DNA of 64,000 bases from Malania oleifera. Lineage: Eukaryota > Streptophyta > Magnoliopsida > Santalales > Ximeniaceae. The position numbers and the translations under genes are program-made. Under the pieces are notes generated by a model. The model worked only from the letters and a program-made list of their open reading frames with translations. It ran no database searches and was not told the DNA's origin. Of the stretch, positions 1 through 64,000 are shown piece after piece. The stretch covers positions 65,509,101 to 65,573,100 of the forward strand of contig NC_080428.1 in the NCBI RefSeq assembly GCF_029873635.1. The letters are read 5' to 3'. Numbering within the stretch: position 1 is the stretch's first letter; each line of letters starts with the position of its first letter.

Positions 1-909
1 CTTAAATGTCAATGTATAATCTTATGTAAAGTCATAACTCCATTTGATCAAGAGAGTCCAAATTTTTATAGAAACCTTAGGCTTAACCTATATTCCATTA
101 AATTTATCCTAACATTCTCAAATAGGTTAAAACAAATCAAATCTAATGTTTTTGTGGGTGAAATATTTTTTTCTTTCACCATACAATTTCATTTCATTAA
201 AAACACCTTTGAAGTATGCACATGTATATATATAATTCTATTTTGACATTGAAGTATTACAATTTTGTCCTAAAAAATATACTTTTAAAATAATATCTCT
301 AGTATACAAGCAGGATGGTAACAATAATCCTCTGCTTGAAGCATAAATTTAGATTTGTATGAATTTGAAAAAAAAATCGTCTCATGTTTGGAGAAATCTT
401 GAATTTATATTTGTATTGAATTTGAATACGATATAATATAAAATTGTATTTAAATTTGTCTAAATCTACCCAAATCCAAATTCAAGGTCCAAATCATGCT
501 CCCAAACGTAGTGTCAATATAATTTTCAATGATATTTTATTTAAATCCATACATTCAAATTCAAAACTCGAAATTCATACTCTCAAACATAAGGTAAGAT
601 TGTATTTGGGAGTAGGGATTTGAAATTTTAAATTTCAATTTAATTTTCATCGAGGGCTAAAACTTTTATTACCGTGAGATATTATTTGAAAGACAACTTC
701 AAAGGTAGAAAAAACACCTTTCGAAAGGGCATGTCTAAATATAAAAATACTTTATTTTGAGCTATAAACGTTACAATTTTATCTTGTAAATATACCTTTC
801 AAATAACCTTTCTAATATGTTAGTAGAATTTGAAACTTTGAATTTGAATTTGTGTGGATTATGACAAAACTTAACATAGTTTTATATTATATTTCATCTA
901 AACCCATAC
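1..909. other. AT-rich intergenic DNA with MITE-like remnants
   Basis: No gene is visible. The stretch is AT-rich. Around 345-520 one arm reads like 'catgtttggag...cttgaattt' and the other like 'aattcaagg...ctcccaaac', forming an imperfect inverted repeat around an AT-rich core. Similar word pairs recur at 600-640, 30240-30290, 30430-30540 and 40020-40140. These look like decayed copies of a dispersed palindromic repeat, possibly a MITE. No target-site duplication could be assigned, so the class is uncertain. Confidence 0.4.
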
Positions 910-944
910 TGTAATGATCCCAAAAATGTATATGCAATTAAAAC

Positions 945-986
<42 letters not shown>
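945..986. repeat. (AAT)n microsatellite in C1
   Basis: Uninterrupted AAT repeat close to the 5' end of the family C LTR. The same position in copy C2 (about 41160-41181) has only a short interrupted AAT run, so the array expanded in this copy. Confidence 0.9.
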
Positions 987-990
<4 letters not shown>

Positions 991-1232
991 TGGTCATTTA
1001 GTTAATATCAATACAGAGGTGCTTTTTCTGTAGCATTATTGATTCCATGTTTGATGTCTAAGAAAAACTTTATCTAAGCCAATGCTTAGAGACCATTACG
1101 GTTCAGTCGCTCCCTGCAGGTCAGTCTGGTTAAAATGAAATTTCATAGGATAAATAAGATAAACATTCTTTATACACGTAAATAAGTACATATATATATA
1201 AAATAATGTTTTGACTGACATAATTTATAGAA

Positions 1233-1237
<5 letters not shown>

Positions 1238-1290
<53 letters not shown>

Positions 1291-1291
1291 T
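1238..1291. repeat. (AAT)n microsatellite in C1
   Basis: Long pure AAT array. The homologous site in C2 (about 41423-41438) is much shorter. Confidence 0.9.
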
Positions 1292-1299
1292 AGGTATCC

Positions 1300-1735
1300 T
1301 ATGTGGGGCCCACATAATCGAGTGGGGCCCACATGAGTCTCAAACTCGAACTTGTTTTGGCATATCAACCGCGGTCTTCATGCACCAAAAGTCTCACGTA
1401 ATTCGTATGTACCTACAAAGAGTTATGAATTGAAGTGTGTTTTTAGTGTATGTGCTTGTGTGAGAGTTGAACCGTAGGACATAGGTTGACCAATCCCGTT
1501 CTACATCAGTGTCCTTGTATACATTTCATAAATCTCATAATACAGGTGATTATTCCCACCTGAGATTTATAAGATCGTGTGGGGCCCACATGAGTCCCGA
1601 AGTCGTGTGGAGTCCACATGAGTCCTAAAGTTGTGTAGAGTTCATAAGACCGTGTGAGGACTATTGGAGTTATGTGGGGCCCACTTGGGTCTCAAAGTTG
1701 TGTGGGACCCCTAAGACCATGTGAGGTCCACATGA
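1300..1735 (+). promoter_or_regulatory. GGGGCCCACATGAGTC repeat array (family C LTR)
   Basis: Repeated units built on the near-palindrome TGTGGGGCCCACA followed by TGAGTC occur at about 1300-1340 and 1575-1735. The same array occurs in C2/C3 at 41450-41490, 41815-42000 and 44045-44225. It lies upstream of the family's TATA box (CTATAAATA in C2 and C3; the corresponding site in C1 is near 28510). TGGGCC-type words are known plant promoter elements bound by TCP-type factors. A promoter role here is inference. Confidence 0.5.
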
Positions 1736-1788
1736 GTTTTTGAAATTCGAACTTAATTCTTCTTTCATAATAAATACTAAAACATAGC

Positions 1789-1849
<61 letters not shown>

Positions 1850-1868
1850 TGATGATGATGATGATGAT
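1789..1868. repeat. (AAT)n followed by (GAT)n microsatellite
   Basis: About 19 AAT units run directly into about 7 GAT units. The homologous position in C2 (44280-44302) has a short AAT run only. Confidence 0.9.
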
Positions 1869-2079
1869 TTCAAAAAAATAAATAATTAATTAATTAAGTA
1901 AATTAATTAAAAATTAATTAAATGGGAGTGTCGACAAACATTCCCATTTTCTCCACATGGATCCTCATCCTTATTGTTGAGACCCGAAAAATTTAAATAA
2001 TGAAAGTAATAAAGGAAAAGAAATGAAAGAGAAGGAAAAAGGAAAAAGGAAAAAGGGGGATCGACAGGGGTTCGTCGAC

Positions 2080-2262
2080 GAATGTCTCTCTAGGTCTTGT
2101 CGACGAAGTTCACGTGTCTCGTCGATGAGAAGATACCAAGAGTCTAGTAATTTCAGAGAGTTTCAGGTTTGTTGACAAACTAGCCTCCTCGTCGACAAAG
2201 TGCTTTCATGGGCTTGTCAAAAAATCACTTTAACTCGTCGACAAAGTCTGACCTATAAATAG
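2080..2262 (+). promoter_or_regulatory. TCGTCGACGA palindrome array plus TATA box
   Basis: Degenerate copies of TTCGTCGACGAA are spaced over about 170 bp, for example near 2084, 2103, 2127, 2171, 2190 and 2236. CTATAAATAG at about 2253-2262 follows, then a CT tract. Variants such as TCGTCGATGA and GTTGACAAA fit CpG decay of one ancestral palindrome. By position this is the LTR promoter; activity is not shown. Confidence 0.6.
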
Positions 2263-2309
2263 AAAACCCTCATTTTTCAGCATGATCTCTCTCTCTCTCT
2301 CTCTCTCTC

Positions 2310-3986
2310 TCCTCCTCCTCTCTCTCCCTCGCCCTCCTTCCTCCTCTCCTCCTCAGTTCTCTCCCCTCCTCTCCTCCTCTGCACGTCCGTCTATCTCTCG
2401 CCTCCCTCTTCCTCCTCCTCCCCGTTACGTTCCCCTCGGTCCCTCCAAGAAATCATCCCGCTCAGCGGCCCCCCGCACTCCCCTTCAATGCAGTCTCGGC
2501 GTCGTCCTGTCTGCCCACCTCTCTCCTCTGCATCTCAGCCGGTCTCCTGGCTATCTATATATCGCCCCCCCCAACTCCTTTCCCCGCTCAGACCTCTCGC
2601 TCCGTCACCGCTCCTCTTACTCCAGGAGGAGGCCACAGGGAGTCCCAGCGCCCGTCCAGAACATTCCTCACCAGTCCTCCCCATCTCGGGAAAACTCCCA
2701 ACACTGTCCTCAGAGATAAACTCTCCACAGCGAGGCTCTCGTCACGCTTCCGGAAATCGCCGCCTGCCCCTAAAACCCAGTCCCCCCTATGGCTCGGGAA
2801 GAAGATCTTCTGCAATCGCTCAGATTCTCTCCTCGAAGAGGCCACAATGCTCGACGAGGCCACAGATCTCTCCACTCAAGGCCTCAGAGTCGTCCACCTC
2901 TATCTCGCGCACTCATTTCTCTCTCTGCCGTCCCACCCCGTCTCTCCGGTCTCAGCACTCAGCCAATCTCACTCTCTCCTCTCTCCCCGCTCACACCTCT
3001 CTCGAATCCGGCTCCTCGTCAATCCATTAGATCGGCTCCTCTCTCTCAAAAGCGCACGCTATACATCCTCCGGGCGGCGGAAAGCCCCAGAATGGTCGCG
3101 GGCGAGGACTCCCGTCCCACTCAAATCTCTCGACTCCAGCAAGCCTCGGCGCTCACATCTCATCGGGGGCACGGGCCACCCTCGGCTCCACGTCAATAAA
3201 CGCTCTTCCACTCTGCAATCACATCACCGCGACGGCGCCAACACTCATCCACTCCCCTCCCTTCCAGCATCCCCCGAGACCCGTGTGGCTCGGAGTTAAG
3301 AGACGACGCGCACGAGGTCCCTCTGCCTCAACACATCGTCTCACTCCGATCCACAGGGAGGGGAGCTTGCGACGCACGTCCGCTCCTCCGAGACCTAGCA
3401 AAGGGGAAGTCAGGTAAGAGGGGAGCCAAAAAGTCGTCAGCCAACGAATCGCAACCTCCTGCGCTGTGGCTAAAACGTCTCGCTACCGACCCGTGCAAAG
3501 ATTTTCCCTCAAAGTCCAACTCTCCGTCGGACCATCGGAAGGGCTCCCAAGCACCAACCGATCGCCCACAGTGGGAAACCAAAGGAAGGTGATCCAGGTC
3601 AATCACGGTCACTGATCATCTGAGCACTCTCTGCGCTCCCTCCTCCTCCGCACCATCCGGCGTTAGCTCTCGCGGACCAAGTCATCACAAAGCCCAGAGA
3701 CCTCTCAAAGCTCTCCGCCAGCTCCAGTCTTCCCTAGTCGATGGGTACTCGCGATCTCGCTCAACCCGAACGGTCACAGACTCGCTCCATGTCCAGGGAC
3801 TCCTCTCGCAGCCAAGGTCGATCTCACATACACACCAGGCCAGGGCCTGCCATGCCGTCTCTCCCTCAACAGGCCATCCCCGAAGCTAGTCCTGGCTGTG
3901 GCTAGCCAAGTCCTACCTATCTCCATCGCCAGCTCTGGAGCCTCCTACCTCAACGATCGTCCCTCGTCATCGTCTCTCCTCTCCCA
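2310..3986. other. GC- and pyrimidine-rich block inside the E 5' LTR
   Basis: The 3' LTR has a plain CT tract at this site (24246-24274). The 5' LTR instead has CT tract, then about 1.7 kb of C-rich, CpG-containing DNA, then CT tract again. Composition is far from the AT-rich neighbours. Open frames of 136-180 codons exist in several overlapping frames on both strands, are Ser/Pro/Arg-rich and look like by-products of composition. I do not recognise the sequence. Confidence 0.6.
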
Positions 3987-4154
3987 TCTCTCTCTCTCTC
4001 TCTCTCTGATTTTGGCTTTGTTAAAGCCCATTTTAACGTTCGAGAACTACCACGAGGTTTGTGGGGAAATTCTCTACATGTGACAACCCGAATAGTAATG
4101 GTATTTAAATAATAGAAAGGAAAGGAAATGGAAACAGAAATAGTAGGAGGCAGC

Positions 4155-4372
4155 AGACTTCGTTGACGACAATGCATTTTGGGAATAATAATCGAGGGAG
4201 ATTATCAGGGCCTCGTCGATGAACATAGGGGATTTGTTGACGAGAAGATACCGAGAGAGAATTTCTGGAAATCTGAAATTCATCGACAAGGGAGCAGGCT
4301 CGTCGACGAACTTTCTACAGGACTCGTTGATGAGGTGACGTGTCTCGTCGATGAATCCGGACCTATAAATAG
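4155..4372 (+). promoter_or_regulatory. TCGTCGACGA array and TATA box in G1
   Basis: Seven degenerate copies of the palindrome occur near 4158, 4204, 4226, 4280, 4300, 4323 and 4344, followed by CTATAAATAG at 4363-4372. A CT-rich tract follows near 4415-4450. Confidence 0.6.
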
Positions 4373-4887
4373 TGCAAAAACTCATATTTAAGCATAAAAT
4401 AAGAAATCCTCACACACTCTCTCTCCCCCTTCAATTTCTCTCTCCTCTCTCTTCGATTCCGGCTCTGTCGCTCACCGGATCGACGATCTGAGGCCACCAC
4501 TATGCTCCTGGAAAAGTTCTCTGCATATCTGCCGGAGCGGATCGTCGGTGGAACTCCGTTGAAAATCATCCCTGAGTTGAGGTAAGGATTTTTATGCCGA
4601 ATTTGGTCTTACTATAGTTATACGAAATGATATACACGTGAAAATACTGAAGTTTAGAACTGAGAGTTTTCATTTTCAGGGAGTTGATCAGGAAATCCTA
4701 CGGGTGTGAGTTTAGGAATACATAGGGGCTTTTTAGTTGCCAGGTAAGGGAATAAACTAAAGTAGTTATTTTTCATGCAAATTATTATTATGTATGAGTA
4801 AATTTATTTTCAGGAAAGCATGTATTATATATGTATATTACAAAGGAAATGCACGTTGGGAAAATATTGCTATTATGTTGAAATGTG

Positions 4888-5030
4888 TGTGTATATATAT
4901 ATATATGTATGTATATATATATATATATGTATGTATGTATATATGTATATATGTATGTATGTATATATGTATATATGTATGTATGTATATATGTATATGT
5001 ATGTATGTATATATATATGTATGTATGTAT
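4888..5030. repeat. TATG/TA microsatellite
   Basis: Alternating (TA)n and (TATG)n runs lie within the G1 LTR. The corresponding part of G2 (10360-10385) has only a short remnant, so this is a copy-specific expansion. Confidence 0.85.
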
Positions 5031-5235
5031 GAGATGCCAAAAATTATGATTTTAAGAATTCAATGTATGGCTTTATATAGCAAATGTGTGACATGAATAT
5101 TACTTTATGTGAAATGTATCACGATAGGACTTTGTTACGAATGAAGCATGTTTTCAGGAATATGAAATGTTACAGTACAAATGATGTTGAAAATGCATGA
5201 TAATTGAATTATTTTCAGAATGATATATATTTATG

Positions 5236-5450
5236 AAATGTCCAGCGCGAGGCCGTATATATGAAATGATTTCGGCGTGAGGCCATATTTATGAAATGTT
5301 CGGCGCGAGGCCGTATTTATGAAATGTTCGGCGCGAGGCCGTATATATGAAATGATTTTGGCACGAGGTCGTATTTATGAAATGTTCGGCGCGAGACCGT
5401 ATATATGAAATTATTTCAGCGCGAGGCCGTATTTATGAAATGATGAAAAA
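5236..5450 (+). repeat. Minisatellite of about 31 bp, CGGCGCGAGGCCGTA units
   Basis: About seven tandem units read roughly TATGAAATG, TTCGGCGCGAGGCCG, TATT. A shorter unit version is at 10600-10735 in G2. The minisatellite lies in the large segment between the second donor-like site (4744) and the conserved 3' blocks. Confidence 0.85.
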
Positions 5451-5558
5451 TGTTATAATATCATGTATTATATGTTATCAGAACCTGGATGTTAGTTTAG
5501 TTCAGTTCAGGAGCTTAGTACCGTAACTTATAGGTCAGATATCTATGATCAGATTGGT

Positions 5559-7271
5559 TGTCACGCCTTGAACCTGCAGGTGGGTCCCAGGTGTGAATTT
5601 GAGTAATATAACCTGTCTCTGTATCAATTTAAACATACATGATACCATACAAATAGAGGGTCCAACCCCGTGGGGTGAACGGATGCCCACATACATACAC
5701 ACGAACATCCATATTCATCCAAAATACGCAGCGGAATATAGTCTTTTATACATAAACAGTATCATACTAGAGTCTATACAAGTTAGGATATACATCCCCA
5801 TAATACAAAACATACCCCAGGTGTCTACAAACTATCCCGACAACCTGGATACCAAAACTCGTACCTAATAGGTACTAGCAGTAGCTACGACACCCTTGCT
5901 CCTAGACATTAGGATGCTACTTACGGTTACTTGAGGGACTTGAAAAACATTGTATGTAAATTCAGGGTGAGACACCTTTCAGTAAGGAAGAAAACATGTT
6001 ATATCAGTGTGTGGCATACCAATGTTATTTTACATATTTCATAACACTATAAAAGATACGATACAGTTTGAAACATTTCCATACTGTTTCATACATAAAC
6101 ATACAGTTCCATACAATTCCAGTATTTTCACAAAAACCATTCCAGTACATACGATACCCAAAACATATGGAAAGTGTCATAACACTAGTTCGCAACTACA
6201 CAAGGTCACCTCATCTCACAGCAATTATATTGCTACATACACAACTACGTTGCGACGACCGAGGCCCAATAGTGATTACATTGCTCCATACGTAACTACA
6301 CAAGGTCACCTAGTCTCACAGCGATTACATTACTACACACGCAACTACGAAGCGACGAATCGGGCCCACAGTGATTACATTGCTACATACGCAACTATAC
6401 AAGGTCACCTCACAATGATTACATTGCCACATGCACAACTACGTTGCAACGACCTAGGCCTACAGTGATTACATTGCTATATACGATGTAGAACACACCC
6501 TTCGGTGACCAGCCGAAACATACTGGTGATATTTCACACCCTGGATATAGAGCCGGCCACTCTCGCCCACGGTAGTTAACCGATACATGGCTATTTTACA
6601 AATCCCTGGAATCATTTTGGAACTCACGTTCCTATACATTTCAGCATACGGTAATTAGTAGCCACATAGCTATTTTATAATTACCTGGAACAAATACATG
6701 CATCCATACATACCACACTTATTTGGTTTATGAAAAATCATATCAATTTCAAGTATACAGTTTATGCAAATATGGATTACGGTTACCTTAATAGTACAAT
6801 TTTAACATAACCAACAGTTTCCAAAACAAAGTAGAGATGATACCAAAAATCCCCAATTTTTCCTAAAAGCTGTAACCCAAAAATCTTGTATTTTTACCTG
6901 ATAGATTTCCCCAAATAAGTAGCCAAAACATACATACGATCGTAGCCTACAGGCTTACCGATCCTGATTTTGAAAATGAACTGATATAAACAGAATCCCC
7001 TTACCTTTCCCCGAATTCCAACTACGAACTTTACGGTCCCCAAAACTACGAACCGAGACTCCAAAATCTACAAACCACAGTACAGTACATGCTTACAATC
7101 TATACTACTACACATATACCGAATCAGAAATGAAAACCAAGTCTTACCTTGATTTTAGCCCAAAACCTGAAATCCTCCGAAACGTGATTCCGATCCGCTA
7201 GAAACGTAGAGAATCCTTTTCTGATCCTCGCAGTATCATTGGATTTACGAACCGGGTAACGATCGGAAAAG

Positions 7272-7331
<60 letters not shown>

Positions 7332-7660
7332 TGTTTGGGGGAAACTTAGCTCCAAAGCAACCCAAAATATTTTTTTATAGCACCTTTGACCCAAGGGGAT
7401 TCGTCGACGAATTGAGGTCCTCGTCGATGAATTCTTCACTAGCCCCATCGACGAATCAGCAGCCTTGTCGACGAGCCAAATATTTCACATTTTTCCTGAA
7501 CCCCTCGGCATTCACTCGTCGACAAGCTTCTGAATTTCGTCGACGAGAAGTCTTCAACCTTCGTCGACGAATTATAGCCTAGTCGACGAATTCTGAGCAA
7601 ATTCTATTTTTACCCCTCTTTTACATACTTAACCCCTATATCATGGTTCAGGTTCTTACA
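5559..7660 (-). repeat. 3' LTR of element H
   Basis: On the plus strand it begins TGTCACGCC and ends GGTTCTTACA. It aligns with 14947-16962. It contains a GA/CT tract (about 7279-7332), the palindrome array (7398-7592), a CTATAAAA box (7373-7380, minus) and a tandem array of roughly 50-100 bp units at 6190-6480 with recurrent GCAACTAC and AAGGTCACCT words. Confidence 0.9.
7398..7592 (-). promoter_or_regulatory. TTCGTCGACGAA array in H 3' LTR
   Basis: About eight copies occur in under 200 bp, several of them perfect TTCGTCGACGA or TCGTCGACGAA. The array is upstream of the TATA-like CTATAAAA in the element's orientation, followed by the CT tract. Confidence 0.6.
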
Positions 7661-7690
7661 ACCTCCTTTCCTTACAAAAATTTTGTCCTT
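7661..7690 (-). other. Polypurine tract of element H
   Basis: On the minus strand, GTAAGGAAAGGAGGT lies directly 5' of the LTR start TGTAAGAACC. The same arrangement is at 60246-60260 in element N. This is the expected primer for plus-strand DNA synthesis. Confidence 0.75.
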
Positions 7691-8084
7691 GAAATTTGCC
7701 ATCTCTCATTCACATACTCATACATACCATAAAACACATATAAACCACTTTAGAGCAAAACTGGCGGCCACTACAGCGTAGCCCCATCAAAATCCATACA
7801 TACCTACTCTAGAGAATACGGCGGCCATTTATACGTAGCCCCATCACGATACATACATACATACTCTAGAGAATACGGCGGCCATTTATACGCAGCCCCG
7901 TTACAATACATACATATATTTCCTCATTTATGGTGGAGGAATACCGTTGTCACATACATACACGGTCTCGGGAGCTTACAATACTACAAGAACCTCTGAG
8001 AGACTAACCACACAATACTAATATGATAACAGAGGTTTACATATATACATACATACTCATACCACCCTGCTATCCAAGTACTAT

Positions 8085-9488
8085 TCAGAACAACTGCGGA
8101 TACTTCCGGTGTATTTCCGTTTTCAGTTCCCAAGAAACTTCCTCAACCTCGTGGTTTCGCCACAATACCTTCACCAATGGTATTTCTTTGGTACGAAGCT
8201 TCTGAACTTTACGGTCTAGAACCTGAACAAGTATCTCCTCATACGCTAAAGTATCCTCAATTTCCAACTCATCATAACTGATAACATGAGATGGATCCAA
8301 TACGTACCTTCTCAACATGGATATGTGAAACACATTGTGGACCCTCGAGAGTGCTAGAGGTAGTGCAACTCTGTAGGCTACCGGACCCACTCGCTCAATG
8401 ACCTCGAATGGTCCGATATACCTCGAGCTCAACTTGCCCTTCCTTCAGAATCTCATCACTTCTTTCATTGAAGCGATTCTAAGGAATACCTTACCCCCCA
8501 CCTCGAACTCCAACTCACGACGGCGAATATCAGTGTAATTCTTCTACTGACTCTGAGCCGATCTAATCCTCTCCCGGATCAAATCTACCTTCTCAGATGC
8601 CTGTTGCACGAGTTCAGGTCCTAAAACCTGATGTTCACCAACCTCATCCCAATATAAAGGAGATCGACTCTTCTGACCATACAAAGCCTTGAACGGTGCC
8701 ATCCCTATACTAGCCTGGAAGCTATTGTTATAGGCAAACTCCACTAGTGGTAGAAACTGAATCCAACTACCACCGAAGTCCAATACACAAGCCCATAACA
8801 TATCCTCCAAGATCTGTATTATCCTCTCCGACTGCCCATCAGTCTAGGGGTGGAACGTTGTATTGAAAGTAAGCTTCGTCCCCAATGCTTCCTGCAAACT
8901 CTTCCAAAATTGAGAAGTAAATCTTGGATCCCGATCTGAAACAATGGACACCAGCACTCTATGCAGTCTAACTATCTCCTGCACGTATAGGTTCGCTAGT
9001 CTACTCAAAGAGTAGCTGACCTTCATAGGTACAAAGTGAGCAGATTTCATCAACCTGTCCACGATTACCTAAATAGCATTCTTCCCGTGAAGCGCTGATG
9101 GCAATCTAGTAAATAAGTCCATGGAAATGTGCTCCTATTTCCACACCGGAATAGGCAAAGGTTGCAGCGGTCCCGCCGACCTCTGAGGTTCAGCTTTCAC
9201 CTACGGACATGTCAGACACTGCTCCCCAAACCGGGCAACATCCTTCTTCATACCACTCCACCAGAAGGACTCGCGCAAATCCCGATACATCTTCGTACTA
9301 CCCGGATGTACCGCATACAAAGAATGATGTGTTTTTTCCAGTATTGTCCTTCTGATCTCATCGTCATTTGGAACACATAGCCTGGTCCCAAATCTCAACA
9401 CACCTCTGTCAGAGATGTTAAAATCTGTAGCTAAACCGTGCTGCACTTTCTTTACCATCTTCGCTAACTCCGCATCACTAGCCTGCGC
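8085..9488 (-). pseudogene. Integrase and chromodomain region of H pol (decayed)
   Basis: The minus-strand frames encode, in order, an HHCC zinc-binding region (HHSLYAVHPGSTKMYRDL then CLTC), core motifs such as [15 protein letters not shown], the AYNNSFQASIGMAPF region, a GPF/Y-type module and a C-terminal chromodomain-like RNHEVEEVSWE segment ending YPQLF. Frames break near 8433-8543, 8811-8843 and 9063-9200, several times where a Gln codon has become TAG. In an active element this part inserts the cDNA into host chromatin, and the chromodomain guides target choice. The N-terminal side is cut by the G2 LTR at 9489. Confidence 0.85.
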
Positions 9489-11614
9489 TGTAACGACCCA
9501 AATTTAAAATGGAATTTGAATAATTAAGAGGGAGAGAAATAGAAACAGAAACAGAAGGAGGCCATAGACTTCGTCGACGACATTGCATTTTGGAAGGAAA
9601 AGAAGGGGGAATGGAAACAAAAATAAAGAAGGAAGCTGCCAAGCTTCGTCGACAAACATAGGGTTTCGTCGACGAAGGCTTTAAGGATTTTGTCGACGAA
9701 CACAGGACCTCGTCGATGAGAAAATACCGAGATGGGGGTTTTGAGCCGACTGAATTTTGTCGACGAAGGCTGGATTTCATCGACGAAATTTATGAAGAAC
9801 TCATCGACGAAGATCGAGCTCGTCGATGAATTCTGCTATCTATATTTATGAAAAATCCAAATTTTAAACGTCATTTGAAGCTTCCTCTCCACTCTCTCTC
9901 TCTCCTATTTGGTCCTCTCACTCTCTCTCTTCAATTTTGGGCTAGTTTTACGCCGGATCGAAGATCTGAGGCTACCACGACGCTCCTGGCGAAGTTCTCT
10001 ACAAGTTTGCCGGAGCGGATCGTTGGGGAAACGAAGTAGGAAATCATCCCAGAGTTGAGGTAAGGCTTTTTAAGCCAAATTAGACTTTATGGTAGTTATA
10101 GAAATTGATGTATGCATGAAAATACTGATGTTTGGTACTGGGGGTTTTGAGTTTCAGGGTGTTGATCAGGAAGTCATACGGGGGTTAGCCTAGGATATTT
10201 TGGGGGCTTTCTCAGTAGCCAGGTAAGGGAATAAACTAAAACAGTTATTTTCCATGCATGTTATTATTAATTATGAGCACATTTATTTTTAGAAAAGCCT
10301 ATGTTATCTTTGGATATTACATATGAAATGTATGTTTGGAAAATACTGCTATTATGATAAAAATGTATATGTATGTATGAGATGCCAGAAATGATGATTT
10401 TAGAATATGAAGCATGACTTTAAACGGCATATGTGTGGCATGAATATTATTTTTATGTGAAGTGAATCATGATATGAAGAATTTTACGATCAAAGCATAT
10501 TTTCAGGTATTTTGAAAAGACGAGTTATGTTATACTGAGTTTGACGAATATATGAAAAATGAGTTATTTTCATAATGTAAATACCTGAAACGTATTTATG
10601 TTATTGGCACGAGGCCATGTATTTATATTATCGGCACGAGGCCGTATTTACGATTTTGGCATGAGGCCATGTATTTATGATTTCGGCACGAGGCCGTATC
10701 TATGTTTTCGGCACGAGGCCGTGATGATGTTATGTATGTTCATGTATTATATGTTATTACAACCGGGATGTTAGTTTAGTTCAGTTCAGGGCTCGGTACC
10801 GTAGCTATATGTGTAGATCAGATATCTACGTCAGATTAGTGCTAACCATCCCATGAGGGGATGGGATATGGATAGTCGATGTGGCTTTCAGTAGAGTGTG
10901 GATGTCCACCTGGCAGTCTGGACCAGGGTGTGGTAGGCCCATCGTACTTACAGACATATTTGATTCGGCAGTGGTCGGCCAGCCATTGTTGGGTCCCGTC
11001 TCAAGCTGCACAACCCGTCATGGGGGGTAATACATGACACCAGCTAGCTATTCATCCTGGGTATATTCTCAGTATTACAGTTATAATAGATGCTTATGTG
11101 TGTTATGATTTATTAGCAAATATGAAAGTACATGATTATCCAGTATGATATTACGATTATTTCCAGAGTTATGAAATGTACTATATATGTATAAGCACTT
11201 TAAATGTTCATGTTGCCACACAACTGTATTTAGTTTATTTTCCCTTACTGAGAAGTGTCTCACCCCCAACATTAACATATTTTTCAGGAAACCCAGAGAA
11301 ACCGGCGGATCAAGGCTGCCATTGAGTGAGTGGAGCTTCCCTACTAGGAGGGTAAGCATTGAACTAGGACTAGGAGATTTTTTGTTGTATGGTCCTAGTG
11401 TTGTTTTTGATTTTTGGAGATTGTACATATAAATAGTATATTGATGATGTAGTAAACTTTGGTATTATGTTTTATGTTTGGATGTTGAGATTTTATGTTT
11501 ACTGCTGCTAGGTTTTCCGCTGTGTTTGACAGTTTTTCCCGCTACCCACGAGTTCGGGTTGACCATTTTATCTATTATGTGACATTTTATATTTAGAAAT
11601 TGAGGGACGTTACA
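9489..11614 (+). mobile_element. Family G solo LTR (G2) inside H pol
   Basis: Starts TGTAACGACCC, ends GGGACGTTACA, about 2.1 kb, with TSD TGCGC (9484-9488) and TGTGC (11615-11619), one transition apart. The uninterrupted pol of element N at about 58583-58590 shows the empty site. It carries the palindrome array (9570-9830), CT tract, donor-like sites GGTAAGG (GT at 10060) and AGGTAAGG (GT at 10223), minisatellite (10600-10735), the conserved ACTGAG/GTCTCACC block (11247-11265) and the acceptor-like TTTTCAG (11281-11287). Confidence 0.9.
10600..10735 (+). repeat. Minisatellite, GGCACGAGGCCGTATTTATG units
   Basis: Five to six units lie at the same LTR position as the array at 5236-5450 in G1, with a slightly different unit. 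Confidence 0.8.
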
Positions 11615-13200
11615 TGTGCGGCCTTAATATGCTCAAACAAGGTTGGTTGGATTACCAAGCTAGCAATGAAATCCTAATGATCACCAGACACCAACTCTAC
11701 ACCGAGGCTTTCCAGATCCCGCCTGACATGATGTTGAGCTACAACTGCAGATACTGCTGCATGTTCTGACTTCCGACTCAATGCATACTATGGTAGGCTT
11801 CCCTGGGTGAGAACTAATCGTGCAGTCGTAGTCCTTAATCAACCCTAGCCACCTCCTTTGCCTCATATTCAGCTCATTCTACGTGAAAAAGTACCTGAGA
11901 CTTTTGTGGTCAGTGAAAATTTCACACTGAATACTATACAGGTAGTGTCACCAGATCTTTAGAGCATATACTACAGCAGCCAATTCCAGATCATGTGTAG
12001 GGTAATTCTTCTCATACTCCTTAAGTTGTCGAGAAGCATAAGCTACCACCTTACCCTGTTGCATAAGCACACATCCCAAACCTTTCAGGGATGCGTCGCT
12101 ATAAATCACAAAACCCCCATTCCCCGAAGCAATGGTCAATACTGGAGTAGTAACCAGCCGGTGCTTCAACTCGAGAAAGCACTGCTCGCAATCACTAGTC
12201 CAATCAAACTTCACTCTCTTCTTAGTCAATCGTGTCAGAGGTCCAGACAGTTTAGAGAAACCCTCCACGAACCGACGATAGTAACCCTCTAGTCCCAGAA
12301 AACTCTGAACCTTCTGCACACTGTACACTCTTCGGTCTAAACCAGTTGACCACAACTTCAATCTTGCTAGGATCAATAGAGATACCGCCCTTAGACACCA
12401 CATGGCCTAATAACGCGACTTGATTCAACTAGAATTCACACTTCTTTAGCTTAGCATATAGGTTCTTCTCCCGCAGAATCTGTAGCACCAACCTCAAATT
12501 ATTTTCATGCTCTTCCAGACTCCTCGAATACACCAGAATGTCATCGATGAACACCACCACAAACTAATCTAGGTACTCATGAAACACCCTGTTCATCAAA
12601 TCCATTAACACTGCCGGTGCATTGGTTAACCCAAAAGGCATAACTAAGAATTCATAGTGGCTGTATCTGGTTCGGAAAGCGGTCTTTGCTACATCTTCTG
12701 ATCTAACCCTCACCTGATGATACCCTAACCGTAGGTCTATCTTCGAAAAGACCTGAGTTCCCTGCAGTTGGTAAAAAAGATCATCTATACGAGGCAAAGG
12801 GTAACGGTTCTTCATCGTCACCTTGTTGATCTCATGGTAGTCAATGCACATGTGCATCGATCCGTTCTTCTTCTTCACAAACAATATTGGAGCTCCCAGG
12901 GCGAAACACTAGGTTGAATGAATCCCCTATCCAGTAATTCCTACAACTGCTCCTTCAACTCTCGAAGTTCTGCTGGAGCCATACGGTACGGAGCTTTAGA
13001 GATCGGTGCCTTACCGGGCAGCAACTCTATCACAAACTCCACCTCACGATCTAGAGGTAAACCGGGTAATTCTTCTGGAAACACATCCGGAAACTTATTA
13101 ACCACCCGGATGTCCTCAAGTCTCAACTTATCATGCGGCGGTTCTTTTACGCAAGCTAAGTACCCCTGACATCCATCCAAGAGTAACCTTCTCGCCTTTA
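11615..13200 (-). pseudogene. Reverse transcriptase and RNase H region of H pol
   Basis: Minus-strand frames show the pre-RT linker (DVFPEELPGLPLDREVEF), the RT block [27 protein letters not shown], the [10 protein letters not shown] segment, [12 protein letters not shown], and the catalytic FIDDI motif near 12537-12550. RNase H follows at 12403-11948 with [16 protein letters not shown]. An in-frame stop (CAG to TAG) sits just before the catalytic motif near 12563-12567, and frames shift again near 11866-11948. The active enzyme copies genomic RNA to DNA; this copy cannot make it from one frame. Confidence 0.85.
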
Positions 13201-13633
13201 ATGTCGATAAGATCTATGGCCCCGGACGCACACACGATCCTGCGAACTTATACTTCTGCTTCCCAGGAGGTCTGAACACTACTACCTTCTTCCGATAGTA
13301 AATCACCGCATAAATGGAGAACAACCAATCCATTCCTAGTATGACGTCGAACCCGACATGTCGTATACTACAAGATTTGCGGGTAGCAGTATCTCTTGAA
13401 TCACAACTGGGCAGTTTCCTAATATCTTATTACACATCGTTACACTCCTAATCGGCGTAGCCACAACCAAATCTAGCAGATATGAATGAATGGGTTGCCC
13501 GCGAGTCAAATAAAACAACAACTTTATTCGAAAGCAATAACATGGTACCTATCACCACGTTCCTAGCGTGTTCCGCATCTGTTAGAGTAAGTGAATATAC
13601 TCTCGCCAGAGCCATGGTTGCCTGGTGGTTCCC
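13201..13633 (-). pseudogene. Protease region of H (decayed)
   Basis: On the minus strand the aspartic protease motif appears as LFDSRAT near 13510, where family members have DSGAT. VVYDMSG of the family is at about 13350-13370. A stop follows within about 20 codons of the active-site motif and the frame is broken. Known role of the family: maturation of Gag-Pol. Not functional here. Confidence 0.65.
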
Positions 13634-14626
13634 TCAAGGCATCTGATTACTCCCACGGTTCTGGCTCTGTGTAGGCATAATCCTCCCCTGTTCCTGACAG
13701 CTCTTCGCCATGAGGCCCGACATGCCACAGTTGTAGCAAACACCCAAGAATGGCCGACACTCGCCATCGTGCCATTTATGGCACTTGGTGCACGATGCGG
13801 AGGATAGATCCCCCTGCGCAAATGGCCCCTCGGTATTCCGCCGATAACCAGAGTTGTAGTTTTTCGTCTTCTTCCACTTTCCCTGCCGAGGACCACTTTG
13901 AGGACTAGAAGATACTGGCATCTTCCCCTGATTCTGTACTACTTCATCTCCCCGAAGGTCGGTCTCAACTATGGTGGCTTTATCCACCAGAATCGAGAAC
14001 TCACGGATCTGCAGCATCCCCACAAAACGGAGGATGTCTTTCCTCAGACCCCTTTCGAACCTCCGAGCCTTCTCGTGCTCATTCGGAACCAAGAACGGTG
14101 CAAATCGAGATAACTCGATCAATCTGGAAGCATACTTCTGCACTGTCAAAATTCCCTGTATCAAGCCCGAAAACTCATCGGCCTTCGCATCCCGAGTGGA
14201 GACCGAAAAGTATCTCTCGAAAAATACCTCCTTGAAGCGGCCCCACGTCATACCATATGGACAAACTCTCTGCCTCTCCAGTAGGCTCACTACTGTCCAC
14301 CATCGCCCTGCCTCCCCAATCAACTGGAAGGTAGCATATAAGACCTTCTGCTTCTTAGTGCAGTGGAGGACTTCCAAAATCCTCTCGGTCTTCTCGACCC
14401 AGTCCTCCACTACTATCGGATCAGGTCCTCCCGCAAAGTTCGGATGGTGCATGCGTGTGAACCTCTCGATGGTACACCCCGCATCAGTAAGAGAGCTCTC
14501 ATGTCTCCTAACACTCCGTCCTATCTCTCGGATCACCTGTCTCGCCAAACCACGAGACACAGAAGGAGACTCATCACTTGCCGTCTCCTTGGAGCCACTC
14601 TCCAAGTTATTATCCTTAGGATTCAT
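13634..14626 (-). pseudogene. Gag region of element H, 330 codons open
   Basis: Opens with MNPKDNNLESGS and contains the retrotransposon gag core (EDWVEKTERIL, FKEVFFERYF, SRFAPFLVP). Near the C-terminus it has CTKCHKWHDGEC and CYNCGMSGLMAKSC, a zinc knuckle whose His is replaced by Leu. The stop at 13634 follows NQMP, where element N continues with QGT; a Gln or Arg codon changed to TGA explains it. The ATG at 14626 lies one base after TTCTGTTTCAG (14628-14638 on the minus strand), as in element N. Gag would form the particle and package RNA. The open frame is long, but the element is broken downstream. Confidence 0.85.
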
Positions 14627-14926
14627 TCTGAAACAGAATAGGAATCGGTTAGAATTCCTATATCGTATGCAGTTATCACAATCATAGACCTAATCATGTC
14701 AACTACTACTCTCACAGGTCTAAGCCTGCCCCGTCACACTGACACGAATCCATCAATGGTCTGCCCTCCCTTTACTGGAATAGTCATTCCAGGAAAAACA
14801 TGAAGTACCGCCGACACATCCCGATCTAGTAACAGAACAACCCTCGACCAACACTACCCATTTCCCACATCCTATACTTTGGTACACATCAATACTCCTA
14901 CCCAAGTCTACAAGACCTAACAACCT

Positions 14927-14944
14927 GGTTAGCTCTCATACCAA
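14927..14944 (-). other. Primer-binding site of element H
   Basis: On the minus strand TTGGTATGAGAGCTAACC lies two bases from the 5' LTR end. It matches the complement of plant initiator Met-tRNA 3' end (TGGTATCAGAGC) with one change. Confidence 0.85.
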
Positions 14945-14946
14945 GC

Positions 14947-16962
14947 TGTCACGCCCTGAACCCACAGGTGGGTCCCAGGTGTGAATTTGAGTAACCTAAC
15001 CTGTCTCTGTATCAATTTAAACATACATGATACCATACAAATAGAGGGTCCGACCCCGTGGGGTGAACGGATGCCCACATACATACACACAAAAATCCAT
15101 ACTCATCCAAAATATGCAGCGGAATACAATATTTTATACATAAACAATGTCATACCAGAGTCTATACAAGCTAGGATATACATCCCCATAATACAAAACG
15201 TACCCCAGGTGTCTACAAACTATCCCGACAACCTGGATACCAAAACTCGTACCTAATAGGTACTAGCAGTAGCTACGATGCCCTTGCTCCCAGATGCTAG
15301 GATGCTACTTACGGCTACTCGAGGGACCTGAAAACATTGTACGTACATTCAGGATGAGACACCTCTCAGTGAGGAAGAAAACAGGCTATATTAGTGTGTG
15401 GCGTACCAGTGTTATTTTACATACTTCATAACACTATAAAAGATACGATACATTTTGAAACATTTCCATACTGTTTCATACATAAACATACAGTTCTATA
15501 CAGTTCCAGTATTTTCACAAAAACCATTCCAGTACATATGATACCCAAAACATACGGTCAGTGTCGTCACACTAGTTCGCAACTACACAAGGTCACCTCG
15601 TCTCAGAGAGATTACATTGCTACATACGCAACTACGCTGTGACGACCAAGGCCCAATAGTGATTACATTGCTCCATACGCAACTACACAAGGTCACCTAG
15701 TCTCACAGCGATTACAATACTACACACGCAACTACGAAGCGACGACTCAGGCCCACAGTGATTACATTGTTACATACGCAACTACACAAGGTCACCTAGT
15801 CTTATAACGATTACATTGCCACATGCACAACTATGCTGCGACGACCTAGGCCTACAATGATTACATTGCTACATACGGTGTAGAACACACCCTTTAGTGA
15901 CCAGCCGGAACATACTGGTGATATTTCACACCCCAGATATAGAGCCGGCCACTCTCGCCCACGGTAGTTAACCGATACATGGCTGTTTTACAAATCCCTG
16001 GAATCATTTTGGAACTCACGTTCTTATACATTTCAGCGTACGGTAATTAGCCGCCACATAGCTGTTTTACAATTACCTGGAACAAATACATACATCTATA
16101 CATACCATACTTATTTGGTTTACGACAAATCATATCAATTTCAAGTATACAGTTTATGCAAATATGGATTACGGTCACCTCAATAGTACAATTTTAACAA
16201 AACCAACAGTTTCCAAAACAAAGTAGAAATGATACCTGAAATCCCCAATTTTTCCCGAAAGCTGTAACCTAAAAATCTCGTATTTTTACCCGATAGATTT
16301 TCCCAAATAAGTATCCAAAACATACATACGATCGTAGCCTGTAGGCTTACCGATCTTGATTTTGAAAATGAATTGTTATAAACAGAATCCCCTTACCTTT
16401 CCCTGAATTCCAACTATGAACTTTACGGTCCCCAAAACTACGAATCGAGACTCCAAAACCTACAAACCACAGTACAGTACATGCTTACAATCCGTACTAC
16501 TACACATATACCAAATCAGAAATGAAAATCGAGCCTTACCTCAAATTTAGCCTGAAACCCAAAATCCTCTGAAACGAGATTCTGATCCGCTAGAAACGTA
16601 GAGAATCCTTTCCTGATCCTCATAGTATCATTGAATTTACGAACCGGGTTTTGATCGGTAAAGAAAACTAGAGAGAGAGAGAGAATGTGTGTGTGTGTGT
16701 GTGTTTGGGGAAACTTAGCCCTAAAGCAACCCAAAATATCCTTTTATAGCACCTTTGACCCGAGGGGATTCGTCGACGAATTGAGGTCCTCGTCGACGAA
16801 TCGACAGTCTTGTCGACGAGCCAGATATTTCACATTTTTCCTGAACCCCTCGTCGACGAGAAGTCTTCAGCCTTCGTCGATGGATAATTAACCCCTATGC
16901 AAATTCCATTTTTACCCCTCTTTTACATACTTAACCCCTATATCATGGTTCGGGTTCTTACA
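14947..16962 (-). repeat. 5' LTR of element H
   Basis: Plus-strand ends are TGTCACGCCC and GGGTTCTTACA. It aligns with 5559-7660 throughout, with scattered transitions. The palindrome array (16766-16885) is shorter than in the partner LTR because one stretch is missing. Confidence 0.9.
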
Positions 16963-17119
16963 TTGGTGCTAACCACCCCATGAGGGGATGGGAGATGGAT
17001 AGTTGATGTGGCTTTCAGTAGAGTGTGGACATCCACCTGGCAATCTGGACCAGGGTGTCGCGGGCCTATCGTACTTACAAAAATTTTTGACTCTGCAGTG
17101 CGCCAACCATTGTCGGGTC

Positions 17120-17133
17120 CCGCCTTCGGGCTG
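17120..17133 (+). other. UUCG hairpin, G1 copy
   Basis: CCGCCTTCGGGCTG can fold as a 14-nt hairpin with loop UUCG and pairs G-C, C-G, C-G closing it. It is followed by CACAACC. It aligns by position with hairpins in the E and C LTRs that use different stem bases. Confidence 0.45.
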
Positions 17134-18354
17134 CACAACCCGTCATGGGGGTAATACATGACATCAGCTAACTATTCATCCTAGGTATGTTTTCAATATT
17201 ATCATTTATAACATATGTTTTATGTATGATATGATTTATTAGCAAATATGAAAGTATGTGATGATTCAGTACGATATGATGAACGTTTATAGAAATATGA
17301 AATGTATTGTATATGTATAATTGCCTTAAATATTCATGTTGCCACGCAACTGTATTTAGCTTATTTTCCCTTATTGAGAAGTGTCTCACCCCCAAACATT
17401 TAATGATTTTCAAGAAACCCAGAGAAATCGGCGAGTCAGGGCCGCCGTTGAGTGAGTTGAGCTTCCCTACTAAAGGGGTAAGCGTTGGTATAGGATCAAG
17501 GGATTTTTGTTGCATTATCCTGGGGTTATTTTGATGGTTTGGAGGTTGCATATAAATACAGTATTTTGATGATGTAGTAAACTCTGGTATTATGTTTTAT
17601 GGTTGGATGGTTGTAATTTTATACTTACTGCTGCTTAGGTTTCCGATGTGATTGACAGGTGTCCCCGTTACCCACGGGTTCAGGTTGACTCTTCTATTTA
17701 TTATGTTTCATTTTATATTTAGATTTTTGAAGTCGTTACACTACAACTTAGGCAGAGCGGATTGTTGGTTTGGAGTTCTTGGGCACCACTCCAAAATCAG
17801 GGTAAGTAAAGTAATTTAAGGTTTAATGGGCTATTTGATGTATTCGAAACCAAGGAAGTGCTAAATGAGAATTGTTTTGGGAATTGAGTCGATTAATTTG
17901 GGGAAATGTGAATTTCAAGCTTTTGAGTTGCGAACGTTATGGAGTGTAAGATCTAGGGTGTTAGTGGACCTCTCAGTAAGCCAGGTAAAGGGAATAAATT
18001 ATAACAGTCATTTTGAGAATTTCTAGTTGAATTAATACATGAAAATGAGAATATGATATTTTGTCTAATATTATTATGATATGAATATCAAATAAAATCG
18101 TGTGGCATATGAGTAATACTGAATTGTGATGTTTTGGAATATGAAATATGAGTATAGAAATTTTTTCTATGATAAATGGGGAAATATGAGAATATGCTAT
18201 GTTTTATTGAAAAATGTGGAAATTCACGAAATGAAAAATATATACTATTATGAGAATGAAATATGTACTGAAAAGATGGGAAAGAAATAGAAAATGGGAA
18301 GAATGTTGAAATGTGATATATACCATTATGAGATGATATATGAATACAAAAGAT

Positions 18355-18590
18355 GTGAATATGGGAATGTGAATACTGAAATGTGAACATGAAAATGTGA
18401 ATACTGCAATGTGAATGTGAAATGTGAATACTGAAATGTGAATATGAAAATGTGAATATTGCAATGTGAATACTGCAATTGTGAAAGTTGAAATGTGAAT
18501 ACTAGAATGTGAATATGGTATGTGAATTTTGTAATGGAAATGCTGCAATATGAATACTGAAATGTGAATAATGAAATGTGGAAATGAGAA
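18355..18590 (+). repeat. AATGTGAATACTG minisatellite in E 5' LTR
   Basis: Many degenerate 8-18 bp units built on GAATGTGAATACTGAAATGT. A matching, shorter array is at about 27050-27200 in the 3' LTR. Confidence 0.8.
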
Positions 18591-18815
18591 CCCTGATGGA
18601 CGATTGTTGATATAGAGCATGGTGTCGTTGCTAGTGAGGTGTTAGTGCAACCATACGGTCTCGTGGAGAGTGTGGTGTGACAGTAAATTGGACTTTCAGA
18701 GATATGTTGACTGCCCTTGGGTTCGGACCAGGCTGCGGTAGGCCAATCGTACTACAGAATGATAGGTAGTGTTCTTATTTTGATCTAACCGGGTCAGCCA
18801 ACTGTAGTTTAGATC

Positions 18816-18829
18816 CAACTTTCGGGTTG
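18816..18829 (+). other. UUCG hairpin, E 5' LTR copy
   Basis: CAACTTTCGGGTTG folds into a five-pair stem (C-G, A-U, A-U, C-G, U-G) with loop UUCG, followed by CACAACC. The 3' LTR copy is at 27436-27449. Confidence 0.5.
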
Positions 18830-19762
18830 CACAACCTCAACCGTGGGGAGAAGCATGGCGTGGAGAATATCCTCAGGGCAGCCGTGAGTTACAAACGTCA
18901 CATGGATTGGTTATCGAGGACACTCATGAGCTAGATGTGAAATAGAAATGAGAAATGAAAGAGTGTGAGTTTAATAACATAAATAATCAGGGCGAAGTAC
19001 AACTCTCCGTCTGAGGGCTTATTGAGTAAGAAGAGTGCCCTGATAAGTATTAATTGTAGCCTCACCCAAATTAATCAGGCAAGTTTACAAATGATATTAG
19101 AGTAGAGGGGAGTTACATGTATAGGCGTGTAATCTCCCCTATGCTCGGGAACTTTCGCTAATAAATATGGGTTGCATGTGAATAAGTTTGAAAAATGGAA
19201 TTAAAGCTTATGAAAGCTTTTTTTTTTTTATATATATAAATGATTATGAGTATAATTAGTATATTTTTCTTAGATGATATTATCACTGAAATGAGAACAT
19301 TATGATATAACGAAACTTTTACTACCACACATTGTAAATAATTTATTTCGTCTTACTGAGATGTGTCTCACCCAAATATCTAAATATTTCAGGGAACCGT
19401 ATCAGACCAGAAGATAGAGCTCCGAGATAGAGGGAAGTTGGTACCCTAATAGACAGGGTGAGTATTTTCAGCTAGGGATGTATGATTCCCCTAGAGTTTT
19501 TGATTGGTTTTGGGAATGTGTTTAGACATGTATATATGTACAAATGGTTAGAACTCTAGTTATTTGTGTTCTGGATGATTTGTAATTATTGACTTCCATT
19601 GTTAGTGTTGTTTATATAAGTTTGACTGATTACTCGGTACCCGTTTCGAGCCGGGTTATGCTGATATGGTATCAGAGATTCTGACGTGGTCGATGTTTGA
19701 GTATTATCGATTAATATTTATTTATTAAAGAAAAAATGGTATGAAAATTGGGGCGTCATAGT

Positions 19763-19776
19763 TTGGTATCAAAGCC
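19763..19776 (+). other. Primer-binding site of family E element
   Basis: TTGGTATCAAAGCC lies two bases after the LTR end at 19760. It is one change from the usual initiator Met-tRNA complement TTGGTATCAGAGCC. Internal sequence follows. Confidence 0.85.
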
Positions 19777-19919
19777 TAAGTTGTTAGGTTTTACAGACTT
19801 TAGTAAACAGCAGAATACAATACCAGATTGTAGGAATAGATTGTGAGGAGAATAAAAGATGTGTAGGTTGAGATACGAGTAAGTTATTGTTAGAGGATGA
19901 GATTGGAATTTAGGGTTCT

Positions 19920-20165
19920 ATTTTACGACGTAGAGGCAGTGGGAATAGTAGTGTCAGCAGGGATGATTCAACATCCGATTCGAATGGATTTGGAAAAACT
20001 AGAGGTGGAACTCGTAGAGGGCGATCACCGAGCATTTATTGCCAATCTAGTATTATAGGCAGCCCTACAGGAAAGAATTAAAGTGGCTTAAAGGAGTGAT
20101 GCAGAGTTAGAAGAACTTATAGATAAAGTACAAGATGGTCAAGAAGCAAATTTCAATATCTCAAA
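19920..20165 (+). pseudogene. Deletion junction in family E internal region
   Basis: A short 5' stretch (19777-19970) runs directly into sequence that matches the end of RNase H and the linker before integrase (roughly 20030-20140, with AALQERIK and AELEELIDKVQ in frame). Gag, protease, RT and most of RNase H are therefore absent. Together they would normally take about 3.5 kb, judged from element N. Confidence 0.65.
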
Positions 20166-21501
20166 TGATGGAGCCTTAAGACTTCGTATCAGGCTGTGTG
20201 TACCTGCTGACCTTGAGATTAAGAAAGTTATTCTGGAGGAAGCACATCGATCCCTGTATATTGTACACCCTGGTAGCACAAAAATGTATAGGAATCTTCG
20301 AGAGTCTTTTTAGTGGAGCAGTATGAAAAGAGAGATCGTTGAGTTTGTAGTGCAATGTTTGATATGTCGGTAGGTGAAAGCTGAGGATCAGAGACCGACG
20401 GGAACATTGCTGCCACTTCATGTTCTTGAGTGGAAGTGGGAACATATAGCGATGGATTTTTTCACAGGATTATGGCCAGCACTACATGGATAGGACGCCA
20501 TTTGGGTAGTCATAGATCGAGTTACGAAAACTGCCCATTTCCTGCCTATCAGAAATAACTACTCCATGAGCAGATTAGCAGATGTGTATATTCAGAAGAT
20601 AGTTAGACAACATGGTGTGCTAGTGTCCATAGTATCAGACCGAGACCCACGGTTTACGTCTCAATTTCGGAAGAGTTTCCAAAAGGCCATGGGTTCTCCA
20701 TTGATGTTCAACACAGCATTTCATCCTCAGACAGATGATCAGATGGAGAGGACGATACAGATACTGGAGGATATGCTACGAGCTTGTATGCTGTATTTGG
20801 GAGGCAGTTGGATACAATTCATGCCACTGGTCGAGTTTGCTTATAATAATAGCTATCAGGCCAGCATTTGAATGGCACCATATAAGGTGCTATATGGCAG
20901 GAGGTGTCGATCCCCGTTATACTGGGATGAGATTGGGGAAAGATAGATTTTGGGGCCAGAGCTGATACATAATACTCATGATAAAGTCAGACTCATCAGA
21001 GATAGGATCAAAACAGCACAGAGTCGGCAGAAGAGTTATGTAGATACTCGCCGGCGAGAGTAGTTTGACGCAGGAGATCATGTATTTATGAAAGTGGCAC
21101 CAATGAAAGGAGTTATGAGATTTTAGAGGAAGGATAAACTAAGCCCTAGGTATATTGGACCATTCGAGATTCTTGAAAGGGTGGGTCTAGTTACCTACAG
21201 GTTAGCTTTACCACCAATTCTGTCTAGAATCCATGACATATTTCATGTCTCCATGTTAGGGAAATACATCTCAGATCCCTCCCATGTAATCAATTATGAG
21301 GCACTGGAGCTTGATGATGTCTTATCTTATGAAAAGATGCCAGTGCAAATTTTAGATTGGAAAGAACAAGAGTTGCATATAAAGAGGATTCCACTGGTAA
21401 AATTGTTATCGCGCAATCATGCAATAGAGGAAGCTTCTTGGGAATTAGAGGAACAAATACACCAAAAATATCCACATCTCTTTAGTGGAGTTTGGAGCTG
21501 A
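20166..21501 (+). pseudogene. Integrase and chromodomain of family E (decayed)
   Basis: Reads through the HHCC zinc region (RSLYIVHPGSTKMYRNL, CLICR), the core with [11 protein letters not shown] and FNTAFHPQTDDQMERT, the AYNNSYQASI segment, the [13 protein letters not shown] module and a chromodomain-like [16 protein letters not shown] ending YPHLF. In-frame stops appear at the sites of expected Trp, Gln and Gly codons (for example near 20312, 20372, 20869 and 20945). The longest open parts are 20566-20871 and 21181-21501. It is related to, but clearly diverged from, the B-family pol. Confidence 0.85.
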
Positions 21502-21756
21502 GCCAGATAGAGTAAAAGTAAATAACAAGGTATATATGTTGATTTGTATAATATAGGATAGGTAGTGTTAAGGTTTTGATTAAGAATGGTTTTGGGAGAG
21601 TTTTTTTTGGGTTATTGTAATCTATCAGGACAAAAAATGTAACCACGGTATTCCTCCGCCATAAGTGAGGGTAATTAATAAAATTGGGATATTTTCTATA
21701 AGGATGAAAATGTGATGAATAACAATTTCGATAATGAAATTTTATAAGGAGGGGAT

Positions 21757-22078
21757 TGTAAGAACATGAACCGTGATATATGGATTTATTGTATAAAAGA
21801 GGGAAAAAAATGAAATTCTGTAGACTTCGTCGATGAGGACATAATTTGTTGACGAAGGTAGAAGGCTTTTCGTCAAAGAAATTCAGAGGTTCGTCGACAA
21901 GAAAAAGCCAAGGGGTTCAGGAAAATTTAATTATCAGGGTTCGTCGACGAAATCGTTGCCTCGTCGACGAAATCCCTGAAGACTTCTGCGACGAGGACAC
22001 CATTTCGTCAACGAAGCCCCTCGATTCAAAGGCTTATAAAAGATCTTTAGGGGTTGCTTTGGGGCTAAGTTTTCCCAA

Positions 22079-22122
<44 letters not shown>

Positions 22123-23890
22123 AAACTCTCCCTACTCCTTCTCTTCAGATTCCTTCACCGATCATTGCTAGAATCGGGAAATGGAAGTTACCACAAGGAT
22201 CGTGGAAGGATTCTCTATAACTTCTATGGATCAGAATCTCGTTTCGAGTGTTTTCGGGTTTCGGACTAAAATCGAGGTAAGGCTTGGTTTTCATTTCTAA
22301 TTTGGTATATGTATAGTAGTACAAATTGTAAGTATGTTTTGTACTATGGTTTGTAGGTTTCGGGATCTCGGTTCGTAGTTTTGAGGACTGTAGAGTTCGT
22401 AGTTGGTTTTCGGGTTAAGGTAAGGGGATTCTGTTTATATCAGTCCATTTTTGAAATCAAGATCGGTAAGCCTGTAGGCTACAATCATATGTATGTTTTG
22501 GATACTTATTTGGGGAAATCTATCAGGTAAAAATGCGAAATTTTAGGGTTACAGTTTTCGAGAAAATTGGGGATTTCGGGTATCATCTCTACTTTGTTTG
22601 GAAAACTGTTGGTTGCATTAAAACTGTATTATTGAGGTGACTGTAATCCATATTTTCATAAACTGTATACTTGAATTTGCAAACGATATGATTTTCCTTA
22701 AACCAAATAAGTGTGGTATTATTGTATGTATGTATGTATTTTGTTCCAAATATTTGTGAAACAGTTATGTGGCGGCTAATTACCGTATGCTGAAATGTAT
22801 AGGAACGTGAGTTCCAAAATGAATCCAAGAGTTTGTAAAATAGCCATGTATCGGTTAATTACAGTGGGCAAGAGTGGCCGGCTCTATATCCGGGGTGTGA
22901 AATATCACCAGTATGTTTTGTCTGGTCACCGAAGGGTGTGTTCTACACCGTATGTAGCAATGGATTCACAATGGGCCTAGGTTGTCGCAGCGTAGTTGTA
23001 CATGTGGCAATGTAATTGGGGTGAGACTAGGTGACCTTGTGTTGTTGCGTATGTAGCAATGGATTCACTATTAGGCCTGAGTCGTAGATTTTCGTAGTTG
23101 CATGTGTAGTAATGTAATCACTGTGAGATTAGGTGACCTTGTGTAGTTGCGTATGAGGCAATGGATTCACCATTGGGCCTTGATCGTCGCAGCGTAGTTG
23201 CGTATGTAGCAATGTAATCGCTGTGAGACGAGGTGATCTAGTGTAGTTGCGAACTCGTGTGACGACACTAACCGTATGTATGTATGTATGTATGTATGTA
23301 TGTTGGGTATCGTATGCACGGGAATGGTTTTCTGAAAATATTGGAACTGTATGGAATTGTATGAAACTGTACGAATTGTTTCAAACTGTATCGTATGTAT
23401 AGTGTTATGAAGTATGTAAAATGACACCGGTATGCCACACACTGATATAAATTGTTTTCTTCCTTACTGAGAGGTGTCTCACCCCGAATGTACGTACAAT
23501 ATTTTCAGGGCCTTCAGGTTGCGGTAAGTAGCATCCTAGCATCTGAAAGCAAGGGGTGTTGTAACTATTGGTATTACCTTTTAGGTACGAGTTTTGGTAT
23601 CCAGGTTGTGAGTATAGTTTTGTGGACACCTGGAGTATGTGTTGTAATTATGGGAATGTATATCCTAGTTGTATAGACTTTGGTATGATATTGTTATTGT
23701 ATAAAAGACCGTATTTCGCTGCGTATTATGGATGAGAATGGATGATTGTGTGTATGTATGTAGGCATCCGTTTACCCCACGGGGTCAGACTCCCTTTATG
23801 TATTGTATCATGTATGTTTAAATTGATACAGAGACAGGTTAGGTTACTTAAACTCACCCCCGGGTCCCATTTCCGGGTTCGGGTGTGACA
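21757..23890 (+). mobile_element. Family B solo LTR in the E polypurine tract
   Basis: Starts TGTAAGAACATGAACC, ends TTCGGGTGTGACA, with perfect TSD GGGAT (21752-21756 and 23891-23895). Removing it restores the purine run AAGGAGGGGATAA directly before the E 3' LTR. It carries the palindrome array (about 21826-22010), TATAAA (22035-22040), CT tract (22082-22121), donor GGTAAGG (GT at 22277), the 63-nt AG/GT-bounded segment (22357-22419), a tandem array of AAGTACG/AGCAATG-type units (22955-23270), and the ACTGAG/GTCTCACC block (23466-23484). Confidence 0.9.
22082..22121. repeat. (CT)n tract downstream of LTR TATA box
   Basis: Perfect CT run about 45 bp downstream of TATAAA. CT tracts occupy the same place in the E, G and B LTRs and may lie in the transcribed leader. 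Confidence 0.85.
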
Positions 23891-24240
23891 GGGATAATGT
23901 AGAGACCCGGAAAATTTAATTAATGAAAGTAACAAAAGAAAAGAAATGAAAGAGAAGGAAAAAGGAAAAAAAGGGGATCAGCAGGGGTTCGTCGATGAAC
24001 CAATGGTCCTCGTCGATGAATGTCCCTCTAGATCTCATCGACGAAGTACACGTGTCTCATCGACGAGAAGATACCGAGAGTTTGGGAATTTCAGAGAATT
24101 TCAAGTTCGTTGACGAACCAGCCTCTGTCGACGAAGTGCCTTCATGGGCTCATCAACGAATCACTTTAACTCTTTAACGAATCACTTTAACTCATCGACG
24201 AAGCCTGGCCTACAAATAGGAAAACCCTCATTTTTCAGCG

Positions 24241-24280
<40 letters not shown>

Positions 24281-24768
24281 TTGGCTTCGTTAAAGCCCAT
24301 TTTGACGATCAGGAACCGCCACAAGGTTCGTGGGGAAATTCTTTTCAACTTAGTCGGAGCGGATTGTTGGTTTTGAGTTCTTAGGCACCACTTCAAAATC
24401 AGGGTAAGTAAAGTATTTTAGGGTTTAATGGGCTAGTTGAAGTATTCGAAACCTAGGAAGTGCTAAATGAGAATTGTTCTGGAAATTGAGTTGATTAATT
24501 TTGGGAAATATGAATTTCAGGTTTTTGAGCCGCGAATGCCATGGAGCGTAGGATTTAGAGTGTTAGTGGACCTCTCAGTAAGTCAGGTAAAGGAAATAAA
24601 TTATAACAGTCATCTTGAGAATTTCTAGTTGAATTAATACGTGAAAATGAGAATATGATATTTTGTCTGAAATTATTATGATATGAATATTAGATAAAAT
24701 TGTGTTGCATATGAGTAATAACGAATTGTGATATTATGGAATATGAAATATGATTATAGAAATGTTTT

Positions 24769-26843
24769 TGTTGACTTTTTGAGTCTGATCCTGTTTTGAT
24801 AATGATAAAACACAATTATCTCATCTGTGCATTGAGCTTTTTTCGCAGGATCATTATTTAGCACACACGGATGATACAAATACTATGGAAGCCATGAGAA
24901 ACTTGAAGCGCATACGACTTGACATATTCCATGAAATTAAAATAGCAAAAGGATGAAGATATCTCAGATTTTCAGTTGTAATGTGTGTTTAGTCCTACTT
25001 GTATTTACATATTTCATAAGATATAATTGAGAGCTCAAATATGACCTTAGATTGACCATAGGACCTCCAAGTAACATGAAAAACCTTTTTCATAAAATTC
25101 CTAACTTATATAAATGTTTTAAAATGGTTTTGAAGTTAAAAGAAGACAAAAACTAATTTTTACAAAGGGGTTAGTTGACCGTCCAGCCGACCAAACAATA
25201 TAAATAAGAATTTTTATCAATCTATAACTTCTTATCCTAATAAGTCTTCAACATGAAAGTTATGGAATTTTCTCTTATCTTTCTGTTGATACTAGGAATG
25301 TCCAATTTGGAATCATATAGAAAAAGTTATGGCCAAAACACTTAAAGGTGTACGTAGCGTAAAAATTCCCTTCATGTTTCTTAAGTCACATTGATGGACA
25401 TTTTTATTGATCCATAACTTCTTATACTAAAATGTGTTCAACATAAAAGTTGTGGAATTTTCTCTTAGTTTCCTGTTGACACCAAGAAAGTCCAATTTTG
25501 AGTTCTATAGTAAAAGTTATGTCCAAAATACTGAAGGTTACTCACGTAGAACATCGGTTCAACGCGAATACGTGCTGAATTTTCTTGATTAAATTGATCT
25601 GACGGCCAGAACTTAACCTAAGGCTGAGAACACCTTTAAATATGACCTCTAACCCTAGAGCATGAGTTTTTGCCTACCTCTTGAGAGTTTTGAACAGATT
25701 GCCAAACTTTTGCATAATTTGCCTACACTCTATCAAGTTCAAACACCTTTTAGGCATTTTCTCAGTTTTACAAAGGGCATTCACACACACATCTTGCTAG
25801 GACGTTTGATATTGAGGTTTGGTATACAATGTTTTATATTTGGGAATTTAATCTTCATTGTAAAAGTTTTTCTTCTCTTATATTTTTATTTAATATTTTG
25901 TTGAGAGAGCAAGAACCTTAAGTTTTATATTTTTGTTTAAAAATTCTTGTGGGAAAAGTTCATTCTAGGACTTTAAAATTTTTGAAACATTCTTGATATT
26001 ATTTTTATTCAAAAATTTAATATTGTTTTATTCGTACCAAAAGTTATTTGAGAAAACCCTAAATCTCCAACACATATTATTTGAAAAATAATTTTTTGGA
26101 GATATTTGCATTGGGTGTAAATCTTTGAGAAAACTCACTATACATATTTTTATATACAAAGATCATATATTTGATTATTATTGAAATCATCACATATATT
26201 CATTGAACTTCAAGTTATATCCTATGAATGTGTTTTAGGAATTTTATTGTACTCATTAGCTTGTTCAGAAGCATCAGAGTGTTCATGAATTTTATCAATC
26301 TATTGTATTAACGGTTTGGGTTGTGAACTGGGGAGGAGGAAGTTGTGCCTCTTGTAAACAACGGAGTAGAAGGAAGTTGTGCCTCTTGTAAGCAGCGGAG
26401 TAGGAGGAAGCTACTCCTATTATAATCAGTGATTTGTAACAGGAAGCTCCATCCAGGTTTAAGGAACAGATTAGTGGAATCCTTGGGTGTTTTGCCCAAG
26501 ACGAGGACATAGGCCGGGTTTGGCCAAACCTCGTTAAAAATTTGGTGTTTGCGCTCTCTCTCTATCCCTCTTTATATTTCCGCACTTATATTCATATTAT
26601 ACCTGTTGTGCATGCTTTAAATATTCATATATATGAATATCTAAAATACGTGAGAATAATTGGGTAATACTTAATTAATTGAGATATCCATTGATTAAAT
26701 TAATTAAGTTATATAATACTGAAATCGGTGAATATCCAAGTTTGTTCTTGTATGTTTGGATTTTCAATTAAGGATTGAAGTACCAAAATATTTTTAAATA
26801 CCCAATTCACCCCCCTCCTCTTGGGATTACACCTAAATTAACA
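24769..26843 (+). mobile_element. Copia-type solo LTR (SIRE-like)
   Basis: Starts TGTTGACTTTTTGAG and ends CACCTAAATTAACA, with perfect TSD GTTTT (24764-24768 and 26844-26848). The empty site is seen in the E 5' LTR at about 18160. The start resembles SIRE/Maximus LTRs (TGTTGAC...GTTTTGATAATGATAA), and the 3' end has the CAATTCACCCCCCTC motif common to that group. No coding region. Tandemly related segments occur at 25200-25340 and 25390-25530 (both contain 'taacttcttat' and 'gtccaatttt'). Confidence 0.8.
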
Positions 26844-27435
26844 GTTTTCTATGATAAATGGGAAAATATGAGAATATAATATGTTTTATTGAGAAATGTA
26901 GAAATTCGTGAAATGAAATATATATATATATATATATATGTATATATTATTATGAAAATGAAATGTGTATTGAAAAGATGGGAAAGAAACAGAAAACAAA
27001 GAGAATGTTGAAATGTGATATATATCATTATGAGATGAGATATGAATACTGAAAATGTGAATATGGGAATGTGAATGTTGTAATGTGAATATTGCAATTG
27101 TGAAAGTTGAAATGTGAATACTGGAATGTGAATATGGATATGTGAATATTGCAATGTGAATGCTGCAATATGAATACTAAAATGTGAATAATGAAATGTG
27201 GAAATGAGAACCTTGATGGATGGTTGTTGATATAGAGTATGGTACCATTGCTAGTAAGGTATTAGTGCAACCACACGGTCTCGTGGAGAGTTTGGCATGA
27301 CAGTTGATTGGGCCTTTGGAGAGATGTTAACTGCCCCTGGGTCCGGACCAGGCTGCGGTAGGCCAATCGTACTATAGAATGACAGGTAGAGTTCTTATTT
27401 TGATCTAATCGGGTCAGCCAACCGTGGTTTAGATC

Positions 27436-27449
27436 TAGCCTTCGAGCCG
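27436..27449 (+). other. UUCG hairpin, E 3' LTR copy
   Basis: TAGCCTTCGAGCCG keeps the UUCG loop and the following CACAACC, but two stem pairs are lost compared with the 5' LTR copy. Confidence 0.35.
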
Positions 27450-29005
27450 CACAACCTCGACCATGGGAGGAAGCATAGCGTGGAGAATATCCTCAGGGCA
27501 ATCATGAGTTACGAACGTCACATGGATTGGTTACCGAGGACACTCATGAGTTAGATGTGAAATGGAAATGAGAAATGAAAGAGCGTGAGTTTAATAACAT
27601 AAATAATCAGGGCGAAATAAAACTTTCCGCCTGAGGGTTTAATGAATAAGGTGAGTGCCCTGATAAGTATCAGTTGTAGCCTCACCCGAGTAAATCAAGC
27701 AAGGTTACAAACGATATCAAAGTAAAGGAGAGCTACTTGTATGGGCGTGTAATCTCCCCATATCCTCGGAAACTTTCGCTGATAAATATGGGTTGCATGT
27801 GAATGAGTTTGAAAAATGGAATTAAAGTTTATAAAAGCTTGTGTTTTATATCTATATGATTATGAGTATGATTGGTATATTTTTCTTAGATGGTATTATC
27901 ATTGAAATGAGAATATTATGATATAACGAAACTCTTACTGCCACACACTGTAAATAATTTATTCCATCTTATTGAGATGTGTCTCACCCAAATATCTAGA
28001 TATTTCAGCGAACCATTTCAGACCAGGAGATAGAGCTCCGAGATAAAGGGGAGCTGGTACCCTGATAGACAGGGTGAGTATTTTGAGTTAGGAATGTATG
28101 ATTCCCCTAGAGTTTTTGATTGATTTTGGGAATGTGTTTAGACATATATATATATACAGATGGTTAGAACTCTAGTTATTTGTATTCTGGATGATTTGTA
28201 ATTATTGATATATGCTGTTAGGGTTGTTTATATAAGTTTGAATGATTATCTAGTACCAGTTTCGAGTCGGGTTATGCTGATACGGTATCAGAGATTCTGA
28301 CATGGCCAATGTTGGAGTATTATCGATTAATATTTATTTATTGGAGAAAAAATGGTATGAAAATAGGGGCGTCACATCCATCCTATACCTCCCATCACAA
28401 ACTCATCTCTAGCCCATTCTATGTTCATTCCTTTATTTAAAAAAAAATTTATAATTTCACTCCTCCCCCCACACTTTTATAAATTCCATTTTCTTCTCCA
28501 AATTTTTCTTAAAAATAGGAAACTCTCAACATTTATTTTTCACAAAAAAAATTCCAAAGGAAAAGAATGATTAGTGAGTGAAAGAGTTAGTAGTGGAGGG
28601 AGAATTTTTGTTATACTTCAAATTTTTACTCACCCACTCTTTCTGATCTCATTTTCCAAGATATTTGTTGTAAGCGTCTCATAAGGTTAAGTAAGGGTAA
28701 GTAAATTTAATTATGTTATATTTTTATTAAATTTTATACCAGAATTTATTTGTAAGTAAATTTGATTATGTTAGTTTTTTATTAAAATTTATACCCGATT
28801 TTATTTGTAAGTAAATTTTGATTATGTTAGTTATTTTTTATAAAAAAATTTTAAGTTTATTTTTATACATATTTAATTATACCAATTTTATCTTTAATAT
28901 ATATTTGCATTTATTTTTGAGTTAAGAAATATTCTAAACCCCTCGAGTATTTTACAGCATTAATTTCTATTCAAAAAAATATTTTTAACACGAAAATCGT
29001 GTGAC

Positions 29006-29105
29006 ATGAGTTTATTTTTACGTTACATATTTCACGAAAATATGAGTAAAGATGACATGAGTTTATTTTTACATTATCTATTTCATGAAAATATGAGTAA
29101 AAATG
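29006..29105 (+). repeat. Two-unit tandem repeat in C1 LTR
   Basis: Two copies of about 50 bp, ATGAGTTTATTTTTACRTTA ... ATGAGTAAARATGA, in tandem. Equivalent sequence occurs once or in part at 42785 and 45000 in the other C copies. Confidence 0.7.
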
Positions 29106-30111
29106 AAATCTTCATGCATAAATTATATAATAAGATGTTTTTAAAATCCTTTATGGCTCAGAGGATACAAAAAATTATGAATGCTTGGTACCGTAACTTA
29201 AAGTTTAAACGGATCAGAGTGCACCCACACTATTTACAGAATGGTTATATGTGGTAATTGATTTCTCCTGAGTAGACACTTGATTCCGGGTCAAGACTTA
29301 ATAGAAAAAATCTAACTTAATGATGATGTACATTAATTTAGTTTGGCCGGCCAGCCAGTTAAGTCCAGTTTTCAGACCGGACAACCTAGTAATGGGGGTA
29401 AACATGATTTACGATTAACATGCTTAAGAGTTATTTTTACAGTATATGTATATACATATTTAATTGCGTAAACAGAACTATTGATGATTTGAAGGAAAAA
29501 TATATGTTTATGTGAACAAGGACATCTTTATGCCTAAATGATGATTTGAAGGAAACGCATGAGGAAAAATATATATGATTGAGTATTATAGTTATAATTT
29601 TAAAGTTAAAAAGTTCAGTTTAACAGTTATAATATATGATTATAAGATTTTACTGCTATAAATGATAGTAAAAGTTTTATACAAAAATTTTTAAATTTAC
29701 ATTTATTTTAAAAGTAGTTTTGAAGTTATAGTATTAAATATTTGTTTACGAAATTATAATATTATGAAAATTCATTTTGGTCACACACTAATAATAATCT
29801 TATTTACTTACTAAGCGTCGTCTCACCCCAATTATTATTTTACATTTCAGATAATTCTAAAGAGTACTAGAAACTTGACATAGCAAGTGCATGGACAAGA
29901 ATAGAAAGAGTAGAGTAGAATATAAATTTACCATAATACAATTTTAGAATATGTTTGTGTATTTAAGAATTTTAAGAATGTTAATTTTAATAATTGAAAT
30001 ATATACTTGTAATAAAACTAATTAGTGTTCTGTTAATAAAAATAATTTAGATTTATTTGCTTCCACTGAAAAATTTATATTTAGGAACCCACTCGGTTTC
30101 GGGTCTTTACA

Positions 30112-32677
30112 CATATATTCAAATAAAAACTTGAAATCTTAGTTCCCCAAGTACATCATAAGCTTATGTGTGAGAGCATAAATATTTTCATGCTTATCAA
30201 CAAAATTCAACATAATTTTGTACTTCATTTTGTATAAATCTACATATACAAATTCAAAACATGAAATCTGAGAATTCCCAAACACAAGATAAACATGATG
30301 TTTATTTTGTGTTTGTATTTTTTACATATAAGCATGACAGTTGTCTCATAAAATGTCCTATAAATAATTTCTCAAATACACGAGTAATATAGAAATGTTA
30401 AAATGGTGTTTGAAAACATGAATTCACCACTATGAAATTAAAGTCTGTGAATTTGAAAAAATTTAACACAATTTTATACTATATTTTGTCTAAATCCACA
30501 TAATTCTAATATAATACCTGAAGCCCAAGCTCCCAAACAGATAACAAGACAATCATTGAGAGCATAAAATTCATGCTTTAAAGTTGTGTGGATTTAATAC
30601 AATTTTATACTTCATTTTGTTCAAATTTACATAAGTTCAAAACATGAAATACAAGGTAAGCATATTTTCAATTTTCCATTTCATTATTAATCTTCTTTTT
30701 TATCTAGTGTCACTTCCCTCACAAGATTGTGATAATTTTAAGGGTCGTTTGGTGTCACTGTTAAAAATTATGAAAATGAAATCTAGAAGCGAAAACTAAT
30801 GGTCGTTTGGTATTACTATCAAAAATTACAAAAATGAAAAATAAAAAACTAAAAAAATGAAATTAAAAACTAAAAATCAGCAACATGTTTGGTTCATATT
30901 TATAAAAATAAAATATATAAAAAACTTAATTAAAAAAAATGCTCATTTTCATCTTTAAATAAAATAATATAAAAAAAGATTTAAAATAATAAAATTTAAA
31001 AATAATGCGCACTAAAAAAATACTATAATAAAAAAATTATAAAAATTATTTTACTTATTTGTTTTTCAAAATTTACTTTACAATAAAAGATTTATTAGAC
31101 ATGAAAATTGGAAAATAGTAAAAATATTTTTGTAATTGGCTTTATTATCGTTTTTTGAAATTTATGTCTATCTCAATTATATTTAAATTCACATGATCAT
31201 TTAATTTTAATTTTAATTTATAAGTGTATAAAATGAATGTTTTAACTAAAAAAGATTATTTGTGGATATTAAAATTTCTGGCAATGGATTGTCAAAATGA
31301 TTGAAAACCATAAAAATGGTTTTAATTTTTTTTCCCAAACAGCTGAAAATCAATAATAAAAATAGAAAATTAGCAACATAAGCAAACACACTTTTATAAT
31401 ATGTTTTTCCACTATATAAAAATAGGGAAAAAAAAAAAAAACAATAACGATACTAACCATACCCTAAAAATTAGAAATAGAAACCAAAATCCAAGAACAA
31501 ATAACCTGTTTGGTTATTATTTGTGGAACTAAAACAAATTACGAAATTGATTAAACAAATGCTAATTTTTGTCCTTGAATCAAAAAACAATTACAACATA
31601 GATTAAAATAATAAAAGTAATATAATTTAAAATACTATAATAAAAACAAAAATCATTACAATTATTTTGCTTACTCAGTATATTTCACAATCCACTTTCC
31701 AAGAACTGGACAATTAAAATATAATAAAATATTTTGTAAATGGATTTTATTATTTTGTATTTTAAAAATAGTTTTAATTTTAAATTATTTTTTAAAATTC
31801 ATATAATTACTTTATTTTTATTTTAATTAAAAAAATATGGATACAATGAGCGATTTAATAAAAAAAATTAATTCGGAATAATAAAATATTATGGTAAATG
31901 GCTGGAGAAAAATAAAATCCATTATATAAACAAACATTTTTTCATAAGGTGTTCATTATAAAGAAATGAAAAACGAAAATCAAATGCAGAAAGGATACCA
32001 AACAGGCCTTGTCCGGCAAACCCTAAGGATTTGGATTTGGGAGCGTGAGAGAGGAAGCAGTTTTGAATTGTGGTTCCAAAGAGATGAGTCATGAGTCCAC
32101 AAAACAGAAAGCTCCCCATCCCCACGCAGGCAGAGTGGCAGGGGCAGAGGTGCCTGCAAATAGCCCTGCTTCGTCCTGGTCCCCACCGTTTGTCCCAGCC
32201 CTCGTTTGCAATTCCCAGTCTTTCTGTCTCTTCTCGTGGCCGTGCTGTCCTCAAAAGTTCCTGGTCCGCAGAGAAAAGTAAGAGAGAGAAACAATGAACA
32301 ATTCAATCAAACAGGGAGAGAGAGAGAGAGCTGAAGAGACAAAAGGGGAAGTCGAAAGTCAGACTTTAGGGGCATTACTTCAAATCCCATCTTCTCATGG
32401 CTCTTGTTTTGTTCTCTCTCTCTCTCTTTCTCTCGCTCTCTCCCTCGCACACACACACACAGGGCTTTATTTATATATATGCTATGTTCTCTCCATTCAT
32501 TTGTGTTGGCAGGTGCCCACCATTTCTTTGTGGGCCTGTTAGATTAATGGATTTATTTAAATACATACATCTCATTTCCCTTTCTCTGGGATTCTGCAAT
32601 TCCTTATGCTGTTGCAATTTGCATGCATGGAAATAAAAAAAAAAAAAGAAAATTAGGCATATTACATATTACCTAGA

Positions 32678-32708
<31 letters not shown>

Positions 32709-33131
32709 CTTCATTAATTAAAGATTCAGCCATACTCGCTTATACCCCGTCCTTCTCAAATTCTTGGCTCTTATAAGGGATGTTGACCATACATGCACAG
32801 GAATTGAATAACACCCACCTGTTTCTTCCTTGTGCCTTTCATTTAATGTCTCATTCGTTTTCTCACTTATGAAATTGAAAATTTTCATACTGCTTTCTGG
32901 GTACTTCATAAAAAATTTTGGGTCAGTGCCCTCCTCAGCAATTGGGTTTCTGTTGTCCTCGGATCCAAACTATTCAAGGGTCGTCTGCATGCACATTCCC
33001 TGTTCTCCCACTCATTTAACTTTCTTTTGACGCATCTCCCCTGTTTTTTTGTCACAAGGGCATGACCATAATCATAATACTCGTACCAATGTGCGCATAG
33101 GAAGGCCTAAAAGCAAATAGCTACGCTTTTA
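30112..33131. other. AT-rich intergenic DNA 3' of AGO7
   Basis: No gene was recognised. 30230-30700 holds MITE-like words shared with 400-640 and 40020-40140. 30741-32010 is bounded by AGGGTCGTTTGGTGTCAC and the reverse complement of AAGGCCTGTTTGGTATCC, and contains more internal GTTTGGT words. This is a possible non-autonomous DNA element or nested pair, but no target duplication is visible. 32280-32470 and 32680-32710 contain GA, CT and CA microsatellites. The short open frames here are not gene-like. Confidence 0.4.
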
Positions 33132-33731
33132 TATTTATTCCTCGAGCATTTTTCAACTAAACTGTGAACCAAACAAGTTCTATGCTGGTTAGATTCTATT
33201 ATATATGTTCATATTCTCAATGTCATCATGATCTATGCCCCAGTTCATCCCCCTAAATTGTCTCTGGGTCAATTGACAAATGCCTGTGGGACACAATCCA
33301 CATGGAGGGCATCTTCGGCTTGGCCCAAATTTGGGTGTCCCACATGAAATCTTTGGAGTTTTTTTGTTGCACAGACCCACTCACTTTGGATACTTTTCGG
33401 GTTCGTATCTTTGGAAAACTTGCCACTTATGTAAAAAGCTCACGTTAAAATTATGCCACCAAAGGGATCATGCAAGTCTCTTTTCATCATAGCATGCAAA
33501 TAAAAATATGCACAATCGATACTTGGAAGCGTAATCGAGAATTGACGTTTCCTTGTTGCATGTAAGGAGATTGTACAATAATTTGCATGATCAAGAATGT
33601 TCAGAGTCCAATGAGGAAACTATTTGAGTTTTGCGCAAAATATGTAACTAGGAAGCTTTTCAAATTAGGCACCTACACTGCATCGGTGTGGAGTTGAGGG
33701 CATAGAATTGAGATGAGATAGCAACAACATA
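33132..33731 (-). other. Probable AGO7 3' untranslated region
   Basis: The region downstream of the AGO7 stop has no coding potential. One AATAAA on the minus strand lies at 33134-33139, about 595 bp after the stop, and could serve as a polyadenylation signal. The transcript end cannot be fixed from sequence. Confidence 0.35.
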
Positions 33732-36700
33732 TCAGCAGTAGAACATGAGTTTCTTAACACTGTCACTAAGTTTTGGCAAAGGGGTTGCCTTTGGTGGCGC
33801 AGCTCTGGAAAGTGTAGAAGCATTTTTGGTAAAAGCCAAGGATTCCGAACGCTCGAGGTAAAGTCTGCCTCTATATGCGGCAAGGTGGGCATAATAGGCA
33901 GGAGGCACCAATGAAACAGGCTTGGTGCACCGTACAAATGTGTAGCAGAGGTTGTAAACCAACTTCTGCAGTTCATCAGAAGTAAATTGGTTTTCATCCC
34001 ACAAGATATGGTAATGAGTAGGTCTGCTTGTTCCCTTCACCCCCCAATGGCTACAAAGATAGAAATCGAATTCCTTTGGATGAGTAATCACAGAGTCCAC
34101 AACAGTTCCTGGGGGGATATTCTCATTGAAAAATTGGTTCCGAATCGAAGATAGACTAGTTTCGTCCGGGAACAATCTGGTGTGGTGCCTCTTCTGGACT
34201 ACTGCAAAAGTAATGGGAGGTTTATAGCTGGGAAATCGAGAACAAGCCTCCCTAATAGCCTGCAACTCCTCTTGAAGCACCTTATAGAACTGAGTTTCGC
34301 TTACGCCATCCCTGAAAAAAATTATCCTCTTGGGAAGTTCAGTTACTTCCTGATAGAAATCATCTAGTATTTCCCCCACCATAGTGCCAAGATCCTGGAT
34401 AATTTCTTGTCTATGCGTTTGTGATCGCATTCTCGATATATATCTGTTTGATGCCGGCCAATTCATACTACCGACCACTGCAGCAACAGAGGGGCTGAAA
34501 TCATCAAGCGGGTGAGGATGGGTCACATCAGCACCCATGAAGATCACTGGCTCATCAGGCCGAAGGAGCCTAGGGATTTGAGAGGGCAAGGAATTATACA
34601 ATGCCACTGTGCATCCACCAACTTTGGCATTAATCTTAAGAGCCAAATTTGCCAGAAACTGTGAACTCAACTTGTCTAAATTTGGGTAGAGGCAGCACTG
34701 GCTTACAACACCAACGCTTGTCTCAGCAATGCGCTTCAAATCTGCATATCCCTTGTGTTTTCTCTCCATTAAACATATAAGCAGTTGGAGCTGGTTGGAT
34801 GCAGCTTTGAGGATTTTCTTAAGTTTAGATTCTAAGAGGGAGACATTGTTAAGCACCTGAATTGATTCAAATTGAGGGTTAAGAACAGTGTTTTTGTTCA
34901 GAAATATGCCCAACTGCTCACACCTCTGAGAGAGCTGGTTTATGAATTTCGGAATGTTTGATTTTTGATCTGAGGTGCCACCAAAACTTAATAGTGCCCA
35001 CCTTTCAATTCGAGTTCCTTCAATGACTTGGCTCTCCAAGAGATTCCATTGGCGATCATGACGAGAAGGAATTATGTCTCTTATATGGCCACCTTCACCA
35101 AGCTTTAGCTTTGGAGGTTGAAGAACTCTCCCATTTAGTCTGGTCATTTCTCTAGAAACATGGAGCTTGAATTCTCTGCCTCGGTTGCCACTAAGAAAAA
35201 GAAGAGCTTGGATTATTAGTAAAAGTTAAATGGGAATGTAAAAATTTAAAACTGTTTTGTTCTAGGGAAGCATTCATCTTTCTGAGATCAAGAAATATGT
35301 TCTTCTCCAGACAATGCTGACTTCGATTAGAAATTACCTTGTTGGGCCAACTGGTCCTCTCATGACTCCATCAATAATGACTTTTCTTTCTCTTGGTCTT
35401 TGACATCCCATCTTGAGTATCCTAGCAGTCTGGTCATCAGACAATTTCCCAAGAAACTTCTGGCCTTCACAAATCATACAAAGCTCCATAGGTAGATAAC
35501 AAGGTTTACTCCTACTTATCTGCAAGCATGGCAAGTTCCTGAATTGTATATCATAATCATAATGATCCATGAAATAATTCACCAGCCTTAGCTTCTTTCC
35601 ATCTCTGTCTTCGAAACAGAGATTTTCTGTAGCTTCTTCAGTTAGGCCATAAACTCGGTATCTTTGAACAGTTTCTCTATGGCAAACAAAAATCCTGATG
35701 TTTTTTAATGCCTTCTCCACTTCCTTTCTCTCTTCCCTAGTCAAGCCCCTTGTCTTCCTCTGTGAAAGGTCTCGCAGAAACTCAAGACGCTTCTGCAAGT
35801 AGGGAATTACACCAATACTCTCATGGAAAGCTGTTACAGAGAAATCCACATTAAGAGCAAGGCCTTGTTGGGTCGGTCTAAGACTCTGAAAGAAACCTCT
35901 CAATCCAACAGCACCTCCTCCAATTTCTTTTGTCCCTCCCATTGAACTTGAGTAGAATGATCTTCCTGAGGCTACACACTTCTCCATTGGGCTCTCCCGC
36001 AAAACAACATCCAAAGCATGGAGATAATCTTGAGGAAGAGGGATCCAATCTTCTCCCTCCTTGCTCAAGTAGCTATTCAATTCTTTTCCATCGAACTTCG
36101 ACACAAGTTTTATGTTTATCTTAAAGAGCTTAAGCTGTTGATGCTTCTCTTGCCAGTCATTAGTCTCTCTGGATGGCAAAAATGACTTGCCGGTGGGAAT
36201 TGGGAGGCTAATGAAGATTTCAAGTCTGTCATTCTTGAATTCAATAGGGCTATACAGATTCTTGCGGCCATCGAAGGCTGGAAAAGCACCAGATAGCACA
36301 GACGAGTTGTCCTCTACTAGTTTTTTCTTGATCATTCGAGCAACTTCCTTGGAAGGATTTGGGGATATGTCAACATCGTAATGAAAAATTCGTTGAGAAG
36401 AGTCGAATCGTACTAGAAAATGGTTGGCAAGGAGAGGGATCACTGGCCCTTCTATGCCACCAGCATCCGGCCTTCTTGCTGGCATTAGTGTTTGTGGTTT
36501 GGCACCCATGACTCTCCTTCTATCTTCACCTTTAGGAGCCAAATTGGTTCGCCTTTGGAGACTCTCTGCCACTGGTTAGTAATGGGGACAGGGAAAGAAC
36601 AAGGTAAGCTACAGTAATTCTATTCCATAACCTTATAAAACTGCAGAACCTAAAGCTTCATTCTCAATGAAAATGGTTAAGTGGCGCAGCTGCTACATAA

Positions 36701-37442
36701 GCAACAAGACAACCGAACTTAAGGTTCTTATATAAGAACTAGCCAGAAATATCCATGTTAGCATATGTGGCCATAGTTTAGTTGTGCTAGAACACATTAA
36801 CATGATATATAAAAAGGAAAAATCATATTTTGGAAAAGAAGAGCAAAAAGGAAAATACAAGAAGAAGCAATAAGACTAATTTCAACAAGCTGTTTTGTAG
36901 AGGGTATTTAAAAAGGTTCAAGTTTCTATTTTTGCTTGAAAACAATATACTTGCCTTGATAAATTTATAAACCCTCTCCATAGTCACTTAATATCTCAAT
37001 CTAAGCGGACTCACAAAAGAACACAGGATGAACAACAACATGAACAGTAATAAAAATAAGAAGTATGCAACATAACAGAACAATCAAAAAAGAAAAGAAA
37101 TACTGCGTTACCTGGGGAAACTGTGGGAGCTGGGAAGTGGGTATCGGAGGAGGTGACACGAGGTGGGTTGTTCTGCTTCCATGGCTGTTTCTGCAAATGG
37201 GGTTTCGCTCTAACGCTCTGGTTTTGGGGAAGAGATAGAGTTGACGTCAGGTGCAGAGGTATTGGCGGAGGCAGAGGGAGAAGAGCTGGGTAACTCTGGT
37301 ATTGGTTCTGGTTGGAGTACCCAATCCAATTTGAGTGCCGCAACAGCTGATGCTGATAGGCTTGAGAGTTGCTCCTCCCCCTGAAACTCCTGCCTTTGGT
37401 GTTGCATTTCCTGCTAGCATTGGACTCCTCTGTTTCTTCCAT
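33732..37442 (-). CDS. AGO7: Argonaute 7, intact three-exon gene
   Basis: Exons on the minus strand are 37442-37112, 36571-35338 and 35190-33732. The introns (37111-36572, 540 bp; 35337-35191, 147 bp) begin GTAA and end CAG or TAG. The spliced frame is 1007 codons, close to the 990 of Arabidopsis AGO7. Residues 1-110 are polar and proline-rich. The N domain is about 155-300, PAZ about 360-480, MID about 580-735 and PIWI about 690-980. The slicer tetrad is present: Asp743 (GADVTHPHP), Glu784 (HRQEIIQDL), Asp816 (FFRDGVSE) and His957 (YYAHLAAYRG). The C-terminus is KKLMFYC, as in AGO7. Segments such as GRSFYSSSMGGTKEIGGG and CHRETVQRYRVYGLTEE match AGO7 rather than AGO1, AGO4 or AGO2. Known family role: cytoplasmic binding of miR390, cleavage of TAS3 RNA and production of tasiR-ARFs, controlling leaf polarity and phase change. 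The ATG at 37442 is preceded in frame by a stop. I see no frameshift or lost key residue. Confidence 0.96.
35191..35337 (-). other. AGO7 intron 2
   Basis: Starts GTAATTT and ends CTTAG. It separates the PAZ/linker exon from the MID-PIWI exon and splits a Ser codon (AG|T), residue 522. Reading continues SGNRGREFKLHVSREM. Confidence 0.9.
36572..37111 (-). other. AGO7 intron 1
   Basis: Starts GTAACG after CCCCAG and ends ACTAACCAG. It splits a Val codon (G|TG), residue 111. It is AT-rich and holds no recognisable transposon. Confidence 0.9.
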
Positions 37443-38445
37443 AACTTATTAGTCTAGATAGAAGCAAGACTGAAAGAAAAATGGAATGATACACATGAGA
37501 AAGAAAAGAGTTCTACGTCTGATATATGGGGGGAAGTTTTCACAGTGGAGACTATAGTTATTGGAGAGAGAGAGAGATTGATTTGCTGCTGATGAATAAA
37601 TTTCAATTCAAAGGGAAAAGTCTTGCCTGGGTTGCCTTGAATGAGAGGAGAAAATGCCAGAGCCTTGAAGGGGGGTGTGACTATTGGAGCTGTGCAATCT
37701 GTGCATAAGAGCAAATGGTGGGGCATTTGGTTCCTTTATGATCCATTGACTACCTGTCAAAACATACAAGCCTATACTACCTGATTTTTTCTTCCTTTCT
37801 AATGAATCTTACCTGAGGTCATATGAGGAGGGAAAGACCTATTTAAATAAATAAATAAATAAATAAACAGAAAATTGATAATGAGAACAGTGATTGGACT
37901 CTTGTGTCCCCCACACACCCTTTCTCTTTTAGACTCAAATTCTGTAACTTGTTATTTTTATCTCTATTTGGTATATTATAACATCATCTGCTCATCATCA
38001 CCCCCGCTGACTAATTCAGTACCCATGACAAAAGCATAAACATGCTGGAACCACTGGGACCAAATTGCAGACGCCCCACCCTAAAAAAAGAAATTCAAAA
38101 AACAAAAGGTAGAAGATAGGAGAGAAATGAGAAGCATATGAAATGTAAATGACCCAATTATACCTGATCAGTGATATGGGTTGGTAAAGAGGTTGGGACC
38201 AACAGCAACCCATTACTTACTATCCCAAAAACAGAATTCCAACTTCAACCTTGAGAGGTGCCACTCTCCCTTATTGAGTTATTAGAGTTCAATCTTGGGT
38301 ATTCTGCCGGAGCCTGCAGCTAGGGTTTTCTTCTGTTGACTCTCCATCTCAATGAAAGGGATTTTAGTTTTCTGCAATCCCTTTTGACACATCTCACATT
38401 TGACAGAAAAAGGTCATGTGTTTTGGGGATTGAGATCTTCTTCAA

Positions 38446-38483
<38 letters not shown>

Positions 38484-41121
38484 GTCATACAGAAGAGCTT
38501 TCTGGCTCCACAAGGATATTATAATCAAATGAATTCCAGCTCTCTAGATCAACTTTTAGACCCAATCCCCAATACCAAAAACAGATGCTGGTTCCATCAA
38601 GCAGTCTGACGATAATCATAAGGGACTATTTCGCAGGTGACCCAAAACTTCATTCATTCCTCCAGTAGTCCTCCAACTTTTCGTCTCACTTTTGCCTCAT
38701 CTTTTGTCAACACTTTTAATGGGAGGGCTCCTGTTCAATGTTCATGCACTTGGGGATGGATGGCTAAAGCCTTAAATCTGAAAAACCCTTTGTTTATATA
38801 TTCTCCCAGGGATAAACCCATACGCTTGGAATGTGGTGATGGGACAATATGATTAATATGGAGCCTAGGGTTGTTCAACTCATTTCCAGAGTTGGACCAC
38901 ATCAGTACCCATTATTTACAGTATAGTTTATGATTTTCCTTAGCATATAGACAAAAACTTTGGATTGGTACCATTACAGTTTCCAGCCTCTCACGGGTCG
39001 ACACGTGGTGCAACGCTGGTGGGTCCCCCTTGAAGTAAAATTTATCAGCCAACAAAGAAAAAAAATGAGAGGTATCCAACACATTTAAACTGGGTTGCTG
39101 TTGTTGAGTCCTCACTGAATTTAGAGTGGAAAAACCTAGAGACTCCCCAATCACTGCCCAACTATAAAGTTGCGATGATTGTTTTATCTTTGGTTTGCTT
39201 GCCTTTTTCTGGTTCTATTGATTTCTTTCTCTGTGCTGCATGAAAAGGAGACCCCATGTGCTTGCTTGGTTACACTTGCCTCCTGCCTAAAATTAGGTCT
39301 CTGCCCTTGTTATTAATTCTCATCATCCCTGTAGAGAACAAATTAGGCATGATCAAGGGTGAGAATTGTCTTTCAGCTCCTTTGTTTTGATTTTTTTTTT
39401 CTTTTTTGAAGAGACAGATTTAAGCTTCACTACAAAATATATCAAGAATAAGTTTTAGAAGTGCCCTTCGAGCCGGCTAATCCCTCCATTCCAAAATGGG
39501 TGATCGAACCCCGATTTGAAGGGAGTTTTTGTGATTAAGTTAGTAGTTTAAGGGTAAATTCTATAAAGGCACTTTGAGTTGACAAATTATCAAGAGAGAG
39601 AGAGAAGCTTTAAATTATCAAGAGAGAGAGAGAGAGAAGCTTTATATGTGGCGTAACTTTATTTGAACTTGGTATACAAACAACAAAGATTAAAAAATAA
39701 TAATAATAAAGATTTAGAGAAGGAAAGCATAATTAGGGTTTGTTTGCAGTTTTTTGTTTTGCAGATGTGGCTTGCATCGTTTCTATTCTGAAAATGTTTA
39801 AACCAGATTTTATAAGTAGTATTGTTTTCAAGAATTTAGGAAACTAATTTGTGAATGGAAGTGTAAAATAAAAATAGAAAAAGAATTTAAATTTTTTTTT
39901 TTTTTGGATATTATTTAACCATTCATTTTAATATAACTATTGAAATAAAAGTTGGAAAAAATCAGAATTCAAATAGAAATAATAAAATTATTAAAATGAT
40001 TAATACTATTTAACAGTTATTTGGGGGTATGAATTTCAGGTTTTGAATTTGAATTTGGATGGATTTGGACAAAATTAAATATAATTTTATATTATATATT
40101 CTCCAAATCCACACAAGTCCAAAAAACAAGTCTCTCCTAAACATATGGTAAATAAATTTATATTCTATAAGTACTCGATCTTAAACAACAATTTTTTTTT
40201 AGGATTTAAGGAATTTGAATTCACACCGTTGCAAATTCATATAAATGTTCTTATCTCTTTGACATCAATCTAATGAATGGTTTTGATTTGATATTTGCAG
40301 TCAATAAGTAAGACATATCATTATTGATATTTCACATTTTCGAACCATGGACTTATTTTGCATTCTCTCGAGTCACATGAAAATGAAAGAAATCCTCTCT
40401 TTCATTTAGGGCCAATTTTTTTTTTTTTTTTCCATTTATTTAGGGTTTACCCTTCCTCGCTATTTTATATTTATTTGGGATTTTGTTGTTACTTTTTACG
40501 GACCTCAATTTTAGGTTATGTTTTTCATTGTCAAAGTTCCAAAAGCCCTAACTATCATGACCTCTTTTACACAAGTAACGATAAAAATGTTGCTTATTTA
40601 ACTTTCTTATCTTAAACTTGTCAAATCAAGTTTTTTTCTTTTTTTTTTAATATCGCTTTCCTCGTTTCACATGAAAATTTAAGCCGCTTTTGCTATAAAT
40701 ATTTGTTTTATTCACCCTTATCTCTTAATTGATTTAAATATTTTATTTAAGGTTGGTGAAAACACATCACCGATACTTTTTTCTCATACCTTTTTACTTA
40801 AAACATCGATTATTAGTCCGAGAACAGTTTGAAAGCAATGATGCATTACCAAGTCTCAATCTCCATGTAAGCTTGTAAAAAATACTTTACTCATATTGAG
40901 CTTTCTTTCATTTGTAGTTTTGTCAATTTTGGAAATTTATAACCAAGTGACTTTTTCAACACAATAAAATAGTATTTTTGACAGAATTTATTAACAAAAA
41001 GATGAGGTATTATGCAGTTCTATAGTTTTAAAATTATTTAGATCATATCTCAAAATTTGAATTCATGCCCTATTTATATATATTCGTCAGAGTCCATTTC
41101 TTAGAATATTATAATACATAG
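37443..41121. other. Upstream region of AGO7 and intergenic DNA
   Basis: The AGO7 promoter must lie in the first part. On the minus strand a TATA-like TATTTAAATAGG is at about 37842-37853, beside a (AAAT)n run, roughly 400 bp before the ATG. A GA tract lies at 37564-37575. A (CT)n tract at 38449-38480 and a small tandem duplication built on TCAAGAGAGAGAGAGA...AAGCTTTA at 39588-39645 are also seen. 39900-41100 is AT-rich with MITE-like words shared with 400-640. No further gene is supported. Confidence 0.45.
38449..38480. repeat. (CT)n microsatellite
   Basis: Perfect CT run about 1 kb upstream of the AGO7 start codon, outside any recognised LTR. Confidence 0.9.
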
Positions 41122-41513
41122 TGTAATGACCCTAAAAATGTATATACGATTAAAACATACTAATAATAATAAAATAATAAAAATAGTCATTAAGTAAATA
41201 TCAATACAGAGAAGCTTTTCTGTAAAATCCTTGATTTCATATTTGATGCCTAAAAAAAATCTTATCTTAGCAAGTGTTTAAAGACCATTACGGCTTAGTC
41301 GCTTCCTAGAGGTCGACCTACTCAAAATAGAATTTCATAGGATAAATAGTGTAGACACCGTTTGTACACGTAAATAAGTACATATACATAAAATAATGCT
41401 TTGATTGATATAATTTGTACAAATAATAATAATAATATAGGTAACCTATGCGGGGCCCACATGATCGGGTGGGGCCCACACGAGTCTCAGACTCAAACTT
41501 GCTTCGGCATATC

Positions 41514-43837
41514 TGTAATAACCAAAAAAAAAAAAAGAATAATAATGATGGTAATTTAGTTAGTATCAAAATGAAAGTATTTCTCTGTTAGGATCCTTGA
41601 TTCCATATTTGATGCCTAAGAAAGACCTTGTCTAAGCGAGTGCTCAGAGACCATTGCGGTTCAGTCGCTCCCTAGAGGTCAGTCTGATCAAAATGGAATT
41701 TCATAAGATAAAACAGGGTAGACACCATTTATATACGTAAATAAGTACATAAAATAATGTTTTGACTGACATAATCTGTAGAAATATATGATAAAATAAT
41801 AATAATTTAGGTATCCTATGCGGGACCCACAAGACTGTATGGGGCCCACATGAGTCCCGAAGCCATGTAGAGGTTTACATGAGTCTCGAAACTATGTAGG
41901 ACGTATAAAATCGTATAAGGATTATTCGAGTTACGTAAGATCCGTTTGGGTCTCGAAGTTGTGTGGGGCCCACAATACCATGTGGGGCCCACATGAGTTT
42001 TCAAAATTTAAATTTAATTCTTTTTCAAAAATAAATAATAAAATAAATAAATGCTAAAAATAGTTTAAAAGTAATAACAATGATAATAATAATAATAATG
42101 ATTAAGAAAAATAATAAAATAATTAATTAACTAATTGATTAATTAATTAGGTAAGTAATTAATTAAAAATTTATTTAATAGGAATGGTGGCAAGCACTCC
42201 CACATGGCCTCCATCCTTATTCCATACTCAACCAATACATTGCCCATCCCTCGCCCATTCTTTAATTTTAAAAAAATTATAATTTCACCCATCTCCCCAC
42301 ACTTTTATAAATTTCATTTCTTCCCCAAAATTTTCCTATAAATAAGAAGCTCTCAACCTTCATTTTTCACAACAATTTTTCCAAGGAAAAGAAGAATTAG
42401 TGAGTGAAAGAATTTGTGGTGGAGAGAGAATTTTTGAGTAAGTTCTCACTCACCCACTCTTTCCGATCTCATTTCTTAGAGATAGTTATTGTATTCGTAG
42501 CACAAGGTAAAAGAAGAAGGTAAGTAAATTTGATTATGTTAGTTTTTTTTATTTAAAATTCATACCCGAATTTATTTTATAAGTAAATTTCAATTAAGTT
42601 TGTTAGTTCCACAAAATTTCCATGAGTTCATTTTTACGCATATTTAATTATACTAGTTCTATCTTTAATATACTTGCATATATTTTTAGGTTAAAAATGT
42701 TCTAATCTTCTCGGGTAAATTTTCAGCATTTCTTTCTATTTATATATATATATATATATATTTTTAACACAAAAATTGTGTGGCATGAGTTTATTTTTAC
42801 GTTACATTTTTCATGTAAATATGAGTAAAGATGAAATTTTCACGAGATTATTTTAAATTGCATAAATTATAATAAGATGGTTTTAAAACCCCTTATGCAA
42901 AGCAAATTCAGAGTTACAGATGCTCGGTACCGCAGCTTAAAATTTAAACGAATCAGAGTGCACCCACACTATTTACAGAGTGGTTATTTATGTTAGTGGA
43001 TTTTTCCTGAGTGCACACCTGGTTCCGGACCAAGACTTAATAAGGAAAATCTCACTTAATGTTTACGTACGTTGATTTAATTTGGTCGGCCAGCCAGGTA
43101 AATCCAGTCTTTGGACTGCACAACCCAGTCATGGGGGTAAACATGACTTACGGCAAATGGGTCTAAGGGTGGTTTTTATAATATATGTTTATACATATTT
43201 AATTACGTGTACAAAGTTACTGATGATTTGAAGGAAAAAAATAAGTTTACGTGAAAAGGATCATTCTGGTACTTAAATGACGATCTAAAGAAAACGTATA
43301 AGGAAAAGTATATGTATGTTTATCATTAAATATTTCTACAGCTTTAAAGTTAAAAGTTTAATTTAATAGTTATAGTATATGATTATAAAATTTTACTGTT
43401 GAAATTGATGACAAAAGTTTTATGCAGAAATTTTTAAATTTATATTTATTCTAAAAGAAATTTTGAAGTTTTAGTATTAAATATTGTTTTATGAAATTTT
43501 TAAAAAAGCTCATTTTGGTCACACACTAATAATAATCTTATTTACTTACTGAGCGTCGTCTCACTCCAATCATATTTTTATTTCAGATAACTCTGAAGGG
43601 CATGTCGGAAATCAAGCTTAACAAGCATGCGGGTGGGGATTAGAAAAATAAAGATTGATTAGAAATATTAGTATGATTTAAGATATTTATGTTTGTGTAA
43701 TTTTCTTCTTTTGAAATAAATGATTGTAATATGGATAATCAGCGCTCTGATTTAATAATAATTGAGTTTTTTTACTTCCGCTGTAAATCAATGGTAAAAA
43801 TTTTATATCCCAGACCCTTCGGGGTCTAGGTGTTACA
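41514..43837 (+). mobile_element. Family C solo LTR (C3) nested in C2
   Basis: Starts TGTAATAACC and ends TAGGTGTTACA, 2324 bp, with perfect TSD ATATC (41509-41513 and 43838-43842). The uninterrupted site is visible in C1 at about 1360-1366 (GGCATATCAACC). It carries its own GGGCCCACA array (41815-42000), CTATAAATAA at about 42331, GGTAAGT (GT at 42520), UUCG-like hairpin (43105-43118) and the GTCTCAC block (43545-43565). Confidence 0.93.
43105..43118 (+). other. UUUG hairpin, C3 copy
   Basis: CAGTCTTTGGACTG folds into a perfect five-pair stem (C-G, A-U, G-C, U-A, C-G) with a UUUG loop, followed by CACAACCC. Stem pairs 3, 4 and 5 differ from the E copy (18816-18829) in a compensatory way. 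Confidence 0.5.
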
Positions 43838-45338
43838 ATATCAACTATGGTCTTCACGCACCGAAAGTCTTCACGTAATCTATATGTACCTACAAAGAAT
43901 TACGAATTGAAGTGTGTTTAGAGTGTATGTGTTTGGGTGTGAGTTGAACCGTAGGACATAGGTCAACCAATTATGTTCTACATCATTGTCTTTGTATACA
44001 CTTCATAAATCTCGCAATACAGGTGATCATTTCCACATCCAGCGCATGTGAGGCCCACAAGACTGTGTGGGACCCACATGAGTCCCAAAGCCGTGTGGCG
44101 CCCACATGAGTTCCGAAATTGTGTAAGGCGCATAAGACCATGTGAGGACTATTAGAGTTATGTGAGATCCACTTGGGTCTCGAAATTGTGCGAGACCCAC
44201 AATAACACGTGGAGCTCACATGAGTTTTCGAAATTCAAATTTAATTCATTTTTTCATAATAAATACTAAAACATAAGTTAATAATAATAATAATAATAAT
44301 AAATTAATTTTTTAAAATTAATTAATTAAGTAAATTAATTAAATGGGAGTGTCGGCAAGCACTCCCATTTTCCCCCACATGTATCCCCACCTCATCCCAT
44401 ACCTCCCATCCCAAGCTTATACCAAGCTCATCACATGCTCATTCCTTTATTTTAAAAAAAATTATAATTTTACCCTCTCTCCCCACACTTTTATAAATTT
44501 CATTTTTTTCCCAAAAATTTTCCTATAAATAGGAAACTCTCAACCTTCATTTTTCAAAAAAAAAATTCAAATGAAGAGAATGACTAGTAAGTGAAAGAAT
44601 TAGTAGTGGAGGGAGAATTTTTGTTATAATTAAAATTTTCACTCACCCACTCTTTCCAATCTCTTTTTCAAAGATATTCGTGGTGGCCGTTTCACAAGGT
44701 TAAGAAGGACAAGTAAATTTGATTATGTTAGATTTTCATTAAAATTTATACCCGACTTTATTTGTAAATAAATTTTGATTATGTTAGTTATTTTTTATAA
44801 AATTTACCCGAATTTATTTTTACATATATTTAATTATACTAGTTTTATCTTTAATATACTTGCATTTATTTTTTAGTTAAGAAATGTTCTAAACCCCTCG
44901 GGTATTTTACAGCATTACTTTCTACTCAAGAAAATATTTTTAATATGAAAATCGTGTGGCATGCATTTAATTTTTACGTTACATATTTCATGAAAATATG
45001 AGTAAAGATCACATGAGTTTATTCCTGCATTACATATTTCATGAAAATATGAGGAAAAAAAAAAGAGATTTTCATGATATTATTTTAATTGTATAAATTA
45101 TATAATTAGATGTTATCAAAACCCCTTATAGTTCAGACGATACAGAAATTTCGAATGTTCGGTACCATAACCTAAAGTTTAAACGGATTAGAATGCACTT
45201 ACACTGTTTATAAAGTGATTTTATACGGTAGTGAATTTCTTCTGAGTGCACACCTGGGTCGGATTAAGATTTAATAGGGAAAATCTCACTTAATGATAAT
45301 GCATGTTGATTTAGTTTCGCCGGTCAACCAGCTACGTC

Positions 45339-45352
45339 CAGTCTTCGGACCG
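45339..45352 (+). other. UUCG hairpin, C2 copy
   Basis: CAGTCTTCGGACCG, loop UUCG, with one stem pair lost relative to C3, followed by CACAATCC. Confidence 0.4.
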
Positions 45353-46106
45353 CACAATCCAGTCATGGGTGTAAACATGACTTACGATTAACAGATCTAA
45401 GAGTAGTTTTTACAGTATATGTATATACATATTTAATTACGCAAACAGAGTTATTGATGATTTGAAGGAAAAAGTATATGTTTATGTGAATAATGGCATC
45501 TTTGTGCCTAAATGATGATTTGAAGGAAACGCATAAGGAAAACTGTGTATATATATATATAGTTTTAAAGTTAAAAAGTTCAATTTAACAATTATAGTGT
45601 ATGATTATAAAATTTTACTCTTATAGATGATAGTAAAAGTTTCATAGAGAAATTTTTAAATTTACATTTATTTAAAAGCAATTTTGAAGTTATAGTATTA
45701 TATATTATTTTACAAAATTATAATATTATGAAAGCTTATTTTGGTCACACACTAATAATAATCTTATTTACTTACTAAGCGTTGTCTCACCCCAATCATT
45801 ATTTTACATTTAAGATAATTTTAAAGAGGGTACCAGAAATCTGGCTTTGCAAGTGTATGGGCGGGAGTAGAAAGAGTAGAGTAGAATAAAAAAAATTTAA
45901 TATAATACAATTTAGATATAATTGTATATTTTAGAATTTTAGAAATTTTAATTTTAACATTTGAGGCATATATTTGTAGTAAAGCTAATTAGTACTCTGA
46001 TAATAAAAATAATTGAAATTTATTACATCCGCTGAAAAATTTATATGTAGGAACCCACTCGAGTTCGGGTCCTTACACATAGCCAAATTGATTTGTCTAT
46101 TATTAT

Positions 46107-46686
46107 TATTATTTATGACTCTTATACTTCTATTTTTATAAGCAAAGAAGGAAGGAAGAAAAACATGAAGGGGGTAGCACAGCAGGACTCGTCAACGAGA
46201 GGCCTATGCTCGTCGACAAGGGAATAGCAAAGGTTCGTCAACGAAAGATCTGAAGCTCGTTGACGAATAATTACCGAGAGCAGGAATTTTTCATATTTCT
46301 GGCATCGTCGACGAGAGCCCTGTATTTGTCGATGAAGGGTCTTCTTGGTCTCGTCGACGAGAGGCGCTCGGGCTGCGGCAGTTTTTCTGAATTTTGAATT
46401 TTTGAACGTTGAGTGGTTGGGCAAACGAGGGGAAACCTCCGAGGAATTTCTATATATGTCATTTGGGCATATTTTGAGAATGGGGATGATCATTAAAGAA
46501 GTGTATTGTGTATATTTTGATTTCCTTAGTGAAATTTGTGTGTCATTGCTTCCGTGGATATAGGCTTTGCCGAATCACATAAATCTTTGTGTTGATCTTG
46601 TTCTGGTTGTGTGTGTATGTTATTTACATTTACTTGTTGCTATTTATTCCACTGTGCATCTTCATTATACGATCCATATCACAACA
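46107..46686 (+). repeat. 5' LTR of copia element K
   Basis: Holds the palindrome array at 46184-46370 (about seven copies, for example near 46188, 46208, 46232, 46255, 46303, 46326 and 46350). CTATATATG follows near 46451, about 80 bp downstream. Confidence 0.8.
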
Positions 46687-46688
46687 AA

Positions 46689-46701
46689 TTGGTATCAGAG
46701 C
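46689..46701 (+). other. Primer-binding site of element K
   Basis: TTGGTATCAGAGC lies two bases after the LTR end; this is a perfect initiator Met-tRNA complement. Confidence 0.9.
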
Positions 46702-46710
46702 GTAGTTGTT

Positions 46711-49700
46711 ATGGCATCGGGATCGTCTTCTACAAGATTCGACGTTGTCAAATTTGATGGAACTGGAAATTTTGGTTTATGGTAGAGGAGAGTGAAAGAT
46801 ATTCTAGTGCAACAAGGAATGACTAAAGCATTGCTTGGTACTCATTCGGATGGCAGCATCGACAATACGCTTGTGTTTGGTCGACGATGTTCTCTATCGG
46901 GTGATGGAGGAAGATTCTCTAGCAGCTATTTGGTGAAAATTAGAAATTCGGTATATGTCTAAATCCCTCAATAACAAACTTCTTCTTAAGCAGTGTTTAT
47001 ATTGGCTTAAGATGGTAGAAGGATCTAATATAGATCAACACATCAATGCGTTTAATCAAATCATAAGTTATCTTATGAGAGTTGATGTGAAGTTTGATGA
47101 GGATGATAAGACTTTGATGTTGTTAAATTCTTTGCCCTCAACTCATACCTACAAAAATCTTGTGACCACTCTTACATGGGGAAAAGAAACACTTGATTTG
47201 GAAGAAGTAACAAGTGCTTTGTTAAATTTTCATCAAAGGCTGAAAATATGTGATGAAGGAGAAGGACTTGTGGTAAAGGGCAGTAATGATCGAGGCAAAT
47301 GAAAGTTTAAAATTGGGTTTAATCAGAAATCCTAGAATCAATCCAAGAAGAAGAAGGAAATTCGGCGTTATAAATGCGGTAAAAAGGGGCATGTGAAACC
47401 GGAGTGTCCAAATTAGAAGAAAGGAAATGCTAATAAGCATGAGGGGATTTCTAAATCTGTAAATGTTGTTCAAGAAGAGGATTTAGCAGATGGTGATGTT
47501 CTATCAGTTTCAACAGAGTCGAATAATCTAACGGACTCTTGGATACTTGACTCGGCATGTTCTTATCACATGACTCCAAACAAAGAGTGGTTTAGCACTT
47601 ACATGTTAGTAATCTGGATCAGTTCTTATGGGTAATGATGCTTCTTGCAAGATCGCTGGTATATGAAATGTAAAGATAAAGATGTTTGATGGTGCAGTAA
47701 GAATATTGTGTAATATAATACATATACCTGAGTTGAGAAAGAGTCTGATATCTCTTGGTACTTTGTATTGTAATGACTTTAATTACAAGTCCAAATGTGG
47801 ATTCTTGACGGTATGGAAAGGTAATCTGACTGTGATGAAAGGGCAGAAACTGGATGGGAATATTTAAACGTTGCTGGAAACTACCGTTGTAGGTGGAGTT
47901 GCAACTGTGGATGCTGAATTAGGTGAGACAGTCTTATGGCATATGCGTCTTGGGCATATGAGAGAACATGACATGAAAGAACTACACAAGAGAAAATTAT
48001 TGAAAGGTTTAAAATCATATCAATTGGAATTCTACATATTTTGTGTTCTTGGAAAACAGAACAGGGCAAAATTCAAATCAGCTACTCATAAGATGAAAGG
48101 AATTCTTGACTATGTACATTCAGATGTTTGGGGTCCAGTTAGAGTTGCATCAAAGGGTGGACATGTGTACTATGTAAGTTTCATTGATGATTACTCACAG
48201 AAGGTTTGGGTTTACTTCATGCTTCACAAATCTAGTACATTTGCCAAATTTAAGATTTGGAAGGCTAAAGTGGAAAACCTAACAGGGAGGAGAATCAAAT
48301 ATTTAAGGCTGGATAATGGGACCGAGTACGCTGATTCTTGATTTATGGAGTTTTGTGCGGAGCAGGGCATCAAGAGACATTTTACTGTTCGCCAGATACC
48401 TTAGCAAAATGGTGTGGCAGAACGAACGAACCGGACTCTTGCTGATAAGGCTCGATGTCTCAGATTGAATGCAGGGCTACCAAAGAACTTCTGGGCCGAG
48501 GCAGTTAGTATGACTTGTTTTCTGGTTAACCGATCACTAAGGGCATCACTAGCGGGTAAAGTGGCGGAAGGGGTTTGGACAGGAAATGTAGTAGACTACT
48601 CTGAATTGAAGGTATTCGGGTGTCCAGCCTATGTCCACGTGTCTAGTGAGGAGAGGTCTAAGCTTGACCCGAAATCTTGTTGTTGCATCTTCTTGGGATA
48701 TCCAAAGGGTGTGATGGGGTATAAGTTGTGGGACCCAATGACAAATAATATGGTGATCAATAGAGATGTAGTTTTTGATGATAAAGCTATGGTGAAGCGT
48801 ACTCAAAAGTTTGATGAACAGAAACAGGATCCAGAAAGCTAGGGCGGTGATGAACATGTTATGCAGGTGGAGTTGGAAGCTTAGGGCAATGAAAATGATC
48901 ATGGTCCCGTGGTTGCAGGGAACTCTAGCTTGGAAAGCTAGCAATTCGACAATATTCCATTAAGAAGATCCAAACGTACTATTCGGCCTCCACCAAGGTA
49001 TGGTTTTGATGAGTTAGTATCTTATGCTTTCCTTACTTGTTGCAACGATCCAACTTCTTTTCAAAAGGCAGTGCACGACCAGGAGAAAGATAGGTGGATG
49101 GAAGCGATGATTGAGGAGATGGAATCATTACATAAGAACCTAACTTGGGATTGGTGGAGCTTCTAGATGGAAAGAGACCGATAGGTTGCAAATGAGTGTA
49201 TAGGAAGAAGGAGGCAATTTCAGAAAAGGAAGGAGAAAAATTCAAGGCACGATTGGTGGCAAAAGGATACTCACAAAAGAAAGGGATATATTATAATGAA
49301 ATATTTTCTCCAGTGGTCCGACATACTTCTATCAGAGTTGTGTTGTGGTCGGTAGCTTATTATAATCTTCATTTGGAACAAATAGATGTGAAGACGACGT
49401 TTCTTCATGGTGACTTAGAGGAACAAATCTACATGGTACAGCCGAAGGGATTCATTGAACCAGGAAAAAGAAAATTATGTTTGCAGGTTGAAGAAATCTC
49501 TTTATGGGTTGAAACAGTCTCCAAGGCAATGGTATAATGGTTTGATTCGTACATAATGAAGATTGGCTACAAACGGTGTGAGTATGATTGCTGCGTATAT
49601 ATGAATAAACTTGAGGATATTTCTCTTGTTTTCTTGTTATTATACATCGATGACATGTTGATAGCTGCAAGATATTTAACTAAGGTGAATCAGTTAAATG

Positions 49701-50604
49701 ACCCGTTGCATAAGGAATTTGACATGAAGGATCTTGGTTCAACCAAGAAAATACTTGGGATGGAGATTTGACGAGACAGGACTATAAGAATATTATGGTT
49801 ATCTCAGGGCGGTTATGTGCAGAAGGTGTTGGAGAGGTCTAGCATGGCTGATGCAAGACCGGTGTGTACACCTCTAACGAATCATTTTAAGTTGTCTACT
49901 GCAGATTGCCCAAGTTCGGATGAGGAAATCTGAGACATGTCGAAGGTCCCCTATGCTAGTGCTGTGGGGAGTTTAATGTATGCCATGGTATGTACGAGGC
50001 CAGATTTGGCTCATGCGGTAAGCGTGGTGAGCAAGTTCCTCTCTAATTCAGGAAGGTAGCATTGGGAAGCCGTCAAATGGATACTTAGATACTTGCGGGG
50101 TACATCGGGATATGACATCATGTTCGATAAGCAACAAGGTTGTCCTTTAGTTATGGGGTTTGTTGATATAGATTATACTGGAGATATGGGTGACAGAAAG
50201 TCTACAACAGGATATGTGTTTACTCTTGTAGGAGGACCGTTATATTGAAGATCCATGGTACAGTCTCATTGTCCACGACTGAGGCAGAGTATATGACAGT
50301 TGCCGAAGCTGCAAAGGAAGCCTTATGACTTAATGGTTTAGTCAGAGAGCTGGGGTTACAGTAAGATGGTGTGGTGCTGTATTGTGATAGTCAGAGTTTC
50401 ATTTACTTCACGAAGAATTAGGTATACCATGCTAGGACCAAGCACATTGATGTGAGGTTCCACAGAATTCGGGAATTGATTGCTTCGGGTGAACTTGTGT
50501 TGGAGAAAGTTCACACATCTGATAATGCAACAGATATTCTGATCAAACCAGTTACTATAGAGAAGTTCAAGCATTGCTTGGACTTACTCCATGTCTCCAA
50601 GTGA
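46711..50604 (+). pseudogene. Copia gag-pol polyprotein gene of K (many stops)
   Basis: Starts MASGSSSTRFDVVKFDG. The gag zinc knuckle reads YKCGKKGHVKPEC with its first Cys replaced by Arg (near 47370). Protease motif LDSACSYHM is at about 47548-47575. Integrase has LWHMRLGH, SDVWGP, FIDDYS and QNGVAERTNR. RT has QIDVKTTFLHGDLEEQIYM and the catalytic LLYIDDML motif (about 49640-49665). RNase H has TEAEYM and TKHIDVRFH, and the product would end LDLLHVSK. Stops include TAG at 46783, a TGA near 48341 and TAG near 48403, mostly at expected Gln or Trp codons. At least one frame change lies near 49165-49250. The gene cannot make a full polyprotein. Confidence 0.88.
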
Positions 50605-50705
50605 TAAAAGGGAGACATACCCAACCAAGCGTTTTTAAGTTCAAAGAGAAGCAGTTCATGTTTTTGAGATTCTCCTAAGGAGCGTATAATCGCCAAGGTA
50701 GAGAT

Positions 50706-51304
50706 TGTTATTTATGGCTCTTATACTTCTATTTTTATAAGCAAATAAGGAAGGAGGAAAAACATAAAGGGGGTAGCACAGCAGGACTCGTCGACGAGGG
50801 GCCTATGCTCGTCAATGAGGGAACAACAGAGGTTCATCAACGAAGGCTCTGAGGCTCGTCGACGAATAATTACCGAGAGTAAGAATTTTTCATATTTCTG
50901 GCATCGTCGACGAGAGCCCTGTGTTCGTCAACGAAGGGCTTCTTGGTCTCGTCAACGAGGCCCTGTGTTCGTCGACGAGAGGCGCCTGGGTTACAGCAGT
51001 TTTTCTAAATTTTGAATTTTTGAACGTTGAGTTGTTGGGCAAATGAGGGGAAACCTCCGATAAACTTCTATATATGTCATTTGGGCATATTTTGAGAATG
51101 GGGATGATCATTAAAGAAGTGTATTGTGTATATTTTGATTTCCTTAGTGAAATTTGTGTGTCATTGCTCCCATGAATGTAGGCTTTACCGAACAACATAA
51201 ATATTTGTGTTGATCTTGTTCTAGTTGTGTGTGTGTGTTATTTACATTTACTTGTTGTTATTTATTCCACTGTGCATCTTCATCATACGATCCATATCAC
51301 AACA
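50706..51304 (+). repeat. 3' LTR of copia element K
   Basis: Starts TGTTATTTATGG after the purine-rich AAGGTAGAGA and ends CACAACA. Its palindrome array (50784-50990) has one extra unit relative to the 5' LTR. Confidence 0.9.
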
Positions 51305-51762
51305 GTTATCCACTATCCTAACTTGATTTAAACTAGACAAGTCTCTTAACATTGTATTCAAAAGACATCTTCTAAACATAATATTTGAGTAAATGTATTA
51401 TCTTTGGATGCACAAAAATAAATTAACATAAAATTATTTCCAATGTCTTACTCATTATTAACATTTCAATACATTATTAATCTAGAATAAACATGTTTGC
51501 AAAAATAATAATAAATTTTAAAATTAAAAATATATATTTATTCAAAGCAATAATTTCATTCTCATCCATTTTCTCTAAAATTCATTGATTAAAAAAAAAT
51601 GAGAACAAATATAACTGCGTCAAAAAAAAGAAGAAGATGATTTATGAAGATGCCAACTAGCTTGATAGTTTTTCTTCTATTTTTGCTTAGCCCCAATAAA
51701 TGCATTGACATAAACAAAGTAAGACTTCAACTTGACGATATTATGAGTTAAACTTTTTAAAA

Positions 51763-52023
51763 TGCATTGATCATTAAGTCAAAGTTTGTTAGATTGTGGG
51801 TCAATAATGTATATCAAGCTTTAACACTCCCACGCACGTGCAGCTCAATAGCATGTGGAGAAATAAATAAATGACAAATAATGTCATAGAATAAAGGTGA
51901 GCGAGAAGATTAGAACCCAAGACCTCCTGGTAAGGAGAGCTCTGATACCATGTTAGATTACCACTTTACCTAAAAGTTTAAACTGTTAGGTTATGGGTCA
52001 ACAATGTGTATCATGTTTTAACA
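51763..52023 (-). mobile_element. SMART/TRIM-like miniature LTR element
   Basis: The right-hand repeat (51951-52023, 73 bp) has ends TGTTAGATT and TTTTAACA. A diverged partner at about 51763-51826 shares GTTAGATTGTGGGTCAATAA-like sequence and the AACA end. On the minus strand TGGTATCAGAGC directly follows the LTR end (at 51950 downwards), a perfect primer site, then GGAGGTCTTGGGTTC, typical of plant SMART elements. The internal part is only about 125 bp and non-coding. No TSD was seen. Confidence 0.65.
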
Positions 52024-52690
52024 AATAGTCAATACAGATAATCAAAACAAAAAGCACACAATATGAGATTTGAAAGAAGGTATATGTCTTTTCAACAACC
52101 TCAAAGAAAGTGACAATGTCAAAGTTCTCGAAGGCGAATCTTTTAATTTACCTAAAAAATAGAGAAGGAAAGAAAAAAGATACATAATGAGAAATAAGGA
52201 ATAGCTTTTTAATGCATAATATCTTTTGTTGGATCACTTAATACATAAATAATTATTTCAAGAATCAAATTTCAATAACAGGACATTCAAACTATTTTCT
52301 TCATGATTATTTTAGTTATTAATTGAGCACACAGATATATGCTACGTAAAATGCTTTTTTTTTTTTTTTGTAAATAAAATTAATTAAATAGTGTGAAAAT
52401 TAACAAAGATATTTTTGTATGTTTTTAAGAATACTTCTAGTACATTACTATGTTTTTTTTAAAAAAAAATTAATGAAAGTGTTTGACTATAAATCGATAA
52501 GTTATCACTGGAACACTTAACACAACATTAATCTCCCATAAGTGTCTACTCATAAATTTAATCCACCTAAAAATCAAATAGAGAATGTCTGAGTTGATGA
52601 CTCTTCTAAGAATTTATCCTTAACCCTATAAGCAATATTAGAAAACAATATGATTGCTCTGATTATGACCAAAATCTTAGTGATTCTCTA
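52024..52690. other. AT-rich DNA without recognisable gene
   Basis: Poly-T and poly-A runs near 52350 and 52455. It may include the eroded 5' part of the copia remnant that becomes readable from about 52720. No other feature is supported. Confidence 0.4.
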
Positions 52691-53370
52691 TAATTGTAGT
52701 ATTTTTCCATATATAATTGTATATATTTACTTTCTTTGTTCAATTTCACAAGTATGCTATTAATCAATTTGACTGTCAAATTAAAACTTTTCAATGTGAT
52801 GGAGGAACGAAATTCACCAACCATCGTTTTACTTCTTTTCTTCATGAGTGTGGTATTGTGCAACGCATAGCTTGTCCTTATACTCCTAATCAGAATGGTA
52901 TTGCGGAAAGAAAACATCGTCATATTACTGAAACTGGTCTCACTCTTATGTTTCATTCGCATGTACCTCTTCATCTTTGGGTTAAATCATTCTCCACGGC
53001 ATGCTATCTCATCAACCGTCTCCCCTCAACAGTTCTTGATGGCAAGACTCCTTATGAATTTCTATATGGTAAAATTCCTTCTTACTTTTGCGTCGTACAT
53101 TTGGTTGCCTTTGTTTTCCATTTCTACATGATTATATGCCCAATAAATTATCCTCTCAGTCTATTCCTTGTGTTTTGATTGGATATAGTCATCTTCATAA
53201 GGGTTTTCGTTGCTTGGATAAGAAAAATTAACCTGGTTTATGTGTCTCACCATGTTCAATTTTTTAAGGATTATTTTCCTTATGTTACCTCCACTATATA
53301 TTCCTTCTTTGGTTGGCACTGATTATGTCACTTTTACTGAGCCTTGTGATAGTTTTCTTCCTAGTGACAG
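52691..53370 (+). pseudogene. Copia remnant M, integrase part
   Basis: From about 52740 the frame encodes the second half of a copia integrase core: QCDGGTKFTNHRF, CPYTPNQNGIAERKHRHI, LHLWVKSFSTACYLINRLPS and GKTPYEFLYGK. The frame breaks near 53090. The 5' end of the element is not found. It is cut at 53370 by element N and continues at 62117. The motifs suggest the Ale/Retrofit side of copia, tentatively. Confidence 0.8.
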
Positions 53371-55213
53371 TGTAAGAACCCGAACTGTGATATGTGGGTT
53401 TAAATAATAAAGAGAAAGGTAAAATTTGAAATTTGAGCAGGCTTCATCGACGAAGCCAGATTTCATTGACGAAGGCTTTGTTCTGCTCGTCGACGAAGTT
53501 CAGAGGTCCGTCAATGAGAAGAAGCCAAGAGATTTTAGGAAACTAGGGATCTCAGGCTCATCGACGAGGTCACTGTCTCGTCGACGAACTGACTATATGG
53601 TCTCATTGATGAGGTCACCATTCGTCGACGAGGGCAGCCAGGTCAAAGGTGCTATAAAAGATATTTTGGGTTGCTTAGTTGCTAAGTTAGCAACTTTTCT
53701 CTCCCTCTCTCTCTAGAACTTGAAGGGCACTCTCTCTCTCTCTAGATTTCTTCATCGTTCATCGTCTGATTCGATAATCTGACGTTACCACGAGGATTAG
53801 GGAAGGATTCTCTACAAAACCTACGGATCGGAATCTCGTTTCGGAGATTTTTGGATTTCGACTTAAAATCATGGTAAGGCTCGGTTTTCTTTTCTGATCC
53901 GATAGTTTGGTAGATGACAAAGTCATGAGTATTTTCTATACTATGTTTTGTAGATTTTGAGAACTCAGTTCGCTGTTTAGGAGCCGTAGAGTTCGGGATT
54001 GGTATTTTGGGGGAAAGGTAAGGGAATACAATTTATATTGGTTATTTTTGAAATCGAACTCAGTAGAACGGTGGTTCATGGTCCTATGTGCGTTTTGGTT
54101 ACTCATTTGGGGGAATCTGACAGGTAAAATTATGAGTTCAGTTTTGGGAAAAAGGGGGTATTGGGTTGCATCCCTGGTTTTGTTGAAAATCGTTGGTATA
54201 TTGTGATTTATATTAGGTATTAGGGATGGCCATGCCTTGACTTTGTTTTAAACTGTGTATGATTGGAAACCATGATTTTCAAATTACCAAATGAGTGTGG
54301 TATGTTTGGTTATATGAGCATGCATGAATGTGTTATGTTGAAATGCAATAGGAACTGGGTTCTGAATTGTTCCAGGTACTAAAAGAGTGTCCGGCTCTAT
54401 ATCCGAGGGCGTGTGTTTATCACTTGCTATGTTGGCAAGAATGTCTGACTCTATATTTGAGGGCGTGAGCCTATACCAAATGATCACCGAAGGGTGTAGA
54501 TCCACCAGTTAGCACCGATATGATGCCATGGGAGTCTGGGACAAGCCATGTGCCAGTGGCGCCATGTTTCGCAGGTTGGCTACGAGCCAACGCCGTATAT
54601 TGCAGATCGGCTACGGGCCAAGGGGTGTGACGACACTGTGTAGATCATGGGCATGCGTATGCGTGTGTGTGCGTGTATGCACTGTACTTAAACTGTATTG
54701 TGAGAATACTAGAATTGCATTAACTGTGTTTATTTGCTGTCATGATAACACTCGAATGTCACACACTAATATAACCCCGTGTTTGCCTTACTGATATGTG
54801 CCTCACTCCTGCTGTACGTATATTTTTACAAGTCCTTCGAGTAACCGAAACTAGCATCCTAGAGTTGGGAGCATAGTGGCCGGTGTACTGCGGGTAACGC
54901 TTGTGTAAGTGCTAGGACTTTTGTTTCGCGAGTTGCCATTTTGGGGTATGTTGGCACATGGATGTAAGTTTTGTATGTATAGAGCCAGGACTCTGTTTTG
55001 TTTTGTATAGACTTTGGTATGGTACAGTACATATATAGAATGACCTTTTTCGCTGTATATATGATTTGTGTATGGATGCGTATAGGGTGCCTAGTAACCC
55101 CAAGGGGTCGGACCCTCATTCATTATGTTGTATCGTTGTTATTTGTATAATATGGGGACATGCTAGGTTACTAATTCACCCTTGGGTCCCATTTCCGGGT
55201 TCAGGACGTGACA
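53371..55213 (+). repeat. 5' LTR of element N
   Basis: TGTAAGAACCCGAAC to GGACGTGACA. Palindrome array at 53445-53640, TATAAA 53653-53658, CT tracts 53700-53745, donor GGTAAGG (GT at 53875), 64-nt segment 53954-54017, GTAAGGG (GT at 54018), and the ACTGA/GCCTCACTCC block near 54789-54808. Confidence 0.93.
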
Positions 55214-55215
55214 GC

Positions 55216-55232
55216 TTGGTATTAGAGCTAAC
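55216..55232 (+). other. Primer-binding site of element N
   Basis: TTGGTATTAGAGCTAAC lies two bases after the LTR. It matches the initiator Met-tRNA complement apart from C to T. Confidence 0.88.
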
Positions 55233-55541
55233 TAGGTGGCTAGGTCTTGTAGACTTGGTTAGGTGTAGCTATGTGTACATACCAGAGTATAAGAGGAAGG
55301 AAATGGGTAGAGTAGGTCGAGGGTTGTTTTGTTGCTAGACAAGTATTCGTTGGTGGTGTTCTGTGTTTTTCCTGGAATGACGATTCCAGTAAAATCAGGG
55401 CAAACCATTGATGACTTTCGCATCAATGTGATAGGACAGACCTAGACTTGTGAGAGGGTAGTTAACATGATTGTGTGTGTTAATTATTGTGTTAACTGTC
55501 TGTGATATAGGAGTCCTAATCGATCCCTATTCTGTTTCAGA

Positions 55542-56580
55542 ATGGAGCCCAAGGATAATAACTTGGGGAGTGGTTCTGAGGAGACTGCCAGCGACGAGTC
55601 TCCGTCAGTGCCTTGGGGTTTGACGAGGCAGGTTATGCGAAAAATCGGGCAGAGTGTCAAGGGACGCGAACGCTCTCCTACTACTGCGGGGTGTACAATC
55701 GAGAGGTTCACACGCATGCACACGCCGACGTTTGTAGGGGGACCCGACCCCATTAGAGTGGAGGACTGGGTCGAGAGGACCGAGAGGATTCTAGAAGTCC
55801 TCCACTATATAGATGAGTAGAGAGTCTTATACGCTACCTTCCAGCTGTCTGGGGACGTGGGGCATTGGTGGACTATTGTGAATCTGTTGGAAAAGCAAAG
55901 AGCCAGTGTTTCGGAGATGTTTTGGAGCCATTTCAAGGAGGTGTTCTTTAAGATATACTTCCCGGCCTCCATTCGTGATGCGAAGGTAGACAAGTTTTCT
56001 GCTCTGTGGCAAGGAGATATGACGGTGCAGGGGTATGCTACTCGGTATATAGAGTTATCCCGCTTTGCGCCGTTTCTGATCTCGAGAGAGTATGAGAAGA
56101 CTCGGAGGTTCAAGAAGGGTTCGAGGAAGGATATCCACAGATTGGTGGGTATGCTTCAGATTTGCGAGTTTTCAATTTTGGTAGACAAGGTCATGGTGAT
56201 CGAGACCGGCATCTGAGAGGATGAGGTGGATCAAGAATCGAAGAAGAGGACAGTACCTTCTGGTTCTCAGTCGGGATCTCGTTAGGGATCGTGGAAGAAG
56301 AGGAACAAGGGCTTGGCTTACCATCAGAATACCGAGTTCCAGAGTACTCATGTGAGTTAGACGAAGATCGTTGTACCAAGTGCCTCAGATGGCACGAGGG
56401 CGAGTGCCGATCATTTGGGGTAACTGCTACAACTGTGGTCGGACAAGCCACATGGCTCGCGACTTTCATGCATTGAAGAGAGATATGCCTGCATCTAGTG
56501 TGAACTGGGGTGGTAATCAGATACCTCAGGGAACCATTTAGATGAATATAGCTCCAGCCAAAGTATACTCTCTTACTCCA
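55542..56580 (+). pseudogene. Gag region of element N (interrupted)
   Basis: ATG at 55542 (MEPKDNNLGSGSEE) lies one base after TTCTGTTTCAG (55530-55540). Gag core motifs are EDWVERTERIL, WSHFKEVFFKIYF and SRFAPFLIS. Stops include TAG at 55818-55820, where H has a Gln-like codon, and TGA at 56214, explained by CGA to TGA. The zinc-knuckle part (about 56370-56470) is present but out of frame. It aligns with H gag from its first codon. Confidence 0.85.
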
Positions 56581-56603
56581 GCGAATGCTAAACATGAGGG
56601 AAC

Positions 56604-56984
56604 GTGGTGACAGGTACCTTATTATTGCTTTCAAATAAAGCTTCTGTTTTGTTTGATTCAGGTGCAACCAGTTCTTTTGTATTTGTGAGTTTTGTTAAAC
56701 GGTGTGGGGTTGAGACCCAAGTCATGAATGAAATAAAATCTATTGCTACACCATCTGGGAGTATATCATTCTTTAGTAGGATGGTAGAAAACTGCCCAGT
56801 GATAATTCAGGGAAGGTTGCTACCGGTGAATGTTATGGTATACGATATGTCAGGGTTCGATGTCATTCTAGGGATGGATTGGTTGTTCTCCAGTTATGCT
56901 GTGATCGATTGTTGTAGGAAGGTAGTAGTGTTCAGACCTCCTGGGAGTAGGAGTATGAATTTGTGGGATCGTGTGTGCGTTTGA
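56604..56984 (+). pseudogene. Retropepsin-type protease region of N
   Basis: Open for 126 codons with the active-site motif LFDSGATSSF and the downstream VILGMDWL motif, both expected of gypsy aspartic proteases. It is separated from the gag and RT frames by stops. Confidence 0.85.
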
Positions 56985-57055
56985 CGCCACAGATTCTATC
57001 GGAACTACAGGCGAGGAGGCTACTCTTGGACTGATGTCAGGGGTACTTAGCTTGT

Positions 57056-58330
57056 GTGAAGGAACCGCCGCAGGATGAGTTGAGGCTCGAGGATATTCGG
57101 GTAGTCAGCGAGTTTTCAGACGTGCTTCCAGATGATTTACTCGGTTTACCTCCAGATCGTGAGGTGGAGTTTGAAATAGAGTTGCTGCCTGGTAAGGCAC
57201 CAATCTCTAAGGCTCCGTACCAGATGGCTCCAGAAAAACTTCAAGAATTGAAGGAGCAGTTGTAGGAACTATTGGAGAAGGGCTTCATCCGGCCGAGTGT
57301 TTCGCCCTGGGGAGCTCTAGTATTGTTTGTGAAAAAGAAGGACGAATCGATGCGTATATGCATTGATTACTGTGAGATCAACAAGGTGACGGTGAAGAAT
57401 CATTACCCATTGCCTCGTATTGATGATCTCTTTGACCAGCTGCAAGGGATGCAAGTCTTTTCGAAAATTAACCTACGGTCAGGATATCATCAGGTGAGGG
57501 TTCGATCTGAGGATGTTGCGAAGACTGCTTTTTGAACCAAATATGAACTATGAGTTCTTGGTTATGCCGTTTGGGCTAACCAAAGCTCCGACGATGTTCA
57601 TGGATCTGATGAATAGGGTTTTCCATGAGTACCTGGACCAGTTCGTAGTGGTATTCATTGAAGATATTATGGTATATTTGAAGAGTTCGGATTAGCAAGA
57701 AAACCATTTGAGGTTGGTGCTATAGATTTTTCGAGAGAGGAAGTTGTATGCCAAACTGAAGAAGTGTGAGTTCGGGTTGAATCAGGTTGCGTTCTTAGGC
57801 CATGTGGTGTCTAAAGGCGGCATCTCAGTTGATTCTATCAAGATTGAAGTGGTGGTCGACTGGGTGAGGCCGAAGAATGTACAGGAGGTTTGAATTTTTC
57901 TGGGACTGGCAGGTTATTATCGTCGGTTTGTGGAAGGTTTTTCTAAACTGTCTAGGCCTCTAACTCGATTGACCAGGAAGGAAGTGAAATTTGATTGGAC
58001 CAGTGATTGCGAGTAGTGCTTTCAGTAGTTGAAGCACCAGTTGGTTACTGCTCTAGTTTTGACCATTCCTTCAAGGGATAACGGTTTTGTGATCTATAGT
58101 GACACATCTCTGAAAGTTTTGGGATGTGTGCTTATGCAACAGGGTAAGGTAATTGCTTATGATTAATGGCAACTTAAGGAATACGAGAAGAATTACCCTA
58201 CGCATGATCTAGAATTGGCCGCTGTAGTTTATGCACTGAAGATCTACCAACACTACCTGTACGATGTTCAGTGTGAGATTTTCACTTACCAAAAAAGCCT
58301 CATGTACTTTTTCACATAGAAGGAGTTGAA
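57056..58330 (+). pseudogene. Reverse transcriptase and RNase H of N
   Basis: RT motifs in order are [48 protein letters not shown] and FIEDIMVYL (about 57652-57680). The second residue of the catalytic Asp pair is Glu (FIED rather than FIDD), so activity would be lost even without stops. RNase H has FVIYSDTSLKVLGCVL and [15 protein letters not shown]. Stops at 57263-57265, 57533-57535, 57693-57695 and beyond fit Gln or Arg codon decay. Confidence 0.9.
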
Positions 58331-59978
58331 TATGAGGCAGGGGCGGTGGCTGGAGTTGATCAAGTACTACGATTGCACGATCAGTTATCACCCGGGGAAA
58401 GCTAATGTGGTAGCTGATGCGTTGAGTCGGAAGTCAGAGCATGCGGCTGTGTCTACAGTTATAACTCAGCATCACATCAGATGGGGTTTGGAGAGCTTGG
58501 GTATTGAGTTGGTGTTTGCGAATCACCAGGCTTTCTTTGCTAGTTTGGTGGTCCAGCCGACTTTGTTTGAGCGTATAAAGGCCGCGCAGGCTAATGACGT
58601 AGAGTTGGTAGAGGTCATGGAAAAGGTACAGCAGGGATTGACTACAGAGTTTAACATCTCTGAAGGAGGTGTAGTGATGTTTGGGACCAGGCTATGTGTT
58701 CCGAACGATGATGAGATCAGAAGGACGATTCTGGAGGAGGTGCATCATTTTTTGTATTCAGTACATCCTGGTAGCACAAAGATGTATCAAGACTTGAGCG
58801 AGACCTTTTGGTGGTCTGGTATGAAGAGGCAGATTGCTCAGTTCATGGAGCAGTGTCTGACGTGTCAGCATGTGAAAGCTAAACATCAAAGGCTGGTAGG
58901 GCCATTGCAGCCTTTGCCTATTCCAGTGCGGAAATGGGAGCATATTTCCATGGATTTTGTGACCGGATTGCTGCCAACACTTCACGGGCAAAATGCTATT
59001 TGGGTGATCGTGGACAAATTGACGAAATCTACTCATTTCATACCGATGAAGGTTAGCTATCCTTTGAGTAGACTAGCAGATATGTATGTGTATGAGATTG
59101 TGAGAATGCACGGTGTACTGGTGTCCATTGTGCTAGATCGAGACCCGAGGTTTACTTCTTGATTCTGGACAAGCTTATAGGAGGCACTGGGGATGAAGCT
59201 TACTTTCAGTACAACGTTCCACCCCTAAACTGATGGACAGTCGGAGAGGACGATACAGATCTTGGAAAATATGTTGTGAGCTTGTGTGTTAGACTTTGGT
59301 GGTAGCTAGATACAATTTATGCCACTAGTAGAGTTCGCTTAGAATAATAGCTTCAAGGCTAGTATCGGGATGGCACCGTTCGAGGTTTTGTATGGTCGGA
59401 GGTGTCGATCTTCTTTTTGTTGGGATGAGCTTGGTGAACGTTAGGTGTTAGGACCTGAACTTGTGCAGTAGGCATCTAAGAAGGTGGGTTTGACCCGGGA
59501 AAGGATTAAATCGGTTCAGAGTCGGCCGAAGAGTTATGCAGATGTTCACCGCAGTGAGTTAGAGTTCAAGGTGGGGGGTAAGGTATTTCTGCGTATCGCT
59601 CCGATAAAATGGGTGATGAGATTTGGGAGGAAGGGCAAGTTGAGCCCGAGGTACATTAGACCATTCAAGGTTCTTAAGCGAGTGGGTTCGGTAGCCTATA
59701 GGATTGCACTACCCCCAGCACTCTCGAGGGTCCATGATGTATTTCACGTGTTCATGTTGAGAAGATACGTGCTGGATCCATCACATGTTATCAGTTGTGA
59801 TGATTTGGAAATTGGGTATACCTTAGTGTATGAAGAGATACCTGTTCAGGTTATGGACCGTAAAGTTCAAAAGTTTCGTACGAAAGAGATACCGTTAGTG
59901 AAAGTATTGTGGCGAAACCACGAGGTTGAGGAAGCTTCTTGGGAACTGGAAACAGAAATACGCCAGAAGTATCCATAA
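58326..59978 (+). pseudogene. Integrase and chromodomain of N
   Basis: A 278-codon open stretch (58326-59162) covers the RNase H end (HPGKANVVADALSRK), the HHCC zinc domain (HHFLYSVHPGSTKMYQDL, CLTCQ) and the start of the core ([26 protein letters not shown]). Stops then cluster between 59160 and 59470, over the rest of the core including TDGQSERTIQILE. 59484-59978 is open again: GPF/Y-like module (RPFKVLKRVG, SRVHDVFHVFML) and chromodomain-like LVKVLWRNHEVEEASWE ending at YP. Confidence 0.9.
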
Positions 59979-60245
59979 TTGTTTTGAATACTTGTACGTC
60001 ATCCTGCTTTGGGTTGGGATAGGTGGTTAGTCGTCGGGAGTGTGTATATTGTGAACTCCTAAGACAGTTTATGTTGTAACCACGGTATTCCTCCACCATA
60101 AGTGAGGATATGTATGTATGTGTTATGATGGGGCTGCACTATAGTAGTCGCCAGTTTTTCTTTAGAATTGAGTGTATGTGTGAGTGTTTGATTGTGCGTA
60201 TAAGTTCATGAATGAGAGATTGCAAATTTCGAAGACGAAATTTTT

Positions 60246-60260
60246 GTAAGGAGGGGAGGT
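60246..60260 (+). other. Polypurine tract of element N
   Basis: GTAAGGAGGGGAGGT directly precedes the 3' LTR start TGTAAGAACC. Confidence 0.85.
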
Positions 60261-62111
60261 TGTAAGAACCCGAACTGTGATATGTGGGTTTAAATAATAA
60301 AGAGAAGGGTAAAATTTGAAATTTGAGCAAGCTTCGTCGACGAAGCCAGATTTCGTCGACGAAGGCTTTGTTATGCTCGTTGACGAAGTTCAGAGGCTCG
60401 TCAACAAGGAGAAGCCGAGAGATTTCAGGAAATCGGGGATCTCAGGCTCATCAACAAGGTCACTGTCTCATCGAAAAACTGACTATATGGTCTCGTCGAT
60501 GACGTCGCCATTCGTCGACGAGGGCAGTCGGGTCAAAGGTGCTATAAAAGATATTTTGGGTTGCTTAGTTGCTAAGTTAGCAACTTTTCTCTCCCTCTCT
60601 CTCTAAAACTTGAAGGGCACTATCTCTCTATCTAGATTTCTTTGCCATTCATCGTCTAATTCATTAATCTGACGTTACCACGAGGATCGGGGAAGGATTC
60701 TCTACAAAACCTATGGATCTGAATCCCGTTTCGGAATTTTTGGGTTTCAGCTTAAAATCGAGGTAAGGCTCGATTTTCTTTTCTGATCAGGTAGTTTGGT
60801 AGAGGACGGAGTCGTGAGTATTTTTTATACTGTGTTTTGTAGATTTTGAGAGCTGAGTTCGTTGTTTAAGAGCCGTAGAGTTCGAGATTGGCTTTTAGGG
60901 GAAAGGTAAGGGAATACAGTTTATATTGGTTATTTTTGAAATCGAACTAGGTAGAATGGTGGTTCACGGTCCTGTGTGTGTTTTGGTTACTCATTTGGGG
61001 AAATATAACGGTTAAAATTATGGGTTTTTCATGTTACAGTTTTGGAAAAAATGGGGTATTGGGTTGCATCCCTGGTTTTGTTGAAAACCGTTGGTATATT
61101 GTGATTTATACTGGGTATTAGGGATGGTCATGCCTTGACTTTGTTTTAAACTGTGTATGATTGGTAAACATGATTTTCGGATTACCAAATGAGTGTGGTA
61201 TGTTTGGTTATATGAGCATACATGAATGTGTTATGTTGAAATGCAATAGGAACTGGGATCTAAATTATTCAAGGTACTGAAAGAGTGTCCGACTCTATAT
61301 CTGAGGGTGTGTGTTTATCGCCTACCATGTTGGCAAAAGTGTCTAGCTCTATATCTGAGGGCGTGAGCCTATACCGGTTGATCACCGAAGGGTGTGGATC
61401 CACCAGTTAGCATCGGTATGATGCCATGGGAGTCTGGGACTAGTCATGTGCCGATGGGGTTGTGTTTCGCAGGTTGGCTATGAGCCAACGACGTATGTTG
61501 CAGACCGACTACTGGCCAAGGGGGTGTGACAACACCGTGTAGATCATGGGCGTGCGTATGCGTGTGTGTGCGTATATGCACTGTACTGGAACTATATTGT
61601 GAGAATACTGGAATTGCATTAACTGTGTTTATTTGCTGTCATGAGAACACTCGAATGCCACACACTAATATAACATGTGTTTGCCTTATTAAGATGTGTC
61701 TCACCCCTGGTGTACGTATATTTTTACAAGTCCTTCGAGTAACCGGAACTAGCATCCTAGAGTTGGGAGCGTAGTGGCCATTGTACTGCGGGTAGCACTT
61801 ATGTAAGTGCTAGGACTTTTGTTTCGCGGGTTGCCGTTTTGGGGTATGTTGGCACTCGGATGTACGTTTTGTATGTATGGAGCCAGGACTCCGTTTTGTT
61901 TTGTATAGACTCTGGTATGGTACAGTACATGTATAGAATGACCTTTTCCGCTATGTATATGATTTGTGTATGGATGCGTATAGGGTGCCTGGTAACCCCA
62001 CGGGGTCGAACCCTCATTCATTATGCTGTATCGTTGTTATTTGTATGATACACGGACATGTTAGGTTACTAATTCACCCCTAGGTCCCATTTTCGGGTTC
62101 GAGGCGTGGCA
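60261..62111 (+). repeat. 3' LTR of element N
   Basis: TGTAAGAACCCGAAC to GAGGCGTGGCA. It aligns with 53371-55213 end to end with scattered, mainly transition differences. Palindrome array 60333-60530, TATAAA 60543-60548, donor GT 60763, 63-nt segment 60843-60905, GTAAGGG (GT at 60906). Confidence 0.93.
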
Positions 62112-62116
62112 GACAG

Positions 62117-62877
62117 CCCCTCCTTCATCGGTGTAACTTCAGCTCCTAGTCTAGGCCCTACAACTTGTGTTCCTTGTGCTGATTCAAGTCCCCTTCTTAT
62201 GCCTCCTAGTATACCCTCTCAGCCTTCTTCGCCTGAACTAGCCTTGGAAGTTCCTCCACCTGCATCTTCTATTGTTGTCCAATCGTCTACCTCCACTCAC
62301 CCAATGATCACTTGTGCTTGCAATGGTATTGTTAAGACTCACATTATTCATTCGTTATGTGCTTTCACTGTTCCTACGTGGTTTCAGGTTCATCTTGCAG
62401 TTAAAGAGCCTCATGGCTTTAAGTCAACTATCAAGCATCAAATATGGCTCTCGACAATGGATGATGAAATTGCAACTCTCAAGTACAATAACACATAGCG
62501 ATTAGTTCCTCGCCTAACTGATCATAATGTTGTACGTTGTATTGGATTTTTGAGACCAAGCTATATGCCGATAGTTCCATTAAGCGTCACAAAGCTCGTC
62601 TAGTGGCGCAAGGGTTCTCTCAAAAGCATGACATTGATTTTGAAGAAAAATTTAGTGCTGTTATTTGATCTGCTTCAGCTCGAACTATTTTGTCTCTTAC
62701 TACTATGTATAATTGGCTATTATGTCAACTTGACGTCAAAAATGCCTTCCTTCATGGGTTTCTCTCTGAGGAAGTTTATATGGAACAACCCCGGGACTAC
62801 ATTGATCCGAAATTCCCAACTCATGTCTGTAGATTACAACATGCTCTTTATGGCCTTAAACAGGCTCCTTGCACATA
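62117..62877 (+). pseudogene. Copia remnant M, linker and RT part
   Basis: Resumes the copia frame after element N. A Pro/Ser-rich linker is followed by the RT start (KRHKARLVAQGFSQKHDIDF), LCQLDVKNAFLHGFLSEEVYM and LQHALYGLKQAPCTY. Frames change near 62500 and 62630, and a TGA interrupts near 62666. It is cut at 62877 by the next LTR, before the catalytic motif. Confidence 0.82.
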
Positions 62878-64000
62878 TGTTGGCCTTACAAAGCTTAAAA
62901 TCTTGTTTTGATGATAACAAATAAGATGAACTTAACATATTTGGTTAGGTGATGATATTTCAGGATTCAAGTATATGAATACAAGGATGAATGCTCTCAA
63001 GGAACATTGAAAGCTTATACTTCCAAGAAAAATGATCAAATGAAACTTAAAGAGTCAAAGCATGGATTTAAAGATGATCTAATAAAACTTGAAGATTATG
63101 AGAACATGGATGTTAAAGAGGACATGCTCAAAGAAAGACAATCATGAAGACTTAAGTGTTTAGAATGTCAAAAGTCATAAGAAGTCATTATGTAAGTAAT
63201 TTGTATTTAAATATCTTATGGAAATATGATGAAAGCTCTTTTAGGGTTAATTATGGACTTAGAGACCTTATTTCAAAACCCAGAAAATGTTTTATAAGAA
63301 ATCAAAGCAAGAGATTAAAAATAATTTTTGAAACTAAAATAAAAATTCTAAAGTTGGTCTACCCAGACGACTGAGGTGTACCCTCAGAAGTCTGAAGATG
63401 CAACCTCAGGTGACTGAAGTTTTACTTCAGACATTTGAAGAATTTTTTCAGAAGACTAAAGAATTAGTTCAGTCAACTAAAGATTTATTTGTTGAAACAC
63501 AAAACAGGCATAACACCCTCAAAATTAGTTCAGTCTTCTGAGCTGGAACTTCAAATGACCGATCCTGAAGTTCAGTCGTTTGACCTTGTGTCCAGAGTAT
63601 ATTTTTCAGTACTTTAAGGAACATTAGAAGACTGAACCCGATAGTTCAGTCGTCTGAACACTGTTAACGGTTAGAAATTCTAAATGTTTTAAATTTCAAA
63701 TAAAGGTTGCTTGTGCCCCAAATTTTTTAAAAACTTGGAAGACACTCCAAGTAAATTTGGGCAACACGAAATCACTTTTCTAAGCCTATAAATATATGGT
63801 TTTTCAAATCAAATTAATATAGAACAACAAAGAATTGAAAAAATTTGTTGCATTGCTGAAAGCACTACATTTTGCTATCTTGCTGCTCTCTCTTGCTCAA
63901 CTCTTTGCACAGCCGAATTACTGAATTTCTGAAATGCTGGTCATCACACTACTAAGTTCTGAGTTGCTAATTCTCATCTAGAAGGAACTTGGTGAATTCT
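62878..64000 (+). mobile_element. SIRE-like copia LTR, runs off the window
   Basis: Starts TGTTGGCCTTACAAAG, with AAAATCTTGTTTTGATGATAACAAA-type sequence typical of SIRE/Maximus copia LTRs. Left flank is ACATA (62873-62877). No right end is visible, so solo LTR and full element cannot be told apart. Short open frames inside it are not coding. Confidence 0.7.
63360..63795 (+). promoter_or_regulatory. TTCAG-N4-CTGAA array and TATA box
   Basis: About nine degenerate inverted repeats of TTCAGNNNNCTGAA type, for example at 63426-63440 and 63645-63658 (the latter with intact arms). CCTATAAATATATGG follows at about 63784. The layout resembles the palindrome arrays of the other LTR families but the motif differs. 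Confidence 0.5.

Follow-up and report, generated by a model that had tools for sequence, protein, structure and literature searches.

The window, by which we mean the whole 64,000-nt stretch of DNA analyzed here, is a nest of LTR elements. Element N (53371 to ~62112, + strand) has both LTRs. Its 5′ LTR (53371-55213, + strand) was delimited by self-comparison with 60261-62112; it has TG...CA ends and is followed by the primer-binding site (PBS; 55217-55228, + strand), TGGTATTAGAGC, which we take to be tRNA-iMet-like. Element H lies on the − strand, also with both LTRs (16962-14947 and 7660-5559). B, G1, and G2 were read as solo LTRs, and element E is damaged; its 3′ LTR is interrupted by ~2 kb at 24768-26845. 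Profile matches placed the domains of N in Ty3/gypsy order (Retrotrans_gag, RVP_2, Integrase_H2C2, and SH3_Tf2-1), with the gag domain at 55821-56216, and the reading frames were interrupted by stops. With its LTR pair, PBS, and order of gag, protease, and integrase, N is a Ty3/gypsy LTR retrotransposon. The Chromo profile, representing the C-terminal chromodomain of Tekay/Del-like chromoviruses, scored 18.0 bits in N and 17.5 bits in H against a curated cut-off of 25.1. A tRNA scan of the 64,000-nt window found no tRNA, and an Rfam match to SCARNA7 at 54218-54382, obtained when 53371-55620 was scanned, was set aside as probably due to chance (27.7 bits vs a gathering score of 65; E = 0.00042). 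A repeated TTCGTCGACGA-like motif was also seen 5′ of the TATA box in N (53440-53640), with equivalents in the H, B, E, and G LTRs.

Splice-site layout in the window LTRs

The first-pass annotation had read a leader RNA with splice sites into these LTRs. The GGTAAG donor that it placed 3′ of a CT tract was present in all nine LTRs of the window, and so was the succession of an acceptor, a segment of near-constant length, and a second donor, the acceptor of the E 5′ LTR (E5) having decayed from CAG to CAA as reported. In N (all + strand; slashes mark exon boundaries), transcription would start ~30 nt downstream of a TATAAAA box (53653-53659), so that the 5′ end of putative exon 1, the CT-rich leader (53685-53873), depends on the position of that box. 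Alignment and site scores delimit putative intron 1 (53874-53953, 80 nt; ATG/GTAAGG ... TTTTGTAG/AT), and site scores delimit putative exon 2 (53954-54017, 64 nt). A putative intron 2 of 1523 nt (54018-55540; AAG/GTAAGG to TTCTGTTTCAG) may be used after it.

The same arrangement was located in the N 3′ LTR (N3; 60763-60905, + strand; donor 1 at 60763, intron 1, exon 2 at 60843-60905), in the H 5′ LTR by site scores (H5; 16397-16539, − strand; donor 1 at 16539, intron 1, exon 2 at 16459-16397, donor 2 at 16396), and in the H 3′ LTR (7005-7147, − strand; intron 1, exon 2 at 7067-7005). On the + strand, it was found with intron 1 and exon 2 in the solo LTRs of B (22277-22419; exon 2 at 22357-22419), G1 (4582-4743; exon 2 at 4680-4743), and G2 (10060-10222; intron 1 of 98 nt, exon 2 at 10158-10222). 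The E 5′ LTR (17802-17984, + strand) has donor 1 at 17802, the decayed acceptor, and an exon 2 that ends before donor 2 at 17985, and the E 3′ LTR (E3; 24404-24586, + strand) has donor 1 at 24404 and exon 2 at 24521-24586. Two donor coordinates differ from those first given, for the GT of N5 (the N 5′ LTR) occupies 53874-53875, of which the T had been listed, and that of E3 is at 24404 rather than 24414; the layout itself stood. The reported segment lengths agreed with ours (N5, 64; N3, 63; B, 63; H, 63; G1, 64; G2, 65; E3, 66 nt), and the distance from donor 1 to the acceptor, put at ~80-110 nt, was found to be 80-117 nt in the nine LTRs. The term "micro-exon" was loose for a segment of 62-68 nt; it is better described as a small, apparently noncoding exon, with lengths that are not confined to multiples of three.

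A second such segment had been proposed for E and G. It was recovered as scored sites on the + strand in G2 (11288-11351, donor AGG/GTAAGC at 11352) and in the E 5′ LTR (19393-19457, donor AGG/GTGAGT at 19458); the segments at 17414-17477 and 28009-28073 were read off only, and the acceptor at 17414 (G1) is CAA instead of CAG. Signals for a third exon in the N/B/H group were weak. At 23524, B has a strong donor-like GCG/GTAAGT near TTTTCAG, possibly belonging to a third, very short exon in that group. In another G LTR (L131, a C7 copy), tandem repeats with a unit like TATTTATGTATGATTTCGGCACGAGGCCG lie 3′ of donor 2.

The layout exceeds what coincidence would give. Sites were scored in leaders of ~2 kb with a simple plant splice matrix. 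Donors 1 and 2 were the two best-scoring donors in the leaders of N5, H5, G2, and B and ranked 1 and 3 in that of E5. The acceptors ranked lower than the donors, the N5 exon-2 acceptor being 7th in its leader. The putative introns have the GT-AG borders of spliceosomal introns, and both borders lie in a suitable sequence context.

Site constancy, the gag acceptor, and upstream ATGs

Nineteen LTR rows, comprising the nine window LTRs and ten copies from 200 kb of flanks, were compared. Donor-1 GGTAAG was kept in 17 rows (lost in 13k and 97k) and donor-2 GGTAA in 18 (87k still has GT); the exon-2 acceptor AG was lost in E5, 87k, and 93k. The genome (1.49 Gb in 510 contigs, of which at least C1-C13 are chromosome-sized) was then searched, with 3756 to 6980 first-look places per family query, all candidates rather than confirmed copies. 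Leaders were fetched from the best 40 places per search (20 each for N, G, and H and 15 for E), and the sample is therefore biased toward similar copies. In the four families N, H, G, and E together, 83 leaders have the layout. When the four references are set aside, 79 best-match leaders remain; among these, the donor-1 GT was kept in 21/21 N, 21/21 H, 19/21 G, and 16/16 E leaders, the exon-2 acceptor AG in 20/21, 21/21, 18/21, and 13/16, and the donor-2 GT in 20/21, 21/21, 21/21, and 16/16, respectively.

Retention within a family was rejected as proof, since each leader had between 4 and 19 further GT or AG dinucleotides whose retention equaled or exceeded that of donor 1. The splice dinucleotides lie in the better-kept part of the leader yet are unexceptional there, as is expected of dead copies. 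Between subfamilies, the result was different. Among five N/B/H representatives, 15 of 15 site columns were invariant vs 171 of 342 other columns, and 15 of 352 six-column windows were as constant as the donors; among eight E/G representatives, the corresponding values were 11 of 15 vs 34 of 261, and 4 of 271. This comparison omitted six of the 19 rows, namely the near-duplicates N5, 64k, H5, E5, and 93k and the decayed 13k. Few strings match the donors in constancy between subfamilies. The expectation that GT and AG would vary less than other bases was thus borne out between subfamilies but not distinctly so within single families, and the case for site constancy is carried by the between-family comparison, not by decaying copies alone.

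A further acceptor abuts gag. In N, the first base of the putative gag exon and the gag ATG occupy 55541-55544 (ATG, 55542-55544, + strand), and in H, they occupy 14627-14624 (ATG, 14626-14624, − strand), so that the ATG begins 1 nt after the acceptor TTCTGTTTCAG. The acceptor is pyrimidine-rich in both elements (TATTCTGTTTCAG/A ATG), and CTAAC or CTAAT, presumably a branch-point-like motif, lies ~20 nt upstream. The corresponding sequence is TATTTTCAG/G ATG in the E family (L128) and TTTTCAG or CTTTCAG/G ATG in the G family (L129, L130, -7.6k, and C7). Its AG is present in N5. Of 20 N copies, which came from 40 places, 16 have kept it and four have lost it, as have L126 and 138k. L127, fetched as an E leader, had no recognizable leader or gag and was dropped. 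With an acceptor 1 nt before the gag ATG, the last putative intron would span what remains of U5 together with the PBS and a GAC-loop hairpin. This pattern of acceptor and ATG suggests that the RNA may be spliced over the last intron to gag. A genome pattern search for the exon 2/gag junction gave 0 matches; RNA spliced to gag would lack the PBS and should leave no usual copies, so this zero neither supports nor refutes such splicing.

The hairpin, with a GACG loop in N, lies between the PBS and gag (55368-55393, + strand). It was found in 10 leaders of several families, which were picked because the motif had been seen, and none of these leaders forms fewer than 10 of the 11 pairs; equivalents lie in L126, L128, L129, L130, and L134. 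The loop of the 10 leaders is GACG in five, GACA in four, and GACT in one, and the hairpin lies 145-213 nt 3′ of the PBS. Among 20 PBS-like places in 264 kb, six had the hairpin, two of these sharing a single one, and many of the remaining places look like other elements or chance matches. Of 2000 shuffled leaders, 4 contained a hairpin of this kind. No covariation was seen among the 10 leaders, and arms swapped between elements paired equally (10.18 vs 10.20 of 11). As the leaders are related and swapped arms pair equally, the shuffle figure does not demonstrate selection on the structure. The hairpin may have a role in packaging.

The exons proposed here are poor in ATGs. Between the presumed transcription start and gag, N5 has 52 ATGs, 51 in putative introns and one in exons, and H5 has 60, 58 in putative introns and two in exons. 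Summed over the 83 leaders, among which members of one family do not count as independent, the exon-1 part held 48 ATGs in 10,312 nt and exon 2 held 14 in 5340 nt (11 of the 14 in E), compared with 199 in 7663 nt of intron 1 and 331 in 11,299 nt after donor 2. Intron 1 of N is itself ATG-poor, with 9.1 per kb vs 23.1 in the shuffle.

These features bear on the purpose of splicing. The introns might be spliced for intron-mediated enhancement of expression or export, with all productive transcripts spliced and rare unspliced RNA tolerated as the genome. In plants, introns that enhance expression are typically short first introns near the transcription start, and such a purpose would fit the constancy of the sites. 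However, enhancement requires neither a last intron that ends at the gag ATG and contains the PBS nor a concentration of upstream ATGs in introns, and we consider this explanation unlikely.

G-family copies lacking intron 1

A 30-nt joined-exon pattern of the G family gave two matches in the genome, and its reversed control gave none. A wider junction pattern gave 38 matches; the four with 0-2 mismatches are exon junctions, and the other 34, with three mismatches, resemble the ordinary acceptor, all six that were fetched holding intron sequence. The four junctions belong to three elements, named here after their contigs, C7 (both LTRs), C13 (one LTR), and C10 (one LTR). In each, intron 1 is missing exactly, from GT to AG, and exon 2 and donor 2 have been retained. 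In C7, 7.09 kb separate the two junctions, which share a strand and belong to LTRs that are mutual closest relatives (92%, support 0.983); the PBS, the hairpin, and the gag acceptor follow the 5′ LTR, and a purine-rich stretch precedes the 3′ LTR. An element without intron 1 in either LTR is what the copying of a spliced RNA would be expected to produce. Precise removal of an intron is seen in genomic copies for intron 1 of the G family only, and the rarity of such copies fits unspliced RNA as the usual template.

The tree placed C13 within the G2 clade (92%) and C7 beside the intron-bearing L141. C10 fell in a larger clade with C7, with intron-bearing copies between them, and the separating node had a support of 0.091; two losses of intron 1 are therefore sure and three likely. 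An anchored search for exon 1 and exon 2 separated by 0-30 nt (deletions of ~81-111 nt) returned one place, C13, with the exact junction; both anchors are carried by 14 of 22 G copies.

These losses weigh against the idea that the donor-like sites act by binding U1 snRNP, which would prevent premature polyadenylation within the 5′ LTR while the RNA is hardly spliced. Strong U1-like sites do lie near the start in the scored families, and retroviruses provide a precedent for U1 at donor sites suppressing polyadenylation; but the acceptors and the near-fixed exon length would then be superfluous, and precise GT-to-AG losses exist, which makes this reading highly improbable. We give the least credence to an origin of the intron-1-less copies by microhomology deletion without any splicing, the conserved strings being promoter or other DNA elements: AGG is shared by both sides of the G junction, so such a deletion could yield the same product, only three intron-less elements stand among 6980 first-look candidate places (unconfirmed as copies), and a G-related leader, L140 (one of the six fetched copies), has a deletion that runs from the CT tract to beyond donor 1 and is no splice product, but at least two losses on separate branches have identical ends, the one place in the anchored search was exact with no other deletion of similar size, and the gag acceptor is conserved in families that differ elsewhere. 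The N-family exon 1/exon 2 junction, with 0 genome matches although 18 of 22 N copies would match if spliced, also favors deletion; an exact pattern for unspliced N that allowed a variable gap gave six matches.

Taken with the acceptor abutting the gag ATG, the precise intron-1-less copies support the proposal of the first-pass annotation that the leader RNA is spliced. For intron 1 of the G family, splicing is supported by these copies about as strongly as DNA evidence allows, and the shared layout suggests that the leaders of N, B, H, and E would be spliced as well.

Proposed roles of spliced and unspliced RNA

The site layout, its constancy between families, the ATG-poor exons, and the precise intron-1-less G copies are present in the DNA. 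On this sequence evidence, several related Ty3/gypsy families probably have a genuine multi-intron leader, in which spliced RNA would serve as the Gag-Pol messenger and unspliced RNA as the genome. Transcription would begin downstream of the TATA box, and exon 1 would be joined over the short intron 1 (80-118 nt) to the small exon 2 (62-68 nt), perhaps with a third exon included in E and G. The long last intron would then be removed up to the acceptor 1 nt before the gag ATG. The resulting RNA would be without the PBS, the GAC-loop hairpin, and nearly all upstream ATGs, and it would thus be a Gag-Pol messenger that could not be copied. The unspliced RNA, with PBS and hairpin, would be the genome for copying.

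Plant LTR elements are generally without introns, with exceptions including Ogre and EVADE, according to PMC12786077. In the barley Ty1/copia element BARE1, the translated and copied RNAs form separate pools, and the spliced RNA is translated (PMC3735527). Separate pools are likewise proposed here, but the BARE1 intron, of 104 nt, lies near the end of gag, whereas the putative introns described here are found 5′ of gag, within the LTR and leader. Partial or alternative splicing is described for Ogre (Tat) and EVADE (copia) in PMC12786077 and PMC6317226. The Ogre intron divides gag-pro from the RT-RH-INT frame, and the EVADE intron removes the protease domain, both unlike introns of an LTR and leader. 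Bagy2 and CRR are cited as spliced as well, rice CRR through PMC3735527. In the passages cited, none of these elements has LTR introns that reach to the gag ATG, and no report of such a layout was found among the open-licence full texts searched. The main text of PMC3059260 contains none of the words splic, intron, and leader.

The leaders resemble those of retroviruses, in which a donor lies upstream of the packaging signal, in having the PBS and GAC-loop hairpin where splicing would remove them. Retroviral gag is made from unspliced RNA. The acceptor abuts gag in the present elements, so gag would come from spliced RNA, unlike in retroviruses. GACG loops contribute to the RNA dimers of MuLV and RD-114 (PMC5874298), and the gammaretroviral type of packaging signal has a pair of GACG-loop hairpins; one hairpin was sought per leader here. 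The leaders of CaMV and RTBV are rich in upstream ORFs and have a splice donor and a Met-tRNA primer site (PMC5902531). The present leaders are similar in being ATG-rich with a donor and a Met-tRNA-type primer site. Unlike these elements, CaMV and RTBV are pararetroviruses without LTRs; the CaMV acceptor lies in ORF II, and RTBV splicing joins a leader upstream ORF to ORF IV.

A wider reading is put forward tentatively and is rather doubtful at present, namely that these families represent an intron-bearing LTR and leader group widespread among plant Ty3/gypsy elements, in which the spliced RNA, freed of the PBS, the hairpin, and upstream ATGs, would be the gag-pol messenger, the unspliced genome would be translationally silent, and the hairpin would be a packaging or dimer signal convergent with that of gammaretroviruses.

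The balance between translation and copying of one LTR-retrotransposon RNA is a major question, as stated in PMC3735527. If leader splicing decides the fate of the RNA, this balance would be directly testable in an abundant plant group, with 3756 to 6980 first-look candidates per query. Introns of this kind would also mean strong plant splice sites at very many loci, where solo LTRs could supply host genes with exons.
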